Assembly (NCBI RefSeq): GCF_004765795.1 | Contig: NZ_SBIV01000010.1 | Span: 1 to 64,000, forward strand | Source of the DNA: Halorussus marinus | GTDB taxonomy: Archaea > Halobacteriota > Halobacteria > Halobacteriales > Haladaptataceae | DNA: 64,000 nucleotides | Reading direction: 5' to 3' | Shown: positions 1 to 64,000 of the stretch, one piece after another | How positions within the stretch are numbered: position 1 is the first letter of the stretch | How the letters are laid out: the number at the start of each line of letters is the position of its first letter | Notes under the pieces: generated by a model | The model's input: the letters and a program-made list of their open reading frames with translations, nothing else | Database searches by the model: none | Told to the model about the DNA's origin: nothing | Translations under genes and position numbers: made by a program

Positions 1-70
1 CTAGTAGCGCGACGAACGCGACTACCAGCAGCCGCAGCACAGATTTCTTCCGTATTGTTTGGTGTGTCAT
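1..70 (-). CDS. Exported protein, N-terminus only (cut by window edge)
   Basis: An ATG at 68-70 on the minus strand opens a frame that runs off the window. The 23 visible residues begin MTHQTIRKKSVLRLL and continue as a hydrophobic stretch (VVAFVALL). This is the n-region and h-region of a signal peptide or an N-terminal membrane anchor. The start lies 50 nt downstream of the stop of the S-layer-like glycoprotein on the same strand, so the two may share a transcript. The rest of the protein is outside the window and the function is unknown. Confidence 0.55.
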   Translation of the reverse strand, partial: MTHQTIRKKSVLRLLVVAFVALL

Positions 71-120
71 CTTGTTGAGTTACCCCCAAATAAATTGGAA
101 GTCAAGTGGTGCTGCGGTCG

Positions 121-3100
121 TCAGTTGATCAGCCGAGGCCGGTCGAACGACTGCGACTCGGTGTACCAGGTATCCTCGGTCGCGAAGACCCAGTAGGCCT
201 CACCGGGGTTGAAGTTGCTGACCGTGATGTACTGGTATCCGTTGCCAACCTGGCCGTAGACAGCAGTCGAGCCGGAGACGCCGTCGGACACACTAGCGAG
301 CGCTTCGTTAGTGTTAGCGGCCTGCTGACCTTCCTGCCACTGGCCGACGAGGTTCCAGCCCTCTTCGAGCTGGGTGGCCTGCGGCGTGCCGCCGTCGTCG
401 TAGTCGCTCCCGCCGACGACGTTGTTGACGTTGACTTCGAATTCGGCGGACTCGTTGAGGGTCACGATGTACCCCTGGCCGCCCTGCATCGCGTCGAAGT
501 CCTGCTTGTCGTCAGGCTTCGCCGGGTTGTAGGTCTGCCACTCGCCGCCGTCGTAGGTCATGATGCTGTCGACGTTCTCTTCGCCGCCGAGCTGCGTCAC
601 GACCTCGCTGGCGGAGAGCTCACCGGACGCGGCGGGCACGGACACGAAGTTCGCGCCGGCCGAGAGCTGACTTTCGAGGGTAGCGACCTCGGTGTGTCCC
701 GTCGTGTCGTCGAAGTCGCCGAATCTCTCGTGGACGCCACTGGTGAACGTGACGTTGGGTGCGTCACCGGTCTGCACTGCTCCATCCACGGTTACCCTGA
801 GTTGGTTCGGCGCGGTCGGGTGCACGGCCAGAACGTTCTGAGTGTCGACGCCTTCGACGCTGGCGTCAATCTCGTCCGGCTCTTCGTGGATCGAGACCGG
901 CTCGTTGAACTGGACGTCGATGTGGGTGGTGTCACCGTCGTAGCTGGCGATCTCGGCGTCGACCGGCATCGGGTCGTTCGCATCAACGGCAGTCGAGCCG
1001 AAGTAACCCCAAGCGGACTCACCGCCAACCGCAGTGATGTCCTCCGCGGAGACATCGTAGTCACCGTCGCGCGGGACCTCGTACGTCGCTTCGTACGTGT
1101 AGGTACCGTCGTCGTTCTCGGTCTCCTCGAAGTGGTCCTTGTCGAGAGTCACGTCGAGGTTCTCACCTTCGACGACGAAGTCCTCCGACGAAAGGCGGAT
1201 CGCCAGTGAGTCGACTTCCTCGTCCGCGTCGAAGCTGACAGTGACGTTCTGACCGTCAGCCGAGACGTCTTCGGAGTAGACGTTGAACCCGACTTCGAAG
1301 ACGACCGAATTTTCGATCTCCTTGCCCACGGAGTCGGTCGCGTTGGACCAGATGTAGTCGTTTTCGCTGAGAGCCTCTGCGGTCACGTTCTCTTCGAGCG
1401 TGAGCGTGGCCATGAGGTTCTCTTCGTCGTACTCGACGCCGACGATTTCGTTGTTCTGGTCGCTCTCGTTCTTGTAGGTGAAGTTCGCCGTGGTCAGGTT
1501 TCCGCCGGAGCCGTTGAAGACCTGCTCGGAGAACTGCACCGTGATCTCGTTCGAGCCGTTCGTCGTCATCGCGGGACCGAGCATCTTCGGCGCGTCGCCG
1601 TCGGTCAGGTTGACGCTGACGGACGAGTTCACGCCGTTGCTGAGATCGTCGGTACCGCTAACAGCGTTGATCTGGACGGACTCGTTGTTCAGGTCGGCCG
1701 GCTGGACGACCTCGGTCGTGTGGATCGTGTAGGTCGTGCTCGCGTCACCGTCACCATGATCGGAGATGGAGACGTTTTCACCGTTGAACTCCGCGCTGGA
1801 GACCGGCTCGTTGAACGAGACGACGATTTCGTCAGTGCCCGCGTTCGTCTTGGCGGACGTGACATACGGACTCTCGGTGTCCTTCTCGACCGTGGCGATC
1901 ACCGAGTCGGTGTGCCCCTGAGCCGAGAGGTCTTCGACCTCGACCTTGATGCCGAGGTTGTCAGTGTCCGAGACCGTCGAGAGGTTGAGTTCCGTACTCA
2001 GGTCGAGGTTCTCACCCGGACCGACTTTGCTCTGCGAGTCGTTGATGTCCGCGTTCCCCACGACCGACACGGTCACGTCGACCGTCTCGGACGTGGTGAT
2101 GCTGAGACCACTGTACGGGTCGACGTTGCCGTTGTTGACATCGGCCGCGCTGTCGAGAGTGACCGAGGGACCGGTCGAGTCGCTCAGCGCGACAGCCTCG
2201 GTGCCGACGTTCGCACCGCCAGCGTCCTCGATAGCGCCCTGGCGGGCGTTGACGAGGTCGGTGCCGAGGGCCGAAGCGTCGACAGCGTCGTTGAGTTCGA
2301 GGGTGACGTGCGTCTTGCCCTCGTCCATGTACGAGCCCGTGACCGCGTCGATAGAGCTCGCACCGGCGTCGTTGTCGTCCTGATACGCGAAGTCGTCGGT
2401 GGTGAACGTTCCGTCGTCACCAACCGGGGAGACGCTCTCGTTGAACTCGACGACGACGGTGTTGGTACCGGCGTCAGCGTCGACGGACGTGATCTTCGGG
2501 AGGTACTGGTTGACGTGGAACGTTCCAGTCTCGTTGCTCGCGGCCTCGCCGAGTTCGCTGTCGGACGAGAGCGCGACGTAGTACCCGCTACCGTCGACTT
2601 CGGGAATTTCGAGCTTCTCGTCGATGTTGTCAGCGGGCTCGACGTCGCTTGCCGAGCCGAGGTCGGCGACGTGGACATCGCCGTTTGCGTTCTCTTGGTA
2701 GAGGTCGAAGCTGACAGTGGTGTTGACCTGGTCCTCGTAGTCGTACGTTACGGTGACGTTGTCACCGGGGCGCACGACGTTACCAACTTCGTCGACGGAG
2801 ACGTCGTTGATGTCGGGACCCTCGTCGTTGATGACGACGTAGGCTTCTTTGGTCTGGGTGCTGTTCTCGTTGCCGGCACTGTCGGTGACAGTGACGTTCA
2901 CCGCGTACGCGCCGTCAGTGAGGTTCGCCGAACCGCTATCGTAGTCGTCCAGGTCGATGGACAGCGACTTGCGCGTGTTATCGTCGACGTACTGCGAGTC
3001 GTCGATAGTGTACGCGTAGTCGTCACTCGAACCGTTGAGCGTGACGACGACCGACTCGGTGTTGTTCTCGTAGTAGTCGTACGTCACGTCGAGCAGTTCG

Positions 3101-4914
3101 TCGGACGCCGTACGGACCTCGCTGTTCGGCTTCTCGATGTCGAGCTGGCCGGGCGCGATGTCGTCGATTTCGACGACATCAGTCACAGTCGTATTGGCAC
3201 TGTTACCGAGCGAGTCCGTCACGTTGACCGTGATATTGTAGGTGCCGTTAGTGAAGCCCTGACCGCTGAAGCTATCAGCCGACGCGTTGTTCAGCGTGAG
3301 AGTTTCGGATCCGTCACTATCTGCGAGAACGGTGTAGGTCGCGTTGTTACCGTCACCGTCGGCAAACACGACTTCAACGGAACCGGCACCCATGTTGGGT
3401 TCGTCGAAGCTGTAGTCGACAGTGAGGGAGTCACCAGTCCGCTTGTACTGAGTTTTGGTCGGACTGTCGAGAGAGACATTCTTCGGAGCCGTACCGTCAA
3501 CGTCGAGAGCGCCCTTTTGAACGTCCGTCGCCGTGTTACCTGCCTCGTCCGTCACCGTGACGGTGAGGTTGTAGGTATCAGTACTCAGCCCCGTCGTGTC
3601 GAGGATGATCGAGTTGACACCAACATTCGTAGTCGTGTTGGTAGCGTACTCCTGCCCATCCAAGGTGAGAGCGGCCTTTACCGATGCGACACTGGATTCA
3701 GCATCGCCAGCAGTAAAGGTCGCGTTGACACTAGTCCCGGGCGCAACCGGAGAGGATTCTTTGATACCTTTAGCTGTTGCGGTGGGCTTTTTATCGTCAA
3801 TCCGGAGTGCGTTTGCTTCCTCAGCACTACCAGTTAGACTGCCCGATGTGGAATTTGTCTCGGCTACGATGTCGTAAGTGCCGTTGGATAGCGCAGTCAG
3901 ATCATCGATTGTGACTGAGCTGAAACTTTCGATATCCAGCTTCGTAATTTGGTCAGATCCATTCTCCACAGTGATGTCCACAGAGTTGACTTTATTTGCT
4001 GCGGAGACTTCCACAGTAAGGCTGTCACCACTCTGTAGAATCGCTTGTGAGCTCTGTGTCGGCGAATCAATAGTAACCGGCGGTGTATACGTCACCGCGT
4101 CACTCTTGGTCTTCTCATTCCCGGAGAAGTCAGTAGCAGTGACGGAGACATCGTTATTTCCGTCGTTCGCGGACACGCCCGAGCCATCAGACGGAATCTG
4201 GAAGGTACCGTTGTACGTCTTATCGTTAGACGTAGTCAGTTCCTCCGACTCTCCGAAACCGAATGCACTGAGGTCCGTCGTGACCGTATCGACACCTGCG
4301 TCGGCGTTGTCAGTGGCATTCGCACTGACGTAGAGCGTGTCACCGTCGGTGACGGTATCGTCACCGGCATTGTCGCGCACGGTGACATCGGAGACGGTCG
4401 GCTGAGTGTTGTCGATGAAGTTGAAGTTCGCCGTTGTGCTCTTGCTCGTATCGCCGCTGGTGATGTCATAGGAGACGGAACCGGTGCTGGTCACGCTACT
4501 GGTGTCGTACGTGACATCAAACGAGATCTCGGTAGCGCCGGTCTGGCCGCCATCTGCGAGCGATACTTCGGCCGTATTACCAGCCTGTGAAACTCCGGGA
4601 TCAAGAGACACTTTGTCTGAGTTACCTGTTGCGGCGTTATCAACCTGCTTGATTGTAGCACCTTTGTCAGTTGCCGTCGACAGGTCGACAGTAACAGTGT
4701 CCGTATTGCCGGAGTCAATTGCTATATCGAACGATACTGTTTGTGTGGTCGTACCTTCACTGATGGGGACGTTCCCCGCGCTCCCGCCAGAGAGCGATTC
4801 CGTGTTCGCAGCCGCAGTCCCCGCGAACGCCACGGTGCCTCCGAAGACGGAGACGACCATGAGCGCCGAGAGGAAGACGGCGCGAAGCTTGTCGCGTGTT
4901 TGTTCTCTAGTCAT
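121..4914 (-). CDS. S-layer-type major surface glycoprotein with multiple Ig-like domains
   Basis: A 1597-residue exported acidic protein. Residues 1-38 form the haloarchaeal surface-glycoprotein signal peptide (KLRAVFLSALMV, then SVFGGTVAFAGTAAA). The body is a chain of beta-sandwich Ig-like repeats of about 90-110 residues, many with DxxGN...TVTDVV-type edges, and at least 30 NxS/T sequons, as expected for an N-glycosylated S-layer protein. The last 170 residues (about 1430-1597) form a separate domain with GANFVSVPA, GQGYIVTL, GWNLVGQW and GEAYWVF motifs. The protein ends without the Thr-rich linker, PGF motif and membrane helix of classical S-layer glycoproteins. I chose the ATG at 4914; an in-frame GTG at 4932 would add six residues. 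It is probably strongly expressed; its promoter carries a palindromic site shared with the neighbouring regulators. Confidence 0.85.
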   Translation of the reverse strand: MTREQTRDKLRAVFLSALMVVSVFGGTVAFAGTAAANTESLSGGSAGNVPISEGTTTQTVSFDIAIDSGNTDTVTVDLSTATDKGATIKQVDNAATGNSDKVSLDPGVSQAGNTAEVSLADGGQTGATEISFDVTYDTSSVTSTGSVSYDITSGDTSKSTTANFNFIDNTQPTVSDVTVRDNAGDDTVTDGDTLYVSANATDNADAGVDTVTTDLSAFGFGESEELTTSNDKTYNGTFQIPSDGSGVSANDGNNDVSVTATDFSGNEKTKSDAVTYTPPVTIDSPTQSSQAILQSGDSLTVEVSAANKVNSVDITVENGSDQITKLDIESFSSVTIDDLTALSNGTYDIVAETNSTSGSLTGSAEEANALRIDDKKPTATAKGIKESSPVAPGTSVNATFTAGDAESSVASVKAALTLDGQEYATNTTTNVGVNSIILDTTGLSTDTYNLTVTVTDEAGNTATDVQKGALDVDGTAPKNVSLDSPTKTQYKRTGDSLTVDYSFDEPNMGAGSVEVVFADGDGNNATYTVLADSDGSETLTLNNASADSFSGQGFTNGTYNITVNVTDSLGNSANTTVTDVVEIDDIAPGQLDIEKPNSEVRTASDELLDVTYDYYENNTESVVVTLNGSSDDYAYTIDDSQYVDDNTRKSLSIDLDDYDSGSANLTDGAYAVNVTVTDSAGNENSTQTKEAYVVINDEGPDINDVSVDEVGNVVRPGDNVTVTYDYEDQVNTTVSFDLYQENANGDVHVADLGSASDVEPADNIDEKLEIPEVDGSGYYVALSSDSELGEAASNETGTFHVNQYLPKITSVDADAGTNTVVVEFNESVSPVGDDGTFTTDDFAYQDDNDAGASSIDAVTGSYMDEGKTHVTLELNDAVDASALGTDLVNARQGAIEDAGGANVGTEAVALSDSTGPSVTLDSAADVNNGNVDPYSGLSITTSETVDVTVSVVGNADINDSQSKVGPGENLDLSTELNLSTVSDTDNLGIKVEVEDLSAQGHTDSVIATVEKDTESPYVTSAKTNAGTDEIVVSFNEPVSSAEFNGENVSISDHGDGDASTTYTIHTTEVVQPADLNNESVQINAVSGTDDLSNGVNSSVSVNLTDGDAPKMLGPAMTTNGSNEITVQFSEQVFNGSGGNLTTANFTYKNESDQNNEIVGVEYDEENLMATLTLEENVTAEALSENDYIWSNATDSVGKEIENSVVFEVGFNVYSEDVSADGQNVTVSFDADEEVDSLAIRLSSEDFVVEGENLDVTLDKDHFEETENDDGTYTYEATYEVPRDGDYDVSAEDITAVGGESAWGYFGSTAVDANDPMPVDAEIASYDGDTTHIDVQFNEPVSIHEEPDEIDASVEGVDTQNVLAVHPTAPNQLRVTVDGAVQTGDAPNVTFTSGVHERFGDFDDTTGHTEVATLESQLSAGANFVSVPAASGELSASEVVTQLGGEENVDSIMTYDGGEWQTYNPAKPDDKQDFDAMQGGQGYIVTLNESAEFEVNVNNVVGGSDYDDGGTPQATQLEEGWNLVGQWQEGQQAANTNEALASVSDGVSGSTAVYGQVGNGYQYITVSNFNPGEAYWVFATEDTWYTESQSFDRPRLIN

Positions 4915-4969
4915 TTTTGTTTTGTTTGACACGTTTAATGTGCCCCGGCTGGGGAGATATCCAGCCTAC

Positions 4970-5014
4970 GTACTGTAGGCACATACTGTCGGTATATAGG
5001 CAGAGCATATAAAG
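4970..5014 (-). promoter_or_regulatory. Promoter of surface glycoprotein with palindromic operator-like site
   Basis: Read on the minus strand, a TATA-like CTTTATATGC lies at about 5005-5014, and a second TATATA overlaps 4992-4998. Positions 4970-4995 (GTACT-N16-GGTAT, with CACATAC in the middle) match the 26-bp site at 5918-5943 at 19 of 26 positions and the site at 5464-5489 at 17 of 26. A shorter perfect inverted repeat, GCCTAC-N5-GTAGGC, spans 4964-4980. The sites cover the expected transcription start. Confidence 0.5.
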
Positions 5015-5134
5015 CTATGGAAGGGATACATTTCAGAAGCTCTTAAGTAGAGAAGCCTTTGCGACCCCTGCCATCTTAGAGTCGCCTAAACCGGAGACGG
5101 GGGTCAGTAGTTCTGATGTCTTATGTTACAGAAA

Positions 5135-5425
5135 TTAGAGGTTTCCGTCTAATTCAGCTCTGATTAATTCCTCGAACTCCTCCGTCTGACCGTACGTTTC
5201 CCGGTGGTCGAGCACGATCCGCCCCTTCTGAGTGACCTCGTACAGACCGCTGTTTTCCGCGGGGCCAACACGCCGGACCAACCCCAAGCTCGACAGGTGC
5301 GGGAGCCGCGTGTTGATGTATCCGCGATTCTTATCGAGGATCAACGCGAGATTCTGGGCCGTATTTCGGCCCCGATCGTCGAGGATTTCGAGAATCTCGA
5401 AGTCCGTCGGCTTCGCGAGCTTCAT
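5135..5425 (-). CDS. Small winged-helix regulator (phiH1-repressor-like), copy 1
   Basis: A 96-residue protein of the PhiH1-repressor/wHTH type common in haloarchaea. Residues 5-75 form a winged helix: helix 1 (PTDFEILEILDD), an HTH with a conserved LDKNRGYINTRLP recognition segment, and a wing (RVGPAENSGLYEVTQKG). The C-terminal 20 residues are acidic. It is about 60 percent identical over its first 78 residues to the neighbour encoded at 5562-5861, so the pair arose by tandem duplication. The 26-bp palindrome at 5464-5489 lies over its own promoter, which suggests autoregulation or cross-regulation. No ligand-binding domain is present. Confidence 0.8.
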   Translation of the reverse strand: MKLAKPTDFEILEILDDRGRNTAQNLALILDKNRGYINTRLPHLSSLGLVRRVGPAENSGLYEVTQKGRIVLDHRETYGQTEEFEELIRAELDGNL

Positions 5426-5463
5426 CGGTCTCGCTCCGCGAAATTGCCTGAGTGCCGATGCAT

Positions 5464-5489
5464 ATACTATAGCTACCTACCGATAGTAT
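5464..5489. promoter_or_regulatory. 26-bp operator-like palindrome before wHTH copy 1
   Basis: Perfect arms ATACTAT (5464-5470) and ATAGTAT (5483-5489) are separated by 12 nt containing TACcTAC. A TATA-like element lies inside the left arm, about 40 nt before the ATG, so a bound protein would occlude the promoter. A second inverted repeat, ACCGA-N6-TCGGT, overlaps at 5479-5494. Confidence 0.6.
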
Positions 5490-5561
5490 TCGGTGAGATC
5501 GTACAAAAGGGTTGTGAACGGGAGAAAGAGAGTAGACTTCGAAAGTTTGGAGATCGAGCCC

Positions 5562-5861
5562 TCAGCTCTCGTCGCGTTCTTCCAGAAGATTATCGATTTC
5601 GGCGTCGAAGTCAACGTCCTCGGCGTGATACTTCGATCGGTTCTCCGCCACGGCTCGCCCCTTCTCGGTGATGACGTAGAGCCCGCTGTTGGGGGCCGGA
5701 CCAACCCGCTCGACGAGTCCGTAATCGGCCAAAACCGGCAATCGCGTGTTCACGTAGGCGCGGTTCTTATCGAGTTCGTGAGCCAGATTAACCGCGTTAT
5801 CGCGTTTTCCGTCGGCGAGGGCCGCCAAGATATCGAAGTCTGTAGGCGTAGTGAGTTTCAT
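5562..5861 (-). CDS. Small winged-helix regulator (phiH1-repressor-like), copy 2
   Basis: A 99-residue paralogue of the downstream gene at 5135-5425. It has the same winged-helix layout: PTDFDILAALAD, then LDKNRAYVNTRLP in the recognition helix, then RVGPAPNSGLYVITEKG in the wing. An acidic tail (about residues 80-99) follows. On the minus strand a TATA-like CTTTATACGC lies at about 5886-5895, 25-35 nt before the ATG. The shared palindrome at 5918-5943 lies upstream of that box rather than over it. This copy may therefore be activated from the site, while copy 1 is repressed. That is inference from position only. Confidence 0.8.
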   Translation of the reverse strand: MKLTTPTDFDILAALADGKRDNAVNLAHELDKNRAYVNTRLPVLADYGLVERVGPAPNSGLYVITEKGRAVAENRSKYHAEDVDFDAEIDNLLEERDES

Positions 5862-5917
5862 TAATATACGCTACGTTGCGCTCCAGCGTATAAAGTCGGT
5901 TGATGCCAGCGACAAAA

Positions 5918-5943
5918 ATACTGAGAGTACATACTTTCAGTAT
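5918..5943. promoter_or_regulatory. 26-bp operator-like palindrome before wHTH copy 2
   Basis: Perfect arms ATACTGA (5918-5924) and TCAGTAT (5937-5943) are separated by 12 nt. The spacer contains a nested AGTA-CA-TACT and the same central TACnTAC pattern as the site at 5464-5489. It sits about 25 nt upstream of the TATA-like box of wHTH copy 2. Confidence 0.6.
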
Positions 5944-6018
5944 GGAACCGACGAGCGATCGATTCGACCGCTAGAACGGAGGGCAAGGGAGTCTAGAAGT
6001 GGTAGAGTAGGCGCTCTC

Positions 6019-6303
6019 TTAGGATGTATCGGGCGAGTCCTGGAACTCGGCTCCGTCGGTTGCCTGCGCAGCGAGTTCGAGATGTTCGATGATCCGTTCG
6101 TGTTCTTCGATCGCTCGTTCGATGTGCCGGCACATCTCTTCGGAGTCTCCGTCCGCATCAGCATGATAGGTGTAGAGAAGGTGCTGTTCGAAAGCACGGG
6201 AAGAGTGAGCGTTCGCATCGAGTAATGACTTGGCTACGAGCCACTCCCAGTTCTGCCAGTCGTCGCCGTCGGATACCTCTTCCAATATATCGCGTTTGGC
6301 CAT
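6019..6303 (-). CDS. Small acidic alpha-helical protein of unknown function
   Basis: A 94-residue protein, strongly acidic and predicted mostly helical, with WQNWEWLVAKSLLDANAHSSRAFEQHLLYT at the front and a charged helix (CRHIERAIEEHERIIEHLELA) near the end. It has no signal peptide, membrane segment or metal motif beyond a single Cys. I do not recognise the family. An A+T-rich promoter (CACATATAAAATATTG region, 6325-6345) precedes the ATG. Its size and composition suit an intracellular haloarchaeal small protein. It lies in the same orientation as the two wHTH genes but lacks their operator. Confidence 0.6.
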   Translation of the reverse strand: MAKRDILEEVSDGDDWQNWEWLVAKSLLDANAHSSRAFEQHLLYTYHADADGDSEEMCRHIERAIEEHERIIEHLELAAQATDGAEFQDSPDTS

Positions 6304-6487
6304 GTGTCATCAAGTGAACTCTACTCACATATAAAATATTGTCTTTCTGAAATTTAAGCATCGCATACCTCCGCAATTTAAATGGGAAGAGTCATCCGGG
6401 GGAGAACACTACCGACATGGAATCGTTTTAACTATCAATATATTTCGAATCGAAATTCTATTACTGGTACCGCCGCATTCGACGGAC

Positions 6488-8620
6488 ATGGAAACGGTTT
6501 GTGCGAGTGATTATCACGACATCGTACAGGTCGCCGACCCGAGAGTCTCGCCCGACGGCGAGCGAGTCGCGTTCGTTCGGAAGGTACCGAGCGACGACGA
6601 GGAGTACGAGGCGACCGTCTACGTCGTCCCGATCGGCGGCGGCGAACCCCGGCAGTTCACGGTCGCCGAGGGAGTCGACAGCAGTCCGCGGTGGAGCCCG
6701 AGCGGCGATCGGCTCGCGTTCGTCAGCACTCGGGGGGCCGACGACGGCCGCCCGCAACTGTGGGTGATGCCGACCGACGGCGGCGAAGCCCGGCGGGTCA
6801 CCGACGTGGCGGGCGGCGTCTCTCAGATCGCGTGGTCGCCCGACGGGGACAAGATCGCGTTCGTCCAGCAGGCGACGGCCGACGACCGCGAGACGGGTCG
6901 GGACACCGGGCTCGACGGCGAGGAGTACGAGCCCGACCAGCCCGACCCCCGCGTCATCGACCGGATGGTCTACCGGGCCGGCGAGCGGTACTTCGACGGC
7001 CGGCGCGATCACGTCTACGTCGCGGACCTGCGAGCCGACGGTGACGGCTCGGAAGCCGCGAGCGGTCGGTCGCCGCGAGCGGCCGTCCGGCGGCTCACCG
7101 ACGGCGACTACGACCACACGACCCCCGAGTGGGGCGACGAGTCGACGCTGTACTTCGGCGTCCGGCGCACCGGCGATCCCGACGACAACATCGACCTCGA
7201 CGTCGTGGCCTACGACCTCGACGCCGACGGGGAGGCCGAGACCGTGGTCGAGACCACCGCGTGGGGCCCGATGCTGGCGGCCACGGGCGACGGCCGGATC
7301 GCCTACGCGGAGACCCCCGAGGAGAACGCCACGCTCCGACAGACGGAACTGAAGGTGATCGACCGCGAGACCGGGACCGTTACCACCCCGACCGAGGACC
7401 TCGACCGGACGCTCTCGGCGGACGTGTCGGTCCAGTGGGGCCCCGACGAGTCGGAGCTCTACTTCTCGACGCCCGACGAGGGCGACGTCGCGGTCTGGCG
7501 CGCGCCCGGCGACGCGAGCGCCGCCCCCGAGCGCGTGGTCGCGGACGGACACGTCTCGGGCGGGTCGGTCGGCGCGGACGCCGTGGCGTTCGTCAGGTCC
7601 GAGTGGGACCACCCCGGCGACGTGTTCGTGACGACGCGGGCCGGCGCCGAGACCAGACGACTCACCCGCGTCAACGCCGACTACCTCGACGACCGGGCGA
7701 TCGGTCGACCCGAGGAGATCCGCTTCGAGAACGAGTCGGGCGAGCAGATTCAGGGTTGGGTACTGACGCCGCCGGACTTCGATAGCGCGGCGTGGAACGC
7801 CGCGGAACAGTCGAGCGGCGACGAGCCGCGAGACCCCGACGAGCAGTACCCCCTCGCGGTCGAGATCCACGGCGGTCCCCACGCGATGTGGTCGACCAGC
7901 GGGACGATGTGGCAGGAGTTCCAGGTGTTGGCGGCGCGGGGGTACGTCGTCTTCTGGTCGAACCCCCGCGGGTCGACCGGCTACGGCGAGTCGTTCATGT
8001 CCGCGGTCGGCGAGGGCGGCTGGGGGCCGGTCGCCGCCGAGGACGTGCTGGCCGGCGTCGACGACGTGGTCGACCGGGAGTACGTCGACGCGGACGACGT
8101 GTTCGTCACCGGCGGGAGCTACGGCGGCTACATGACGACGTGGCTCGTCGGCCACACCGATCGCTTCTCGGGCGCGGTCAGCCAGCGGGGCGTCTACGAC
8201 CTCAACAGCTTCTACGGGTCGACCGACGCGTTCAAACTCATCGAGTGGGACTTCGACGCGACGCCGTGGGACGACCCCGAGTTCCTCTGGGAGAACTCCC
8301 CCGCGGCGTACGCCGATCGGGTCGACACCCCGACCCTGCTCGTCCACAGCGACGACGACTATCGCGTCCCGGTCAGCAACGCCGAGATGCTCTATCTCAT
8401 GTACAAGAAAAACGGCGTCGAGACCCGGCTGGTCCGATACCCCCGCGAGGGCCACGAGCTCTCGCGGAGCGGCGAGCCCGGCCACGTCGTCGATCGGCTA
8501 GAACGCATCGTCCGGTGGTTCGACGGCTACTCCGATCACCGCGACGTGGCGCCGGCGCTCGAACGCGGCGACGAGGGGCTGTCGGCGAGCGAGGACGATC
8601 CGGAGGCGAACGGCGAGTAG
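6488..8620 (+). CDS. S9 family serine peptidase (acylaminoacyl-peptidase / prolyl-oligopeptidase type)
   Basis: A 710-residue cytosolic peptidase with an N-terminal beta-propeller (about 1-410) of WD40/TolB-like blades with DPRVSPDGERVAFV, SPRWSPSGDRLAFVS and IAWSPDGDKIAFV motifs. A C-terminal alpha/beta hydrolase follows (about 440-690). The catalytic triad is visible: Ser544 in GGSYGGYM, Asp624 in the DYRVP motif and His656 in EGHEL. The family removes short or N-acylated peptides and the propeller restricts substrate size, so a role in peptide turnover is likely. There is no signal peptide. The ATG follows an A+T-rich promoter by a short distance, which suggests a short or absent leader. 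It is transcribed alone and converges with the small zinc-finger gene at 8790-9011. Confidence 0.9.
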   Translation: METVCASDYHDIVQVADPRVSPDGERVAFVRKVPSDDEEYEATVYVVPIGGGEPRQFTVAEGVDSSPRWSPSGDRLAFVSTRGADDGRPQLWVMPTDGGEARRVTDVAGGVSQIAWSPDGDKIAFVQQATADDRETGRDTGLDGEEYEPDQPDPRVIDRMVYRAGERYFDGRRDHVYVADLRADGDGSEAASGRSPRAAVRRLTDGDYDHTTPEWGDESTLYFGVRRTGDPDDNIDLDVVAYDLDADGEAETVVETTAWGPMLAATGDGRIAYAETPEENATLRQTELKVIDRETGTVTTPTEDLDRTLSADVSVQWGPDESELYFSTPDEGDVAVWRAPGDASAAPERVVADGHVSGGSVGADAVAFVRSEWDHPGDVFVTTRAGAETRRLTRVNADYLDDRAIGRPEEIRFENESGEQIQGWVLTPPDFDSAAWNAAEQSSGDEPRDPDEQYPLAVEIHGGPHAMWSTSGTMWQEFQVLAARGYVVFWSNPRGSTGYGESFMSAVGEGGWGPVAAEDVLAGVDDVVDREYVDADDVFVTGGSYGGYMTTWLVGHTDRFSGAVSQRGVYDLNSFYGSTDAFKLIEWDFDATPWDDPEFLWENSPAAYADRVDTPTLLVHSDDDYRVPVSNAEMLYLMYKKNGVETRLVRYPREGHELSRSGEPGHVVDRLERIVRWFDGYSDHRDVAPALERGDEGLSASEDDPEANGE

Positions 8621-8789
8621 CGCGACGGCCGGTCCCCTGCGATGTTGTCTCACACCGAGGGCCGTTTCCGACCCCCCGAACGATCGGGCAGATCGGGCGA
8701 CTGCGACGGGCCGTTCACCTGAAACGAAGGGGTTCGATCGGGGCGAACCGCGGGTCGCGACCGATCGGTCGGTCGGGGCCGGCGGTGTG

Positions 8790-9011
8790 TCAGTCGACGA
8801 TGATGTTCGAGTCGCCGTCCTCGATCACGGTCGGGTCCGGCTCGGGCTGCATCTCCGCCTCGTAGCGGTCGATCCAGTCGGCGAAACACTCGGGACAGAG
8901 ACGCTGGCTGTCGATCTGCGACCGGTCGACGGTGAGTCGGACCGTGCGCGCCAGCGCGTCGGAGACGTCGTCGCCGCAGTCGTCGCACGGGGCGGCGTCC
9001 TCGCTTCCCAT
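8790..9011 (-). CDS. Small four-cysteine zinc-finger protein
   Basis: A 73-residue protein, MGSEDAAPCDDCGDDV..., with two metal-binding knuckles, CDDC near residues 9-12 and CPEC near the middle, followed by an acidic tail. It belongs to the many small haloarchaeal CxxC...CxxC proteins whose roles are mostly unknown and may be regulatory. I chose the ATG at 9011 because upstream residues in the open frame are low complexity and the metal motif begins nine residues in. It is divergent from the TetR-MATE operon. Confidence 0.75.
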   Translation of the reverse strand: MGSEDAAPCDDCGDDVSDALARTVRLTVDRSQIDSQRLCPECFADWIDRYEAEMQPEPDPTVIEDGDSNIIVD

Positions 9012-9103
9012 GGTCGGGCGGTGTCGCGGGCGATATTTAGTTGTTCGCGTCCGGGCCGCGCCGACACGGCCCGGCGCGACCGGCCGGGTTCCCAAGCCTT
9101 TTG

Positions 9104-9117
9104 ACTGACTAGTCAGT
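9104..9117. promoter_or_regulatory. 14-bp perfect palindrome, TetR-type operator
   Basis: ACTGACTAGTCAGT is a perfect palindrome just after a TATA-like CCTTTTGA and 15 nt before the ATG of the TetR gene. A regulator bound here would block initiation. Self-repression by the adjacent TetR protein, also controlling the MATE gene, is the simplest reading. Confidence 0.6.
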
Positions 9118-9131
9118 AAGTCCGATAACGA

Positions 9132-9731
9132 ATGGACGACCGACCGACCCGAGACATCCTCGACGCGACGTATCTCGCGCTCTGCGAGCACGGCTTTGCC
9201 GACCTGACCGTCCAGGACATCGCCGCCCACACCGAGACAAGCAAGGCGACGATCCACTACCACTACGACAGCAAGCGAGACCTGTTCGTGGCCTTTCTGG
9301 CGGACCTCTACGAGGGCTACACCGACCACATGGACGGGGTGACCCGCGAGTCGCCCCGCGAGGAGCTTTTCGCGCTCGTCGAGGCCTCGCTCGAAGAGGG
9401 CGACGACGTGCCGGGCGTCGACTTCCGGACCGCGATGCTCGAGATCAAGGCCCAGTCGCCGTACGACGACGCGTTTCGAGAGCGACTCCGGGAGTTCGAC
9501 GACTACCTGTTCGAGCGCATCCGATCCGTGGTCGCGGCCGGCATCGAGGCCGGCGAGTTCGACGACGACGTCGACCCCGACCGCGTCGCCGAGTTCCTGA
9601 CGACCACGATCTCCGGCGCCCACACCCGCCGGGTCGCGGTCGACCACTCGCTCGACCGGCTCCGCGAGACGCTGATCGAGTACGTCGAGCGAAATCTGGT
9701 CGCCGACGAGACGGCCGAGGTGAGCGCCTGA
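9132..9731 (+). CDS. TetR/AcrR family transcriptional regulator
   Basis: A 199-residue one-component regulator. Residues 8-55 form the TetR HTH (YLALCEHGFADLTVQDIAAHTETSKATIHYHY). The helical remainder is the dimerisation and ligand domain. The last codon overlaps the start of the MATE gene (TGATG at 9729-9733), so the two are translationally coupled. The perfect palindrome immediately upstream suggests that it represses its own operon and is released by a substrate of the pump. The inducer cannot be read from the sequence. Confidence 0.9.
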   Translation: MDDRPTRDILDATYLALCEHGFADLTVQDIAAHTETSKATIHYHYDSKRDLFVAFLADLYEGYTDHMDGVTRESPREELFALVEASLEEGDDVPGVDFRTAMLEIKAQSPYDDAFRERLREFDDYLFERIRSVVAAGIEAGEFDDDVDPDRVAEFLTTTISGAHTRRVAVDHSLDRLRETLIEYVERNLVADETAEVSA

Positions 9732-11155
9732 TGGGCGTCCTCGACTCGCTGTTCCGGGGCCGCGAGGAGTTCGACCTCACGTCGGGCGACGTGGGCAAGC
9801 CCCTGTTTTTCCTGTCGCTTCCCATCGTCGTCACCAACCTCTTTCAGACCGCGTACAACCTCGCGGACACCTTCTGGCTGGGCCAGTACAGCACGAACGC
9901 GCTTGCGGCCATCAGCTTCGGCTTTCCGATGGTGTTCCTGCTCATCTCGCTGGGGATGGGGCTGTCGGTCGCCGGTAGCGTCCTCGTCGCCCAGCACACC
10001 GGCGCCGACGAACCCCGGGAGGCCGAGTACGCCGCGTCCCAGACGGTCACGTTCGCCGTCATCGCCTCGATCATCCTCGGCGGGATCGGCTACGTCTTCG
10101 TCGAGGAGTTCCTCGCGCTCCTCGGGGCCTCTCCCGACGTGCTCCCGATGGCGACCAGCTACATGCAGGTCATCTCGCTCGGGCTGGTGTTCATGTTCGG
10201 ATTCTTCGTGTTCATCTCGCTGATGCGGGGCTACGGCGACACCATCACCCCGATGCTGGTGATGTTCGGGTCGGTCGTGCTCAACATCGCGCTCGACCCG
10301 TTCCTCATCTTCGGCTGGGGGCCGTTCCCCGAGCTCGGCATCGAAGGGGCCGCCATCGCGACCGTCTTCTCGCGGGGGCTGGCGATGGCGGTCGGGCTGG
10401 CGGTCATGTTCCAGGGGACGCGGGGCGTCCAGATCAACCTCCGGGACATGGGGCCGGACTTCGAGTACCTCCGGCGGCTCCTCCGCATCGGGCTTCCGGC
10501 CTCCGTCGAGGGGACCGGCAGGGCGCTGTCGATCAACCTCCTGCTTTTCATCGTCGGGATGTTCCCGACCACGGTCGTCGCGGCGTACGGCATCGGGACC
10601 CGGGTGTTCTCGGTCATCTTCCTGCCCGCCATCGCGGTGGCCCGCGGCGTCGAGACCATGACGGGCCAGAACGTCGGGGCCGACAAGCCCGACCGCGCGG
10701 CGCAGGCGGCCGGGCTCGCGGCCAAGGTGATGTTCGGCGTGCTCACGGGCGCGGGCGTCGTGGTCTGGTTCGGCGCGGGCGCGATTTCGAGCGTGTTCAC
10801 GACCGACCCCGAGGTGGTCGCGGTGTCGGCGGAGTTCCTGCGATACGTCGCGCTCTCGTTCGGATTCATCGGGATCATGCGCTCGTACACCGGGAGCTTC
10901 CGCGGGGCGGGCAAGACCCTGACCGCGGCGGCCATCTCGGTCCTGATGCTCGGATTCATCCGACTGCCGATCGCGTGGTTCGCCGCCGGGCCGCTCGGCG
11001 AGACGGGCATCTGGCTCTCGTTCGCCATCTCGAACGTCGCGGGCGCGGCGATCGCCTACGCGTGGTACCGCCGGGGAACGTGGCGTGACGCCGACCTCAC
11101 CGAGACCGAGGTCGCCGACGACGACGAACCGGGGGTCGCGGCCACCGACGACTGA
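9731..11155 (+). CDS. MATE family multidrug efflux transporter
   Basis: A 474-residue protein with 12 predicted membrane helices in two homologous halves, typical of MATE antiporters (NorM/DinF type). The N-terminus carries GKPLFFLSLPIVVTNLFQTAYNLADTFW and the second half begins near residue 245 with RLLRIGLPASVEGTGRALS. Family members expel cationic drugs or toxins in exchange for Na+ or H+. Translation is coupled to the upstream TetR gene. The C-terminal 25 residues are acidic and cytoplasmic. The substrate is unknown. Confidence 0.9.
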   Translation: MGVLDSLFRGREEFDLTSGDVGKPLFFLSLPIVVTNLFQTAYNLADTFWLGQYSTNALAAISFGFPMVFLLISLGMGLSVAGSVLVAQHTGADEPREAEYAASQTVTFAVIASIILGGIGYVFVEEFLALLGASPDVLPMATSYMQVISLGLVFMFGFFVFISLMRGYGDTITPMLVMFGSVVLNIALDPFLIFGWGPFPELGIEGAAIATVFSRGLAMAVGLAVMFQGTRGVQINLRDMGPDFEYLRRLLRIGLPASVEGTGRALSINLLLFIVGMFPTTVVAAYGIGTRVFSVIFLPAIAVARGVETMTGQNVGADKPDRAAQAAGLAAKVMFGVLTGAGVVVWFGAGAISSVFTTDPEVVAVSAEFLRYVALSFGFIGIMRSYTGSFRGAGKTLTAAAISVLMLGFIRLPIAWFAAGPLGETGIWLSFAISNVAGAAIAYAWYRRGTWRDADLTETEVADDDEPGVAATDD

Positions 11156-11203
11156 CCGCCGACCACGCGAACGCTTTTGTTGTGAGGCGTCGACGGTTCG
11201 GTG

Positions 11204-12052
11204 ATGGAGGACCGCGACAGAGTCGCCGTCGCAGTCGGTAATCCCGACAACGTCGACCAGCTGGTGCGGACCGCGATCGACGTGGCCCGGGACCGCGGCG
11301 GCGAGGTCGTCGTGGTCGCGGTCCGGGTCACGCCCCGGGAGTCGCCGTTCGGGCTGTTCACCGACGAGGTCATCGCCCGTGAGTTGGGCGGCGAGCGCCG
11401 GGCGCTGCTCGATCGCGCGGTCGACGTCGCCTCCGGCACCGACGTTCCGGTCCGGGGCCGGCTGTTCGTCGCCGGCTCGGTGGCCGACGGCGTGCTCCAC
11501 GCGATCGACGAACTCGACTGTGGCTGTCTCGTCGTCGGATGGCAAGACCGCACCCGGGAGAACGCGATCCTCGGGACGAACGTCGACCGGATCGTGCGCC
11601 GGGCCGACGCCGACGTGCTCGTCGAGAAGATCGGCGCCGTCGCCGACGGGGTCGAGGCGGTGTTGTTGCCCGTCGCCGAGAGCCCGAACGCCGACCTCGC
11701 GGCCGCGGTGGCGCGAGCCATCGCGGCCGGCAACGACGCTCGGGTCGACCTGCTTCGGGTCGCCGACTCGCCCGCACAAGAGCCGGCCGCCCGCGAACTG
11801 CTCGCCGACGCGAGCGGACGCTTCGGGTCGGTCCCGGTCGAGACCGAGGTCCGGGTCGGCGACGTCGCCGACGCCATCGTGGCGGCGTCGGCCGACCGGG
11901 ACGTGACCGTCCTCGGGGCGACCCGAACCGGGCAGATTCGGCGGCGGGTCGTCGGCTCGACGCCGCGAGCGGTCGGGCGGCGCGCCGAGGGGTCGGTGAT
12001 CGTCGCGAAGAAGCGAACGCCGTCGCTGGTGGGGCGACTACTGGGGCGATAG
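11204..12052 (+). CDS. Universal stress protein with two tandem UspA domains
   Basis: A 282-residue cytosolic protein with two UspA-like alpha/beta domains, about 4-145 and 148-282. Domain 1 has VAVAVGNPDNVDQLVRTAIDVARDRGGEVVVVAV and ends with VDRIVRRADADVLVEK. Domain 2 has VLLPVAESPNADLAAAVARAIAAG and ends GSVIVAKK. Both lack a clean G-2x-G-9x-G(S/T) ATP loop, so nucleotide binding is uncertain. A GTG directly before the ATG could also serve as start; I prefer the ATG at 11204. It lies 48 nt after the MATE gene. Confidence 0.85.
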   Translation: MEDRDRVAVAVGNPDNVDQLVRTAIDVARDRGGEVVVVAVRVTPRESPFGLFTDEVIARELGGERRALLDRAVDVASGTDVPVRGRLFVAGSVADGVLHAIDELDCGCLVVGWQDRTRENAILGTNVDRIVRRADADVLVEKIGAVADGVEAVLLPVAESPNADLAAAVARAIAAGNDARVDLLRVADSPAQEPAARELLADASGRFGSVPVETEVRVGDVADAIVAASADRDVTVLGATRTGQIRRRVVGSTPRAVGRRAEGSVIVAKKRTPSLVGRLLGR

Positions 12053-12067
12053 GGAGTCGGGCGCCGA

Positions 12068-12745
12068 TCAGGCCGTCCGGAACGCCCGGTCGCCCGCGTC
12101 GCCGAGTCCGGGGACGATGAACCCCTCGTCGTCGAGGTGGTCGTCGATCGAGACCGTCAGCAGGTCGGCGGTCGGGAACTGCTCGCCCACCCGGAGCAGA
12201 CCGTCTGGCGCGCTGACCGCCGAGAGCACGAACAGGTGCTCGGGGTCGGGCTGTTCGTCGGTGATGCGGTCCATCACCGCACACATCGTCGAGCCGGTCG
12301 CGAGCATCGGGTCGGCCACGATGACGGTGTCGTCGGCCGTGATCTCGGGGAGTTTGACGTAGTCGATGGTGATCGGGAACTCGCCGTCGTCGTTCATTCC
12401 GGCCTCCTCGTCGCGGCCGGCCGAGATGACTCCCTGCTTGGCCCGGGGGAACGCCTTCAACAGCCCCTCGACGAACGGGGTCGCGGCCCGCAGAACGTTG
12501 ATGATGACCACGTCGTCGAGCCCCTTGACGCGCTGGCCGGTCGTCTCGGTCAGCGGCGTCTCGATCGAGACGTACTCGGTCTCCATCGCGCCGTCGATGA
12601 TCTCGTAGCCGCAGATCCGGCCGAGCTTGACGAGGCCCTTCCGGAACGCGACCTGTTCGGTCTCGACGTCTCGGAGATTCGAGAGGGTGTCTTGAGCGAG
12701 CGCGTGCGTGATGAGCTTGGCGTCCCCGCGGTCTTCGATGGTCAT
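12068..12745 (-). CDS. upp: Uracil phosphoribosyltransferase
   Basis: A 225-residue enzyme that converts uracil and PRPP to UMP in pyrimidine salvage. The type I PRTase fold is clear: the flexible region with [12 protein letters not shown], the PRPP loop [14 protein letters not shown], and the uracil-recognition end [22 protein letters not shown]. Length and motifs match archaeal Upp. The gene is convergent with the stress-protein gene (15 nt apart). A small membrane-protein gene lies just upstream on the same strand. Confidence 0.95.
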
Positions 12746-12810
12746 GTCTGTGCGTATGGCGGTGACGCGGGGGCTTATCTCTTAATATGGCGAGCCGCCC
12801 CGGCCGAACG

Positions 12811-12990
12811 TCACCGAATCACGAGGTGGGTCACCACGGCCAGCAGCGCCGCGACCGCCGCGATCGTCTGCCACTCGTAGGCCAGCACGTCGAGAAACGA
12901 CAGCCCCCAGACCACCGCGACCGCGAAGAGGCTCGACAGCACGAGGTTCATCGCGGCGAGCACGCGCGGGTCGCCCTTCGAATCGGTCAT
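12811..12990 (-). CDS. Small two-helix membrane protein upstream of upp
   Basis: A 59-residue protein read directly from the sequence: MTDSKGDPRVLAAMNLV, then two hydrophobic stretches separated by FLDVLAYEWQ, ending THLVIR. Two membrane helices are predicted, around residues 13-30 and 38-57. Codon use matches neighbouring genes. It may be co-transcribed with upp, 65 nt downstream. I do not know its function; a link with uracil transport is only a guess. Confidence 0.6.
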   Translation of the reverse strand: MTDSKGDPRVLAAMNLVLSSLFAVAVVWGLSFLDVLAYEWQTIAAVAALLAVVTHLVIR

Positions 12991-13075
12991 CCGGCGGGTA
13001 TCGCGGCCCGATCGACTTATCTCTTGCCCGACACGGCCGGTAGACCGAAGGTCGCGGGCGACGACTCGACGGCCC

Positions 13076-13393
13076 GTGCTGGAGAACGATCGGGGAGAGG
13101 CGGTCGATCCGGTGCCGTTTCTGGTGGTGGCGACGCTGGGCGCACTCGTCTGCTACAGCTTCGGACCGGGGTACCTGCTGGCGTTCGGGGTCGGGGTGGC
13201 CGAAGGGCTCGCGGTCTCGACGGTCGCCGCGCTCGCCACGACCGCGGTGGCCTACCACCGGTTCGTCCGGACCCGCCGGCCCGAACACCGGGGCGAGATC
13301 CCGGCCGAGGCGCGAGTCCGGCGACTGCTGGTGGGGGCGCTCGCGGTCGCGGGCGTGTTCGTGCTCCTGTCGGTGCCACTGCTCGGACCGTAA
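13076..13393 (+). CDS. Small membrane protein
   Basis: A 105-residue protein starting at a GTG, with three predicted membrane helices (about residues 14-32, 36-60 and 86-104). A basic loop with RFVRTRRPEHRGEIPAEARVRR lies between helices 2 and 3. No family signature is visible. The divergent neighbour at 12811-12990 is also a small membrane protein. The short distance to the SRPBCC gene suggests an operon. Confidence 0.6.
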   Translation: MLENDRGEAVDPVPFLVVATLGALVCYSFGPGYLLAFGVGVAEGLAVSTVAALATTAVAYHRFVRTRRPEHRGEIPAEARVRRLLVGALAVAGVFVLLSVPLLGP

Positions 13394-13424
13394 CGCTTTC
13401 GGGCCGGCGTTCGTAGGGCCGACG

Positions 13425-13832
13425 ATGCGCGAAGTCGAGGCCACGACGTTCGTCCCGGAGTCGCCGACGGTCGTCCGACGGGCGCTCGCGCCCGCGGCGG
13501 TGGTCGAGTACGAAGGGAGCTTCGACGTCCGGGGCGTCGAGGAGACCGACGACGGGTGGACGGTGACCGCGGGCGCGCGCGGCCTGACCATGCACCTCGA
13601 CTTCGAGGAGCGCGAGGACGGCCTCGCCTACCGCCAGCGCGGCGACGGCGGCCCGTTCGACGCGATGGAGACCACCGTCTCGGTCGAGCCCGAAGACGAG
13701 GGGAGCCGCGTGAGGATGCGGTCGCGGGTGAGCCTCGGCCTCCCGCTCTCGGCGGTCACCGACCGCGTGGCGGCGTGGAAGCGACGCGGCGAGCTACGAC
13801 GGGCGCTCGACGCGCTCGCGGCCGACCTCTGA
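13425..13832 (+). CDS. SRPBCC (START-like) domain protein
   Basis: A 135-residue protein matching the helix-grip polyketide cyclase / SRPBCC fold: MREVEATTFVPESPTVVRRAL at the start, a central run of antiparallel strands (GSFDVRGVEET, WTVTAGAR, MHLDFEERED, AYRQR), and a long C-terminal helix. Such proteins bind hydrophobic ligands in a cavity; the ligand here is unknown. It starts 31 nt after the preceding membrane-protein gene. Confidence 0.75.
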   Translation: MREVEATTFVPESPTVVRRALAPAAVVEYEGSFDVRGVEETDDGWTVTAGARGLTMHLDFEEREDGLAYRQRGDGGPFDAMETTVSVEPEDEGSRVRMRSRVSLGLPLSAVTDRVAAWKRRGELRRALDALAADL

Positions 13833-13935
13833 GTCGCAATCGCGGCGTCGCCGGCGGCTCGGCGAGCCGCGGGTGCTGAGACCCGGGACCGACCAACGGC
13901 ACCCTTTTATCGCCGGGACGATTTCGTGATAAACG

Positions 13936-14232
13936 ATGACACTTGCCGACCGAATCGCGACGTTCCGAAGCCAGGTGGAGGAGTGGCTCCACGGCCTCTA
14001 CCACGGAATGATCGAGCACCCGGCGTTCGAACTCGTCGAGAAGGAGGCCGAGGACACCGAGGACGCCTTCATGTTCGCGTGCTTCGCCGACGCGTTCGGC
14101 ATCCCGAGCCCGGCCTCCTACTACACCGCCGAGCTCCTGCCGTACCTCGGCGACGAGTTCGAGCAGTGGGAGCGCCGGATGTGGGACCGCGAGAGCCTCA
14201 TCGAGCGCAAGGGCCAGCAGTACCACTTCTAA
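13936..14232 (+). CDS. Conserved small protein preceding Get3/ArsA-like ATPase
   Basis: A 98-residue acidic, mostly helical protein rich in aromatic residues, for example EEWLHGLYHGMIEHPAFELVEK and the end DRESLIERKGQQYHF. It has no signal peptide or metal motif apart from one Cys. Its stop at 14230-14232 is followed one base later by the ATG of the ATPase, so the two genes form an operon. It could be a partner of the ATPase; I know no experimental role. Confidence 0.7.
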   Translation: MTLADRIATFRSQVEEWLHGLYHGMIEHPAFELVEKEAEDTEDAFMFACFADAFGIPSPASYYTAELLPYLGDEFEQWERRMWDRESLIERKGQQYHF

Positions 14233-14233
14233 G

Positions 14234-15199
14234 ATGAACAAGTTCGTCTTCTTCGGCGGCAAGGGCGGGGTCGGCAAGACCACGGTGTCGTGTGCCTACG
14301 GCCTGAAGTGCGCCGACGCGGGCCTGGAGACGCTCGTCGTCTCGACCGACCCGGCCCACAGCACCGCCGACGTGTTCGACCAGCAGTTCGGCGACGACCC
14401 GCGGGCGGTCGAGGGCCGCGAGAACCTCTGGGCGATGGAGATCGACCCCGAAGAGGAGGTCGAGCGCCACATGATGGACATCAAGCGGACGATGACCGAT
14501 CAGGTGAGCGCCGGGATCGTCAACGAGATCGACCGCCAGATAGAACTGGCCCACCGGACGCCCGGCGCCTACGAGGCCGCGCTGTTCGACCGCTTCATCG
14601 ACGTGATGCGCGAGGCCGACGAGTACGACCGGGTCGTGTTCGACACCGCGCCGACCGGGGGCACTCTCCGACTGCTCGGACTGCCCGACTTCCTCGAAGG
14701 GTGGATCGCGCGCCTGCTGGAGAAACGCACAGAGAGCATCGATCTGTTCGAACGGGCGGCCATCGGCGACCGGGAGGCCCGCAAGAAAGCGAGCGAGGAC
14801 CCCATCATCGCGCGGCTCACCGAGCGCAAGGAGATGTTCGAGTTCGCCGGCGACACCCTCCGGAACGACGCCTCGTTTTACCTCGTGTTGAACCCCGACG
14901 AGCTCTCGATCCGGGAGACCGAGCGAGCGATCAAGGACCTGACCGAGTACGACCTCGGAGTCGCGGGACTGGTCGTCAACAAGGTCGCGCCCGCGCCCGA
15001 CGCCGGCGAGGACGGGACCGGCGCGCGCTACCTCCGGGAGCGCTACGAGAACGAGCGCGACCGCATCGACCGGATCCGCTCGGAGTTCGACGCCCCCGTC
15101 GTCGCCCGGATCGAACAGCGCGTCGAGGAGGTCAAAGGCGACCTGCTCGCGGAGGTCGCGGCCGAACTCGACATCGACGTCCCGACGGTGGAAGCCTGA
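14234..15199 (+). CDS. Get3/ArsA family ATPase
   Basis: A 321-residue single-domain deviant-Walker ATPase. The P-loop is GGKGGVGKTT (residues 8-17), followed by the switch I region STDPAHSTADVFDQ and switch II FDTAPTGGTLRLL. Family members deliver tail-anchored proteins (Get3) or drive arsenite export (ArsA). No ArsB, ArsD or ArsR gene is nearby, and there is no CxxC zinc pair or ArsA-type second half, so a membrane-protein targeting or chaperone role is more likely. It is translated immediately after the small gene at 13936. Confidence 0.85.
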   Translation: MNKFVFFGGKGGVGKTTVSCAYGLKCADAGLETLVVSTDPAHSTADVFDQQFGDDPRAVEGRENLWAMEIDPEEEVERHMMDIKRTMTDQVSAGIVNEIDRQIELAHRTPGAYEAALFDRFIDVMREADEYDRVVFDTAPTGGTLRLLGLPDFLEGWIARLLEKRTESIDLFERAAIGDREARKKASEDPIIARLTERKEMFEFAGDTLRNDASFYLVLNPDELSIRETERAIKDLTEYDLGVAGLVVNKVAPAPDAGEDGTGARYLRERYENERDRIDRIRSEFDAPVVARIEQRVEEVKGDLLAEVAAELDIDVPTVEA

Positions 15200-15381
15200 G
15201 TCGACAGCCAGAAAGTTTTCATCGGGAGCGTGTTCGGCCATATGACTCTTTTTTCGCTCGAAACGGAACGATACCGCTTCGGGCCGGCGTCTGACGGCGA
15301 TTTCGAACTGTCATTTCTAGCTAAAAATCAAGACAATCTTTAAGTCCCTATTTTCCGTGTCTCGGAGTGAGGCGACATACC

Positions 15382-17124
15382 ATGGTACAAGTAATGTGGC
15401 TGGTGGTTTCGGTGCTCGCAATATTCACCGTGGGGTACTTCGGGTACTCCAGATACCTCGCCCAGTTCGTCGAACTGGACGGGGACAAAGAGACGCCGGC
15501 CCACAAGTACGAGGACGGACAGGAGTATGTACCGGCCAAAAAGCCGGTGCTGTTGGGGCATCACTATTCGAGTATCGCGGGCGGGGCGCCCATCGTCGGG
15601 CCCATCACGGCCGGACTCATCTGGGGTTGGGTTCCGGCGCTGCTGTGGATCGCGGTCGGGAACCCCCTGATGGGCGCGGTCCACGACTTCGTGTCGCTGT
15701 CGGGGAGTCTCCGACACGAGGGGAAGTCGATCGGGTACATCATCGGCGAGTACATCGGCGACGACGGCAAGAACATGCTGCTGTGGTTCGCGTTCCTGAC
15801 GATCATCCTCGTCGTCGCCGTGTTCGCGTTCGTGGTGGCGCTGGTGTTCCAGGAGTTCCCCAGCGCGGCCACCGCGAGCATCCTGTACATCGGGCTCGCG
15901 TTCGTGTTCGGGGTGTATCTCTACCAGCTCGACGGACCGTTCATCCCCGGGACGATCGTGTTCGTTGCGGGCGTGTTCGCGAGCGTCTGGGTCGGGATTC
16001 AGTACCCCATCGCGCTGAGTCAGGGGACGTGGATCCCCATCGTGCTGGGCTACGCGTTCGTCGCGAGCGTCCTGCCGGTGTGGATGCTGCTACAGCCCCG
16101 TGACTACCTCTCGTCGTTCCTGCTGTACGCCGGCGTCGGCGGCGCGCTCCTCGCGATCATCGTCGGGACGCTCATCACCACGCCGTCCCAAGCGCTCCAG
16201 ACGAACATCCCGGCCTACAACGGGTTCTGGGGTAGCGACTCGTTCGGCGTCGTGAGCCCGCTGTTCCCGATGCTGTTCGTCACGATCGCGTGTGGCACCA
16301 TCAGCGGGTTCCACTCGCTGGTCTCGTCGGGGACGACCGCGAAGCAACTCAACAAGGAGACCGACGCCCGGCTCATCGGCTACGGCGGAATGCTCGGCGA
16401 GGGACTGCTCGCCGTGGTCGCGCTGTCGGCGGTCGCGGTCGTCGGCATCACCCCCGAGGGCGCGACCGGCGGTATCGGGCTCGCACTGCCGAACTTCGCG
16501 GAGGGCGGCGGCATCATGCTCACCAGCTTCGGCATCCCCGTCGAGTACGGCGCGCCGTTCATGGCGCTGGTCATGGTGAGCTTCCTGCTCACCTCGACCG
16601 ACACCGCGCTCCGACTCGGTCGGTACATGCTCGAAGAGATCATCGGCACTCCCGAGTCGCAGGTCGAGGAGGTCGCGACCAACCGCTACGCGAACGCCGG
16701 CTTCCAGTCGCTGGTCGCGTACGGGCTCATCGCGTCTGGCACCTGGACGCCGCTCTGGCAACTGTTCGGCAGTGCGAACCAGTTGCTCGCGGCGCTCGCG
16801 TTGCTGACCGCGACGGTGTGGCTGGCCAACTGGAGCGCGAACAAGCAACTGGTCAGCACCGGCGTGCCGATGGCGATCATGTCGACGATCACCATCCTCG
16901 CGCTGGTGTACCTCCAGTACTACCAGAACCTCTACCAGGGCATCATCCTGGGCGAGTCGTCGACGGCGCTGTGGTCGCTGGTGCTCCAGATCGCCATCGG
17001 GACGGTGCTCCTGGTGTTGGCGCTCGCACTGCTCCGGAAGGGGTACGGTAACATCCAGCAGGCGCGGCGCGGTCGGGCGGGTGCGCCCGCGACCGACGGC
17101 GGCCGACCGCAAGAAGACGACTGA
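15382..17124 (+). CDS. cstA: CstA-type carbon starvation protein / peptide transporter
   Basis: A 580-residue multi-pass membrane protein of the CstA family, which imports peptides or pyruvate during carbon limitation. The first half contains HHYSSIAGGAPIVGPITAG, GNPLMGAVHDF and SIGYIIGEYIGDDGK; the second contains GFHSLVSSGTTAKQL, all typical CstA motifs. About 15 membrane helices are predicted. I prefer the ATG at 15382; an in-frame GTG at 15367 would add five residues. A TATA-like TCTTTAAG lies about 45 nt upstream. A T-rich run directly after the stop probably ends transcription. Confidence 0.9.
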   Translation: MVQVMWLVVSVLAIFTVGYFGYSRYLAQFVELDGDKETPAHKYEDGQEYVPAKKPVLLGHHYSSIAGGAPIVGPITAGLIWGWVPALLWIAVGNPLMGAVHDFVSLSGSLRHEGKSIGYIIGEYIGDDGKNMLLWFAFLTIILVVAVFAFVVALVFQEFPSAATASILYIGLAFVFGVYLYQLDGPFIPGTIVFVAGVFASVWVGIQYPIALSQGTWIPIVLGYAFVASVLPVWMLLQPRDYLSSFLLYAGVGGALLAIIVGTLITTPSQALQTNIPAYNGFWGSDSFGVVSPLFPMLFVTIACGTISGFHSLVSSGTTAKQLNKETDARLIGYGGMLGEGLLAVVALSAVAVVGITPEGATGGIGLALPNFAEGGGIMLTSFGIPVEYGAPFMALVMVSFLLTSTDTALRLGRYMLEEIIGTPESQVEEVATNRYANAGFQSLVAYGLIASGTWTPLWQLFGSANQLLAALALLTATVWLANWSANKQLVSTGVPMAIMSTITILALVYLQYYQNLYQGIILGESSTALWSLVLQIAIGTVLLVLALALLRKGYGNIQQARRGRAGAPATDGGRPQEDD

Positions 17125-17137
17125 TCGACCGACGGCG

Positions 17138-17150
17138 CTTTCTTTTTTAT
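17138..17150 (+). terminator. T-rich terminator after cstA
   Basis: The sequence CTTTCTTTTTTAT follows the cstA stop by 14 nt on the plus strand. Haloarchaeal termination commonly occurs at such runs. It also overlaps the 3' end of the convergent gene that ends at 17147. Confidence 0.5.
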
Positions 17151-17779
17151 CGCCAGAGCGACCGGACGAGCCGCTCGACCAGCCCGGGCTCGGCCTCGGG
17201 GACGGCGTCCCAGAGCCGGAAGGCGGCCGCCGCATCTGCGTTCGTGCTGGCGACGAGTCGCTCGCGGTCGGGGGCCGCGACGACGAGGTTGAGCTCGTAG
17301 CGGCCGTAGAAGCCGAACTTGATGAGCGTCCGGTCGCGGAACCCCTCGACGAACTCCCGGACCGGGTCGGTGAGTTCGGGGACGACGAGGACGAACGTGA
17401 ACTCGGTCTCGAAGTGCTCCTCGTCGGCGACGATCCAGTCGTCGGCGAGGTCGTGGCCCAGTTCGACGAGCCGTTCGAGTTCGGGAACCGTCGCGGCGTC
17501 GGCCCGGCGCGCGAACAGGTGCTCTTTGGCCTCGTGGTTCGCGTAGTTGAGCGCCGGGTGGAACAGCTGTTTGCGATTCTCGACCCGAACCTCGCCGTAG
17601 AGGTCGAAGCGCTCGCCCCGGACCCGGTAGCCGTTCTCCAAGTCGAAGCTGTACATCAGCCGATCGCTCACGCGGTCGAGGTACTCGTCGTCCCAGTCGG
17701 GCACGTCGTCGGGGACGGCCGCGTCCGGGACCCCGTCGGAAGCGACCGGCTCGTCCGGACCCCCACTACTTTCGCTCAT
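17147..17779 (-). CDS. Conserved haloarchaeal protein of unknown function, coupled to a cupin
   Basis: A 210-residue cytosolic acidic protein. After a low-complexity N-terminus (residues 1-35) it has an alpha/beta core with DRVSDRLMYSFDLENGYRV, LFHPALNYANHEAKEHL and a strand-rich second half (TEFTFVLVVPEL, LIKFGFYGRYELNLVVAAP). I recognise no catalytic motif. Its ATG overlaps the stop of the cupin gene (ATGA), so the two are co-translated and probably act together. Confidence 0.7.
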   Translation of the reverse strand: MSESSGGPDEPVASDGVPDAAVPDDVPDWDDEYLDRVSDRLMYSFDLENGYRVRGERFDLYGEVRVENRKQLFHPALNYANHEAKEHLFARRADAATVPELERLVELGHDLADDWIVADEEHFETEFTFVLVVPELTDPVREFVEGFRDRTLIKFGFYGRYELNLVVAAPDRERLVASTNADAAAAFRLWDAVPEAEPGLVERLVRSLWR

Positions 17780-18150
17780 GCGTCCGGATCGTAGGGGTGG
17801 ACGTCGTCGACCGCCGGCGCGCCGACCGCGAGAACCCGAAGCGTCTCGGTCGCGTCCGCGGGGTTGAACGCCCGCTGGGGGCTGTCGGGCTCGACGACGA
17901 ACAGTTCGTCCTCGTCGGCGACCAGTTCGCCGTCGGGAGTCTCGACGTGGAGCGCCCCGGAGACGACGTAGAACAGTTCCTCCTGGTCGTCGTGGTAGTG
18001 GTACGCCAGCGGAATCTGGTCGCCGGGGGCCGCCTCGTAGAGGTTGACCGCCGCGTTCTCCAGCCCCGCGAGGTCGCCGAGCGCGCGCTGGACGCACGGT
18101 CGATCGGGCGTCGGGTCGACCGACGACGGGTCGATGACGTGGTATCCCAT
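17776..18150 (-). CDS. Cupin-domain protein
   Basis: A 124-residue single-domain cupin. Motif 1 includes YHYHDDQEELFYVVSG with His, His and Glu metal ligands, and motif 2 is the EDELFVVEPDSPQRAFNP region. Such proteins bind a metal and a small ligand and may be enzymes or sensors. I chose the ATG at 18150 because a clear TATA box (GTATTTAAAC on the minus strand, about 18170-18179) places transcription start at or just before it, giving a leaderless mRNA. The longer open frame upstream is Arg-rich and non-coding in character. Confidence 0.8.
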   Translation of the reverse strand: MGYHVIDPSSVDPTPDRPCVQRALGDLAGLENAAVNLYEAAPGDQIPLAYHYHDDQEELFYVVSGALHVETPDGELVADEDELFVVEPDSPQRAFNPADATETLRVLAVGAPAVDDVHPYDPDA

Positions 18151-18291
18151 GTGTGACCACAGTTCGCAGGAGTTTAAATACCCTCGGACGCCGAGAGCCC
18201 CCGCGGGCGCCTCGCGGGCCGGCCGCGCGAGCCCTCGAAACCGCCGAAACCTTAAGAGTCGACGCGTCCAACGATCGGACACGACTCACAC

Positions 18292-18519
18292 ATGGACGAC
18301 AAGCGAACCGAGGCGTGTGGTCGGTGTTCGATGACCGCCGTCGTCTCGATGACGACCGACGACGGCGAGCGCGAATCCGCCGGGCACAACCCCTTCGACG
18401 GCGAGCGCATCGAGGTCGAGGAGGCCGAGTTGAAGGCGGTCAACCGCCACGTCGTCTTGCTCGGGCGGCTCAAGCGCCGACTCGACGAGATGGCGACCCG
18501 GCTGACGTACGGTCGCTGA
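18292..18519 (+). CDS. Small conserved CxxC protein
   Basis: A 75-residue charged protein with one CGRC pair near the N-terminus (residues 9-12) and a basic helical C-terminus (LLGRLKRRLDEMATRLTYGR). A TATA-like CTTAAGAG lies about 40 nt before the ATG. It diverges from the cupin operon. The single CxxC would need dimerisation to bind zinc, or may be redox active. I do not recognise the family. Confidence 0.6.
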   Translation: MDDKRTEACGRCSMTAVVSMTTDDGERESAGHNPFDGERIEVEEAELKAVNRHVVLLGRLKRRLDEMATRLTYGR

Positions 18520-18537
18520 GGGCGGTTCGACCCGGCC

Positions 18538-19920
18538 TCAGCCGCCGCCCACCGCGACCGACAGGTTTCGCTCCGCGACGGTCACGTTCGTCCCGCGCAC
18601 GAACTCGTCGGGGCCGGCGAGCACGACCGTCCACTCCTCGCCCGGCGACCGGACGTCGATCGTCGCGCCGTCGACCGTCCAGGTCCCGTTCGCGGCGGGC
18701 GCGCGCGCGTCGAGCGACGCCGCGAACGCCGCGGCGAACTCGCTGGCGTTCGCCGCGTCGTCCCACCGCAACGCCCACACGTAGCTCGCGTTGCCGGACG
18801 CGCGCCGGAACGTGTACAGCGTATCGTTGCCCCAGCCGGCGGCCCCGCGGACGGCGCGCGACTCGCCGAGCCCGTTTTCGAGCGCGGTCCGGACGAACGC
18901 CTCGCCGAGGGTGTCGGTCCCGACCTGCCGCCAAGCCGACCCGGTGGCGTTCGCGGTCGCGGGGAGCGACCGGGCGGGTTCGGCTCCGGGCGGGTAGCCG
19001 TGGAGCACCTGTTCGCTCGTCCGGGGCGGTCGCTCGTAGACCGCCGCCAGCCGGGCGGGCGAGTCGATCCGGCTCGCGACGTAGCGGTGGCCGGCGATGT
19101 ACTGGCGGTTCGCGTACCGCTGGCGGCTCCCGGGCGCGAGCCGGCGGTCGTACGCGGTGTAGAACTCGGAGTTGAGCCGGTCGCCGTCGGCGTAGCGCCG
19201 GAGGTACGCGTCGGTCGCGAACACCGCCGCGCCCTCTATCACGCTCCGGACCACGAAGCTGGTGTCCGTAGTCGATCGCGGGAGCGCGCGCCGGAGTTCG
19301 GCGCTCCGGCGGTTCTTGAACTGGACGTAGTGGACGTACTCGTGGGCCAACACCCACTCGATCGAGGCGGCGGTGTGGTTCGCCGGCGGGTACAGCCGGA
19401 TGCCGCCGAACAGAGTGGTGATGCCGTTGGGAATCCGGCGGCGCTCCGACCGGGTGAGAGTCGACTCGAACTCGACGCCCGCGAGCTTCCAGAACCGGTA
19501 GAGATGAGGTCGACGGTCGGGGTCGGCAGTCGTGTTGTCCGTCGGAGTCTCGTCGGTCGCGTCGGTAGCCGTCGTCTCGTTGTCGAACCGGTCGACGACG
19601 TGTACGTACTCCGGCGGGGTGACGTTGGTGCCGAGAACGCGCTGGACGCGGGCGAAGACCCGCGTCTGGTTCACCGGTAGCGGCGCGCCCCGGGCCTCGA
19701 TGGTGTCGTCGTCGCTGTCGGCCGTGCGAGTCTCGCCCGTCGTCGTTTCGGCCGGGTCCGACGCCGTCGGCTGTTCGGTGGCGGTGCCCGGCGCCGCCGT
19801 CTCGGAGGGCCGGTCGGCGACGGCACGCTCTTGGTCGCTGACAGCGGTCGGGGCGGTACAGCCGGCGGTCACCAGCAACGCGGCGACGAGTAATGTCGCC
19901 GTCCGGGAAGACGCGGCCAT
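18538..19920 (-). CDS. Hvo_1808-type surface lipoprotein with HExxH motif
   Basis: A 460-residue lipoprotein: residues 1-20 are a signal peptide and the lipobox TAGC places the lipidated Cys at 21. A Thr/Ser/Asp-rich linker follows (about 25-80). The main domain carries HEYVH with His193, Glu194 and His197 (an HExxH zinc-protease-like motif) and resembles the haloarchaeal Hvo_1808 surface-protein family. Protease activity is plausible but unproved. The protein should sit on the outer face of the membrane. Its start follows the upstream lipoprotein stop by one base, so the two form an operon. Confidence 0.75.
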   Translation of the reverse strand: MAASSRTATLLVAALLVTAGCTAPTAVSDQERAVADRPSETAAPGTATEQPTASDPAETTTGETRTADSDDDTIEARGAPLPVNQTRVFARVQRVLGTNVTPPEYVHVVDRFDNETTATDATDETPTDNTTADPDRRPHLYRFWKLAGVEFESTLTRSERRRIPNGITTLFGGIRLYPPANHTAASIEWVLAHEYVHYVQFKNRRSAELRRALPRSTTDTSFVVRSVIEGAAVFATDAYLRRYADGDRLNSEFYTAYDRRLAPGSRQRYANRQYIAGHRYVASRIDSPARLAAVYERPPRTSEQVLHGYPPGAEPARSLPATANATGSAWRQVGTDTLGEAFVRTALENGLGESRAVRGAAGWGNDTLYTFRRASGNASYVWALRWDDAANASEFAAAFAASLDARAPAANGTWTVDGATIDVRSPGEEWTVVLAGPDEFVRGTNVTVAERNLSVAVGGG

Positions 19921-19921
19921 G

Positions 19922-20932
19922 TCAGGCGGTCGTCGTCTGATCGGCGGTCGTGTTTCGGGCGGTCGTCTCCTCGGTCGTCGTGTTCAGTTGGTCGTCGAGC
20001 GAGACGGCCGTCTCGGCCGCCGCCGGGAGTTCGACCGACACGTCGTCGCCGTAGCCCGAAAAGCGGAGCCGGAGTTCCTGGTGGAGGTCCATCTCCTGAC
20101 CGCGGACGGACACGGTGGAGTTGATCGACGTGTCGGACTTGACCGGGAGGTGGGTGTCTTTCGCGATCCAGTACGTGACCGAGACGTTCTCGACCGTGCC
20201 GACCTGCCTGTTGGTCACGTTGGCCGAGAGGTTGGCGTACCGCTCCGGATCGGGGGCGGCCCTCAGGACGTAGGTTTCGGTACCGTCGACCGTCTGTTCG
20301 CCCACCAACTCGGCGCTCGAGATGTTCAGGAGTTCGCGCTGTCGGGTGAGCGTGTCGAGGGCCGACCACCGCTGGGAGAAGTTACCCGAGAGGTTCTGGC
20401 GGACCCACTTCGAGGAGAACGTCCGGGTGAACTGCGGGCTCCGCTGGTAGAGCGTCCGATCCACCACGTAGGTCGAGACGGTGCTCGACCGGCCGGCCAC
20501 TCGGGCGGTCCGGTTGATGCGGAGTTCGCGGTCGAGTCGGTTCACCGCGCCGGTCGAGTTGGTGACCGTCCGGCGCCGGACGTTGTTCGACGAGACGACG
20601 GTGTCGATGTGGGCGCCGATGCGGTACGTCTCGACGTCGGCCATCGCCGAGACGCCGGTCCGCTTGACAGCGGTGGCGTTCGCCGACGACGCGGAGATCG
20701 TGTCGTCGGTCGCGGCGGAGTCGGTCTGCGTCTCGGTAGCCGCGGTCGCGTCGGTCGCGGCGGAGTCGGTCGCGGCGGAGTCGGTCGCGGCGGAGTCGGT
20801 CGTGGTTTCGAGGTCGGTCGTGGTTTCGAGGTCGGTCGTGGTCCCGGGGTCGGTCCCGCCGCCCGAACAGCCCGCCAGAACGACGAGCGCGGCCAACAGG
20901 AAGGCGATGAACGCGTTCCGTGGACGTGACAT
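19922..20932 (-). CDS. Surface lipoprotein with Thr/Ala repeat linker, LolA-like
   Basis: A 336-residue lipoprotein. The lipobox is VLAGC with Cys22. Residues 30-75 are a low-complexity linker made of repeated TDLETT and DSAAT units. The rest is beta-rich, with VETYRIGAHIDTVVSS, RRTVTNSTGAVNRLDRELRIN and YWIAKDTHLPVKSDT, resembling LolA/LppX-like half-barrel proteins that carry lipids. Several NxS/T sequons suit an external glycosylated protein. I chose the ATG at 20932 because the signal peptide starts there. It is the first gene of a two-lipoprotein operon. Confidence 0.75.
   Translation of the reverse strand: MSRPRNAFIAFLLAALVVLAGCSGGGTDPGTTTDLETTTDLETTTDSAATDSAATDSAATDATAATETQTDSAATDDTISASSANATAVKRTGVSAMADVETYRIGAHIDTVVSSNNVRRRTVTNSTGAVNRLDRELRINRTARVAGRSSTVSTYVVDRTLYQRSPQFTRTFSSKWVRQNLSGNFSQRWSALDTLTRQRELLNISSAELVGEQTVDGTETYVLRAAPDPERYANLSANVTNRQVGTVENVSVTYWIAKDTHLPVKSDTSINSTVSVRGQEMDLHQELRLRFSGYGDDVSVELPAAAETAVSLDDQLNTTTEETTARNTTADQTTTA
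20751..20846. repeat. Short in-frame tandem repeats in lipoprotein linker
   Basis: Three perfect 15-bp units (TCGGTCGCGGCGGAG) span 20751-20795. Two perfect 18-bp units (TCGGTCGTGGTTTCGAGG) follow at 20796-20831 with a third, diverged copy after. Both unit lengths are multiples of three, so changes in copy number keep the frame and only alter linker length. Confidence 0.85.
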
Positions 20933-21172
20933 TCGGAAAGTGGTCGGTTCCTGACAGCATAAAAGCTCCGATTGCGCAACCGACGCGACGTTCACGCGCC
21001 GGATCGGCGGGAGAGTGACATCCCAAACCGCCGGAGGACGGAACGGGGCATCGATAGCCCGACTCTCGCGGCCGGGGCAGGCGAGCGCCCCGCGTCATCG
21101 GTAGTCGCTACGGCGGGGCGCCGGCGAGGGACAAAAGATAAACCCGCCCGCGCCTTACGGTCGCCGACCAGA

Positions 21173-21859
21173 ATGGAAGAAAGCGTTTCGGGCTTCAAGC
21201 TCCGCGGGAACTGGGGCGACATCGTCGAACACGGGGAGCGCATCACCGAAGCCCTCCGCGAGGCCGACGCCTCCGGCGACGCGTACGAGGAGTGGGACGA
21301 GTGGCGACCCAAGCACCACGAGCGACTCGGCGAGGACGTCTCGGAGAAGACCTCCGAGCAGGCCTCGGTCGCCGAGGGCAAAGGCGAACAGGAAGGAAAG
21401 GCTCCCGACGACGACCTCAAGACCGCGGGCGAGAAGATCAGCGAATCCTACGAGAAACTCGAAGAGGAGAAAACCGACGAGGCCGTCGACAAGTGGCAAG
21501 ACTCGGTCAACTACGTCGCGCGGGCCGCCGACTCCGCGAGCCGAAAGGCGATCCGGAAGGTCGAGGACACCGTCTACCAGAAGGTGATGACCCGGCTCGC
21601 GCCCTACTACTTCGACAACGACCTCATCAGCGCCAACGTCCAGCGGGTCGGCCGCGGCGACGGCGAACCCGAGTTCGTCTTCGAGGTCAACGTCAACGAC
21701 GACGACCTCAAGGAGATGGTCTCCGAGAAGCTCGCGGACTACGAGAGCGAGATCGACCGCTGGCACGTCGACACCGAGAAGCGCACCGACACCGTCGAGG
21801 CCGCCGAGGGCGTCGAGCCTCCGGCCGAGCCCGAGGAGTCGACGCCCAACACGAACTGA
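21173..21859 (+). CDS. DUF5828-like conserved haloarchaeal protein
   Basis: A 228-residue acidic soluble protein beginning MEESVSGFKLRGNWGDIVEHGERI. A long charged helical middle (about 55-125) contains KISESYEKLEEEKTDEAVDKWQDSVNY, and an alpha/beta C-terminal part ends in a Pro/Glu-rich tail. It resembles the haloarchaeal DUF5828 family, which has no known function. I chose the ATG at 21173 because the frame upstream is Arg-rich and lacks coding character. Confidence 0.75.
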   Translation: MEESVSGFKLRGNWGDIVEHGERITEALREADASGDAYEEWDEWRPKHHERLGEDVSEKTSEQASVAEGKGEQEGKAPDDDLKTAGEKISESYEKLEEEKTDEAVDKWQDSVNYVARAADSASRKAIRKVEDTVYQKVMTRLAPYYFDNDLISANVQRVGRGDGEPEFVFEVNVNDDDLKEMVSEKLADYESEIDRWHVDTEKRTDTVEAAEGVEPPAEPEESTPNTN

Positions 21860-21942
21860 CCGCCCGGGCGTGCCAACGGGCTCGCACGGAGAGTTCGGCC
21901 GCAGGCCGGTACACTATTCTATCGCCGGTGATAGGTTGAGAT

Positions 21943-23130
21943 ATGGTCGCGAGCGGCGTCGTCACGTTGGTAATCGCTGGCATCGCTAGCCTGTTCATGG
22001 CGTGGGCCATCGGCGCGGGATCGTCGGGGTCCACCCCGTTCGCGCCGGCGGTCGGCGCGAACGCCATCTCGGTGATGCGGGCGGGGTTTCTGGTCGGACT
22101 GCTCGGGTTCGGGGGTGCGGTCTTGCAGGGCGCAAGCGTCTCGGAGGCGGTCGGGACCGAGCTCATCGGCGGCGTCGAGCTCACCGCGATCGCCGCGACG
22201 ACGGGGCTGCTCGTCGCGGCCGCGCTGGTCGCGTTCGGCGTTTTCACCGGCTATCCGATCGCGACCGCGTTCACCGTCACGGGCGCCATCGTCGGCGTGG
22301 GGCTGGCGATGGGCGGCGAGCCCGCGTGGGCGAAGTACCGCCAGATCTCGGCGCTGTGGATCCTGACCCCGTTCGTCGGGAGCGCGTTCGCCTACACCAC
22401 CGCCAAGCTGCTCCGGTCCGAACGCACCGCCGAGCGGGTCGTGATCCCGCTTCTGGGCGGGTTCGTCGGCCTCATCATCGCCAACATCAAGTTCGCGATT
22501 CTGGGACCGGGCGACGCGAGCCGGTCGATCGCCCAGAGCGCCGCGGCGAGCCTCGACCTCGCGACGGTCGCGGGGCTCGATCTCGGACAGGTCCTCGCCT
22601 CGCTCGCAATCGGCGGGGCCGCCGCCGGGTTGCTCTTCGCGGACGTGAACAGCGACCTCGAAGCCGGACAGCGTCACTTCCTGCTCGCGCTCGGGAGCCT
22701 CGTCGCGTTCTCGGCCGGCGGATCGCAGGTCGGGCTCGCCATCGGACCGCTGGTCCCGCTGTTGGACCCGTTCGAGATCCCGCTGGTCCCGGTGCTGGTC
22801 GGAGGCGGACTCGGCCTGCTCGCGGGTTCGTGGACCGGTGCGCCCCGCATGATCAAGGCCATCGCGCAGGATTACTCGGCGCTCGGGCCCCGGCGCTCGA
22901 TCGCGGCGCTCATCCCCTCGTTCGCGATCGCGCAGGTCGCGGTCTTTTTCGGGATTCCGGTGTCGTTCAACGAGATTATCGTCAGCGCGATCGTCGGGAG
23001 CGGCTACGCCGCGGAGGGCGGCGGCGTGAGCCGCCGGAAGATGGGCTTTACCGTGCTCGCGTGGCTCGGCTCGCTGGTGTTGGCGATAGCGGTCGGCTAC
23101 GGCGCGTTCGCGGCGATACGGATGGTGTGA
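21943..23130 (+). CDS. pitA: Pit-family inorganic phosphate permease
   Basis: A 395-residue membrane protein with about 10-11 helices and the internal inverted duplication of Pit transporters. The signature region in the first half is FAPAVGANAISVMRAGFLVG, with TGYPIATAFTVTGAIVGVGLA after it; the second half has a corresponding ISVSFNEIIVSAIVGSGY-like segment near residues 345-365. Members carry phosphate, often as a metal-phosphate complex, driven by H+ or Na+. No PhoU-like gene follows. It stands alone between DUF5828 and the CorC-like gene. Confidence 0.85.
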   Translation: MVASGVVTLVIAGIASLFMAWAIGAGSSGSTPFAPAVGANAISVMRAGFLVGLLGFGGAVLQGASVSEAVGTELIGGVELTAIAATTGLLVAAALVAFGVFTGYPIATAFTVTGAIVGVGLAMGGEPAWAKYRQISALWILTPFVGSAFAYTTAKLLRSERTAERVVIPLLGGFVGLIIANIKFAILGPGDASRSIAQSAAASLDLATVAGLDLGQVLASLAIGGAAAGLLFADVNSDLEAGQRHFLLALGSLVAFSAGGSQVGLAIGPLVPLLDPFEIPLVPVLVGGGLGLLAGSWTGAPRMIKAIAQDYSALGPRRSIAALIPSFAIAQVAVFFGIPVSFNEIIVSAIVGSGYAAEGGGVSRRKMGFTVLAWLGSLVLAIAVGYGAFAAIRMV

Positions 23131-23160
23131 GAAGACCGATCGCAGTCGGGACGCTCGCGG

Positions 23161-24564
23161 TCACCCCTCGGTTTCGACGCCGTCTTCCAGTTCGGATTCG
23201 GCGTCGCCGTCGACTTCCTCGCGCTCGGCCGGGTCGAGTTTCGTCACGCGGGCCTTCATGATCCGGGTGTTCTCGACCTGATCGACGTGGAGGCGGACCC
23301 CGTCGTAGGTGATGTCTTCGCCCTCCTCGACCAGCCGGCCCGCTCGGTTGAAGATGAACCCCGCGATGGTCTCGAACTCCTCGCCCTCGGGGAGATCGAT
23401 GTCGAGTGCCTCGTTGACCTCGTCGATGTTGAGTTCGCCCTGCACGATGACGGTGTCGTCGTCGACGTACTCGACCGGCTCTTCTTCCTCGCCTTCGAGG
23501 ATGTCGCCGACGATCTCCTCGACCATGTCCTCCATCGTCACCAGCCCCTCCGTGGTGCCGAACTCGTCGATGACGATGACCATCTGCATCCGGTTCTCGC
23601 GCATCTCGGTCAGCAGTTCGTCGACGTTCTTGCTCTCGGGGACGTGGAGCGTGGGCTGGATGACATCTTCGAGCGAGAGGTCGTCGTTCTCTCCGTACGT
23701 GTTCTCCCGGACGAGGTCCCGGATGTGGATGATGCCGATGACGTTGTCGAGGCTCCCCTCGTAGACCGGGACGCGCTCGTGGCCGCTCTGGACCAGCGTC
23801 TCGATGGCCTCGTCGATGCTGGCGGTCTTGGACACCGCGGTCATGTCGAGTCGCGGGGTCATCACCTCCTTGGCGATGGTGTTGTTGAACCGGAAGATGC
23901 GCTGGAGCATCTCGCGCTCGTCCTCTTCGAGGACGCCCTCGCGCTCGCCGGTCTCGATCATGTCCTGAATCTCGTCGCGGGTGACGTACGAACTCTCGAT
24001 TGCCGACCCGCCGCCGGTGACCTGATTGATAACGCGAGTGAGATAATCGAAGAAGACGACCAGCGGGAGCAGGAAGTACTCGGAGTACTTCAGGGGTCTG
24101 GCGATGCGAAGCGACCACGACTCGGTGTTCTCGACCGCGTAGGACTTGGGCGCGCTCTCGCCGAACAGCAAGACGAGCGCGGTGATGCCGAAGGTGGCGA
24201 CCGCGACCGCCTCCCCCTGCGAGAGGTGGAACGCGAGCACCCCGGTCGCGATCGACGACATCGCGATGTTGACGATGTTGTTGCCGACCAGAATGGTGAC
24301 CAGCAGTCGGTGGGGGTCGCTCTTGAGCGCGGCGACGGTGTCGGCGCCCGGCATCCCGTCCTCGACCAGCGCGTCGACCCGGTGTTTCGGGAGCGAGAAC
24401 ATCGCGATTTCCGACGACGAGAAAAACGCCGAGAGCCCGATGAGAACGAGGATAGCGACTGCTCCGAGCCACGTCAGGAGCCCCTCCGTGAGGGTGACCC
24501 CGAGGATCTCGGCGGCGGGGGTCGCCTGCGCGAGCGCGAGTAGGGGTATCTGGGGAGACACCAT
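23161..24564 (-). CDS. CNNM/CorC-type membrane protein (DUF21, CBS pair, CorC_HlyC)
   Basis: A 467-residue protein. Residues 30-205 are the DUF21 (CNNM) membrane domain with FFSSSEIAMFSLPKHRVDALVE and LLVTILVGNNIVNIAMSSI. A CBS pair follows (about 230-350; VMTPRLDMTAVSKTASIDEAIE and VDELLTEMRENRMQMVIVIDEFG). A C-terminal CorC_HlyC domain spans about 365-445. The family transports or regulates Mg2+ or other divalent cations; nucleotide binding to the CBS pair may gate it. Older annotation calls it haemolysin, which is misleading. The gene is convergent with pitA. Confidence 0.9.
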   Translation of the reverse strand: MVSPQIPLLALAQATPAAEILGVTLTEGLLTWLGAVAILVLIGLSAFFSSSEIAMFSLPKHRVDALVEDGMPGADTVAALKSDPHRLLVTILVGNNIVNIAMSSIATGVLAFHLSQGEAVAVATFGITALVLLFGESAPKSYAVENTESWSLRIARPLKYSEYFLLPLVVFFDYLTRVINQVTGGGSAIESSYVTRDEIQDMIETGEREGVLEEDEREMLQRIFRFNNTIAKEVMTPRLDMTAVSKTASIDEAIETLVQSGHERVPVYEGSLDNVIGIIHIRDLVRENTYGENDDLSLEDVIQPTLHVPESKNVDELLTEMRENRMQMVIVIDEFGTTEGLVTMEDMVEEIVGDILEGEEEEPVEYVDDDTVIVQGELNIDEVNEALDIDLPEGEEFETIAGFIFNRAGRLVEEGEDITYDGVRLHVDQVENTRIMKARVTKLDPAEREEVDGDAESELEDGVETEG

Positions 24565-24677
24565 TTAACAGTCCATCTTCACAGTCGGAAGGATTAACTC
24601 TTTATTCTTTTCCCCGGATAGGACTTCGAACTGCCGGGAGCGAAGACCTTACACCCGCTTCGGTCCAATCGTCGTCT

Positions 24678-24947
24678 ATGAGCCACTCGACCGACGATCC
24701 GTCGATCACCCTGTATCGCTTGCAGGCGTGTCCGTACTGCGAGCGCGTCGTCCGCAAACTCGACGAGTACGGTCTCGACTACCGATCGCGGTTCGTCGAG
24801 CCGATGCACAGCGACCGCAACGCGGTCAAGCGCGCCAGCGGCAAGCGGTCGGTCCCCGCCATCGTCGACGAGTCGACCGGCGTCACGATGAGCGAGAGCG
24901 GGAACATCGTCGAGTACCTCGACCGGACCTACGGAGGGGCCGAGTAA
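24678..24947 (+). CDS. Glutaredoxin / GST N-terminal thioredoxin-fold protein
   Basis: An 89-residue protein with a thioredoxin fold and the dithiol site CPYC (Cys18 and Cys21). The cis-Pro segment is SVPAI and the end ESGNIVEYLDRTYG resembles a GST N-terminal domain. It probably reduces disulfides with gamma-glutamylcysteine or another low-mass thiol used by haloarchaea. Its TAA overlaps the ATG of the next gene by one base, so the peroxiredoxin-like protein downstream is co-translated. Confidence 0.85.
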   Translation: MSHSTDDPSITLYRLQACPYCERVVRKLDEYGLDYRSRFVEPMHSDRNAVKRASGKRSVPAIVDESTGVTMSESGNIVEYLDRTYGGAE

Positions 24948-25459
24948 TGGTCGAGTTCGACGTCGTCGACCTCCCCGAGACCGATCACGTCGCCGAGGGC
25001 GACACCGCGCCGGACTTCACTCGACCGCTGGTCACCGACGAGTACTGGGAGGACGCCGCGCTGTCGGACCTCGCCGAGGAGGGGCCGGTACTGCTCGTGT
25101 TCTACCCGATGGACGGCGCCTTTCCCGCGACGTACGTCTGGAACGAACTGCGCGACCGGGCGTGGGAGGACGACTACGACGTGACGGTCGTCGGCCTGTC
25201 GATCTCCGACCCGTACGCCCACAAACAGCTCGTCGAGGAGCGCGGGATGGACTACCGGCTGTTCTCGGACCCCCAGAACGGGGTCGCCGAGTCGTACGGC
25301 GTCGTCCACGACCTCGACGGGATGGCGGGCGTGAGCGAGCCCCGGCCCGCGGCGTTCCTGCTCGACGAGGACCGGACCGTCGAGTACGCGTGGGTCGCCG
25401 AGGAGTGGCCCGACTTCCCCGACTACGACGAGATCGAGGCGGCGCTCGACGCCGCGTAG
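24947..25459 (+). CDS. Peroxiredoxin-fold protein lacking all cysteines
   Basis: A 170-residue protein with the AhpC/TSA peroxiredoxin fold: GDTAPDFTRPL near residue 18, the first core strand VLLVFYPMD (48-56), a DVTVVGLSISDPYAHK segment, and AAFLLDEDRTVEYAWVAEEWPDFPDYDE at the end. In active peroxiredoxins a peroxidatic Cys follows the FYP element in a PxxxTxxC motif. Here the stretch reads GAFPATYVW, and the whole protein contains no Cys. It cannot use the usual chemistry and may be structural, regulatory or a partner of the glutaredoxin it is coupled to. Confidence 0.8.
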   Translation: MVEFDVVDLPETDHVAEGDTAPDFTRPLVTDEYWEDAALSDLAEEGPVLLVFYPMDGAFPATYVWNELRDRAWEDDYDVTVVGLSISDPYAHKQLVEERGMDYRLFSDPQNGVAESYGVVHDLDGMAGVSEPRPAAFLLDEDRTVEYAWVAEEWPDFPDYDEIEAALDAA

Positions 25460-25478
25460 CGTTCTCGACCGACGCGCC

Positions 25479-25483
25479 TTTTT
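25479..25483 (+). terminator. T-run terminator after peroxiredoxin-like gene
   Basis: Five T residues lie 20 nt after the stop, in a G+C-rich setting. It may end the two-gene redox transcript, but the run could equally be part of the promoter of the next gene. Confidence 0.3.
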
Positions 25484-25507
25484 CGCCCGGACACGAACCG
25501 TCTCCCG

Positions 25508-26113
25508 ATGAGTCTCGACCCCGAGGACGTCGACCGGGCCGCGACCGCGATCCGGAACGGCGAACTCGTCGTCTACCCGACCGAGACGGTGTACGGGCTC
25601 GGCGCGGACGCGCTCGACGAGTCGGCGATCGAGCGCGTCTTCGAGGCCAAGCGGCGGTCCCGCGACAAGCCGGTGTCGCTTGGGGTGCCCAGCCCGGACG
25701 CCGCGCTGGAGTACGTCCGGGCGACCGACCGCGAGCGCCGGTTCATGCGGGAGTTTCTGCCCGGACCGGTGACCGTGCTCTGCGAGAAGCGCCCGACGGT
25801 CCCCGACGTGCTGACCGCCGGGCGCGACCGGGTCGGCGTCCGAGTGCCCGACCACGAGGACGCGCTGGCGCTCCTCGAAGCGGTCGCCCCCATCACGGCC
25901 ACCAGCGCGAACGTCAGCGGGCGACCGAGCGCGACCCGCGCCGCCGAGCTGGACGACGAGATCCGCGAGGCCGCCGCGGCGGTGCTGGACGGGGGCGAGA
26001 CCGGCGGGACCGGGAGCACCGTCGTGAACGTCGAGACCGACGAGATCCACCGACGCGGACCAAGCGCCGACCGGATCGAGTCGTGGCTGGCGACCGACTC
26101 AGAGGCCGAGTAG
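25508..26113 (+). CDS. L-threonylcarbamoyladenylate synthase (Sua5/YrdC)
   Basis: A 201-residue single YrdC domain that makes threonylcarbamoyl-AMP from Thr, bicarbonate and ATP, the first step of t6A tRNA modification. Motifs include VVYPTETVYGLGADALDESAI near the N-terminus, KRRSRDKPVSLGV with substrate-binding Lys and Arg, LPGPVTVL, and TSANVSGRPSA. It lacks the extra C-terminal Sua5 domain, so it is of the short YrdC type. The last 15 bp overlap the 3' end of the convergent Cas4-like gene. Confidence 0.9.
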   Translation: MSLDPEDVDRAATAIRNGELVVYPTETVYGLGADALDESAIERVFEAKRRSRDKPVSLGVPSPDAALEYVRATDRERRFMREFLPGPVTVLCEKRPTVPDVLTAGRDRVGVRVPDHEDALALLEAVAPITATSANVSGRPSATRAAELDDEIREAAAAVLDGGETGGTGSTVVNVETDEIHRRGPSADRIESWLATDSEAE

Positions 26114-26779
26114 CGACTTCAACGAGCGCGTTTTCACGCCACACTCTGCTCGGTACTCGCAGGGCTCGCACTTGGCGTCGTCGCCGAGCCGGGGCGGCGG
26201 GCCGTCGAGCGCTCGCACGGTCTCGACCGCGCGCCGATAGGCCGCCTTCCGGCGGGTCGTGAGGTCGAGTTCGCGCACGATCCCGTGGCCGGGGTACTCC
26301 GCGAACGCGCGTTCGACCGACCGCTCGCGCTCCCACGACAGCGCCTTCGCCGCCGCGACCATCCGGACCGACTGGGGCTCCCAGACCCCTTGTTCGGGCG
26401 GCGACCCCGCGAAGACCATCGACGGCGCGGGCGCGAGCTCGGACGCGTCGAACTCCAGCACCTTGTGGACGACGCCGCGACACTCCCGCCCGTCGAGCAG
26501 TCGCTCGCGGCCGGTCGGCGCGCGGAGTTCGGGCCACGCCGCCGGGAACCGCTCGCGAGCGCGTTCGAGGTTCCGGCGGAACGCCGCCGGAGTCACCGCG
26601 ATCGGGAGGTCGGCGAGGCTGTCGTCGGACGCCCCGAGTAGCTCCTCGTACCGGAACGCGAGGTTCCGACAGTCGGCCACCTCGTCGGGAACGGACCGTT
26701 CGTCCTCTTTTCGCCGGTAGTAGAGCTTCCGCGGGCAGTAGGCCGCGGTCGCGAGGTCGCTGAAGGCGATGGGTGACAC
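26099..26779 (-). CDS. Stand-alone Cas4-like (DUF83) protein
   Basis: A 226-residue protein of the Cas4/RecB-like group. Four Cys suited to a [4Fe-4S] cluster are present: Cys15 in AAYCPRKLYY and Cys204, Cys207 and Cys213 in CEPCEYRAEC. The middle (about 95-160) should hold the nuclease core, but I see RGVVHKVLEF and GVWEPQSVRMVAAAKAL without the usual D-(E/Q)xK residues, so catalysis is doubtful. No cas gene or CRISPR array is in the window. The ATTTAAAT element at about 26809-26816 gives a good promoter. It overlaps the Sua5-like gene tail to tail by 15 bp. Confidence 0.75.
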   Translation of the reverse strand: MSPIAFSDLATAAYCPRKLYYRRKEDERSVPDEVADCRNLAFRYEELLGASDDSLADLPIAVTPAAFRRNLERARERFPAAWPELRAPTGRERLLDGRECRGVVHKVLEFDASELAPAPSMVFAGSPPEQGVWEPQSVRMVAAAKALSWERERSVERAFAEYPGHGIVRELDLTTRRKAAYRRAVETVRALDGPPPRLGDDAKCEPCEYRAECGVKTRSLKSLLGL

Positions 26780-26807
26780 GCCGCGAGTTGCCCCCGGCTT
26801 CGGATTT

Positions 26808-26818
26808 AAATGTACGGA
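26808..26818. promoter_or_regulatory. Symmetric TATA element, possibly bidirectional
   Basis: The 8-bp palindrome ATTTAAAT lies about 30 nt before the Cas4-like ATG on the minus strand. Being symmetric, it could also direct plus-strand transcription starting near 26836-26840, into the gene-free region that ends at a hairpin plus T-run. Confidence 0.45.
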
Positions 26819-26835
26819 CGAAAGGAGGAGGAGGA

Positions 26836-27074
26836 GGAAACGGCAGACAGCGACATTAGCTCACGCCGGATTGCGGACGCTCGGTTCGGGGGACCTCCGT
26901 CCAGCAAACAACACGACAGCGCGCCGAAGGCGCACACACCGACGATTCTCCCGCGAGCGAGGAGCCCTCGGCGAGTGCCCGAGCGGACCGAGGGCGCGAG
27001 AGAGGGGGTGAGGACGTGTCGTCGAGAGCGGAGCGACCGACGGCTCGGGAGAACAAGGTTCTCCCGGTGTTTTT
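26836..27074 (+). ncRNA. Candidate structured RNA in a 348-bp gene-free stretch
   Basis: No open frame here has coding character. The plus strand begins after the TATA element at 26808-26818 and contains successive hairpins: GGAC-N4-GTCC (26891-26902), GCGCC-GAA-GGCGC (26921-26933), GCCCTCGG-N16-CCGAGGGC (26964-26995) and CGGGAGAAC-AAG-GTTCTCCCG (27046-27066). The last is followed by five T residues (27070-27074), like an intrinsic terminator. I see no match to RNase P RNA, SRP RNA or a tRNA. It could instead be a repeated intergenic element. A further hairpin lies at 27091-27114. Confidence 0.35.
27046..27074 (+). terminator. Hairpin plus T-run, intrinsic-terminator-like
   Basis: A 9-bp perfect stem (CGGGAGAAC / GTTCTCCCG) with loop AAG is followed by GTG and five T residues. 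Such hairpin-T structures are uncommon ends for archaeal mRNAs, which makes this one notable; it would end a transcript from the left. Confidence 0.5.
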
Positions 27075-27090
27075 GACCGAGCGTTTGCAA

Positions 27091-27114
27091 GGGCGGCGCG
27101 TTTATGCGCCGCCC
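27091..27114. repeat. Inverted repeat downstream of Cmi4-like gene
   Basis: Perfect 9-bp arms GGGCGGCGC and GCGCCGCCC flank a 6-nt loop. It lies 14 nt beyond the stop of the minus-strand gene ending at 27128 and may stabilise or end that transcript. No T-run follows on the minus strand. Confidence 0.5.
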
Positions 27115-27127
27115 GCAGGAAAAGGCC

Positions 27128-27730
27128 CTAGAAGGAAACGTTCGTCTCCATCCCCTCGGTGGCGTCGTCGAGCCCGTCTTTCTGCATCTCTTCGGTCATC
27201 CGGTCCGAGAGCTCCCGGTCCCGGAGGACGTTCTCGAACTCGTCGGTGAACCGGTCGTTGACCGTTCGCATCTCCCGCTTGGTCTCGATGATCCGGCGGT
27301 AGCGCCGGATCGTCGACTCGCTCACGTCGAGCGCGTCGGCGCAGTCGGCGGTCGAGGCCTCCTCGTCGAGGAGTTCGCGGAGTTCGTCGAGGTCGAACGG
27401 GGCGTCGGCGTCGGCGTCCCGGAGGAGGTGGAGGTCGACTCGCGCGCGGGCGACCGTCTTCCCGAGGGAGGCGTCGCCCAGTTCCCGGGCGATCTCGGCG
27501 TCCGAGTCGCCCGCGTAGTAGCCGCGAACGACGGTGACGAGCTCCTCGTCCGAGAGCGTCGTCCCGAAATCGTAGCGCTCGCGCATCTGGGCGACGACGG
27601 CTTCGAGGCGCTCGTGCAGTTCCGTCTCCGAGCTCAGCGAGCCGTGGGTCTCCTCCTGGCGCTCGGTGACGGTAGATTCGTCGGTGACATCCATGAAGAT
27701 GTCCCGGAGTTCTTCGGTTTTCTCGTCCAT
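27128..27730 (-). CDS. Conditioned-medium-induced-protein-4-like HTH protein
   Basis: A 200-residue soluble acidic protein, MDEKTEELRDIFMDVTDESTVTE..., with two helical HTH-like parts: LSDEELVTVVRGYYAGDSDAEIA (about 70-95) and STADCADALDVSESTIRRYRRI (about 125-150). The second looks like a homeodomain-like DNA-binding helix pair. It resembles haloarchaeal proteins named conditioned medium-induced protein 4, linked by name to growth-phase signals. I chose the ATG at 27730; the frame upstream is Arg-rich. It diverges from the biotin transporter operon. Confidence 0.7.
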   Translation of the reverse strand: MDEKTEELRDIFMDVTDESTVTERQEETHGSLSSETELHERLEAVVAQMRERYDFGTTLSDEELVTVVRGYYAGDSDAEIARELGDASLGKTVARARVDLHLLRDADADAPFDLDELRELLDEEASTADCADALDVSESTIRRYRRIIETKREMRTVNDRFTDEFENVLRDRELSDRMTEEMQKDGLDDATEGMETNVSF

Positions 27731-27794
27731 GCCCTCTGATTTCTGCCGGACGCGTCCTCGGGTTAAAAGCCTGTCGCCGACGGCCGACCGGATC

Positions 27795-27822
27795 GTCAAC
27801 CGAAGTTTTGATTTCGGTTGAC
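27795..27822. promoter_or_regulatory. BirA-like biotin operator before bioY
   Basis: Perfect 10-bp arms GTCAACCGAA (27795-27804) and TTCGGTTGAC (27813-27822) are separated by 8 nt. Viewed as GTCAACC-N14-GGTTGAC, this matches the arrangement of BirA operators in bacteria and archaea (TGTNAACC-N14/15-GGTTNACA). It lies 16 nt before the bioY ATG, over the expected transcription start, and suits repression by biotin-loaded BirA. birA itself is not in the window. Confidence 0.6.
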
Positions 27823-27837
27823 GGCCCAGCCACGCCC

Positions 27838-28419
27838 ATGAGTACGGACACGGCGTCGGTCGAACTGGTCGGCGAAGAGGCGGTCGAGAACGTCGCGCGC
27901 GCGGCGCTACTCGCCGCGCTCACGGGCGCGTTCGCGTACGTCTCGTTCCCCAATCCCGTCTCGCCGGTGACGATCAGCCTGCAGGTCCTCGGCGTCTTCC
28001 TCGCGGGACTGCTCCTCGGGCCGGTCTGGGGCGGGCTGTCGATGGTGCTGTATCTCGCCGCGGGCGCGGTCGGCGCGCCGGTGTTCGCGGGCGGGTCGAG
28101 CGGGATCGGATCGCTGGTGGGCCAGAGCGGCGGCTACCTCTGGTCGTACCCCGTCGCGGCCTTCGTCGTCGGCGCGATCGCCCACGGCGGGCTCGTCATC
28201 CGGGATCCCGCCGAGCAGAGTCTCGTTCGACTCGTGGGTGCGATGGTCGTCGGCACCGCGATCATCTACGCGTTCGGGACGATCGGGCTCTCGGTCGTAC
28301 TCGGACTCTCGCTCCGGGAGGCGTTTCTCGCCGGCGCGGTCGCGTTCATCCCCGCCGAAGCGTTCAAGATCGCGGCCGCGATCGGCATCGTCCGGAGCGA
28401 CCAGATCGCCGCCGAATAG
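27838..28419 (+). CDS. bioY: BioY, biotin-binding S component of ECF transporter
   Basis: A 193-residue membrane protein with six predicted helices. The BioY signatures are present: FPNPVSPVTISLQVLGVFLAG, then LSMVLYLAAGAVGAPVFAGG and GGYLWSYPVAAFVVG. It binds biotin at the outer face and delivers it with the energising module encoded next. I chose the ATG at 27838, ten residues into the open frame, because the operator overlaps the sequence before it. The stop is directly followed by the ATG of bioM. Confidence 0.93.
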   Translation: MSTDTASVELVGEEAVENVARAALLAALTGAFAYVSFPNPVSPVTISLQVLGVFLAGLLLGPVWGGLSMVLYLAAGAVGAPVFAGGSSGIGSLVGQSGGYLWSYPVAAFVVGAIAHGGLVIRDPAEQSLVRLVGAMVVGTAIIYAFGTIGLSVVLGLSLREAFLAGAVAFIPAEAFKIAAAIGIVRSDQIAAE

Positions 28420-29124
28420 ATGATCGAGACCCGCGACCTCGTGCATCGGTACGGCGACGACGGGCCGCGGGCGGTCGACGGCGTCTCGCTCGCGATCCCT
28501 GACGGCGAGTTCGTCCTGCTGGCGGGCGCGAACGGGAGCGGCAAGACCACGCTTGTCCGTCACTTCAACGGCCTGTTGGCGCCGGATTCGGGCGAGGTGC
28601 TCGTCGAGGGCACGCCCGTCGGCGAGGACCTCGTCGGCGCCCGGACGACGGTCGCGATGGTGTTCCAACAGCCCCGCGACGCGTTCGTCGCCGCGACAGT
28701 GGGCGCCGACGTTGCGTTCGGCCCCGAGAATCTGGGACTCGCCCGCGCGGAGGTCGACCGCCGGGTCGGAGACGCCCTCGATGCGGTCGGGATGGCGGGG
28801 CGGGGCGACGAGCGCATCGGCGAGCTGTCGGGCGGCGAGCGCGAGCGAGTCGCGATCGCGGGCGCGCTCGCGATGGCGCCCGATCACCTCGTGCTCGACG
28901 AGCCGTTCACCGGGCTGGACGCCCCGTCCCGCGAATCGGTAGTGTCACACCTCCGCGCGCTCAGCGAGTCGGGCACCGGGGTCGTGGTCGTGACCCACGA
29001 CCTCCGGGACGTGTGGGACCTCGCCGACCGCGTGGTCGCGCTCGCCGACGGGCGGGTCGCGGTCGACGCGCCGCCGACCGACGCCCGCGACCGCCTCGCC
29101 GACCTCGGAGTCCGGGCGCCGTGA
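28420..29124 (+). CDS. bioM: BioM/EcfA, ATPase of biotin ECF transporter
   Basis: A 234-residue ABC ATPase. Walker A is GANGSGKTT (residues 35-43), the Q-loop is VFQQP, the signature is LSGGERERVAIAG, Walker B is HLVLDEPF, and the switch His is in VVTHDL. Together with BioN it energises BioY. The gene starts immediately after bioY and overlaps the GTG start of bioN. Confidence 0.93.
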   Translation: MIETRDLVHRYGDDGPRAVDGVSLAIPDGEFVLLAGANGSGKTTLVRHFNGLLAPDSGEVLVEGTPVGEDLVGARTTVAMVFQQPRDAFVAATVGADVAFGPENLGLARAEVDRRVGDALDAVGMAGRGDERIGELSGGERERVAIAGALAMAPDHLVLDEPFTGLDAPSRESVVSHLRALSESGTGVVVVTHDLRDVWDLADRVVALADGRVAVDAPPTDARDRLADLGVRAP

Positions 29125-29828
29125 CCCTCTCGTACCGGCCGGACGACACGTTCGCCCACCGGCTCGACCCCCGGGCGAAACTCGGGTTTCAGGCCGCGTT
29201 CGCGCTGGCGGCGTTCGCGCACACCACGCCCCGCGGCCTGCTCGCGCTGACCGGCGTGACCGCGGTCGCGCTCCGGGTCTCGGGCGCGTCGGCCCGCGAG
29301 GCGATGTGGGCCTATCGGTTCGCGCTCCCGCTCTTGGCGGCGGGCCCGGTGTTCGCGGCCGCGACGCTCGGCCCGCCGTGGGTCCGCCCCGCCGAGGGTT
29401 TCGACACCGCGCTGGCGAGCTACCGGGTGGTGCTCGTGTTGCTCGTGAGCGCGGCGTACCTCCGGTCGACGCCGGTCCGGGAGTCGCGGGCCGCGATCCA
29501 GCACCTCGTGCCCGGGCGGGCCGGCCAGTTTCTCGGCGCGGGCGTCGGCTTCGTGTTCAGGTTCTTCCCCGTGCTTCGCGGGGACCTCCGGCGGATCCGG
29601 GACGCCTCGGCCGCCCGACTCGGCGGCGAGCAGTCGGTGGTCGACCGGATTCGGCGGGTCGGGGTCGCCGGGCTGGCGCGGGCGCTCGCGCGAGCCGACC
29701 GGTTCGCGGTCGCGCTCCGGGCGCGGTGTTTCGCGTGGAACCCGACGCTCCCACACCTGTCGCTCTCGCGGACCGACGTGCCGGTGATCGCCGCGTCCGT
29801 CGCGCTCGCGGCGTGGGCGGTGGTCTGA
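29121..29828 (+). CDS. bioN: BioN/EcfT, transmembrane component of biotin ECF transporter
   Basis: A 235-residue membrane protein starting at the GTG at 29121, whose TG bases overlap the bioM stop TGA. Residues 1-20 contain LSYRPDDTFAHRLDPRAKL, typical of the EcfT N-terminus. Several membrane helices follow. The cytoplasmic coupling helices with Ala-Arg-Gly-like motifs appear as RRIRDASAARL and ALRARCFAWNP. It links BioY with BioM. The upstream open frame is a shadow of bioM and should not be included. Confidence 0.88.
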   Translation: MTLSYRPDDTFAHRLDPRAKLGFQAAFALAAFAHTTPRGLLALTGVTAVALRVSGASAREAMWAYRFALPLLAAGPVFAAATLGPPWVRPAEGFDTALASYRVVLVLLVSAAYLRSTPVRESRAAIQHLVPGRAGQFLGAGVGFVFRFFPVLRGDLRRIRDASAARLGGEQSVVDRIRRVGVAGLARALARADRFAVALRARCFAWNPTLPHLSLSRTDVPVIAASVALAAWAVV

Positions 29829-29894
29829 CCGGAAGCTGTTCACGTTCTTATAGTATCGGATCGAACTATCCCGGAAGCCGTGGTATTTGGCCCC

Positions 29895-30353
29895 ATGGGG
29901 CTGTTTCGGGGGACTAAACTGGCAGTCGTGGGCGCTCTCGGTGCGGTGATCGGGTGGTGGATCGACGCCGAGGGAACCGTCCGGCAGTACGAGTCCGTCG
30001 AGTGGCTACTCGAACGCCCGGCGCTCCGGGGAGTCGTCTTCGAACACGCCGCGCTGGTCGACTGGAGCGTCGGCGCGTTCGTCGCCGTGGTCGCGATCGA
30101 CCTGCTCGGAACGATCGGAGCCCGAAACCGAGACGAGACGGTCAGTTCGACGCTGGGCGTCGGAAAGGGCGTCGTCGCGGTCGGGGCGGCCGTCCTCGGA
30201 GCGAGCTACGCCGACGCGCTGTTCGGGGCGCTGGTTCGGCGCGCGCCCGCCGCCGCCGAGTTGGTCCGGACGTCTCTGGGCGGCGAGGCGGCGTTCGGCT
30301 TCGCGGTCGGGCTCTGGATCGGGGCGGTGGTCGCCGACGAGGCGCGACTCTGA
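29895..30353 (+). CDS. Membrane protein of unknown function
   Basis: A 152-residue protein with three or four predicted membrane helices (near residues 6-22, 55-75, 88-108 and 130-148) and short charged loops. I chose the ATG at 29895, which gives MGLFRGTKLAVVGALGAV; a GTG at 29880 is an alternative. It follows bioN by 66 nt but an A+T-rich segment with its own likely promoter separates them. No family is recognised. Confidence 0.65.
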   Translation: MGLFRGTKLAVVGALGAVIGWWIDAEGTVRQYESVEWLLERPALRGVVFEHAALVDWSVGAFVAVVAIDLLGTIGARNRDETVSSTLGVGKGVVAVGAAVLGASYADALFGALVRRAPAAAELVRTSLGGEAAFGFAVGLWIGAVVADEARL

Positions 30354-30373
30354 AAAACGATAAACTCGAAGTC

Positions 30374-30381
30374 TGTTTTTC
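30374..30381 (+). terminator. T-run after membrane-protein gene
   Basis: GTTTTTCG lies about 20 nt after the stop at 30353 in an otherwise G+C-rich region and is flanked by CGAA repeats. It is a likely plus-strand termination site. Confidence 0.35.
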
Positions 30382-30439
30382 GAAGGTGGGAGCGTCCGAG
30401 TCGGTAAAACTTAAGCGAATCCTGTCCACCGTGTAAGGC

Positions 30440-32566
30440 ATGGACAACTTCGTCGTGATGCAGGCGGGGAGCGAGGTCACCCGCCCGACGTTCTGGAGGA
30501 TCGGCCACATCGGCGAGGCCATCTTCTACTACCTCGCGTTCGTGGCGATAGCCATCTTCGCGTACGGCGTCTACGACCGGTTCGCCACCTACGCTCGGGG
30601 GACCGAATCGTGGTTCGACCGCCTCGACGGGCTGGCCGGTCGGGTCGGGTCGGCCGCGAAGATCGTCTTCTCGAACGAAAAGCAGTTCGATCGGGACCTC
30701 TACGCGGGCGTGATGCACGCGTTCATCCTCTGGGGGTTCCTGACGCTGCTCATCGGGACGACCATCCTGATGATCGACATGGACTTCTGGACGAAGCTGT
30801 TCGGGCAGGACTCCTTTTTCGTCGACGAGTTCTACCTCTCGTACTCGCTGGTGATGGACGCGATGGGGCTGTTGTTCGTCGTCGGAGTCGGGATGGCGAT
30901 CTACCGGCGCTACTGGGTCCGGAACGGCCGGCTGTGGGGGAAACACACCTCCGCCGAGGACGACCTGTTCGTCTGGACGCTGTTCTTGCTCGGGGTCGGC
31001 GGCTACGTCACCGAGGGCGTCCGCATCCTCGGCACGAGCGCGACCCGCGACGTCTCGTTCGAGACCGTGAGCTTCGTCGGCTGGTTCGTCTACGACGTGT
31101 TGCGAGTCGTCGGCGTCGACGCCGAGATGGCGACCGCCGCCTATCCCGTGGTCTGGTGGTCCCACGCGCTGCTGGCGCTGGCGTTCGTCGCCGCGATCCC
31201 GTACGCCAAGCCGTTCCACATGATCTCGTCGTTCGCGAACGTCGTGACCCGCGACGAGAAGGCCGGCAAGCGGCTCCCGGGCGTGCCCGACGACGCCAGC
31301 CCCGAGGAGATCGGCCACGGCTCGATCGAGGACTTCTCGTGGAAGGAACTGCTCGACCACGACGCCTGTACCAAGTGCGGCCGGTGTTCGTCGGTCTGTC
31401 CCGCGAAGGCGTCGGGGCGCCCGCTCGACCCCCGGGACGTGATTCTCGACCTCAAGCAGTACCGCGAGGACCTCGACGCGGGCCGCACCGAGGAAAAGCC
31501 CATCGTCGCCGACGGCGGGAGTTCGGTCGTCGCCGCCGAGACGATGGAGTCGTGCATGTCGTGTATGGCCTGCATGGACGCCTGCCCGGTCGAGATCGAA
31601 CACGTCGAGCAGTTCACCCAGATGAACCGTCGGCTGACCGAGTCGGGCCAGATGGACCCCAACGTCCAGGACGCGATGATGAACGTGTTCCAGAACGGCA
31701 ACACGTTCGGCGAGCCCGACCGCAAGCGCCCCGACTGGGCCGACGACCTCGACTTCGAGGTGCCCGACGCCCGCGACGAACCCGTCGAGTACCTCTGGTA
31801 CGTCGGCGACTACCCGAGCTTCGACGAGCGCAACCGGAAGGTCGCCCGGTCGCTGGCGACCATCTTCGAGGAGGCCGGCGTCTCCTACGGCATCCTCTAC
31901 GACGACGAGCAGGCCGACGGCAACGACGTGCGCCGGGTCGGCGAGGAGGGCCTCTACGAGATGCTCGTCGAGGACAACGCCGCCGCCATCGCGGACTGCG
32001 AGTACGACAAGATCGTCTGTACCGACCCCCACAGCTACAACACCTTCCAGAACGAGTACCCCGAGTTCGACGCCTGCGAGTGGACCGCCGAGGACGTGTT
32101 CCACTACACCCAGATCGTCGAGGACCTGTTCCGGGATGGCGCGCTCGGGCTCGCCGGCGACGAACTCGACTACACGGTCACCTACCACGATCCCTGTCAC
32201 CTCGGGCGGTACAACGGCGAGTTCGAGGCGCCCCGCGAGATCGTGGCGGGGACCGGCTGTACGCTCGACGAGATGCCCCGCAACCGCGAGGACAGCTTCT
32301 GCTGTGGCGGCGGTGGCGGCGGGCTCTGGATGGACTTCGACGAGGACCCCAAGCCGAGCGAGGAGCGCCTGCGGGAGGCGCTCGAAGACACCGACGCGGG
32401 CGGGGCGGTCGAGAAGTTCGTCGTCGCGTGTCCGATGTGCATGACGATGTACGAGGACGGCCGGAAGACCGGCGGCTACGAGGACGACATCGAGGTAGTG
32501 GACGTCTCGGAACTCCTCGTGGAAGCCATCGGCGCGAAAGACCGCATCGAGGTCGCGGCCGACTGA
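30440..32566 (+). CDS. Membrane-bound heterodisulfide-reductase-like Fe-S oxidoreductase
   Basis: A 708-residue protein. Residues 20-290 form a nitrate-reductase-gamma-like haem-b membrane domain of about five helices. Two [4Fe-4S] motifs follow: Cys310, 313, 316, 320 (CTKCGRCSSVCP) and Cys372, 375, 378, 382 (CMSCMACMDACP). The C-terminal half has two CCG-type domains, with Cys621-Cys622 in SFCCGGGGG and an earlier YHDPCHLGRY. The layout matches HdrDE/GlpC-like proteins that pass electrons between the quinone pool and a soluble partner such as ETF; in haloarchaea such genes often accompany acyl-CoA oxidation. No ETF gene is next to it here. It appears monocistronic. Confidence 0.88.
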   Translation: MDNFVVMQAGSEVTRPTFWRIGHIGEAIFYYLAFVAIAIFAYGVYDRFATYARGTESWFDRLDGLAGRVGSAAKIVFSNEKQFDRDLYAGVMHAFILWGFLTLLIGTTILMIDMDFWTKLFGQDSFFVDEFYLSYSLVMDAMGLLFVVGVGMAIYRRYWVRNGRLWGKHTSAEDDLFVWTLFLLGVGGYVTEGVRILGTSATRDVSFETVSFVGWFVYDVLRVVGVDAEMATAAYPVVWWSHALLALAFVAAIPYAKPFHMISSFANVVTRDEKAGKRLPGVPDDASPEEIGHGSIEDFSWKELLDHDACTKCGRCSSVCPAKASGRPLDPRDVILDLKQYREDLDAGRTEEKPIVADGGSSVVAAETMESCMSCMACMDACPVEIEHVEQFTQMNRRLTESGQMDPNVQDAMMNVFQNGNTFGEPDRKRPDWADDLDFEVPDARDEPVEYLWYVGDYPSFDERNRKVARSLATIFEEAGVSYGILYDDEQADGNDVRRVGEEGLYEMLVEDNAAAIADCEYDKIVCTDPHSYNTFQNEYPEFDACEWTAEDVFHYTQIVEDLFRDGALGLAGDELDYTVTYHDPCHLGRYNGEFEAPREIVAGTGCTLDEMPRNREDSFCCGGGGGGLWMDFDEDPKPSEERLREALEDTDAGGAVEKFVVACPMCMTMYEDGRKTGGYEDDIEVVDVSELLVEAIGAKDRIEVAAD

Positions 32567-32795
32567 CCCCGCGGTCCGATCCCGCGGGGCGTCCGTGTTC
32601 TACGACCCGCGCCGAAGCGTCGCCACTCCGGAAGAGACGTCCGAAAAAGACCGCGCGTCCCGGCGCGCGGAAGTGCGCCCGCGTGGAGTTTCATTGCATG
32701 GCACGCGATGAAGCTGGCACGCGAGCGCGACCGTTGCTACGGTTCGAGCGTTGTTATGTCTGACGCCTCTGCGAACGTCGCCGAAGCGCCACCGC

Positions 32796-33509
32796 CTACA
32801 GGAAGCCGAGGAACCCGATCTCGACGGCGTACAGCGCGGCGGCCGCGAGCCACGTCTGGAAGGCCAGCGTTCCCACCGCTGACAGCACCACGAACTCCCA
32901 GTCGCGCATCTCCGCGAACCCCGCCGGGACCGTGAGCATCCCGCGGGTGAAAAGCAGGGCGTTGCTCACCGGCACGACGATCCGACCCCACCGCTGGAAC
33001 CAGCCGTCGAACCGGTCGAGTTGGCCCTCGTCGATCCGGAACCAGCGTTTGCCGAGGAGGTACTCCCGGCCGCCCCGCTTGGCGAGCAAGAAGAGGGCGT
33101 ACTGGCCGATCGTCGCGCCGACCACCGCGACGAGGATGACCGCCGCGATCGACGAGAGGTCGCTCGGGCCCTCCGCGAGCAGGGTCACCCCGAGCGGGAC
33201 CAGACTCTCGCTGGGCGCGAAGTACAGCAGCATCGCGCCCTCGAGGATCAGGATCAAAAACAGCGCGAGCAGTCCGTACTGGTCGAGCCACTGGCGGGCG
33301 AGCTCCTCGTTCCCGATGAAAAAGAGACCGACGCCGACCACCGCGGCGAGCACGATGCCGACAGTCAGCAACAACAGCCCGTTGTCCGCGAAAAATTCCC
33401 GGATCCGACCGGTGTCGGTCGCGTTCGACAGCACCAGCCCCGCCAGAAGGAGGGCGACTCCGGAAGCGAGCGGCACGTCTGCGACCAGCGCGAGCGAGGA
33501 CACGTCCAT
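32796..33509 (-). CDS. DedA/SNARE-associated family membrane protein
   Basis: A 237-residue membrane protein with about six helices. The DedA core (about 80-225) includes EGAMLLYFAPSESLVPLGVTLL, GATIGQYALFLLAKRGGREYLLGKRW and FTRGMLTVPAGFAEM. DedA proteins are now seen as lipid scramblases or flippases needed for envelope integrity. An extra pair of N-terminal helices (residues 12-65) precedes the core. It diverges from hemB; the two share an 82-bp promoter region. Confidence 0.85.
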   Translation of the reverse strand: MDVSSLALVADVPLASGVALLLAGLVLSNATDTGRIREFFADNGLLLLTVGIVLAAVVGVGLFFIGNEELARQWLDQYGLLALFLILILEGAMLLYFAPSESLVPLGVTLLAEGPSDLSSIAAVILVAVVGATIGQYALFLLAKRGGREYLLGKRWFRIDEGQLDRFDGWFQRWGRIVVPVSNALLFTRGMLTVPAGFAEMRDWEFVVLSAVGTLAFQTWLAAAALYAVEIGFLGFL

Positions 33510-33591
33510 CAGCTACCACGTCAGTGCGGGCGATTAAATGCGTTGTGACCGCGAACGATGCGGTTTTGGGACCGGGGCCGCAAGGGCCGAT

Positions 33592-34578
33592 ATGAATCTC
33601 ACCGACCGACCGCGCCGGCTCCGGCGCGACGGCGTCCGCGGGATGGTCAGCGAGACCGACGTGACCGCGTCGGACCTCATCGCGCCCGTCTTCGTCGACG
33701 CGACGACCGACGAGCGAGTCCCCATCGAATCGATGCCCGGCCACGAGCGCGTCCCCGTCGAGGAGGCGGTCGCGCGCGTCGAGGAGGTGCGCTCGACCGG
33801 GGTCGAGTCGGTGATGGTGTTCGGGATCCCCGAGTCGAAAGACGAGCGGGGCACTCGGGCGTGGGCCGACGACGGCGTCGTCCAGGAGGCGACCCGCCGG
33901 ATCGTCGACGACACCGACGCCTACGTCATCACCGACGTCTGTCTCTGTGAGTACACCGACCACGGCCACTGCGGGGTTCTGGAGGAGGGCGCCCGCGACG
34001 GCGCCGACCCCCGGCTGACCGTCGAGAACGACGAGACCCTCGATCTCCTCGGGAAGATCGCGGTCTCGCACGCCGCGGCCGGGGCCGACATGGTCGCGCC
34101 CTCGGGGATGATCGACGGGATGGTCGGGGCGATCCGGTCGGCGCTCGACGACGCGGCGTTCCGGGACGTGCCGATCATGAGCTACGCCGCCAAGTACGAG
34201 TCGGCGTTCTACGGCCCGTTCCGGGACGCCGCCGACGGCGCGCCGGCGTTCGGCGACCGCCGACACTACCAGATGGACCCCGCCAACAGGCGCGAGGCGA
34301 TGCGGGAAGTGCGCCTCGACGTCGAGCAGGGCGCGGACGCGCTGATGGTCAAGCCGGCGCTCCCGTACCTCGACGTCGTCCGGGACGTTCGCGAGGAGTT
34401 CGACCACCCGGTCGCGGCGTACAACGTCTCGGGAGAGTACGCGATGCTCCACGCGGCGGCCGAGAAGGGGTGGCTCGACCTCGAAGCGGCGGCGCTGGAG
34501 TCGCTGATCTCGATCAAGCGCGCCGGGGCTGATCTGATCCTGACGTACTTCGCCGAGGACGTGGCCGAACGGCTCTGA
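33592..34578 (+). CDS. hemB: Delta-aminolevulinic acid dehydratase (porphobilinogen synthase)
   Basis: A 328-residue enzyme that condenses two 5-aminolevulinates to porphobilinogen in haem synthesis. The zinc-binding Cys triad is present: Cys117, Cys119 and Cys127 in CLCEYTDHGHC. The two active-site Lys are Lys201 (YAAKYESAFYGPF) and Lys254 (MVKPALPYLD). I chose the ATG at 33592 because the 18 extra upstream residues are unlike the family. It starts the set of haem genes spread through the next 10 kb. Confidence 0.95.
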   Translation: MNLTDRPRRLRRDGVRGMVSETDVTASDLIAPVFVDATTDERVPIESMPGHERVPVEEAVARVEEVRSTGVESVMVFGIPESKDERGTRAWADDGVVQEATRRIVDDTDAYVITDVCLCEYTDHGHCGVLEEGARDGADPRLTVENDETLDLLGKIAVSHAAAGADMVAPSGMIDGMVGAIRSALDDAAFRDVPIMSYAAKYESAFYGPFRDAADGAPAFGDRRHYQMDPANRREAMREVRLDVEQGADALMVKPALPYLDVVRDVREEFDHPVAAYNVSGEYAMLHAAAEKGWLDLEAAALESLISIKRAGADLILTYFAEDVAERL

Positions 34579-34830
34579 GAGCGCCGGGAACAGAGCGCTT
34601 CTCCCGGCCGTTCGGATGGGTGCTCACGCGCGAGATGCTCCGACGCCGACCGCCTCGCGCCGGCGATCCCGGTGGACGAACGGTCGGAAGTCGACCGGTC
34701 GACCGGGGCGTTTCTGGACGGAATACAGCCTTATATCGGTAGTATCCGATTATGTATCTCACGGGCGTCGACCGACCAGATTAATTTTTGTATCATCTCA
34801 ACGCGTATCCTTATGTAGCGCTTTGCCGTC

Positions 34831-34842
34831 ACGATATATCGT
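34831..34842. promoter_or_regulatory. Perfect palindrome at the amt promoter
   Basis: ACGATATATCGT is a 12-bp perfect palindrome ending one base before the ATG of the leader peptide. A TATA-like CTTATGTA lies at 34810-34817. The palindrome therefore covers the expected transcription start and is a candidate operator for nitrogen control. A second inverted repeat, ATCGG-N6-CCGAT, lies at 34735-34750. Confidence 0.45.
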
Positions 34843-34843
34843 A

Positions 34844-34933
34844 ATGCAACAACCGAATGCAGAAGAATACGAGATATTCCTGCACAGTCGTCCAGACGAT
34901 TTGGTCGAAGTGCCGGCCGAGGTGAGAGAATGA
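34844..34933 (+). CDS. 29-residue leader peptide overlapping the ammonium transporter gene
   Basis: The ATG at 34844 lies about 30 nt after a TATA-like box, so the transcript is probably leaderless and this is its first codon. The peptide starts [15 protein letters not shown] and ends PAEVRE. It is acidic and hydrophilic with no signal or metal motif. The last codons overlap the transporter start as ATGA, the usual sign of translational coupling. The function is unknown: it may only load ribosomes, or act as a regulator of the transporter. Confidence 0.5.
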
Positions 34934-36594
34934 CGGCCGCGCCGATGCAGGTCGACCCCGAGGTGCTGGCGAACGGCGTCAACCTCGTGTGGGTGTTGGT
35001 CGTGTCGTTTCTCATCTTCTTCATGCACGCCGGCTTCGCCATGCTCGAAGCCGGGCAGGTGCGCTCGAAGAACGTCGCGAACCAGCTCACGAAGAACCTC
35101 CTGACGTGGAGCGTCGGCGTCGTAGCGTTCTTCTTCGTCGGCGCCGGCCTCTCGTCGGTCGTCGGCGCGGTCACCGGCGCCGGCGAGGCGGCCGCGTTCG
35201 CCACGCTCGACGGCGGGGATCCGAACGCGTGGGTCGACTGGCTGTTCGGGGCGGTGTTCGCGATGACCGCCGCGACCATCGTCTCGGGGGCGGTCGCGGG
35301 CCGCGTGAAGCTCCGGGCGTACGTCTCGTACACGCTGTTGCTCGCGGCGGTCATCTACCCGGTCGTCACGGGGTTCACCTGGGGGCTGGGCTTTCTCGAA
35401 CAGCTCGGGTTCACCGACTTCGCCGGCGGCATGATCGTCCACGGGATGGGCGGGGTCGCCGGGCTGACCGCCGCCTACGTGCTCGGCCCGCGGCTGGAGC
35501 GGTACAACGACGACGGCTCGGCCAACGTCATCCCCGGCCACTCGCTGACCTTCGCGGTTCTCGGGACCCTCGTCCTCGCGTTCGGCTGGTACGGCTTCAA
35601 CGTCGGCACCGCCGCGACCGTCTTCGCGGTCGAGGACGGGGCGCTCGCGCTCGGCGACTTCGCGTACGTCGGCCGGGTCGCGCTCAACACCACGCTCGGG
35701 ATGGCCGCCGGCGCCGTCGGCGCGGCCGCGGTGTCGCTGTACAAGACCGAGAAAGTCGACACTCTCTACGTCGCAAACGGCCTGCTCGCCGGGCTGGTCG
35801 GCGTGACCGCAAGCGCCGACCTCCTCACCTGGTACGGCGGGATCGCGTCGGGCTTTCTCGCGGGCGCCCAGCTACCGATCGTCTTCGAGTTCGTGGAGAC
35901 GCGGCTCAAGATCGACGACGTGTGTGCAGTGTTTCCGGTCCACGGCTCGGCGGGGATGCTCGGCGCGATCCTCCTGCCGTTCTTCAGCGTCGAGGGGTTC
36001 ACCGTCGGCCAACTGATCGCGCAGGTGGTCGGCGTCGGCGTCATCACGCTCTGGACGGTCGCGGCGACCGGCGCGGTGTTCGGGCTGTTCCGCGCGGTCG
36101 GGCAGGCCCGCGTCTCCCGCGAACACGAACTCGACGGCCTCGACAGCGCCGAGCACGGCGTCGACACCTACCCCGAGTTCGGCCGCCCCGACGTGACCGA
36201 GGGCGGAGCCAACGCGGTCCGGACCGACGGGGGCGAACTCCCCAACGCCGGCGAGATCAAGCTGGTGACCGCCGTCGTGCGCCCCGATCGCCTCGGGGAG
36301 GTCAAGACCGCACTCGCGCGGGTCGGCGCACCGTCGATCACGGTGACCGACGTCTCGGGCCGCGGGAGCCAGCCCGCCAAGACCGGCCAGTGGCGCGGCG
36401 AGGAGTACACGGTCGACCTCCACCAGAAGGTGAAAATCGAGTGCGCGGTCGCGGACGTGCCCGCCGACGAGGTCGTCGAGGCGATCCGGGAGGCCGCCGA
36501 CACCGGCGAGCCCGGCGACGGGAAGATCTTCGTGCTTCCGGTCGAGGACGCGGTGCAGGTCCGGACCGGCGCGCGCGGGACGGAAGCGGTGTAG
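34930..36594 (+). CDS. amt: Ammonium transporter fused to a C-terminal P-II domain
   Basis: A 554-residue fusion. Residues 15-400 are an Amt channel with 11 helices: [17 protein letters not shown] near the start, the first pore His in [14 protein letters not shown] and the second in [15 protein letters not shown] linker rich in Asp and Glu follows, then a GlnB/GlnK-like P-II domain from about residue 442 ([21 protein letters not shown]) to the end, with a T-loop region [31 protein letters not shown] proteins normally bind Amt as separate trimers and block it under ammonium surplus; here the regulator is covalently attached. The start overlaps the leader peptide. Confidence 0.92.
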
Positions 36595-36621
36595 TCGCGA
36601 CCGCTCGCTTCGGCGACGACC

Positions 36622-36628
36622 GTTTTTT
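36622..36628 (+). terminator. T-run terminator after amt
   Basis: GTTTTTT lies 28 nt after the amt stop in a G+C-rich setting and probably ends the transcript. Confidence 0.45.
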
Positions 36629-36665
36629 GCCAAAATCTATGACATCACGTCCGTGATCGGGCCGT

Positions 36666-37061
36666 GTGTCCCGCGATCGAGCGACCGCTCGCGACCGCGA
36701 TCCCGCCCCGGCCGACGAGCCGAGCACACGCCGGAACGTTCTGATCGGGGCCGGTGTCGCCCTCGTGACCGCGCCACTGTTGCCGTTGGCCCCGCTCTGT
36801 GGCGGCGGGGTCGCCGGCTACCTCGAACGATCGGACCTCGCCGGGGGCGCGCGGGTCGGCGCGCTCTCGGGCGGCGTCGCCGCCGTCCAGGTGTTCCTGA
36901 TCGCGTGGTTCGTCGTCAGTTTCTTGTTCGTCGGGTTCGCGCCGTTCTTCGCGATCTCGACGGTGTTCGCCGTCGCGATCGCCGGCGTCGTCGCGGCCTA
37001 TCTCGTCGTCGCGGGCGCGCTCGGTGGCGCGGCCGGCGCGTACCTCCGACGCGAGCGGTGA
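36666..37061 (+). CDS. DUF5518-like small membrane protein
   Basis: A 131-residue protein starting at a GTG. After a charged N-terminus (residues 1-22) it has four hydrophobic segments with the pattern LCGGGVAGYLERSDLAGGARVGALSGG, typical of the haloarchaeal DUF5518 family, and ends ALGGAAGAYLRRER. Such genes are common in haloarchaea and their role is unknown. Confidence 0.7.
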   Translation: MSRDRATARDRDPAPADEPSTRRNVLIGAGVALVTAPLLPLAPLCGGGVAGYLERSDLAGGARVGALSGGVAAVQVFLIAWFVVSFLFVGFAPFFAISTVFAVAIAGVVAAYLVVAGALGGAAGAYLRRER

Positions 37062-37123
37062 CCGACGCGCCCGGTGCGGACGTGCCACTTTTTTAACGTC
37101 GTGTCGAGACCGTTCCGGTAACC

Positions 37124-37768
37124 GTGTCCGACGCCGACGGAGAGATCCCACTGTCGCCCGAGTCGCTCGACAGCGGAACGAACGTGCTCGTCGCCGGAGA
37201 GCCCCTGACGAGAAAGCGCTCGGTGATGGTGGAACTGCTGGACACGCCCGATCGGGGAGCCATCCTCGCTTCGACCAAACAGCCCGCGGCCCGGCTTCGC
37301 GAGGAGTTCGGCCGGCGCTACGACGCCGACGAGTGGGAGCTTCGGTTCGTCGACTGCGTGACCAAGCGCCGATCGATCGACGCCGTCCGGGAGACCGAGA
37401 CGACCCGGTACGTGACCGATCCCGGCGACCTCACCGGGATCGGGATCGAGTTCTCGGGGTTCATGCGGGAGTTCTACCACAGCGACGACATCGGCCACGC
37501 CCGGCTCGGGTTCGACTCGCTGTCGCCGGTGCTCATGTACGCCGACATCCGACGGGTCTACCAGTTCCTCCACGTCATCACCGGCAGGGTCGCGAGCTCC
37601 GGCTTCGCGGGGGTGTTCACCCTCGACACCGTCGGGGGCGACCGGCAGGTCGCAAAGCAGTTGACGCAGGTGTTCGACGCGGTCGTGGAGGTCCGAGAGA
37701 CCGACGACGCCACCGAACTCCGGGTCCGGGGCGACGACTTCGGTCCCCGGTCGTGGACGCGGTTCTGA
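37124..37768 (+). CDS. DUF7504/HTR-like RecA-fold protein
   Basis: A 214-residue protein starting at a GTG. It has the RecA/KaiC-like layout of the haloarchaeal HTR-like family: SGTNVLVAGEPLTRKRSVMVELL in place of a P-loop, LTGIGIEFSGFMREFYH in the middle, and RRVYQFLHVITGRVASSGFAGVFTLD. The P-loop GxxxxGK(S/T) is degraded to GEPLTRKRS, so ATP hydrolysis is unlikely. These proteins are thought to be signalling or scaffold modules. It converges with the next gene, 5 nt away. Confidence 0.7.
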   Translation: MSDADGEIPLSPESLDSGTNVLVAGEPLTRKRSVMVELLDTPDRGAILASTKQPAARLREEFGRRYDADEWELRFVDCVTKRRSIDAVRETETTRYVTDPGDLTGIGIEFSGFMREFYHSDDIGHARLGFDSLSPVLMYADIRRVYQFLHVITGRVASSGFAGVFTLDTVGGDRQVAKQLTQVFDAVVEVRETDDATELRVRGDDFGPRSWTRF

Positions 37769-37773
37769 GCCGG

Positions 37774-38247
37774 TTACTCGTCCTGGAGGTGCTGTTTCGC
37801 CAGATCGACCATCGGAGACTCGCGCCGGTCGAAGACGAACGCGAGCCCGGACCACTCCCGGTAGGGAAAGTGTGCGACCTGCACGTTCTCGTACCACCGG
37901 ATCGTGGCGTCGAGACTCCCGAAGTCGAACAGCGGCTCCTCGCGGGGCGGGTCGCCCAGCCCCTTCATCACGAGGGTCTCGATGCGGGCTTCGAGTTCGT
38001 CGTCGGTGTGGCGCTCGCGGACGTCCTCGCGGACGAACAGCACGTCCGACTCGTCGGCGCTGAACCGGACCGCGAGCCGGAGCGGGGCGTCCTCGCGGTC
38101 CCGGAGCTGGTGGATCAGCTCGCGGATGTCGTCGTTGACGTCGGCCATCTCGTCTTCGATCTCGTCCAGTTCCTCGTCGAGGTTCTCGCGGGGGTCCTGT
38201 GGCGCGTCGACCATGTCGTTGAACGGACCGAGACGCGGTCGAGACAT
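37774..38247 (-). CDS. Conserved haloarchaeal acidic protein of unknown function
   Basis: A 157-residue soluble protein. Residues 10-45 are a very acidic helix ([21 protein letters not shown]); an alpha/beta domain follows, with [23 protein letters not shown] and [29 protein letters not shown] chose the ATG at 38247. It diverges from hemL and ends close to the convergent HTR-like gene. No family with known function is recognised. Confidence 0.65.
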
Positions 38248-38329
38248 AACAGTTGGTGAAACCCGCGCCCGTCTCGGCCGGGTCGCCGAGACAGAAATGG
38301 ACTTCACGCAGGAGTCCGAACCACCGTCC

Positions 38330-39670
38330 ATGCACGACGATCGCTCGCGTGAACTGTACGACCGGGCGCTCTCGGTCCTGCCGGGCGGGGTCAGCTCCCC
38401 CGTCCGGGCGACCCGCCCGTACCCCTTCTTCGTCGAGCGCGGCGACGGCGCACACGTCGTCGACGCCGACGGCAACAAGTACGTCGACTACGTGATGGGC
38501 TACGGCCCGCTCTTGCTCGGCCACGATCTGCCCCAGGCGGTCGAGTCGGCGATCCAGTCCCAGCTCGCCGACGGCCCGATGTACGGCGCGCCCGCGGAGG
38601 TCGAAGTCGAGCTCGCGGAGTTCATCGCGCGCCACGTCCGGAGCGTCGAGATGGTCCGGTTCGTCAACTCGGGGACCGAGGCGACCACCTCGGCGGTGCG
38701 GCTCGCGCGCGGGTACACCGGCCGGGACAAGATCGTCGTGATGCAGGGGGGCTACCACGGCGCCCAGCCCTCGACGCTGGTCGAGGGCAAGTCCGGCGGG
38801 ATCGGCTCGCCCATCTCCGACGGCATCCCAGAGGCGTTCGCCGAGGAGACCATCACCGTCCCGTTCAACGACGCCGAGGCGGTCCGGGCGGTGTTCGAGG
38901 AGCGCGGCGACGAGATCGCGGCCGTCCTCGCCGAGCCGATTTTGGGCAACTGCGCGTCGGTCGGCCCGGTCGAGGGGTACCTCGAAACCCTCCGGGAGGT
39001 CACCGACGACCACGGGGCGCTGTTGGTCTTCGACGAGGTGATGACCGGCTTCCGGGTCGGCGGCCTCCAGTGTGCGCAGGGGAAGTTCGGGGTCGAACCC
39101 GACCTCACCACGCTCGCGAAGGTCATCGGCGGCGGCTTCCCGGTCGGGGCGGTCGGCGGCCCCGCAGAGATCATAGAGCAGTTCACCCCGACCGGCGACG
39201 TGTTCCAGGCCGGGACGTACTCGGGCCACCCGCTGTCGCTGACCGCGGGCCTCGAGACGCTCCGGTTCGCCGCGAAAAACGACGTGTACGACCACGTCAA
39301 CGAACTCGGCGAGACGCTCCGGAGCGGCCTCACCGACATCCTCGAAGACCGCGCGCCCGAGTACACCGTCACGGGCCACGACAGCATGTTCAAGGTCGTG
39401 TTCACCCGCGAGGGGCCCCGCGACCCCGAGGGCCAGTGTGAGGCGGGCTGTCGACAGGACCCCGACTGTCCGCGGTACGACCACTGTCCGAAGAACAGCG
39501 CCGACGTCGACGCCGCAGAAACCGAGCGCTGGGAGCGGCTGTTCTGGCCCGCGATGCGCGAGCAGGGCGTGTTCCTCACCGCCAACCAGTACGAGTCGCA
39601 GTTCCTCAGCTACGCCCACACCGAGGAGGACGTCGAGGAGACCCTCGAAGCCTACAAGGAAGCGCTTTAG
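38330..39670 (+). CDS. hemL: Glutamate-1-semialdehyde 2,1-aminomutase
   Basis: A 446-residue PLP enzyme that makes 5-aminolevulinate from glutamate-1-semialdehyde. Markers are [20 protein letters not shown] near the start, [20 protein letters not shown] for cofactor binding, FDEVMTGFR, and Lys264 in [15 protein letters not shown] Cys-rich insert near residues 365-390 ([11 protein letters not shown] and YDHC) is seen in haloarchaeal HemL and could bind metal. I chose the ATG at 38330; an in-frame ATG at 38297 would add 11 residues. hemA is not in the window. Confidence 0.93.
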
Positions 39671-39719
39671 CCGACGGTCGTGCGACATCGGTTTACCGAT
39701 CGGCTCCTAACCACCCGAT

Positions 39720-40175
39720 ATGAGTTCCGGCTACGCGCGCAGGACCGACGGCTCACACCACTGGTACTGGGTCGCGGCCATCCCCGGAGCGTTCGTCCTC
39801 TGGCTGGCGACGCTCGCGTGGCTCGCCGTCGCGTCGTCGTTCGAGGCGTTCTCGTTCGGGACGCGGATGATCGAGCTCTCGATGGTCGCGCTCGGCGTCC
39901 CGTTCGCCTTCCTCACCGCCTACTTCCCGGTGGCGGTGTACCGCGACGCCAGCTACGTCGACCGGACCAGCGGCAAGTGGGCGCCGATGCCGATGCGCCA
40001 GGCGCTGGCGGCCCTGCCGGGGCTGGCGTTGCTGGTCGTCACCGGGATCGCGGTGGTCCTCACGTCGGGGAGCCCGGTGGTCCCGATCATCGTGGGGTTC
40101 GTCGCGGACGTGCCGTTCGCGGTGTACTACCTCCGCAAGCGGAGCGAGCGCGTCGGGGTCCCCGGGTTCCCGTGA
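39720..40175 (+). CDS. Membrane protein of unknown function
   Basis: A 151-residue protein with four predicted membrane helices (about 17-38, 50-72, 95-115 and 118-136). Its hydrophilic loop has YRDASYVDRTSGKWAPMPMRQ, and it ends in a basic tail. It follows hemL by 49 nt on the same strand and may be co-transcribed with it. The convergent MFS gene ends seven bases away. I recognise no family. Confidence 0.7.
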   Translation: MSSGYARRTDGSHHWYWVAAIPGAFVLWLATLAWLAVASSFEAFSFGTRMIELSMVALGVPFAFLTAYFPVAVYRDASYVDRTSGKWAPMPMRQALAALPGLALLVVTGIAVVLTSGSPVVPIIVGFVADVPFAVYYLRKRSERVGVPGFP

Positions 40176-40181
40176 GCCGGC

Positions 40182-41354
40182 TCAGAGCCCGAGGTCGAGC
40201 GCGCGGTTCGTCACGAGGACCGTGAACCCGGTCGCCATCACCGCCGACAGCAGGCCGAACGAGACGCTCCAGCCGGCGAAATCCGCCAGTCCGCCGACCA
40301 CGACGCTCCCGGTCGCGCCGAGGAGCATGTACACCGTCCGGACGAGGCCGAACCCCGCGCCCCGCTCTTCGTCCGAGAGCTTGTCGATGAACCGCGACTG
40401 GACCGGCGCGCCCCAGCTCATCGCCACCCCAGCGAGCACGACGCCGACCGCGAACGTCGCCAGGCCCGACCCGAGCGCGAGCGTCCCGTACCCGAGCACG
40501 CCCAGTCCCATCGACAGCGACGCGGCCGCGTCCCGGTCGAACCGGTCCGAGAGCCACCCCATCGCGGGCTGGGTCGCGCCGTGGACAACGAAGTACAGCG
40601 AGAACAGCGCGCTGGCGGTCGTCGCGGTCAGCCCGTGGTGGACTTCGAGGAACGTCGGCAGAAAGGAGGCGGTCGCCTGCCAGGTGAACGCCCCCGCGAC
40701 CGCCAACACCGTGGTGTAGGCGATCTCGGGTCTGGCGAGCAGTTCCGCGACGGGTCCGAGCGCGAACCGATCGCGCATCGGCTGGTCGGGACGGGTAGGC
40801 TCGGTCGGGCGGACCCTGGCGGCGAACGCGACGAACGTCGGGGCCGCCACGACGGCCCCGAGCAAGAGCGCGGGCCGCCAGCCGTACCGGGCGGCGACCG
40901 CGGCGGCCGCGACCGGGACCAGCAGGCCCGCGAGCGGGCCGCCCGCGACGTGGATGCCGATCGCGCGCCCGATGTTCTGGAAGTGCTTCGAGATGAACGT
41001 CGTCGCGACGCTGTAATGGAGCCCCGCCGCGCCGCCGAGGGTCACCGCGAACACCGCGAACGCGGGGTACGACGGCGAGGCCGCGAGCAGTAGGCTCGCC
41101 AGCGTCGTGAGCCCGACCGCGGTCAGGATCACTCGGCGCTCGCCGTACCGGTCGCCGAGGACGCCGCTCGGAAACTGCGCGAGCGCGTAGGCCGCCCACA
41201 TCCCGGAGAGGGCGATCCCGACCCCACCGGTCGAGACGCCGAACGAGTCGGTGATGTCGGGGACGACCGGGCTGATCGCCAGCCGGGCCGCCATCGTGGC
41301 GAAGAACGCGACGGTGGCGAGCGCGAGCACTGTGTTGCGGTATCGCCACCTCAC
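40182..41354 (-). CDS. Major facilitator superfamily transporter
   Basis: A 390-residue protein with 12 predicted helices. The MFS loop motif appears as FPSGVLGDRYGERRVIL between helices 2 and 3, with a corresponding GWLSDRFDRDAAASL between helices 8 and 9. I chose the GTG at 41354, giving (V)RWRYRNTVLALATVAFFATMAARL; the longer open frame upstream is Arg-rich and not coding in character. Substrate class cannot be told from the sequence. Confidence 0.85.
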   Translation of the reverse strand: MRWRYRNTVLALATVAFFATMAARLAISPVVPDITDSFGVSTGGVGIALSGMWAAYALAQFPSGVLGDRYGERRVILTAVGLTTLASLLLAASPSYPAFAVFAVTLGGAAGLHYSVATTFISKHFQNIGRAIGIHVAGGPLAGLLVPVAAAAVAARYGWRPALLLGAVVAAPTFVAFAARVRPTEPTRPDQPMRDRFALGPVAELLARPEIAYTTVLAVAGAFTWQATASFLPTFLEVHHGLTATTASALFSLYFVVHGATQPAMGWLSDRFDRDAAASLSMGLGVLGYGTLALGSGLATFAVGVVLAGVAMSWGAPVQSRFIDKLSDEERGAGFGLVRTVYMLLGATGSVVVGGLADFAGWSVSFGLLSAVMATGFTVLVTNRALDLGL

Positions 41355-41445
41355 TGGTCGTCGGTTCGGCCGGCCCCCCGAAGTGGTTTTCGAGTCCGGC
41401 AAGGGCGTCGCCGCCCGCCCGGAGACGGACAGAAGCGGAGACCCC

Positions 41446-41961
41446 TCAGCGAGGCCACAGCGGCGTCTCGATGCCGCGGAGCGACGCGGCGACCTTCGCC
41501 GCGTACAGCGCGACACCGACGAGGAGCCCCGCGACGCAGACCAGATACGCCTCGGTCGGCGAGAGCACTCCGAGGAGCGGATTCGCCGGGAAGGGGTAGA
41601 AGGGCCGGACGTCGGCGTACAGTGTGGCGTCGAGGGCGACGTGGGCGTACACCCCGGTCAGGGCGGCGGCCGCGACGCCGACCGTCGAGCGCGGTTGGGC
41701 CAGCCCTACCGGTCGGAGAGCGCGGTTCACCCCGGGCTTGGCGACGAAAGCGAGGACGGCGAGAGCGGCCGCGAGGAGCGTCCCGACCGCGAGCGTGTGG
41801 AGCGGACCGTGAATCGGCCCCGAGAGGACGCCGAAGAACACCAGTACCGCGCGGGCGTCGACGACGACGTTCGCGGCGAGAAACGTCGGGAAGTCGAGCC
41901 ACCGGAAACAGAGCAGTCCGAGGCCCGCTCCGACGCCGAGATGCAACGGCGTGAAGGGCAT
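41446..41961 (-). CDS. YdjM/DUF4184-like membrane protein
   Basis: A 171-residue protein with four or five membrane helices. The N-terminal MPFTPLHLGVGAGLGLL and a later YAHVALDATLYADVRPFYPF recall membrane-bound metal-dependent hydrolases of the YdjM/DUF4184 type, with His and Asp residues near the membrane face. Enzyme activity is unproved. I chose the ATG at 41961, where the family motif begins. It diverges from hemC. Confidence 0.7.
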   Translation of the reverse strand: MPFTPLHLGVGAGLGLLCFRWLDFPTFLAANVVVDARAVLVFFGVLSGPIHGPLHTLAVGTLLAAALAVLAFVAKPGVNRALRPVGLAQPRSTVGVAAAALTGVYAHVALDATLYADVRPFYPFPANPLLGVLSPTEAYLVCVAGLLVGVALYAAKVAASLRGIETPLWPR

Positions 41962-42060
41962 ACGCCTGACACGTCTCCGGAGCCACTTGTATCGGGGCGT
42001 TCCGAGCCGACGACGGGGGATTGCGAAGGTGGTTTCAACCTCGGACGCGGACACTCGGGC

Positions 42061-43197
42061 ATGAGCACACGCGCGACCCAGATACGCCTCGCCACGCGGG
42101 GGTCGGACCTCGCCCGCCGGCAGGCCGCCGAGGTCCGAGCCGCCCTGGAGGACCGGCGCTTCGAGGTCGAACTGGTCGAGGTCGAGACGACCGGCGACGA
42201 GATCCGGGACGAGCTCATCCACCGGCTCGGCAAGACCGGGGCGTTCGTCCGGAGCCTCGACGAGAAGGTGCTGTCGGGGGAGCTCGACGGCGCCATCCAC
42301 TCGATGAAGGACATGCCGACCGACCACCCCGACGACCTGATCGTCGCGGCTATCCCCGAGCGCGCCAGCGCCAACGACGTGCTGATCACGCCCGACGGGG
42401 CGACGCTCGACGAACTCCCCGACGGCGCGGTCGTGGGCACGTCGAGCCTGCGCCGGAAGGCACAGGTGTTACACCGCCGGCCCGACCTGACGGTCGAACC
42501 GCTCCGCGGGAACGTCGACACGCGAGCCGAGAAGCTACTCGCGCCCGCCCTGCAGGCCGAACACGAGGCTCGGACCGAGGCCGAGAAAGAGCAACGTAGC
42601 GCCGAAGCGATGGCGAAGAAGGGCCACAAAAAGGAGTACGAGGGCGAGTTCGACCGCACCGTCGAGGAGTGGTTCAACGACCTCGCCGAGGTCGAGCGCC
42701 GGGCCCTAGAGCGGGAGGTCGATACCGAGTACGACGCGATCGTGCTCGCGCAGGCGGGACTCGAACGCAGCGGGCTGGCCCACCACCTCGAGTACGCCGA
42801 GCTACCGACCGGCGAGTTCGTGCCCGCGCCGGGGCAGGGCGCGCTGGCGGTGACGACCCTCGACAGCGAGCTGGCGGGCGACGTCAACACCGTGCTCGAC
42901 CACCCCCGAACGCGGGTCGAGACCACGGTCGAGCGAACCGTTCTGGCGGAGCTTGGCGGGGGCTGTGTCGCCCCGATCGGCGTCCACGGCCTGATTCAGG
43001 GCGAGGGCGTCCACGTCGACGTGCAGGTGTTCTCACAGGACGGCACCGAGAAGATCGAGGCGACCCGCGATCTGCCGGTCGAGAACCACGTCTCGGCCGC
43101 CAAGGAGCTGGCGGCCGAGCTCCGCGAGCGGGGCGCGGCCGAACTCATCGAGGCCGCCCAACGCGACGAGCCGGCGCCGGAGGGCAAGCGGGAATGA
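42061..43197 (+). CDS. hemC: Porphobilinogen deaminase (hydroxymethylbilane synthase)
   Basis: A 378-residue enzyme that joins four porphobilinogens into hydroxymethylbilane. Family motifs are RLATRGSDLARRQA, the ALDGAIHSMKDMPT-like segment (LDGAIHSMKDMPT), GTSSLRRKAQV, RGNVDTR, and the dipyrromethane-bearing Cys302 in GGGCVAPIG. A highly charged insert of about 55 residues (about 165-220) interrupts domain 2, as is usual in haloarchaeal HemC. The stop overlaps the hemD start (ATGA). Confidence 0.95.
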   Translation: MSTRATQIRLATRGSDLARRQAAEVRAALEDRRFEVELVEVETTGDEIRDELIHRLGKTGAFVRSLDEKVLSGELDGAIHSMKDMPTDHPDDLIVAAIPERASANDVLITPDGATLDELPDGAVVGTSSLRRKAQVLHRRPDLTVEPLRGNVDTRAEKLLAPALQAEHEARTEAEKEQRSAEAMAKKGHKKEYEGEFDRTVEEWFNDLAEVERRALEREVDTEYDAIVLAQAGLERSGLAHHLEYAELPTGEFVPAPGQGALAVTTLDSELAGDVNTVLDHPRTRVETTVERTVLAELGGGCVAPIGVHGLIQGEGVHVDVQVFSQDGTEKIEATRDLPVENHVSAAKELAAELRERGAAELIEAAQRDEPAPEGKRE

Positions 43198-43937
43198 GCC
43201 GGGACGTTCGGGTCGCCGTCTTCCGCCCGGACGACGAGCGCCTCGACGACGCGGTCGAGCTACTCGACTCGCTGGGCGCCGACCCCGTGGCCGACCCGAT
43301 GCTCGAAGTCCGGCCGACCGGGGCGTCCCCCGAGCCCGGCGAGTACGTCGTCCTGACGAGCAAGACCGGCGTCGAGCTGGCGGCCGAGGCGGGCTGGGAG
43401 CCCGGCGACGCCGCGGTCTGTGCCATCGGATCGAGCACCGCCGACGCGCTCCGCGAGCACGGCTACGAGGTCGACGTGGTCCCCGATGAGTACACCTCCG
43501 CGGGGCTGGTCGCGGCGCTCGAAGACCGGGTCGACGGCGCGCGCGTCGAAGTCGCCCGGAGCGACCACGGGAGCGCGGTGCTGACCGAGGGGCTCGCCGA
43601 GGCCGGCGCGGACGTCCACGAGACGGTGCTCTACCGGCTCGTCAGACCCGAGGGCTCGGGCGAGTCGGCCGCGCTCGCGGCCGACGGCGACCTCGACGCC
43701 GCGCTCTTTACCTCCTCGCTCACGGTCGAGCACCTCCTCGACGCCGCCGCCGAGCGCGGCGTCCGCGAGGCCGCCGTCGCGGGGCTGAACGACGCCGTCG
43801 TCGGCGCGATCGGCCCGCCGACCCGCGAGACGGCCGAGGCCGCCGGCATCGAGGTCGACGTGGTGCCCGAGGCGGCGGACTTCGAGGCGCTCGCGTGCGC
43901 GGTCGTGGAGGCGGCCGCCCCGACCTACCACGAGTAG
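43194..43937 (+). CDS. hemD: Uroporphyrinogen-III synthase
   Basis: A 247-residue protein with the two-domain HemD fold. It has VAVFRPDDERLDDAVELLDSLG at the start, VVLTSKTGVELAAEAG, then AVCAIGSSTADALREHGYEVDVVP at the domain boundary, and LFTSSLTVEHLLDAA near the end of domain 2. It cyclises hydroxymethylbilane. In many haloarchaea a uroporphyrinogen methyltransferase gene lies between hemC and hemD; here the two overlap directly. I chose the ATG at 43194. Confidence 0.9.
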   Translation: MSRDVRVAVFRPDDERLDDAVELLDSLGADPVADPMLEVRPTGASPEPGEYVVLTSKTGVELAAEAGWEPGDAAVCAIGSSTADALREHGYEVDVVPDEYTSAGLVAALEDRVDGARVEVARSDHGSAVLTEGLAEAGADVHETVLYRLVRPEGSGESAALAADGDLDAALFTSSLTVEHLLDAAAERGVREAAVAGLNDAVVGAIGPPTRETAEAAGIEVDVVPEAADFEALACAVVEAAAPTYHE

Positions 43938-44046
43938 CGCCCTCGGCCGGGCCGGCGACGGCCGACGCCCGGCGAACACCCCGAGGGCGGCAGAGTCGCG
44001 ACACCGTACCAAAGACCTTTACAGCCGGATTCGGGACATTAAATCG

Positions 44047-45429
44047 ATGGACAGCACCGCCGGAGAGCGGGTCTACTACGTTATCAGCGACCTCCACATC
44101 GGCGGGGACGAGCAACTGGAGGAGGTCGAGTTTCTCGACGAACTGCTCGGCTTCCTCGAACGGCTGGCCGAGACGGACGAGAACGCCGAGCTGGTGATCA
44201 ACGGCGACGCCTTCGGGCTGTGGGAGTTCACCTCGGTCGACGGAATCGAGAAGTTCGACGTCCTCGAGGAGACCTACCCGGCGCTGTTCGAACAGCTCCG
44301 GGCGACCGGCGAGAACGTCCAGATCACGCTGTTGGCCGGCAACCACGACCACGAGCTCGCGGCCTACGACGCGTACGTCGAGCGGTTCGCCGAATACAAC
44401 GTCGAACTCGTCCAATCGGAGTCGATCACCCGTCGCGTCGGCGAGCGCACGATCCACTTCGAACACGGCCACCAGCGCGACTCGAACAACCGGATCGACG
44501 ACTGGGAGAACCCCAACGCCACGCCGCTCGGATACTACTACAACACGCTCGTTACCAGTCGGGCGGGCAAGCTCTCCGAGCGGGGCCGGTACAACTGGCT
44601 GAAGGACGTGCAGGCGGTCACGCCCACCGAGCGGATGCCGGTCTGGCTGTTCTCGAAGTACTTCTACCGGGAGATGAATCCCCTCCTGCGGTACGCGCTC
44701 GTCCCGTTCTTGTTGCTGTTCAACGTCAGCGCGCTCCTCGCGGTGCTCGCGGGGCTCGATCTGGTCGGGGTCTGGTCGATGCCCGTCGACTCGCTCGCCG
44801 GGTTCCTCGCGCAGTTCGGGGCGGCCGGGACGGCGGTCTACCTGCTCCTCGTGGTCAACGTGGCGGTCACCGGACTCCTGTTGCTGGTGGGCGTCCCGCT
44901 GTATCTGCTCCGTCGGGACATCAGACAGACCATCGACCGCTTCGGCGTCTTCGAGACCGAACTCACCGTCGACGCCGAGGCACCCTACGAGGAGGCCGCC
45001 CGCGAGATCTTCGCGGAGTCGCCCGAGACGGCGATCTTCTGCTACGGTCACACCCACCGCCCGTCAGTGGGGTCGGTCGGCGACGGCCTGCTGGTCAACA
45101 CCGGGACGTGGCTCAAGCGCCTCCACCGCCGCGACGGCGTTATCGGGGTCCTGCCGCCGGTGTTTTACCCGTCCTATCAGCTGTGTGCGGTCCGCATCGC
45201 CGCCGAGTCCGAGGGCGTGGCGGTCGAGTACGAGGAGATAGAGAAGCCGAGCCCGAGCCCGGAAGAGCTGACGCTCACCGAGCGTCTGCTCACCCTCGGC
45301 CGGAAGCCGAACCCCGACCTGCCCGACCGAGCGGTCGTCGAGAACGAAGCGCCCGATTCGACGCCCGACGTCGTCGAGACGGTCGAGCGAAGCGAGCGCG
45401 GAGCCGAGCGGCCGCGGACCGATAGCTGA
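44047..45429 (+). CDS. Calcineurin-like metallophosphoesterase with membrane hairpin insert
   Basis: A 460-residue protein. Metal-binding motifs of the phosphoesterase are SDLHIGG (about 14-20), NGDAFGLWEF, GNHDHE, HGHQRDSNN and GHTH at residues 334-337. Between the fourth and last motif lie two strongly hydrophobic segments (about 219-242 and 264-289), so the catalytic domain is split by a membrane hairpin. The acidic tail after 400 is variable. The fold resembles UDP-2,3-diacylglucosamine pyrophosphatase-like enzymes, which act at membranes, but the substrate is unknown. A TATA-like CTTTACAG lies upstream. Confidence 0.85.
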   Translation: MDSTAGERVYYVISDLHIGGDEQLEEVEFLDELLGFLERLAETDENAELVINGDAFGLWEFTSVDGIEKFDVLEETYPALFEQLRATGENVQITLLAGNHDHELAAYDAYVERFAEYNVELVQSESITRRVGERTIHFEHGHQRDSNNRIDDWENPNATPLGYYYNTLVTSRAGKLSERGRYNWLKDVQAVTPTERMPVWLFSKYFYREMNPLLRYALVPFLLLFNVSALLAVLAGLDLVGVWSMPVDSLAGFLAQFGAAGTAVYLLLVVNVAVTGLLLLVGVPLYLLRRDIRQTIDRFGVFETELTVDAEAPYEEAAREIFAESPETAIFCYGHTHRPSVGSVGDGLLVNTGTWLKRLHRRDGVIGVLPPVFYPSYQLCAVRIAAESEGVAVEYEEIEKPSPSPEELTLTERLLTLGRKPNPDLPDRAVVENEAPDSTPDVVETVERSERGAERPRTDS

Positions 45430-45463
45430 GGTTTATACGTAATACCGACCAAGCCCCTCTCGA

Positions 45464-46885
45464 ATGGCTTGCGCTGGTCCCGTCCCCGCCCTCGCGGAGC
45501 GCGCCGCGGCGTGTGCCGGCCGCCTCCGGGGGGCCGACGACGTGCTACTCGCGTCGCACATCGACGCCGACGGCCTGACGAGCGCCGCGATCGCGGCGTC
45601 GGCGCTCGAACGCGCCGGAATTTCGTTCGAGACCGTCTTCAGCAAACAGCTCGACGCCGAAGAGCTCGCGGCCATCGCGGCGACCGACTACGACACCGTG
45701 CTGTTCACCGACTTCGGGAGCGGCCAACTCGATATCATCAGCGACCACGAGGCCGCCGGCGACTTCACGCCGGTGATCGCAGACCACCACCGGCCCGCCG
45801 AGGCCGAGACCGAGTTCCACCTCAACCCTCTCCTGTTCGACATCGACGGCTCCTCGGAGCTGTCCGGGGCGGGCGCGAGCTACGTGCTCGCGCGGGCGCT
45901 CGAACCCGAGGCGGGGGACAACCGCGATCTGGCGGCGCTCGCGGTCGTTGGCGCGGTCGGCGACATGCAGACCACCGACGGCGAGCTGGTGGGTGCGAAC
46001 CGCTCGATCGTCGAGGAGGGCGTCGCGGCCGGCGTCCTCGAGACGAGCACCGACCTCGCGCTGTACGGCAAACAGACCCGCCCGCTCCCCAAACTGCTCG
46101 AGTACGCCAGCGACGTCTACATCCCCGGCGTCTCGAACGACCAGAACGGCGCGATCCGGTTTCTCGACGGGCTCGACATCGACCTCAAGGCCGACGACGG
46201 CGAGTGGCGCCGGTGGGTCGACCTCTCGGACGACGAGCGCCAGACCGTCGCCAGCGCGCTGGTCCAGCGCGCCGTCTCGAAAGGGGTCAGCGCCGACCGG
46301 ATCGACGGTCTGATCGGGACCACCTACACCCTCACCGACGAGCCCGCCGGGACGGAGCTTCGGGACGTCAGCGAGTTCTCGACGCTACTGAACGCGACCG
46401 CCAGATACGAGCGCGCAGACGTGGGGCTGGCGGTGTGTCTCGGCGACCGCGGGGCCGCCCTGGAGCGGGCCCGGACGCTCCTCGCGAACCACCGCCGGAA
46501 CCTCTCGGAGGGCCTCCAGTGGGTCAAAGAGTCGGGGGTCACCCGCGAGGACCACGTCCAGTGGTTCCACGCCGGGGATCGGATCCGCGAGACCATCGTC
46601 GGGATCATCGCCGGGATGGCGGTCGGGGCCGACGGCGTCGAGCGCGGGACGCCGATCGTCGCCTTCGCCGAGAAGAACGACGAGGAGGTGAAAGTGTCGG
46701 CGCGCGGAACGCCGTCGCTCACCCGGCGCGGACTCGATCTCTCGGCCGTGATGGGCGAAGCCTCGCGGGCCGTCGGCGGCGACGGCGGCGGCCACGACGT
46801 GGCCGCGGGCGCGACGGTGCCGAAGGGGACCGAAGAAGAGTTCCTCGCGCTGGCCGACGAACTCGTCGGCGAACAGCTGTCGTAG
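45464..46885 (+). CDS. DHH-DHHA1 family phosphoesterase (archaeal RecJ-like)
   Basis: A 473-residue protein. The DHH domain has HIDADGLTS (His32), a metal-binding FTDFGSG and the DHH triad at Asp107-His109 (VIADHHRP). A DHHA1 domain near the C-terminus carries GGGHDVAAGATVP. Archaeal members include RecJ-like exonucleases associated with GINS and CDC45; others degrade short oligonucleotides or cyclic dinucleotides. The GGGHxxAAG motif supports an exonuclease role. It starts 35 nt after the phosphoesterase gene and may be co-transcribed. Confidence 0.88.
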   Translation: MACAGPVPALAERAAACAGRLRGADDVLLASHIDADGLTSAAIAASALERAGISFETVFSKQLDAEELAAIAATDYDTVLFTDFGSGQLDIISDHEAAGDFTPVIADHHRPAEAETEFHLNPLLFDIDGSSELSGAGASYVLARALEPEAGDNRDLAALAVVGAVGDMQTTDGELVGANRSIVEEGVAAGVLETSTDLALYGKQTRPLPKLLEYASDVYIPGVSNDQNGAIRFLDGLDIDLKADDGEWRRWVDLSDDERQTVASALVQRAVSKGVSADRIDGLIGTTYTLTDEPAGTELRDVSEFSTLLNATARYERADVGLAVCLGDRGAALERARTLLANHRRNLSEGLQWVKESGVTREDHVQWFHAGDRIRETIVGIIAGMAVGADGVERGTPIVAFAEKNDEEVKVSARGTPSLTRRGLDLSAVMGEASRAVGGDGGGHDVAAGATVPKGTEEEFLALADELVGEQLS

Positions 46886-47052
46886 TTCTACGCCACGATC
46901 CCACCGTGCGAGGCCGCGACTGTCGCGACGTTTCTCGGGGGTCCTGTCGATCGACGCCTTCCGACGCCGGCCTCCGGACGAGGTTCGGGCACGCCGCCGA
47001 AGATACGACGACCGCACGATAGCGTCGCGGCGGGCGTACGCATCTCGATTTT

Positions 47053-47064
47053 ATATCGCGATAT
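47053..47064. promoter_or_regulatory. Perfect A+T-flanked palindrome in intergenic region
   Basis: ATATCGCGATAT is a 12-bp perfect palindrome about 95 nt before the DUF5783-like ATG. It could be an upstream operator. The gene's own TATA-like CTTTTACC lies at about 47128, which points to a leaderless start. Confidence 0.3.
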
Positions 47065-47157
47065 GGAGTTTATTACAACGATCGAACACCGTCCCGGCGT
47101 CCGGTGCGATCGCCCCGCACCGGCCGACTTTTACCCGCGCTGGTCCAACGCCGACGT

Positions 47158-47532
47158 ATGGCCGACTTCGACCCGGAGCGGTTCGAGGACAAGTACGCGA
47201 ACTACTTCAACGAGCTCCAGAAGGCGTACAAGAACGCCTTCGAGCGGATGAACGACCGGTACGACTCCGAGCTCGTCCACGCCATCGACCAGCAGGTGCT
47301 CAACGAGAGCGAGCCCTTCTACGAGAGTAGCGCGGAGCGGAGCTCCGCGGACGATTCGAGCGGGCGGAGCCCGCGAGAACACGACGGCGAGTTCCGCGTC
47401 GAACTCCCCGAGAACCCCGCCGACCGACTGCAGGGCGTGCTCGTCGACGAGGAGAAACTGGACGAACTGCTCGACGTCTACGTCGAGACGATCGAGACCG
47501 AACTGCGCCGCGTGTTCGATTTCGAGAAGTGA
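47158..47532 (+). CDS. DUF5783-like conserved haloarchaeal protein
   Basis: A 124-residue acidic helical protein: MADFDPERFEDKYANYFNELQKAY, then MNDRYDSELVHAIDQQVLNESEPFYE, a variable Ser/Glu-rich segment (about 58-78), and a C-terminal part with VELPENPADRLQGVLVDEEKLDE. It matches the haloarchaeal DUF5783 family as I recall it. The function is unknown. I chose the ATG at 47158 because the family starts there and a TATA-like box lies 30 nt upstream. Confidence 0.8.
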   Translation: MADFDPERFEDKYANYFNELQKAYKNAFERMNDRYDSELVHAIDQQVLNESEPFYESSAERSSADDSSGRSPREHDGEFRVELPENPADRLQGVLVDEEKLDELLDVYVETIETELRRVFDFEK

Positions 47533-48240
47533 GTCCCTCGCGAGTCGTGGCCGTGGCCGCTCGGCGCAATAACAGTAGTTGGTAGGACGATTTTTTATTC
47601 GACGGGTCGAAACCGTCCGTTCAGTACAGGGCTGTACTGGGCGTTGCACTTAGTTCCTCTTTCAACGCGACCAGTGCTATCCGATGAGCGAATTCGAGCA
47701 GTAAGACGAGAACTGAGCGAAGCGGGATACCCCGGATTCGAGTTTCGATAACGGGGAAATCGTCCTCGGATCTCTCCGGTTTGTGGGTGGTCGGGAACTA
47801 CCGCGAGACGGGAAACTCAACCCAGAGAGTCTCCCACGGCCGTTTCGGATTGTCGAGTGGCTACCACTCGTTTCGGCCACGCCGGCCGACCCGGAGTACG
47901 CCCCGGATATAATCCACGGGATTGCAGAGAAACACGGGCTAAAGGTCGTGATCATCGGCGTGGACGAAGCGCAGGTCCGGATCACACTCTGCGATCCCAC
48001 TGATGAGACTCGGGCAGAGTCGCGATTAGCGACTTCCTTGGGGATTTAGCCACTCCAGCCCCATATCTATTCTGAGTAACTAAACCGGACTACCAGCCTT
48101 GGTAAATCACATGGCGCTATATAGAATTGTCGAAGTGGCGCTACGTTTCGCCGAACGGAAAAGAACACGCGAGATACGGCTCGAAGCGCTTCTGGATCGG
48201 AACCCCAAACAGAGTAGCTGAACCGGGTCGCGGGGTCGTC
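47533..48240. other. 708-bp gene-poor, A+T-richer stretch
   Basis: This stretch is visibly richer in A+T than its neighbours. It contains a frame with two in-frame stops (47684-48049, listed separately) and a short open frame at 48111-48221 that would give a 36-residue basic peptide (MALYRIVEVALRF...). The last may be a gene fragment. I see no terminal inverted repeats, integrase or tRNA that would define a mobile element. A T-run (GATTTTTTATTC) at about 47590-47601 probably ends the DUF5783-like transcript. Confidence 0.5.
47684..48049 (+). pseudogene. Decayed gene with two in-frame stops
   Basis: The ATG at 47684 gives MSEFEQ and then TAA (47702-47704); four codons later TGA (47714-47716) follows. 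The same frame then stays open for 110 codons to a stop at 48047-48049 and looks like protein, with DNGEIVLGSLRFVGG, RPFRIVEWLPLVS and GIAEKHGLKVVIIGVDEAQVRI. A GTG at 47783 could give an 88-residue product, so a shortened functional gene is possible. I do not recognise the family. Confidence 0.4.
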
Positions 48241-48882
48241 TCAGTCGGACGGGCGGCGCGTTCGTGCTCCTTCGGCGTCGGCGGGAGCGAGAGACGGATA
48301 GACGAACGCGGCGATCGCTCGCTTCGCCTGTTCGGGCGCGTCGTCGTGATCGAGAGAGATCCTGCGGGCGCGAGCGGCGTGGATGACGTCGGTGATGAAC
48401 TGAGAGGTGTCCTCGACGTCGACCGCGCGAAAGCTCCCGCGCTCGATGCCTGCCCGCAGGACGTGCTCGATGTTGCCCCGGATGACCTCGTAGTGTTCGT
48501 TGAACGCCTCGCGGTGGGCCTCGTTGTGTTGGGCCTGGGCGAACAGTTCGTGGTACACCTTCATGCGCTCCCAGTGGTCGAACCTCTCGCCGAGTTCGGG
48601 GCCGAGAAGACACTGATCGATCCGGCCGTCCAGCGCCTCCCACGGGTTCTCGTCGTCGCCGAGTTTCGACTGGCTCTCGTACTGCCCGATGAGGTACTCC
48701 AGAAACGACGAGATGAGGTCGTGTTTCCCGTCGAAGTGGTAGTGGATGAGCGTCCGACTCTTCTCGAACTCCTCGCCGATGTCCCGGACCCGGAGGTCGG
48801 AGTAGCCGTGCTCGCTGAGCGCGCGGAACGTGGCCTCCATGATCGCTTCCCGCGTGTCGGGGGCCGTCTGCGAGGCGGTCAT
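48241..48882 (-). CDS. TetR/AcrR family transcriptional regulator, divergent from pirin
   Basis: A 213-residue regulator. Residues 10-60 are the TetR HTH (REAIMEATFRALSEHGYSDLRVRDIGEEFEKSRTLIHYHF). The C-terminal helical domain has ELFAQAQHNEAHREAFNEHYEVIRGNIEHVL. I chose the ATG at 48882; a GTG at 48891 is an alternative. It diverges from the pirin gene with about 290 bp between them. A palindrome of TetR-operator type lies in that gap near the pirin gene, so pirin is its likely target. Confidence 0.88.
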   Translation of the reverse strand: MTASQTAPDTREAIMEATFRALSEHGYSDLRVRDIGEEFEKSRTLIHYHFDGKHDLISSFLEYLIGQYESQSKLGDDENPWEALDGRIDQCLLGPELGERFDHWERMKVYHELFAQAQHNEAHREAFNEHYEVIRGNIEHVLRAGIERGSFRAVDVEDTSQFITDVIHAARARRISLDHDDAPEQAKRAIAAFVYPSLAPADAEGARTRRPSD

Positions 48883-49124
48883 ACCCCTCACTACGCGCGA
48901 GGACCCTAAAGATCCGTGGAGACGAAACGACGCGGCTGTGCGGGCGAGGCCTGTCCGATCGTCGGGACGGACTGAGAGGGCTCTCGCCGGACAACTCGAA
49001 AGCGTCGCGGCGCGAGACTCGCCTCGTGGGGCTCGAAACGGGATGCCAACCGTTCGTCCTCGACTCGACCCGTCGGAGTCTCACCGCGCGCCGTCGGGAC
49101 GTTGGGGCTCGGCCGTCAAGTATC

Positions 49125-49140
49125 TTTACCAAATGGTCAA
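49125..49140. promoter_or_regulatory. TetR-type operator-like palindrome upstream of pirin
   Basis: TTTACCAAATGGTCAA is a near-perfect 16-bp palindrome with core ACCA-AA-TGGT and matching outer TT/AA. It resembles TetR-family operators of the TTGACCA...TGGTCAA type. It lies 32 nt before the pirin ATG, at the expected promoter. Confidence 0.5.
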
Positions 49141-49171
49141 TCTTATCCCGGTCGAGCGCCTCCTCACAGCC

Positions 49172-49921
49172 ATGACATCGCGCGAGGCTACCGACGGACG
49201 AGTCGGGCCGGTCGCCGGCCAGACGGTCCGACACGGGACCGGCGTCAACTCGAATCGGGCCTTCCCGACGGACGCCCATCCGACCCACCTCGACCCGTTC
49301 GTGCTGTTCGAACGGTTCTACATCGACCCCGAGAAGGGGTTTCCGATGCACCGCCACGAGGGGTTCGAAATCGTCTCCTACATGATCGAAGGCGGGATGG
49401 ACCACGAGGACTCGCTCGGCGTCGAACACACCGCCTACGAGAACGAGGCGATGCGGATCACGACGGGAAGCGGCATCCGACACTCGGAGTTTCCCGCCGA
49501 CGGCGCGGCGTGCAACGGGCTCCAGTTCTGGGTCAATCTCCCGCGCGCGGACAAAGACGCCGACCCGGACTACGCCGACGCGACCACCGACGAGCTCCCG
49601 ATCCGCGAGCTGGACGGCGCGACCGTACGGACCGTCGTCGGCGACGGCTCGCCGATCGAACTCCGCACGCCGATGGAGTACCTCGACGCCCGCGTCTCCG
49701 ACGGCTGGACGTGGGAGCCCGACGAGGAGTGGACCGGCTTCGTCTACGGCGTCGAAGGCGCGGGGACCGTCGACGGAGACGCCTTCGGCGAGGGCGACGT
49801 ACTGCCGGTCGCGGACGGCCGGAGCGTCCGACTGGAGAGCGACGAGACGCTCCGGGCGGTCGCGGTGGCGGGGCGACCGCACGGCGAACCCATCCGACAG
49901 CGCGGCCCGTTCGTGCTCTGA
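49172..49921 (+). CDS. Pirin-like bicupin protein
   Basis: A 249-residue pirin. The N-terminal cupin has the metal-binding HPTHLDPFVLFERF, FPMHRHEGFEIVSYMIEGGMDHED and a GIRHSEFP segment with the usual His and Glu ligands. The C-terminal cupin (about 130-245) is less conserved. Some pirins have quercetin 2,3-dioxygenase activity and others are redox-sensitive regulators; the role here is unknown. I chose the ATG at 49172, where the family begins. The divergent TetR gene and the palindrome upstream suggest inducible expression. Confidence 0.88.
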   Translation: MTSREATDGRVGPVAGQTVRHGTGVNSNRAFPTDAHPTHLDPFVLFERFYIDPEKGFPMHRHEGFEIVSYMIEGGMDHEDSLGVEHTAYENEAMRITTGSGIRHSEFPADGAACNGLQFWVNLPRADKDADPDYADATTDELPIRELDGATVRTVVGDGSPIELRTPMEYLDARVSDGWTWEPDEEWTGFVYGVEGAGTVDGDAFGEGDVLPVADGRSVRLESDETLRAVAVAGRPHGEPIRQRGPFVL

Positions 49922-50023
49922 ACTGGCCGGGTCGGCGCCGCAAGCGCCGCCGGGACCGTCCGGGGCCCGCGGGCCGGGAGGGTGAACCAAAGGCCTAAGA
50001 CCGCGGACTCCCTATCGGTCACC

Positions 50024-50389
50024 ATGAGCACGGACACTCAGGACGACGGGAACGACCTCGAAGAGCGGGTCACCAACTTCCTGCGGCGCAACTTCCCCCA
50101 GATCCAGATGCACGGGGGGAGCGCGGCGATCCAGAACATCGACCGCGAGACCGGAGAGGTCCACATCCAGCTCGGCGGCGCGTGCAGCGGGTGTGGCATC
50201 TCGCCGATGACGATCCAGGCGATCAAGAGCCGGATGGTCAAAGAGATCCCCGAGATCGAGCAGGTCCACGCCGACACCGGCATGGACGCCGGCGGTCACG
50301 GCGGTGGCGGCGGCATGAGCCCGTCGTTCCCCGGCGAGACCACCGACGACGGCGACGACGACGACGAGGGACCGCAGGCCCCGTTCTAA
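50024..50389 (+). CDS. NifU-C-terminal-domain Fe-S scaffold protein
   Basis: A 121-residue protein. Residues 12-85 form the NifU C-terminal (Nfu) domain, ending in GGACSGCGISPMTIQAIK with the CxxC pair that binds a [4Fe-4S] cluster between two subunits. A Gly- and Asp-rich tail follows (about 88-121). It probably delivers Fe-S clusters to enzymes such as the oxidoreductase at 30440. I chose the ATG at 50024. It is monocistronic. Confidence 0.9.
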   Translation: MSTDTQDDGNDLEERVTNFLRRNFPQIQMHGGSAAIQNIDRETGEVHIQLGGACSGCGISPMTIQAIKSRMVKEIPEIEQVHADTGMDAGGHGGGGGMSPSFPGETTDDGDDDDEGPQAPF

Positions 50390-50482
50390 GTCCGGATTTC
50401 CGGGCCGAAACGGCCTCGTTCTTCGCGTACAGACCGGCTAACATCAGGATATTTATCCCGTCGCGGGTTGGACGGTGTTCGT

Positions 50483-52009
50483 ATGACCAACGACGACGCC
50501 GCGGGGAACGTCGTGTTCGTGGTCATGGACACGGTTCGCAAGAGCCACCTCTCAGTCTATGGCTACGACGAGCCGACGACGCCCGGCCTCGAGCGGTTCG
50601 CCGACGAGGCCGCCGTCTTCGAGCAGGCGGTCGCCCCCGCGCCGTGGACCCTACCCGTCCACGCGTCGCTGTTCACCGGGATGTACCCGAGCGAACACGG
50701 CGCGAGCCAGGAGAACCCCTATCTGGAGGGCGCGACGACGCTCGCGGAGTCGCTCTCGTCGGCCGGCTACGAGACCGCGTGTTACTCCTCGAACGCGTGG
50801 ATCACGCCCTACACCCACCTCACCGACGGCTTCGACGATCAGGACAACTTCTTCGAGGTGATGCCCGGCGAGTTCCTCTCGGGGCCGCTGGCGAAGGCCT
50901 GGAAGACGATGAACGACAACGACTCGCTCCGGAAGGTCGCCGACTACCTCGTGAGCGTCGGCAACAAGATCCACGAGTACACCGCCTCGGGCGAGGGCGC
51001 CGACTCGAAGACCCCGCAGGTGATCGACCGGACCATCGAGTTCATCGACGACGCCGACTCCGAGTACTTCGCGTTCGTCAACCTGATGGACGCCCACCTG
51101 CCCTATCACCCGCCCGAGGAGTACAGGGCGGAGTTCGCGCCCGGCGTCGACTCCACCGAAGTGTGCCAGAACTCCAAGGAGTACAACTGCGGCGCCCGCG
51201 AGATCGACGACGAGGAGTGGACCGCCATCGAGGGGCTCTACGACGCCGAGATCCGCCACATCGACGCCCAGCTCCAGCGGCTGTTCGGCTGGATGCGCGA
51301 GAACGACGAGTGGGACGACACCATGGTCGTCGTCTGCGCCGACCACGGCGAACTCCACGGCGAACACGGCCTCTACGGCCACGAGTTCTGCATCTACGAT
51401 CCGCTTGTCAACGTCCCGCTGATGGTCAAACACCCCGAGGTGGACGCCGAGCGCCGCGAGTCCCAGCAGGTCGAACTGCTCGACCTCTATCACACCGTGC
51501 TCGACCACGCCGGAGTCGACGCCGACCGCGCGACCGTCCCGCTGGACCGGACGCGGTCGCTCCTCGACGCCGACTACCGTGAGTTCGCCGAGAGCGACGC
51601 GGGGGCGGCCCCGGGGAGCCACCCCGGCGACGGCGAGTACGCCTTCGTGGAGTACTACCGCCCCGTCGTCGAGCTCAAACAGCTCGAACAGAAGGCCAGC
51701 GACGCCGGGATCACCCTCGACGAGGACTCGAGATTCTACTCTCGGATGCGGGCCGCCCGCCGCCCCGACGCGAAGTACATCCGCAACGAGCGCATCGCCG
51801 ACGAGTTCTACCACCTCGATTCGGACCCCGGCGAGCGCGACGACGCGCGCGGAGCGGACAGCGACGAGGAGGTCGAACTCGAAGCCGCGCTCTCGACGTT
51901 CGAGGAGAGCGTCGGCGGCGAGTGGAAGGCGGTCGACGACGAGGACGTGCTCGGCGAGATGAGCGACGACGCGAAAGACCGCCTGCAGGATCTGGGGTAC
52001 ATCGACTGA
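50483..52009 (+). CDS. Sulfatase-fold (alkaline phosphatase superfamily) enzyme with Thr nucleophile
   Basis: A 508-residue cytosolic protein. Metal ligands include Asp16 in VVMDTVRKSHLSVYGY and Asp287-His288 in CADHGELHGEHGLYGHE. The active-site motif is PWTLPVHASLFTG: Thr56 stands where sulfatases have the Cys that becomes formylglycine, and His60 replaces the usual Arg of CxPxR. Thr-nucleophile members include phosphoethanolamine and glycerol-phosphate transferases, so a phospho- or sulfo-transferase or phosphodiesterase is more likely than a classical sulfatase. It is convergent with a YbhN-type membrane-protein gene 12 nt away. Confidence 0.85.
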   Translation: MTNDDAAGNVVFVVMDTVRKSHLSVYGYDEPTTPGLERFADEAAVFEQAVAPAPWTLPVHASLFTGMYPSEHGASQENPYLEGATTLAESLSSAGYETACYSSNAWITPYTHLTDGFDDQDNFFEVMPGEFLSGPLAKAWKTMNDNDSLRKVADYLVSVGNKIHEYTASGEGADSKTPQVIDRTIEFIDDADSEYFAFVNLMDAHLPYHPPEEYRAEFAPGVDSTEVCQNSKEYNCGAREIDDEEWTAIEGLYDAEIRHIDAQLQRLFGWMRENDEWDDTMVVVCADHGELHGEHGLYGHEFCIYDPLVNVPLMVKHPEVDAERRESQQVELLDLYHTVLDHAGVDADRATVPLDRTRSLLDADYREFAESDAGAAPGSHPGDGEYAFVEYYRPVVELKQLEQKASDAGITLDEDSRFYSRMRAARRPDAKYIRNERIADEFYHLDSDPGERDDARGADSDEEVELEAALSTFEESVGGEWKAVDDEDVLGEMSDDAKDRLQDLGYID

Positions 52010-52021
52010 CCGCCCGCGTGC

Positions 52022-53047
52022 TTACACCGAGTCGACGCCGACGACGCTCACCACGGCGCCCCCGATCCCGATCGGAACCCAGTAGATTGCCCCCCGAAAG
52101 AGGATGACGGCGGCGAACGCCGTCTCCCAGCCGACCCCGATCCCCGGGAGACTCGAGAGGAGCGTGACCAACACCGCCTCGATCCCGCCCGCGCCGCCCG
52201 GGAGCGGCGTGACCCCCGCGATCGCGCCGACCGGAACCACGAACAGGAGCACGTCGAACGGGATCGGCGAGCCGATGGCGACGAACGCCAGCCAGAGCGC
52301 GATCATCTGGAACACCCACCCGAGCGTCGAGGCGCCGAGGGTGAGCGCCAGCCCCCGCCGGTTGGTCGCCACGCGCTCGATCGAGTCGAAAAACTCCGAC
52401 ACCCGGTGTTCTATCTTCTCGGGGCTGAGCGCGACGTCGACCGGCAGGACGCGCGAGACCCACTCGAGGGCGGGCGCGAGCACACGCGCGACGGTCCGTC
52501 GGAGCGCGCTCCGGTGGCGCCACCCGAAGAACGCCGCCACCGGGACCGCGACCGAGAGGCCGACGATCGCGGCCGTGGCGATCCGGAGCTGGCGGCCAAA
52601 CGACGTCTGGGTCGCGTAGAACCCCGCCCCGAGCAACGAGAGCGTGATCGAGGGGACGAAGTTGAGCGAGTCGACGCTCGCGATGGCCGCCAGTCCGCGC
52701 TCGTACTCGGTGTCGGCCACCTTCGAGATCAACAGCGCGGTAACCGGCTCGCCGCCGGCCTGTCCGAACGGCGTGATGTTGTTCGAGAACATCGCGCCGT
52801 TCAGGACGAAAAACGACTTCGCGAACGAGATGTCCGATCCGAGAACGTGGAGGACCGTCCGGAGGCCGTACCCCCAGGCGGCGAGCCACCCCAGCGTGGC
52901 CGCGACGAGCAACGCGACCGTCTCCGGGTCCGCCTGCCGGAGCTCGCGGAGCAGGTCCTCGACTCCGACGAAGTAGAGCAACAGCCCCAGGATGGCGAAG
53001 GTGCCGAGGAATCCGAGCGCGGTTGTGCGCAACTGCGCGCCGTTCAT
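52022..53047 (-). CDS. YbhN/UPF0104 family flippase-like membrane protein
   Basis: A 341-residue protein with about eight membrane helices. Family signatures are NNITPFGQAGGEPVTALLI (about 90-110) and PVGAIAGVTPLPGGAGGIEA (about 270-290). It matches the transmembrane half of lysylphosphatidylglycerol synthases and the AglD C-terminal part. It may move lipid-linked sugars or lipids across the membrane. There is no soluble transferase domain. The neighbouring sulfatase-fold gene is convergent, so joint function is only suggested by proximity. Confidence 0.85.
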   Translation of the reverse strand: MNGAQLRTTALGFLGTFAILGLLLYFVGVEDLLRELRQADPETVALLVAATLGWLAAWGYGLRTVLHVLGSDISFAKSFFVLNGAMFSNNITPFGQAGGEPVTALLISKVADTEYERGLAAIASVDSLNFVPSITLSLLGAGFYATQTSFGRQLRIATAAIVGLSVAVPVAAFFGWRHRSALRRTVARVLAPALEWVSRVLPVDVALSPEKIEHRVSEFFDSIERVATNRRGLALTLGASTLGWVFQMIALWLAFVAIGSPIPFDVLLFVVPVGAIAGVTPLPGGAGGIEAVLVTLLSSLPGIGVGWETAFAAVILFRGAIYWVPIGIGGAVVSVVGVDSV

Positions 53048-53126
53048 GGGCGATGCTTGCCGCCTGCACTAATCAGTATGTCGGAACTCCCGCTCGAAAC
53101 GCGGGCGAGAGCCGCTTCGCGCCGGG

Positions 53127-54032
53127 TTAGGGGCGGCTTTCGGCGTTGGCGTCGGCCCACGCCCCCAACAGGTTCGCCAGCGTTCGGTTGACCGGGGCCG
53201 CGACGCCGAGTTCGTCGGCGTGGGCCGCGACGTGGCCGTTGATCGCTTCGACCTCGGTGTGGCGGCCGGCGAGCACGTCCTGGAGGGTCGAGGACGCGTT
53301 CTCGGCGGTGTCGGCCGCCACCGCGTCGAGCGCTCGGACCGCGTCGGCGTCCGAGAGTTCGATCCCGGCGGCCCGCGCGACGCGGGCGGTCTCGCGGGCG
53401 GCGTCGGTCGCGACCGCGCGAGCGGGACCGGACCGAACCCCGCCGTTCTGCGTCCGGGCGAGCGCCGTGGTCGCGTTGATGCCCGCGTTGACCGCGAGCT
53501 TCCGCCAGCGCCGGCGGGGCATGTCGTCGGCGACGGTCGTCTCGATGCCGGCCGCCCGGAAGGCCCGCCCCGCCTCGTCGGCGACTTCGGCGGTGCCGCC
53601 CCCGCGGGGGCCGAGGACGACCTCGCCCTCGCCGGTACACGCGACCACGCCCGGCCCGGTCAGGCGCGCGCCGTAGGTCGCGGTGCCGGCAAGCACCGGA
53701 CACTCGAGGCGGTCGGCGAGGATCGCCTCGTTTCCCATCCCGTTCTGGAGCGAGAGCGCGGCGTCGAACGCGCCGGTGGCGAGCGCCTCGGCGGCCGCCT
53801 CGGTGTCGAACGCCTTGACCGTCACCACCGCGAGGTCGGCCCCGAGGCCGGTCCCGTCGGTGGTGGCCGCGGGCGAGACCGAAAAGTCGTACGTCCCCTC
53901 GACGCGGAGTCCCGACTCGCGGACGGTCGCGACGTGGGGGTCCCGGCCGACGAGCGTGACCGCGTGCTCGCGGGCGAGCAAGCCCCCGACGAGGCTCCCG
54001 AGGCTCCCCGCACCGAAGACGACGATCTCCAT
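53127..54032 (-). CDS. panE: 2-dehydropantoate 2-reductase (ketopantoate reductase)
   Basis: A 301-residue NAD(P)H-dependent enzyme that makes pantoate for coenzyme A. The N-terminal Rossmann motif is VVFGAGSLGSLVGG (residues 4-17), followed by VTVKAFDTEAA and LQNGMGNE. The C-terminal domain has RRRWRKLAVNAGINATTALA, with the catalytic Lys in WRKL, and a final NRTLANLLGAWADA. I chose the ATG at 54032; the longer open frame is a shadow of the divergent gene. Confidence 0.9.
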   Translation of the reverse strand: MEIVVFGAGSLGSLVGGLLAREHAVTLVGRDPHVATVRESGLRVEGTYDFSVSPAATTDGTGLGADLAVVTVKAFDTEAAAEALATGAFDAALSLQNGMGNEAILADRLECPVLAGTATYGARLTGPGVVACTGEGEVVLGPRGGGTAEVADEAGRAFRAAGIETTVADDMPRRRWRKLAVNAGINATTALARTQNGGVRSGPARAVATDAARETARVARAAGIELSDADAVRALDAVAADTAENASSTLQDVLAGRHTEVEAINGHVAAHADELGVAAPVNRTLANLLGAWADANAESRP

Positions 54033-54152
54033 GTCCGAGCCTTGTGCTCGCGGGTAGAAAAGTCGCCCCGTCTCGGGTCCGCGCGAGTGGCCGTGGCGGG
54101 CGAGGTCGCTGGTAGCCCAACCGTTAACCCGCCGAGTCCCCGAGGGCGGGGC

Positions 54153-55181
54153 ATGGAACTCTCCGTCGTCGACCTCTCGCCGGTCCCCGAGGGCGGGACC
54201 GCGACCGACGCCTACGCGAACACCGTCGAAGCCGCACGACAGGCCGAACGACTCGGCTACACGCGGTTCTGGGTGGCCGAACACCACGGCATGGCCGACA
54301 CGCTGGCGGGCACGACGCCAGAGGTAGTGCTTGGCCACCTCGCGGCCGAGACCGACGCCATCCGGCTCGGGTCGGGCGCGGTGTTGCTCAACCACTACAG
54401 CCCGTTCAAGGTGGCCGAGCAGTTCGGCGCGCTCGACGCGCTGGCGCCCGGGCGCGTCGACGCCGGGCTCGGGCGGGCGAACGGCTCGCCGGCGGTCGAC
54501 CGGGCGCTCGGCACCGAGCGCCACGTCCAGAACCCCGACGAGGACCACGCCGAGAAGGTCGAGGCGGTCGTCAGCCACCTCTACGACGAGTTCCCCGACG
54601 ACCACGCCTACGCCGACCTGCAGGTCCCGCGGTCGGGCGACGATCCCCCGGCCCCGTGGCTGTTGGGGTCGAGCCCCTCCAGCGCGGCGATCGCGGGCGA
54701 ACTCGGGCTCCGGTACTGCTTCGCGGCGTTCATCCGGCCGCAGTTCGCCGTCCGGGCCTTCGAGGAGTACCGCGAGCACTTCCGGGCGTCGGCGCTCGGC
54801 GGCGGCGTCGACGAGCCGACCGGGACGATCGCGGTGAACGCGATCTGCGCCCCGACCGACGAGACGGCGGCGCGGCGCCGGGCGGTGGCCGAGGCGACTT
54901 ACAAGCGGATGCGGCGCGGCGAGGTCGCCACCAGACCCTCCGTCGAGGAGGCGATCGACGAACTCGGGGGCGTCCCGGCGCCGACGCCGGCGACGCTCGA
55001 CGACGACGAGTGGCCCCGGGCGATCTCCGGGAGCCCGGAGACGCTCGCGGGGCTACTCGACCAGCTCGCCGACCGCGTCGGCGTCGACGAGGTGATGATC
55101 CAACACGTCGTCGGCGACCACGAGCACGCGCTTCGCTCGCACGAACTGCTGGCCGACGGCGTCGGGCTCGAATCGCGGTAA
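54153..55181 (+). CDS. LLM-class flavin-dependent oxidoreductase
   Basis: A 342-residue bacterial-luciferase-like TIM barrel. Typical segments are LSVVDLSPVPEGGTATDAYANT, ERLGYTRFWVAEHHGM, LGSGAVLLNHYSPFKVAEQFGALDALAPGRVDAGLGR and a C-terminal GSPETLAGLLDQLADRVGVDEVMI. Members use FMN or, often in haloarchaea, F420; the substrate is unknown. I chose the ATG at 54153. It diverges from panE. Confidence 0.88.
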   Translation: MELSVVDLSPVPEGGTATDAYANTVEAARQAERLGYTRFWVAEHHGMADTLAGTTPEVVLGHLAAETDAIRLGSGAVLLNHYSPFKVAEQFGALDALAPGRVDAGLGRANGSPAVDRALGTERHVQNPDEDHAEKVEAVVSHLYDEFPDDHAYADLQVPRSGDDPPAPWLLGSSPSSAAIAGELGLRYCFAAFIRPQFAVRAFEEYREHFRASALGGGVDEPTGTIAVNAICAPTDETAARRRAVAEATYKRMRRGEVATRPSVEEAIDELGGVPAPTPATLDDDEWPRAISGSPETLAGLLDQLADRVGVDEVMIQHVVGDHEHALRSHELLADGVGLESR

Positions 55182-55203
55182 GGCGAGGTCGGTCGGCGGC
55201 CGC

Positions 55204-55542
55204 TCAGTCCTCGGTCCAGTACATCAGCGCCTCCTTTGGCTCCCCGCAGTTCGGACACTTCTCGGGGAGGCCGCCGTCGATCTCGCCCATCTCGCCGCAC
55301 TCGGTACACCGCCACATCAGCTCCGCCTCGCCGAAGTCGTGGCCCGCGCGGGCGTGCTCGACGCTGAGTCCCTCGACGCCCTCGCGAGTCGTCACGAAGA
55401 ACCCGCCCTCCTCGAACCCCCGGATCGTCCCGAGCTCGGTCCCGTCCTCGTCGTAGACGGTCGCGCCCAGATCGAGCCGCATGATCGCTTCCTCCGCCTC
55501 CGGTTCCCCCTCCTCGGCCGGCGTTTCACCTTCCCCACTCAT
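55204..55542 (-). CDS. DUF7130-type protein with C-terminal rubredoxin-like zinc ribbon
   Basis: A 112-residue protein. An acidic N-terminus (1-20) is followed by a PRC-barrel-like beta segment (LGATVYDEDGTELGTIRGFEEGGFFVTTRE). The C-terminal zinc ribbon has CTEC (about 79-82) and CPNC (about 95-98), ending KEALMYWTED as in rubredoxin-like ribbons. It belongs to the haloarchaeal DUF7130 rubredoxin-like group as I recall it. The function is unknown. Confidence 0.8.
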   Translation of the reverse strand: MSGEGETPAEEGEPEAEEAIMRLDLGATVYDEDGTELGTIRGFEEGGFFVTTREGVEGLSVEHARAGHDFGEAELMWRCTECGEMGEIDGGLPEKCPNCGEPKEALMYWTED

Positions 55543-55667
55543 GGGAGAGGCTACGCTCTCGGACCTGATAAACTTCCTCGCCCGAAAACGGATCGGCGAC
55601 CGACCCGAACGCTCGACCCGTCGCGTCGAACCGAAAAAGACCGACTCCGAGGCGAGTCCGCCGGGCC

Positions 55668-56582
55668 TCAGGCGATCTCGTCGTACTGCTCGGAGAGCTT
55701 GTCCGCGGCCTCACCGAGCTGTTCGCGCTCGAACTCGGTGAGGTCCCACTCGACGACCTCCTCGACGCCGTCGGCGCCGAGCTTCAGCGGCACGCCGAGC
55801 GCCACGTCGTCGTGACCGTACTCGCCGTCGAGCTTGATCGAGCCCGGCAGTACCTCGCCGGTGTCGCGGACCACGGCCTCGACCATGTGGCCGACGCCGG
55901 TCGCCGGCCCCCACTCGGTCGCGCCCTTCTTCTCGATGACGTTCATCGCACTCTGCTGGAGCTCTTCGAGGATCTCCTCTTTCTCCTCGTCGCTGAACTC
56001 GGGGTCCTTGCCGTTCGCGCGGACCTTCGAGAACACCGGCACCTGAGCGTCGCCGTGCTCGCCGAGGATCGTCGCCTCGACGTTCCCGACCGGCTCGTCG
56101 AACCGCTGGCTCAGCACGTAGCGGAACCGCGCGGAGTCGAGCCGGCCGCCGAAGCCGATGACCTGCTCGCGGGCGCGGTCGCCCGTCTCGTAGAGGTGGC
56201 GGTTCAGCAGATCGACCGGGTTCGAGGTCGTGATGGTGACGAAGTCGTCGTTGTGCTCGGCGATCGAGGAGCCGATGTCCTCCATGATCGGAGCGTTGTC
56301 GCCCGCGAGGTCGATGCGGGTCTGGCCGGGCTGGCGCGGGATGCCGGCCGTGATGACGACCACGTCCGAGCCCTCGGTCGCGGCGTAGCCGCCCTGTCGG
56401 ACCGTGGTGTTCGCGTCGTAGGCCGCGCCGTGGTTCACGTCGGCGGCCTGCCCGACGGTGTCGTCTTCCTTGTCCGGGATGTCGACCAAGACCAGTTCGT
56501 CGGCGATGTCACGAAGCGCGATGTTGTACGCCGCCGCGGCCCCGACCGTGCCGGCCGCGCCGACCACACTGATTTTCGTCAT
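55668..56582 (-). CDS. mdh: Malate dehydrogenase (LDH-like)
   Basis: A 304-residue enzyme, the same length as the well-studied Haloarcula marismortui enzyme. It reversibly oxidises malate to oxaloacetate. The NAD motif is [13 protein letters not shown] (residues 6-18), the coenzyme-specificity Asp ends strand 2 ([10 protein letters not shown]), the substrate loop [13 protein letters not shown] carries the Arg that selects malate over lactate, and the catalytic His lies in [11 protein letters not shown]. The surface is very acidic, as in halophilic MDH. I chose the ATG at 56582; upstream residues in the frame are not family-like. Confidence 0.96.
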
Positions 56583-56739
56583 ACCACCTGAGATACTGCC
56601 CGCAAATCGGTTAAGCGCTTCGAAACCTCGAAAAACAGAGAGGCCGGTTCCCGCGACGCGTCGGGCCTCGATCGGCGATGTCGGTCCCGCCACGGCCGCG
56701 AGCGCGACACTTTTCGGCCCCGACCGCCTTGTGGCACGT

Positions 56740-57456
56740 ATGAGCACGGACGACGGCGACGACGACGGATTCGACAAGGAGGCCGAGCGCGAGAAGCTCC
56801 GAGAGAAGTACGGGAAAGACAAGCAAGATCGGGAGTCGACCCAGCGGATGAGCGAACTCCTCCTCCAGGGCGCGACGATGACGGGCAAACACTGCAACAA
56901 CTGCGGAGACCCGATCTTCCGGTCCGACGGTCAGGAGTTCTGTCCGACCTGCCAGCACGAGGGCCAGCAGGCCCGGAACGCCGACGAGACCGAGCGTCCG
57001 GCGGGCGCGGACCGCGCCGACGCCCCGGGACCCGACGCCGGCGAGGTCGCATCCGGATCGGCCGGCGACCCCAGCGCGCAGTCGGGCGACGGCGAGCCGC
57101 GGGTCGAGATCGACGACGTTCGGGTCCCAGACGCCCACGCCGACCGGTCGGAGCTCCGAACCCCGCCGTCCCAGCGGGACCGAGACGCCGGCGCACGGGC
57201 GCCCGAGCGCGACCGGGATCGTGCCCGCGGGAGCGGTCGGGGCGCCGGCGACCGGGCGCAGGGCCGAGAGTCGACCCGAGATGCCACTGCGAGCGCGGGC
57301 GGTATCGACGCCGCGCGAGCCTCGCTGGTCCGAACGCTGAACGACCTCGCGCGGCGCGCGGAGGACGCCGACGACGTGGCCCGCACGCGGGACCTCCTCG
57401 GCGCGAGCCGCGAGGCCGCCGAGGCGCTGGCGGCGCTCGACCGGGCGAGTCGGTAA
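56740..57456 (+). CDS. Sjogren's syndrome/scleroderma autoantigen-1-like zinc-ribbon protein
   Basis: A 238-residue acidic protein. The N-terminal 75 residues match the SSSCA1/ZNRD2 family: a helical [37 protein letters not shown], followed by the zinc ribbon CNNC and CPTC around 49-70. A long disordered linker (about 75-185) rich in Asp, Arg, Gly and Ala follows, then a helical C-terminal part ([28 protein letters not shown]). The family is conserved across archaea with no settled function. I chose the ATG at 56740. Confidence 0.85.
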
Positions 57457-57477
57457 ATAGGCTCGAAGAAAACGCGG

Positions 57478-57753
57478 TTATCGCTCGCTCGTCTCGGCGG
57501 TCCGGGTCGCCCGCGAGCCGAGCGAGTCCGGCTCGAGCGGGGCGTTCCGGAGGCGCGCGAACAGCAACTCGACGTCCCAAGTCTCGGCCACATCGGCGGA
57601 CTCGTGCTGGGGCTCGCCGTAGAGGGCCTGTTCGTCGCGGGCGTCGCCCGGCTCGTGGCACGGCTCGCCGTACAGGCACTGCTCGTCGACCGGGCCGCGG
57701 TCGGGGTCGGCCCGCGAGCGCGCCGAACCGCTTCGGGAGGTGTCGAAGACCAT
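57478..57753 (-). CDS. Small protein with duplicated LYGEP motif
   Basis: A 91-residue acidic protein. It contains two near-identical segments, VDEQCLYGEPCHEPGDA and RDEQALYGEPQHES, about 20 residues apart. The first carries two Cys (CLYGEPC) that the second lacks. The end is Arg/Thr/Ser rich. A TTAAG element about 30 nt upstream could be the promoter. I do not recognise the family, and the short Arg-rich ends leave some doubt that the whole frame is coding. Confidence 0.55.
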   Translation of the reverse strand: MVFDTSRSGSARSRADPDRGPVDEQCLYGEPCHEPGDARDEQALYGEPQHESADVAETWDVELLFARLRNAPLEPDSLGSRATRTAETSER

Positions 57754-57886
57754 ACCTACCGTACCGTATCGGCGCCCTTAACTGGGGGACGCCGTTCCGA
57801 CGAGTTTCGATCCCAAACGCGCGATTGAACCCCGACCGTTCGAACCAAGGCGCTGTTTCTACCCCCGGGGTCGGGCTGACCGTTCC

Positions 57887-57907
57887 GGAGAAACGAGTCG
57901 TTTCTCC
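57887..57907. terminator. Perfect inverted repeat downstream of hef
   Basis: Arms GGAGAAACGA and TCGTTTCTCC flank a single G. It lies 25 nt beyond the hef stop on the minus strand. There is no T-run, so it may stabilise the 3' end or mark a processing site rather than end transcription. Confidence 0.3.
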
Positions 57908-57931
57908 CCCGGAGCGGGCCCCGACGGCCGG

Positions 57932-60346
57932 TCACTCGTCGTAGTCGCTACCGACGACCTCCCGAATGCGCTCGGCGGTGACCTCGCCGACGCCCGGGAC
58001 CTGTTTCAGGTCGTCCTCACGGGCGGTCATCACCGCTTCGACGGTCCGAAACTCCTCTAGCAACGACCGGGCGGTCACGGGCCCGACGTCGGCGATCGAA
58101 GCGACCACGTACTCCTGCTGTTCGGCCAGCGTCTTGCTCGCCTTCTCGCCGTGGACCGACACCTCCCTGTCGTCGGTCTCCTGCTCGCGGGTGGCGATCA
58201 CTTCGAGCAGGTCGGCGGTGTCGTCCTCGTCTCTGGTTCGGAGCACGCTCGCCCCGAAGTCGACCGCCAGCGACGACAGCGCGCCTCGGATCGCGTTCGG
58301 GTGGACGTTGCGCTCCTCGTAGAGTTCGCCGCCCTCGAGGATCAGGACCGGCCGAGCGTAGTGGCGCGTCGCGTCGCCGACCTGCTCGAACAGCGACCGG
58401 TCGCCGCCGGTCAGGGTGTCCAGAAAGTCCGATACGGACTTGCGCTCGACCACCACGCGGTCGCTGAGGACGTAGTCGCCGACCGAGAGGGTCTCGAGAC
58501 GGGTCTCGATCCCCTCGCGGGTCGAGAGGTCCCGCGCGATCGTCGAGTCGAGTTCGCGCTGGTCGGCCACGATCTCGACCGTCCCGTCGTCCGGGGCGGC
58601 CGTCGCGACCGCGCCGGCGTCGGCTTCGTCTGTTCCGCCGTCGTCGGGGTCCGCGTCGTCTGGTCCGTCGGCGCCGGCATCGCTCGACTCGTCGCTCGAA
58701 TCGAACGCCTGTAAGCCGGGCTCGACGTCGGTTCCCGAGGCTTCGGCCTCGCCGGCGTCGAAGTCCCCGAGCCGGCGCTGGGAGTCGTCTAACTCCGCTT
58801 CGACCTCGTCGGCGACGCCCTTGAGCTTCCGAAGTTCGTCTTCCATCTCGTCCTCGCGGCGCTTCGAGATCCAGAAGTACGCCTCGTCGCGGGTGTCCTC
58901 GGCGAGCAGGACCGCGACCTTCCCCTCGGCCTGCCGGCCGGTCCGGCCCTTGCGCTGGATCGATCGGATGGCGGTCGGGACCGGCTCGTAGAACAGCACG
59001 AGGTCGACCTCCGGTACGTCGAGGCCCTCCTCGGCGACCGACGTCGAGACCAGCACCTCGAACTCCCCGGCCCGGAAGCGATCGAGGGTCTCTTGCTGTT
59101 CGGTCTGGGTCATCCCGTCGCTTCCCTCCTTGTCGCCCTGCCCGACGAACCGCTGGGTGTCGAAGTGCTCGCCGAGGAACTCGGTGAGCGCCTCGGCGGT
59201 GTCCCGTGACTCGGTGAACACGATGACGCGCTCGCCGCCCTCGATCCCGAGCGTCTCGGCAATCCGGATCCGAGCCCGCGAGTACTTGGGGTGGAGGCCG
59301 TCGTAGCTCTCTGCTTTCCGCATCGACTCTTTGACTTTCGGCTCGCTCACGAACCGCTGGCTGGCCTTCGACGCGCCGGAGCTCCGGGCGGCGTTGCGCT
59401 GGCGCTCGAAGTACCGCCCGAGCGCCTCGACGCTCTGGGTCTCGACGTACGTCACCGCGGTCCGGAGCTTCCGGATCTCCGCCAGCGCCGACATCCCCTG
59501 ATATCCCTCCGACTGGTCGTTGTCGATGAGCTGTTGGAGCTCCGCGCGCATCTTCTTGATGTCGGTCTCCGAGAGGTCCGCGCTCGTCTTGCGGGTGATG
59601 CCGAGCTCCTTGAGCTTCGCGAGTCGGTCCTCGACCACCTCGTTGAGCGCGTCCCGAATGTCGAGTATCTCGTCGGGAAGCTCGACGCGCTCCCACTCGA
59701 CGTCGGTGTCGTGGGTGTAGGCGTCGACGTCGCTGTCGTCTTCGGTCATCACCTCGACGTTCTCGATGCCGAGGTTCTCACAGACGTCGAGGATCTCCTC
59801 TTCGTCGCCGCCCGGCGACGCGCTCATCCCGGTCACGAGCGGGTCGGCGGCGTCCTGGTGGTAGCGCTCGGCGATGTAGTTGTACGCGTAGTCGCCGGTC
59901 GCGCGGTGGCACTCGTCGAACGTGAGGTGGGTCACGTCCCGGATGTCGATCCGGCTCCCAACGAGGTCGTTTTCGACCACCTGCGGAGTGGCGACGACGA
60001 TCCGGGCGCGTTCCCAGAGGGCGGCGCGGTCGTCGGGGCTGACCTCGCCGGTGAACATCACGATGTCGTCGTCGGGGATCTCGAGGGCTTCCCGGTAGAA
60101 GTCGGTGTGTTGCTGGACGAGGGGTTTGGTCGGCGCGAGAAACAGGCTCTTGCCCTGCGCGTCCGCGAGCCGCTCGGCGGTCACCAGCAGGCTCACCGTG
60201 GTCTTGCCGAGCCCGGTCGGCAGACAGACCAGCGTGTGTGCGTCCTTGGCCGCCCCCGCAAGCTGGAGCTGGTACATCCGCCGCTCGATGAACTCGGGAA
60301 CGAGGAGCTCGTGGTCCACGTACTGCTGCTCGCCGGTGGTCGCCAT
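57932..60346 (-). CDS. hef: Hef-type helicase/nuclease (FANCM/XPF-like)
   Basis: An 804-residue protein that acts on stalled replication forks. The N-terminal superfamily 2 helicase (about 15-530) has Walker A PTGLGKTT with Lys48, a DECH box, SASPGG and RKGRTGRQ. An acidic linker (about 540-600) follows. The XPF/ERCC4-type nuclease has GDYVLSDRVVVERKS with Glu634-Arg635-Lys636. A C-terminal helix-hairpin-helix pair ends with VPGVGEVTAERIREV. Haloarchaeal Hef overlaps in role with Holliday-junction resolvase Hjc. I prefer the ATG at 60346; a GTG at 60355 would add three residues. Confidence 0.95.
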   Translation of the reverse strand: MATTGEQQYVDHELLVPEFIERRMYQLQLAGAAKDAHTLVCLPTGLGKTTVSLLVTAERLADAQGKSLFLAPTKPLVQQHTDFYREALEIPDDDIVMFTGEVSPDDRAALWERARIVVATPQVVENDLVGSRIDIRDVTHLTFDECHRATGDYAYNYIAERYHQDAADPLVTGMSASPGGDEEEILDVCENLGIENVEVMTEDDSDVDAYTHDTDVEWERVELPDEILDIRDALNEVVEDRLAKLKELGITRKTSADLSETDIKKMRAELQQLIDNDQSEGYQGMSALAEIRKLRTAVTYVETQSVEALGRYFERQRNAARSSGASKASQRFVSEPKVKESMRKAESYDGLHPKYSRARIRIAETLGIEGGERVIVFTESRDTAEALTEFLGEHFDTQRFVGQGDKEGSDGMTQTEQQETLDRFRAGEFEVLVSTSVAEEGLDVPEVDLVLFYEPVPTAIRSIQRKGRTGRQAEGKVAVLLAEDTRDEAYFWISKRREDEMEDELRKLKGVADEVEAELDDSQRRLGDFDAGEAEASGTDVEPGLQAFDSSDESSDAGADGPDDADPDDGGTDEADAGAVATAAPDDGTVEIVADQRELDSTIARDLSTREGIETRLETLSVGDYVLSDRVVVERKSVSDFLDTLTGGDRSLFEQVGDATRHYARPVLILEGGELYEERNVHPNAIRGALSSLAVDFGASVLRTRDEDDTADLLEVIATREQETDDREVSVHGEKASKTLAEQQEYVVASIADVGPVTARSLLEEFRTVEAVMTAREDDLKQVPGVGEVTAERIREVVGSDYDE

Positions 60347-60423
60347 TCGACCCACGGTTGGTCGGCAAGCGATTAAAGGGTTCGCCTATCGGGGTGAAAG
60401 TGAAACGAGCGGCCGGAGGCGCC

Positions 60424-61008
60424 TCAAAACGTCACTTCCGGCAGGTGGCGCAGCGACAGGTAGATCACGACCGACGACCCCACCGGAATCGTGAGGTTAT
60501 CGTCGATGACGTAGCCCGCGACGACCGGCTTCGCGCCGTCGGCCAGCGTCGCCGCGAGCGCGCCGAGCACGGCCGCGACCACGGGAAGCCCCGAGAGGCT
60601 CGCGATCAGCACGCAGACCCCGAAAGTGAGCAAGAGCGTGTGGGTCGCTTTCACGCCGAGCTCGCCCGAACTCGCCAGCCCGCTGATCGGGTCCGCGATG
60701 GTGAGCATCAGCATCGCGGGGACGGCGACGCGGGGCTCGAACAAAAGCGCCGCCACGGTCATCCCGAACAGGTAGAGGGCGTAGCCCGCGAGGTTGTCGT
60801 GCTCGTACTCGCGGGTCAGCTCGTCGAAGATCCGCCAGTCGAGACCGACGAGCAGTCGGATCGTCTCCAGTCCGAGCGCGACGGCCGAGCTCGCCACCAG
60901 CAGAAGCTGAAGCTGGCGGTAGGAGACGAGGTCCAGCACGAACAGCGCCGGGTAGCCCGTGCCGCTGACGTGGACGAGCCGACGCTTGACCTCGCTCGAT
61001 AGCGACAC
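60424..61008 (-). CDS. Dolichol-kinase / phosphatidate cytidylyltransferase-like membrane protein
   Basis: A 194-residue protein with about six membrane helices. Markers are EVKRRLVHVSGTGYPALF at the N-terminus (conserved R-K/R-x-x-H), TIADPISGLASS in the middle and DGAKPVVAGYVIDDNLTIPVGSSVVIYL near the end, as in the SEC59/dolichol kinase and phytol kinase family that use CTP. It may phosphorylate polyprenols needed for archaeal lipids or glycoprotein carriers. The gene is two bases from the glycyl-tRNA synthetase stop and probably in one operon with it. Confidence 0.8.
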   Translation of the reverse strand: MSLSSEVKRRLVHVSGTGYPALFVLDLVSYRQLQLLLVASSAVALGLETIRLLVGLDWRIFDELTREYEHDNLAGYALYLFGMTVAALLFEPRVAVPAMLMLTIADPISGLASSGELGVKATHTLLLTFGVCVLIASLSGLPVVAAVLGALAATLADGAKPVVAGYVIDDNLTIPVGSSVVIYLSLRHLPEVTF

Positions 61009-61010
61009 AG

Positions 61011-62759
61011 CTACTGGTCTGGGGTCGGGGCGTCCAGTTCGCCGAACGCGAGGTCGCCGGATCGGAGGTCCGCGAGCAGGTCGGGCAGATCGTCGACCGC
61101 GACCCGGACCTGCTCGGTCGAGTCCCGCTCGCGGAGGGTGACGGTGTCGTCGTCCAGGCTGTCGTAGTCGACCGTCACGCAGAACGGCGTGCCGACCTCG
61201 TCTTGGCGGCGGTAGCGACGGCCGATGTTACCGGAGTCGTCGTAGGTGACGTCGAAGCCGGCCGCCCGGAGGTCGGCGGTAACTTCGCGGGCGGTCTCGC
61301 CCATGCCGTCTTTGTCCATCAGCGGGAAGACGCCGACGAACGTGGGCGCGACCTCGGGTTCGAGCGCGAGCCGAGTCCGGGCCTCGCCCTCGATCTCGTC
61401 TTCCTCGTAGGCGTGGTCGAGGACGGTGTAGATGACGCGATCGACGCCGATCGACGGCTCGACGACATGGGGCAGGACGTGCTCGCCGGTCTCTTTGATC
61501 TCGTCGACGCTGAAGCCGGTCTTCTCGACCGGGATCGCGTGGGTCTCGCCGTCGACCTCGACGGTCACCGTCTCGGCGTCGAAGGCGGTTCGATCCCGCT
61601 CGGCGAGCGTCTCGAGGGCGTCGGCGACGTCGCCGGCCGCGCCGCCGAACTCCGGGCCGAGGTAGCTCATGTCGGGGTCGACGGTGGCGCGCTCGACGAC
61701 CGTCGGCTCGTCGTACTGCTTGAACACCGTGAAGTCGTCGTCCGAGTGGTCGTCGTGCTTGCTGAGGTCGTAGTCGCTCCGATAAGAGTAGCCCGAGATC
61801 TCGATCCAGTCGCCGTCGACCTCCGACTCGGCGTCCCAGCAGTCCGCCGAGTAGTGAGCGAGCTCGCCCGGGAGGTGCTGGCGGAACCGGAACCGATCCA
61901 TGTCGACGCCGATCGACTCGTACCACTGCTTGCCGACACCCAGATAGTAGGCGATCCACTCGTGGACGATGCCCTCGTCGACGGCCTCCCGGACCGTCTT
62001 GGTGAGGTACTCGCCGTCCTCGCGCTCCTGCTCGTCTGCGGGGTAGAGGGTGAGCTCCACGTCGGCGACCCGATCGAGCGGCGGCTCGTCGGCCTCGGGG
62101 TCGACGAAGTGTTCGAGCTCGGCCTGCGTAAACTCCCGGACCCGGATGATCGACTTCCGGGGGCTGATCTCGTTGCGATAGGCCTTGCCGATCTGGGTGA
62201 TGCCGAACGGGAGCTGGTTGCGGGCGTACTCGGCGAGCTGGGGGAACTCCACGAAGATGCCCTGTGCGGTCTCGGGGCGCAGGTAACCCGGCGAGGAGCT
62301 ACCCGGACCGATGTTGGTCTCGAACATGAGATTGAACTCCTCGACCGACTGGCCCGCCAGTTCGGCGTCGCAGTTCGGACACCGCAGGTCGTGGTCGGCG
62401 ATGAGCGTCTCGACCTCCGGGATCGGGATGCTCTCGGCCTCCTCGATCTCGGTGTTGTCCTCGACGAGGTGGTCGGCGCGGTGGCTCTCGCCGCACTCGG
62501 GGCACTCGACGAGCATGTCGTCGAAGCCGTCGAGGTGGCCCGACGCCTCGAAGACGGGCTCGGGCAGTACGGTCGGCGCGTCGATCTCGCGGTGGCCCTC
62601 TCGCACCTGGAAACGCTCGCGCCACGCGTCCTCGACGTTCTGCTTGAGCGTCGCGCCCTCCGGGCCGTAGGTGTAAAAGCCCGAGACCCCGCCGTAGGCG
62701 CCGGCCGACTGGAAGAAGTACCCCCGGCGCTTGGCTAGCTCCACCAGGTCCCGACTCAT
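61011..62759 (-). CDS. glyS: Glycyl-tRNA synthetase
   Basis: A 582-residue class IIa synthetase of the dimeric archaeal/eukaryotic type. Landmarks are ELAKRRGYFFQSAGAYGGVSGFYTYGPEG at the start, zinc-ribbon pairs CPEC and CPNC (about 87-130), RPETAQGIFVEF, motif 2 AYRNEISPRKSIIRVREFTQAELE, motif 3 around PSIGVDRVIYTVLDHAYEE, and the anticodon-binding domain from about 475. I chose the ATG at 62759; its first bases overlap the stop of the CBS gene upstream. Confidence 0.96.
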   Translation of the reverse strand: MSRDLVELAKRRGYFFQSAGAYGGVSGFYTYGPEGATLKQNVEDAWRERFQVREGHREIDAPTVLPEPVFEASGHLDGFDDMLVECPECGESHRADHLVEDNTEIEEAESIPIPEVETLIADHDLRCPNCDAELAGQSVEEFNLMFETNIGPGSSSPGYLRPETAQGIFVEFPQLAEYARNQLPFGITQIGKAYRNEISPRKSIIRVREFTQAELEHFVDPEADEPPLDRVADVELTLYPADEQEREDGEYLTKTVREAVDEGIVHEWIAYYLGVGKQWYESIGVDMDRFRFRQHLPGELAHYSADCWDAESEVDGDWIEISGYSYRSDYDLSKHDDHSDDDFTVFKQYDEPTVVERATVDPDMSYLGPEFGGAAGDVADALETLAERDRTAFDAETVTVEVDGETHAIPVEKTGFSVDEIKETGEHVLPHVVEPSIGVDRVIYTVLDHAYEEDEIEGEARTRLALEPEVAPTFVGVFPLMDKDGMGETAREVTADLRAAGFDVTYDDSGNIGRRYRRQDEVGTPFCVTVDYDSLDDDTVTLRERDSTEQVRVAVDDLPDLLADLRSGDLAFGELDAPTPDQ

Positions 62760-63604
62760 CGCAGCGCCTCCAGCAGATTGATGTCCCGGACGATGCCGGT
62801 GAGCTCGTCGCCGCTCACCAGCGGGATCTGCTCGATGTCGTTGCGGAGCATCATCTGGGCGGCCTCCTTGGCGGTCTTGGTGCCCGAGACGGTCACCACG
62901 TCCGCGGTCATGAACTCCGCGACCGGCGCGGCCGGGATCTCGACGTTCCGGGTCGGGAGGTAGCGCTTGCCGACCGCCTTGATCGACTCCCACTTCCAGT
63001 CGTCGTCGTCGTCGGCGATCGAGTCGCCGGTGTCGGCCTCGCCCTCGACCACGCGGGCCACGTCGATGATGTCGACCTCGGTCAGCACGCCGTCCATCTC
63101 GCCCGCGTCGTCGAGCACGACGGCGTACGGGAGGTTGGCGTAGTAGAGTTCGCGCTCGGCGACCGTCAGCGGCACCTGATCGTGGGTGGTGTTGACGTCG
63201 CGGGCCGCGAGGTCGCCGACCGCGGTGGACCCCTCGGCGTCGCCGTCGGCGATCGCCCGGATCACGTCGGTGACGGTGACGATCCCCTCGAGCCGACCGT
63301 CGACCACCGGGACCCGGCGGGTCCCCGATTCGACCATCAGGGACGCCGCCTCCTCGATGGTCGCGTCCTGCGTCGTGGACGGGACCTCCCGCATCAACAG
63401 CGCGAGCTGGTCCTCGTCGGGGTTCTCGATGAGGTCGTCTCGGGAGATGAGTCCGCGGAACTGCTCGCCCTCGTCGGTGTGTTTGATCACGGGAACAGAC
63501 GAGAACGACCGTTCCTGCAGGTATTCGAGCACGTCGTCGCGGGTGCCCGGAAGTTCGACAGTGACGACATCCGAGCGGGGCGTCATGGCTTCGCCGACGT
63601 TCAT
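62756..63604 (-). CDS. Four-CBS-domain protein coupled to glyS
   Basis: A 282-residue soluble protein with four CBS domains, near residues 5-60, 72-125, 140-192 and 228-282. Typical motifs are MTPRSDVVTVELPGTRDDVLEYL, VESGTRRVPVVDGRLEGIVTVTDVIRA and LRNDIEQIPLVSGDELTGIVRDINLL. Tandem CBS pairs bind adenine nucleotides and sense energy state. No catalytic domain is attached. Its stop overlaps the glyS start by four bases, so the two are co-translated. Whether it regulates the synthetase is unknown. Confidence 0.9.
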   Translation of the reverse strand: MNVGEAMTPRSDVVTVELPGTRDDVLEYLQERSFSSVPVIKHTDEGEQFRGLISRDDLIENPDEDQLALLMREVPSTTQDATIEEAASLMVESGTRRVPVVDGRLEGIVTVTDVIRAIADGDAEGSTAVGDLAARDVNTTHDQVPLTVAERELYYANLPYAVVLDDAGEMDGVLTEVDIIDVARVVEGEADTGDSIADDDDDWKWESIKAVGKRYLPTRNVEIPAAPVAEFMTADVVTVSGTKTAKEAAQMMLRNDIEQIPLVSGDELTGIVRDINLLEALR

Positions 63605-63705
63605 GTTCGCCGCGTACGGGTTGGGCCTTCTTGTAGTCTACGAACACGAGAGCGCCTCGACGCGCTCGCTCGGCGGGGCGGCTCGCGGAGAAACTGGGAG
63701 ACAGG

Positions 63706-64000
63706 TCACTCGTCGTCGGACGAATCGGCGCCGAAGTCGACCTCGTAGTCCTCGTAGCGGTGGGGGTTCGGGAAGAAGTGTTCGACCTCGTCGTGGCGGA
63801 ACGACGCGAGGTGGGTCTTGTCGAGCTTCTGGAGGTGGGTGTACATATCTTCTTCTTCGAGCGCGGTCTTGACCAGCCCCGGCGCGTGGCGCAGTTCGAA
63901 GTTGCCCGCGATCAGGATGGCCTGCTCGGTTTCGGGATCGAGCAGTTGGGTCACCATGAACACTCGGCCCTGCATCTCTTTGCGGAACACCCGGTACTGC
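63706..64000 (-). CDS. Conserved haloarchaeal protein, C-terminal part (cut by window edge)
   Basis: The frame stays open to the end of the window, reading QYRVFRKEMQGRVFMVTQLLDP at its start, so the gene probably begins outside. The visible 97 residues include AILIAGNFELRHAPGLVKTALEEEDMYTHLQKLDKTHLASF and an acidic end. An internal ATG or GTG start cannot be excluded. No catalytic motif is seen and I do not recognise the family. Confidence 0.65.
   Translation of the reverse strand, partial: QYRVFRKEMQGRVFMVTQLLDPETEQAILIAGNFELRHAPGLVKTALEEEDMYTHLQKLDKTHLASFRHDEVEHFFPNPHRYEDYEVDFGADSSDDE

Follow-up and report, generated by a model that had tools for sequence, protein, structure and literature searches.

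The DNA analysed here (hereafter the window) is a stretch of 64,000 nucleotides from Halorussus marinus that corresponds to contig C10 from base 1. Close to its left edge, a single open reading frame on the minus strand (window 121-4914, ATG at 4914) encodes a large exported surface protein of 1597 aa without a C-terminal anchor. Its signal peptide region (residues 1-37; 4804-4914, minus strand) matches the NCBIfam model TIGR04207 (halo_sig_pep) with 48.9 bits against a cut-off of 24.6. This is followed by a variable Ig-like body (residues 38-1411; 682-4803, minus strand), whose Pfam matches are modest (DUF4625 above and Big_13 below the cut-off), and by a conserved C-terminal domain of 186 residues (residues 1412-1597; 124-681, minus strand) with the motifs GxNFVSxPA...GYIV...EGWNLVG...GEAYWV, which we propose to be a docking domain. 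The mature protein contains 40 sequons, 39 of which lie in the body; composition shuffles give 25.2 +/- 4.3, and only 2 of 2000 attain that count. Family models and hydropathy found neither a PGF-CTERM nor the helix and basic tail typical of archaeosortase A (ArtA) substrates: the only 19-residue windows with a hydropathy above 1.6 belong to the signal peptide (starts at residues 10-18). The sequence-only reading of this locus, which had described a signal peptide, Ig-like repeats, dense sequons and a distinct C-terminal domain devoid of PGF motif and membrane helix, is thus borne out.

The C-terminal domain has no match in Pfam and no sequence match in the PDB at E-values up to 1. A structure model, proposed in the earlier reading as a way forward, was obtained, but with a pLDDT of 50 is too poor to be informative, and the possibility that the domain consists of two tandem repeats was unsupported (hhalign probability 4.6%). 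A first scan of genome contigs with the full-length query returned no relatives. Counts of promoter and terminator signals were near or below those in shuffled sequences. The large gene is preceded by three minus-strand genes (5135-5425, 5562-5861 and 6019-6303), two of them for small winged-helix proteins and one for a protein of 94 aa; the same order is kept in another genome (G013, locus L024), and these three small genes are possible regulators.

The gene following the large one starts 50 nt downstream, at window 70 and in the same direction, and its first 23 codons (1-70, minus strand) correspond to the beginning of a signal peptide, in agreement with the earlier prediction of another exported protein. 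The contig end cuts these codons off inside the gene, and the left edge is blank because C10 ends there, the assembly holding nothing beyond. A paralogue of the large gene sits at the right end of contig C6 (G000:C6:283890-288059; L012:7891-12060), and the last 127 nt of C10 and C6 in reading direction are identical (window 1-127), as are the first 127 nt of C23 and the reversed right end of C2. Exactly 127 identical nucleotides on both sides of the break suggest a k-mer overlap at a repeat. Both C23 and C2 open within a reading frame ending in a PGF-CTERM tail, so that the look beyond the left edge advised by the sequence-only reading did reveal an anchor in the partner. Judging from alignment with intact homologues, these 3' halves start about 50 codons past the 23 codons at the window edge; the middle of the partner gene is absent from the assembly. 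The end of C2 carries a gene 80% identical over ~750 nt to one located beyond the partner in L024, C10 carries L024 genes from the other side, and C23 has a single short match to L024 beside the partner tail (146 nt, 72%). This synteny favours C2 over C23 as the probable continuation of C10, which makes C23 the likely continuation of C6.

Comparison of the two paralogues showed that residues 1-37 are identical, the bodies share 28-42% identity in the stretches that align, and residues 1412-1597 share 93%. At the DNA level, a block of 681 nt (window 1-681) that is 96% identical to the C6 end starts at the domain boundary, crosses the intergenic gap and enters the partner gene. Recombination or a recent duplication has preserved the C-terminal domain and its partner as a unit even as the bodies drifted apart, and such a uniform cassette next to diverged bodies fits the need for a matched docking pair. 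Indeed, since the paralogues share the domain and the 127-nt partner identities and differ in their bodies, docking domain and partner would seem to stay matched.

We then examined how widely this arrangement occurs. Four of 17 congeneric genomes carry the C-terminal domain, and in all four a gene for an exported protein of 257-315 aa comes directly after it. Among Halobacteria as a class, the domain was detected in 45 of 391 genomes, covering 22 of 86 genera. The search of the 391 genomes produced 52 match rows, of which 35 were taken, two came from the genome under study, one from G009, and 14 weaker ones (E = 1.6e-7 or worse) were left out; judging from coordinates, at least six of these 14 have a partner match within ~0.7 kb downstream. 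Together with the four congeneric loci, this gave 39 loci from 36 genomes, with the large protein represented by short open frames in G009 and G338 (260 and 350 aa). As the next gene we took, from the open reading frames that begin between -80 and +500 nt of the stop, preferentially one with a hydrophobic N-terminus and a PPH motif. A C-terminal helix is absent from all 39 large proteins (window hydropathy at most 0.78), and in 36 of the 39 loci the next gene ends in one (window hydropathy 1.73-3.36), with the letters PGF present in 23 of these 36 partners and missing from 13. Where a next gene exists (38 loci), it is spaced -11 to 136 nt from the large gene. The three loci without a helix-bearing partner are G114, cut by the contig end, G104, where the next open reading frame has 1928 aa, and G059b, where there is only a broken partner-like frame of 148 aa, ~0.7 kb away between the two G059 genes.

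A check independent of the next-gene choice was provided by running an HMM built from the four congeneric partners on all frames. Of the 35 loci from other genera, it recognised the next gene in 31 and missed it at G059b, G104, G088 and G202; elsewhere (4314 frames, 40 loci), it recovered only the 148-aa frame of G059 and weak matches inside three large proteins. No convincing natural fusion of docking and partner domains was found, the internal matches (L088, L092 and L093) being weak. When a 29-row partner profile was compared to the 391 genomes, the 26 best matches were training members located beside large genes (E below 1e-27); among the matches listed, the next best was far weaker (4.7e-18 vs 3.7e-28), and none of equal strength was unpaired. 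At low scores this profile is unspecific: with E-values up to 0.001 accepted, it matches something in 296 of the 391 genomes, for the most part weakly and in other proteins. The carriers include Haloarcula salina, Halorubrum yunnanense, Halorubrum salsamenti, Halorubrum aidingense, Halobellus inordinatus, Natrinema thermotolerans, Natrinema mahii, Halobacterium bonnevillei, Halobacterium salinarum DSM 3754, Haloferax larsenii, Haloferax mucosum and Haloferax elongans; the partner adjoins the large gene in all 12, whose loci are among the 39 and hence are not independent evidence. In G009 (L023:9916-11141), the large gene may be a broken copy, because it is present only as short open frames, yet the partner that follows is intact. 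In Halorubrum yunnanense (L095), the contig ends inside the partner gene, within its repetitive linker, and draft genomes may therefore often miss the anchor.

The intact partners share a simple layout, namely a signal peptide, a single domain of transthyretin/CarboxypepD_reg type, a linker of low complexity and a helix at the C-terminus. The mature protein opens with PPxPPHxxxG or a variant thereof, and the linker, by inspection of five aligned partners, is rich in Thr, Asp and Gly. PF13620 (CarboxypepD_reg) scored just above the cut-off in one of four intact partners and just below it in the other three. Both partner pieces of Halorussus marinus (L008 and L138) exceed the cut-off of TIGR04126 (PGF-CTERM), and the partner tail matches the C-terminal end of the TIGR04216 and NF041335 models, below their whole-protein cut-offs. 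This tail is nearly the same as those of two PGF-CTERM surface glycoproteins of the same genome, which also encodes ArtA (316 bits against a cut-off of 75). With PGF motif, hydrophobic helix and basic tail all present, the partner has the features of an ArtA substrate. The ArtA gene follows immediately after a gene for a PGF-CTERM surface glycoprotein and shares its strand (G000:C12:51551-54874). The suspicion voiced in the sequence-only reading, that the next gene encodes a membrane partner and that the large protein attaches by a mechanism other than an anchor of its own, is well supported by these tails and by the helix-bearing partners of other genomes, the physical attachment being predicted.

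Outside the class, a wider domain profile found matches in 132 of 392 genomes of the phylum Halobacteriota, some of which are class members. A gene with the partner domain lies next door in 8 of 20 loci from other classes (L146-L151, L157 and L158); five of these eight end in a hydrophobic helix, two run off the end of the sequence examined, and L158 has no clear helix. The other 12 loci have no recognised partner; eight of them come from one genus, two lie near contig ends and two are found beside another exported protein. In the single genus (L153-L155, L159-L161 and L163-L164), the terminal-domain proteins have neither a C-terminal helix nor a recognised adjoining partner, and this genus may use another tether.

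We consider it likely that the gene at 121-4914 encodes the larger component of a surface-coat module of two genes, in which a small anchored partner would hold the large protein non-covalently. The small partner would be exported and then cut and lipidated by ArtA, or else held by its own helix, its beta domain standing above the membrane on the linker. This domain would bind the conserved docking domain at the C-terminus of the large protein, many copies of which would build an outer coat or an adhesive layer. Split in this way, the coat could change its body without upsetting the match between docking domain and partner. Known signals account for export and anchoring; the binding of the docking pair and the formation of a coat are what we infer beyond them.

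Several alternatives deserve consideration. That a sequencing or assembly frameshift removed a PGF-CTERM tail from the large protein might be thought of because the contig ends 120 nt after the stop, but there is no PGF tail in any frame in these 120 nt, as the sequence-only reading had stated, the paralogue and the congeneric homologues stop near the same place, and a C-terminal helix is absent from 39 of 39 homologues. We therefore reject a frameshift or lost tail and give it next to no weight; the lack of any C-terminal hydrophobic segment in the related proteins indicates that the anchor is missing through evolution and not through error. It is also improbable that the partner is a chaperone or assembly factor that aids export or polymerisation of the large protein instead of anchoring it. 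Such a role would suit a small, adjacent, co-directional gene for a single beta domain, whereas proteins displayed on an anchor are built as the partner is, with a PGF-CTERM or membrane helix behind an extended low-complexity linker, and the tail is nearly that of the two PGF-CTERM surface glycoproteins of the genome.

A more serious alternative, though still an unlikely one in our estimate, is that the two genes are expressed together but their surface proteins never bind; the large protein would then be secreted, or retained at the main S-layer through contacts such as ionic or calcium bridges. What the sequences show is adjacency and co-conservation, and the two other PGF-CTERM surface glycoproteins of Halorussus marinus could form a lattice. 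Moreover, a report on Methanospirillum hungatei describes an S-layer protein paralogue without PGF-CTERM beside one that has it (PMC11641113), and an anchorless protein might therefore ride on a lattice made by others. However, that 36 of 39 loci hold so tight a pair, in which one gene lacks the anchor and the other has it, is hard to account for without a joint function, and the near-identical block reaches from the C-terminal domain into the beginning of the partner gene. On balance, we favour the two-gene module held together by the docking pair.

Whether this module forms the S-layer is a separate question. A search for other S-layer genes, which the earlier reading had suggested as a means to recognise the main one, identified 12 PGF-CTERM matches and four halo_sig_pep proteins in the genome, the latter being the two anchorless large proteins and two shorter ones with PGF-CTERM. 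These shorter proteins (on C6 and C12) partially match the model of the ArtA-dependent S-layer glycoprotein, far below its cut-off. It is doubtful as a general rule that the large protein and its anchor are the S-layer. They need not be the main one, because the module is patchy and the genome encodes the two shorter surface glycoproteins; with the domain in 45 of 391 Halobacteria genomes, the module is no universal S-layer. The pair may form an additional coat or an adhesive layer, or may serve as the main wall in certain conditions.

The two large proteins of Halorussus marinus differ in sequons. The C6 paralogue has no N-X-S/T sequon in ~1350 mature residues, compared to 16-16.5 expected (0 of 500 shuffles are as low), and the reversed motif occurs 16 times. 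The sole sequon of the shared C-terminal domain, NES in the 1597-aa protein, reads SES in the paralogue. Across 41 family proteins scored, two of them short fragments, sequon z-scores range from -4.7 (depletion) to +9.9 (enrichment); the Haloarcula salina homologue (G219) has 4 sequons against 22.9 expected. We offer no explanation for this spread beyond selection for or against glycans. As a speculation to which we attach little confidence, a docking cassette kept uniform between copies by recombination could let one archaeon display alternative coats, one heavily N-glycosylated (the 1597-aa protein) and one free of sequons (the paralogue), and exchange the layer without changing its attachment, for instance against viruses or changes in salt.

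The searched literature, chiefly open-access and with bioRxiv preprints outside it, yielded no description of such a large-protein/anchor pair. A 2017 review calls S-layers of two proteins exclusive to Crenarchaeota (PMC5744192), and another review describes a PGF anchor at their own C-terminus as typical of euryarchaeal S-layer proteins (PMC8559796). A recurring pair in Halobacteriota would add a second solution to coat attachment in these archaea. If confirmed, it would also give a function to a domain without a Pfam match and could furnish a modular tether for protein display in high salt. Culturable hosts in which the idea is testable are found among the carriers, in Halobacterium salinarum DSM 3754 and the three species of Haloferax.

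Among known systems, the HVO_2072-type, ArtA-dependent S-layer glycoprotein (TIGR04216, NF041335) resembles the pair in its halo_sig_pep signal, its Ig-like repeats and the tail found on the partner. It differs in that body and anchor form one chain, as opposed to two genes in Halorussus marinus, and the 1597-aa protein itself matches neither model. In Methanospirillum hungatei, one of two abundant S-layer proteins (Mhun_2263 / Mhun_2513) likewise lacks PGF-CTERM, but these two are near-identical paralogues (~88.5%; PMC11641113), unlike the haloarchaeal anchored partner, which is small and unrelated to the large protein. The partner domain also recalls CarboxypepD_reg (PF13620) and transthyretin-like surface domains in sequence match and in fold; the partner set is distinguished from these by its PPxPPHxxxG-like start and by the pairing with a large protein.

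The closest parallel is offered by Sulfolobus. In an AlphaFold2 model, the partner domain of Haloarcula salina is all beta (pLDDT 84.8), and a Foldseek search of the PDB placed chain B of 8QOX, the Sulfolobus SlaA/SlaB assembly, at rank 2 (E = 1.1e-4); the length of this chain, 451, fits SlaB without its signal peptide. VIA-align gave Z = 9.5 and an rmsd of 4.1 A, with the aligned positions spread over SlaB residues 96-333. This match alone proves little, because the fold is common, transthyretin and carboxypeptidase domains reach Z-scores of 8-10, and the alignment is spread out; with many transthyretin-like folds scoring alike, we discarded it as proof of homology. SlaB was absent among the PDB sequence matches to the partner at E up to 0.1. 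SlaB also has three beta domains and a coiled coil, compared to one beta domain in the haloarchaeal partner and, by inspection, the Thr/Asp/Gly-rich linker of the five aligned sequences, and the partner often ends in PGF-CTERM and belongs to a different phylum. Since the linker seems to differ and a sequence link was not found, we do not claim homology to SlaA/SlaB; the modelled fold suits an anchor but does not prove kinship. The Sulfolobales coat is described as a large soluble outer protein plus a smaller protein with beta-sandwich domain(s) and a C-terminal membrane helix, encoded by adjacent genes, the large protein being the more variable (PMC10903991, PMC5744192), with SlaB anchoring SlaA (PMC10903991, PMC5744192, PMC12175726). 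The haloarchaeal pair, with its anchorless large protein and adjoining small beta-domain protein ending in a helix, reads by analogy as a module that would work like SlaA and SlaB.

Follow-up and report, generated by a model that had tools for sequence, protein, structure and literature searches.

The amt locus in the window

The window (the whole 64,000-nucleotide stretch of Halorussus marinus DNA that was analysed) encodes an ammonium transporter, Amt, fused to a PII domain of the GlnK type; both domains are recognised with high significance (E values of 4e-93 and 8e-28, respectively). The gene is preceded by a short leader ORF whose features, together with those of the promoter region, are collected in Table 1. 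The original prediction had described a 29-codon frame which opens at the first ATG past a TATA-like box and whose end overlaps the transporter gene in ATGA, and this was borne out: the ATG (34844-34846) lies 33 nt after the TATA box and the frame is conserved in relatives. A perfect 12-bp palindrome had also been noted over the likely transcription start. The palindrome is present at 34831-34842, but not one of 13 relatives fetched from the genus has it intact; it was rejected as a functional element and is probably due to chance.

Table 1. Features of the amt leader region in the window.
Feature	Position	Strand	Basis or remark
Distal TATA-like box TTATAT, -110 from predicted mRNA start	34731..34736	+	Conserved in relatives
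Upstream dyad copy CTCACGGGCGTCGA, -83	34758..34771	+	Degenerate in the window; -83/-82 enriched in relatives
Conserved promoter element TCAACGCGTATCC, probable BRE adjoining the TATA box	34798..34810	+	Consensus TCAACnCnAA
Proximal TATA box TTATGT	34811..34816	+	Predicted mRNA start 30 nt on, 34841
Perfect 12-bp palindrome ACGATATATCGT	34831..34842	.	Not conserved
GTA in place of the ancestral GTG start codon, at the predicted mRNA 5' end	34841..34843	+	Comparison of 99 leaders
Leader ORF	34844..34933	+	29 codons + TGA; frame conserved class-wide, amino-acid selection in own family
Dyad motif TGCACAGTCGTCCA within the leader ORF, +40, candidate operator	34881..34894	.	Position-locked in relatives
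Shine-Dalgarno motif GAGGTGA for amt, inside the leader ORF	34919..34925	+	Sequence; 4 nt 5' of ATG
ATGA stop/start overlap of leader ORF and amt	34930..34933	+	Sequence; overlap types in relatives
amt (ammonium transporter fused to a GlnK-type PII domain; 554 aa)	34930..36594	+	PF00909, PF00543

The comparison included 80 haloarchaeal amt loci and 29 loci from relatives of the window's genome, with some species shared between both sets. The closest relatives fetched were Halorussus species, and the window's own family is referred to below as Halorussus/Haladaptatus. The promoter element that adjoins the proximal TATA box occupies positions -43 to -34 and is conserved at up to 95% per base in thinned leaders. 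Farther upstream, 46 of 55 thinned leaders have TTATA at -109, -110 or -111, and this distal box may represent a second promoter.

Conservation of the leader frame

All 75 leaders that were detected automatically are open up to a stop codon at the amt start, with overlaps of the type ATGA, GTGA, TGATG or ATGnTAG/ATGnTGA. Because this first selection had made use of the ORF, a second set of leaders (n=99) was picked by promoter position alone, blind to the ORF. The stop at the amt start was reached open in 99/99 of these leaders, and a single frame relation was kept in 98/99 across 17 different distances. Leaders shuffled with preserved composition were open in only 22% of cases. The first of the alternative frames was open in 12 of the 75 automatically detected leaders; the second cannot serve as a control, since the TGA within GTGA closes it immediately.

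On the tree of amt genes at least 45 changes of the distance between leader start and amt stand against a single change of frame, with the qualification that part of the distance changes fall in the amt N-terminus, where the frame is kept anyway; the length of the leader ORF itself changed at least 38 times. In the clade with the changed frame (L048 and L114) the leader still terminates on the amt start. The ORFs range from 21 to 47 codons and the leaders from about 66 to 140 nt. The leader ORF is thus conserved to a greater extent than expected by chance and is apparently translated.

In the sequence scanned, the arrangement is almost confined to amt. A TATA-like box followed 30 nt on by a start codon and a frame of 15-60 codons was found at 97 sites in 1.35 Mb (both strands of the fetched loci and the window); 79 of these frames terminate on the start of a long ORF, which in all but five instances is amt. 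Five Haloferax loci (L029, L031, L036, L037 and L052) contain two amt genes flanking a PII gene, each amt with its own leader ORF stopping on its start codon. Among plasmid-borne divergent amt copies the leader architecture was not found. On a Haladaptatus plasmid (L146, 948-1208) an annotated hypothetical protein of 86 residues precedes a divergent amt and overlaps its start by 8 nt; a promoter of the kind found at chromosomal leaders is missing there.

A second small frame that is conserved was observed in Haladaptatus (L024 6584, L026 6583 and L048 6135, all on the minus strand). It encodes a membrane-like peptide of 30 residues (MSTPTKIVIGTVGLTALAAIVVVFNFWFAA), starts 30 nt after a TTTTAA box and overlaps the start of an ORF of 256-291 aa (MFGERTLPEDVAAVRDEHAP..).

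Start codon and predicted mRNA 5' end

The spacing between TATA box and start codon is exactly 30 nt in 73 of the 75 automatically detected leaders, which start with GTG (68) or ATG (7). When leaders were chosen by promoter alone, the codon located 30 nt after the TATA box was GTG in 86 and ATG in 5 cases (91/99). The start codon sits in a conserved C-GTG-A context whose first G falls on the expected first base of the mRNA, the C and G at -1 and 0 being found in 98% and 93%, respectively. The ancestral start codon of the leader is a GTG at the predicted 5' end of the mRNA, a feature which the original prediction did not contain.

In the window, as in L104, the codon at this position is GTA and an ATG follows in frame; in the window it is the very next codon, so that the leader ATG of the window would lie 3 nt inside an amt mRNA predicted to start at about 34841. 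A start codon at the 5' end is missing from seven leaders besides that of the window (L104, L020, L033, L012, the second amt of L029 and the paralogues in L034 and L057), and in all seven an ATG follows in frame no more than 13 codons further on. Such repeated in-frame replacement of lost start codons would be difficult to account for in an untranslated frame.

These data bear on the possibility that the leader only carries regulatory sites in DNA, the open frame being a by-product and amt being translated from its own Shine-Dalgarno motif. The dyad described below is locked in position, most species have an SD-like motif before amt and, outside the window's family, substitution rates do not differ between codon positions, all of which would suit such a leader. 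Nevertheless, we regard this explanation as highly improbable, given that the frame was held with one exception through at least 45 changes of distance, that every promoter-selected leader is open compared with about a fifth of the shuffles and that lost start codons were replaced in frame.

Selection on the frame and on the peptide

The original prediction proposed an amino-acid comparison of the regions upstream of orthologous amt genes, and this was carried out by means of Fitch counts per codon position, with the start codon and the +40 motif excluded. Outside Halorussus/Haladaptatus, 253, 280 and 265 changes were counted at codon positions 1, 2 and 3, respectively (summed over four length classes), and this flat distribution indicates no amino-acid constraint on the peptide there. 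In the Halorussus/Haladaptatus family the counts were 67, 48 and 97, with a pN/pS of 0.44 for the whole peptide and of 0.18 for codons 19-25 within Halorussus. The peptide core of the family reads E-[FY]-x-[IV]-F-[LV]-x-S-x-P-D-D-[LI]-V. Where the DNA motif overlies the peptide, at codons 14-18, pN/pS is about 1. The frame is consequently conserved everywhere, the peptide only in Halorussus/Haladaptatus, including the window. As far as can be told from sequence, the peptide is kept in the relatives and the predicted mRNA start at 34841 precedes the ATG, so that both grounds named in advance for abandoning the original prediction (a peptide lacking in relatives, an mRNA starting after the ATG) fall away.

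The same prediction had considered that the peptide could be a direct regulator. It might act in cis on the ribosome, as arrest-type peptides do, or in trans on Amt, PII or a transcription factor, and the selection on residues outside the operator in Halorussus/Haladaptatus would agree with either. Across the class, however, the amino acids drift freely even though the ORF is universal, its length varies from 21 to 47 codons, and the conservation of core codons 14-18 is accounted for by the DNA motif. A peptide that itself regulates is therefore unlikely as the general explanation, while an additional function in the window's family is possible. For the class as a whole, it would be the act of translation up to the overlapping stop that matters, not the peptide made.

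Amino-acid attenuation, in which stalling at glutamine or asparagine codons would sense the nitrogen status, was also considered, as the gene is regulated by nitrogen in Haloferax (PMC3831643; PMC6801745). Asparagine is somewhat above the shuffled expectation (6.1% versus 3.8%), but glutamine is not enriched (3.8% versus 4.1% in shuffles), no run of one codon occurs, the codons are not conserved across the class and no alternative stable structure was detected (mean folding z 0.17). With the codon signal absent, this candidate was rejected as extremely improbable.

A dyad motif within the leader

The leader contains a 14-bp motif with dyad symmetry (consensus TGGACRnnYGTCCA) which is located exactly at +40 from the predicted mRNA start irrespective of ORF length. 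A joint matrix detected the +40 copy in 73 of 82 leaders. A second weight matrix, trained solely on +40 copies and applied to 62 thinned leaders, gave 58 matches at +40, 16 at -53 and 22 at -83/-82, compared with a maximum of 2 at any one position in shuffled upstream sequence. In the window the +40 copy is a good match and the -83 copy a weak one (score 6.4). Neither the +40 dyad nor its partner upstream of the promoter was part of the original prediction. A dyad-symmetric site that occurs in several copies at fixed positions relative to the promoter is a candidate operator for a dimeric transcription factor.

Since the dyad lies in the transcribed leader, it could also form an mRNA hairpin (UGGAC-N4-GUCCA, a stem of 5 bp with a loop of 4 bases) that controls translation instead of serving as a DNA operator. 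Copies are present at -53 and -83, upstream of the main promoter, and the arms show no covariation, pair 2-11 being non-standard in 28 of 62 leaders and pair 5-8 in 23 of 62. Both facts make a DNA operator likelier than an RNA hairpin. Moreover, leader folding is no more stable than that of shuffled sequences (mean z 0.17) and no Rfam family was found at its threshold. An RNA hairpin at +40 was rejected on these grounds and is very unlikely. With the conserved TATA-like box at -110, transcription could also begin farther upstream and take in the -83 copy; the -83 dyad is located about where a transcript from that box would begin.

The operator pattern YRGACRNNYGTCYA had 11 matches in the window's genome and the reversed control 10, so no regulon could be drawn; a stricter pattern of promoter plus start had zero matches in this genome and missed even amt itself. 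A scan of the regions upstream of glnA for the amt operator revealed a different conserved element which is only distantly similar. It is possible that amt and glnA share a regulator. The glnA element (TTTACGAATATCCAATTC) is situated about 60-95 nt upstream of the gene (L117, L125, L131, L135 and other loci in the range L116-L145) and resembles one half of the amt dyad; in L145 a perfect dyad of the amt type (TGGACGTTCGTCCA) occurs 165 nt upstream of the first Met. The motif published for nitrogen genes of Haloferax, AAAGACTAART (PMC6801745), differs in sequence from the dyad. Proteins of the Lrp/AsnC family are candidate regulators from the literature only (PMC8229911, PMC8143581). On a Natrinema plasmid (L147, 2973-3428) amt is in a row with an unfused PII gene and a gene for an Lrp/AsnC protein, which by its position is a candidate amt regulator.

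Proposed mechanism

From the frame, the start position, the overlap, the positions of the motifs and the pattern of selection found in the comparison, the following mechanism can be proposed, and we consider it probable: the leader ORF is translated in a nearly leaderless manner, ribosomes reinitiate on amt and the embedded dyad acts as an operator. The amt mRNA would begin at about 34841 with the leader ATG 3 nt from its 5' end, and in most relatives the GTG itself would be the 5' end. Ribosomes would enter the leader ORF by leaderless or near-leaderless initiation, as is common in haloarchaea, translate it, halt at the TGA overlapping the amt ATG and reinitiate on amt, aided by the Shine-Dalgarno motif within the leader ORF. 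The +40 operator would pair with the upstream copy at -83 or -53, and the sites would be bound by a dimeric, probably nitrogen-responsive transcription factor. In Halorussus/Haladaptatus the peptide is additionally under amino-acid selection.

Coupling through overlapping stop and start codons has been demonstrated experimentally in Haloferax volcanii and was strict in 13 of 14 pairs tested in Haloferax and E. coli, the contribution of the SD motif being variable (PMC6728339); an overlap or a very short gap is required (PMC10666635). In the leaders described here the stop overlaps the amt start, and the SD motif, helpful but not essential for coupling, lies inside the upstream frame; an SD-like motif was recognised in 90 of 101 leaders and none in the remaining 11. 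A coupling device, one of the roles that the original prediction had envisaged, fits a conserved frame which ends on the amt start with an internal SD motif. The further claim that translation of the transporter would depend on translation of the peptide is too strong, as ribosomes could also initiate de novo on amt by way of its SD motif. The flat codon-position rates outside the window's family are also expected of untranslated DNA, and as a sign of it they are countered only by the preservation of frame, stop and start codon.

A recent review names ribosome delivery by a short uORF among the proposed functions of coupling and holds FttA to be what probably causes polarity in archaea (PMC12548453). 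It may be speculated that an operator at +40 makes a transcribed leader unavoidable, and that the ORF accommodates such an operator by keeping ribosomes along the full length of the mRNA. A bolder version of the proposed mechanism, which we hold to be doubtful though conceivable, is a class-wide nitrogen switch with its operator inside a leaderless ORF. The regulator would bridge the sites at +40 and -83/-53 and so control transcription, the same 14 bp would be read as codons, with amt output set by translation of the ORF, and in one family the peptide would have become a further signal, received for instance by the fused PII domain or by the regulator.

The regulatory network of ammonium uptake in haloarchaea is said to be poorly understood, with no conservation of the methanogen regulators NrpR/NrpA (PMC6801745). 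Studies of haloarchaeal amt genes found nitrogen control of transcripts and no mechanism (PMC3831643, PMC6801745). The conserved dyad offers a concrete bait for the missing regulator of ammonium uptake, and the presence of leader ORFs in Haloferax, a genus with a model species, makes the proposal directly testable; in Haloferax volcanii amt2 is HVO_0086, and amt1 is presumably HVO_0084 (PMC6801745). The leader, a small frame left out by gene annotation, may also be a naturally occurring case, found throughout the class, of a leaderless uORF bringing ribosomes to a gene with an SD motif, and bears on the interplay between leaderless initiation and coupling.

Comparison with known systems

Small ORFs have likewise been reported in haloarchaeal leaders, namely the uORFs in long 5'-UTRs of Haloferax volcanii (PMC4983044); that survey was confined to 5'-UTRs of 150-250 nt, longer than the amt leaders, and amt is absent from its table. 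A leaderless first cistron before a second one is the basis of an engineered, synthetic bicistronic design for Corynebacterium (PMC10367133), whereas the present arrangement is natural and conserved. No description of the amt leader ORF was found in the literature searched, which covered few subscription papers and preprints, and its novelty is accordingly provisional. With this proviso the leader appears to be an undescribed variant of the 5'-terminal coupled uORF, combined with a candidate new nitrogen operator.

The coupled gene pairs of Haloferax volcanii (Huber et al., PMC6728339, PMC10666635) belong to the same class of organisms and have the same stop/start overlaps (ATGA, GTGA, TGATG) with the SD motif in the upstream frame. 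In those pairs the upstream partner is a normal gene, whereas here it is a leader ORF of 21-47 codons at or near the predicted mRNA 5' end, which moreover carries a candidate DNA operator.

Mycobacteria also have leaderless short ORFs, among them polycysteine attenuators. As proposed here for the amt leader, these ORFs are leaderless, lie at the 5' end and affect the downstream gene (PMC4633059), but the amt leader has no run of sensing codons and its peptide is not conserved outside one family. The 5'-terminal AUG uORFs of E. coli (Beck et al., PMC4965119) resemble it in having a short ORF before an SD-led gene and, as predicted for most amt leaders, the start codon at the 5' end; alteration of the E. 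coli uORF changes downstream expression in some cases. The amt leader differs from them in belonging to another domain of life, in starting mostly with GTG, in its class-wide occurrence at one gene, and in its stop/start overlap and embedded dyad. These 5'-terminal uORFs of E. coli and the mycobacterial leaderless short ORFs are the nearest working analogues of the haloarchaeal amt leader.
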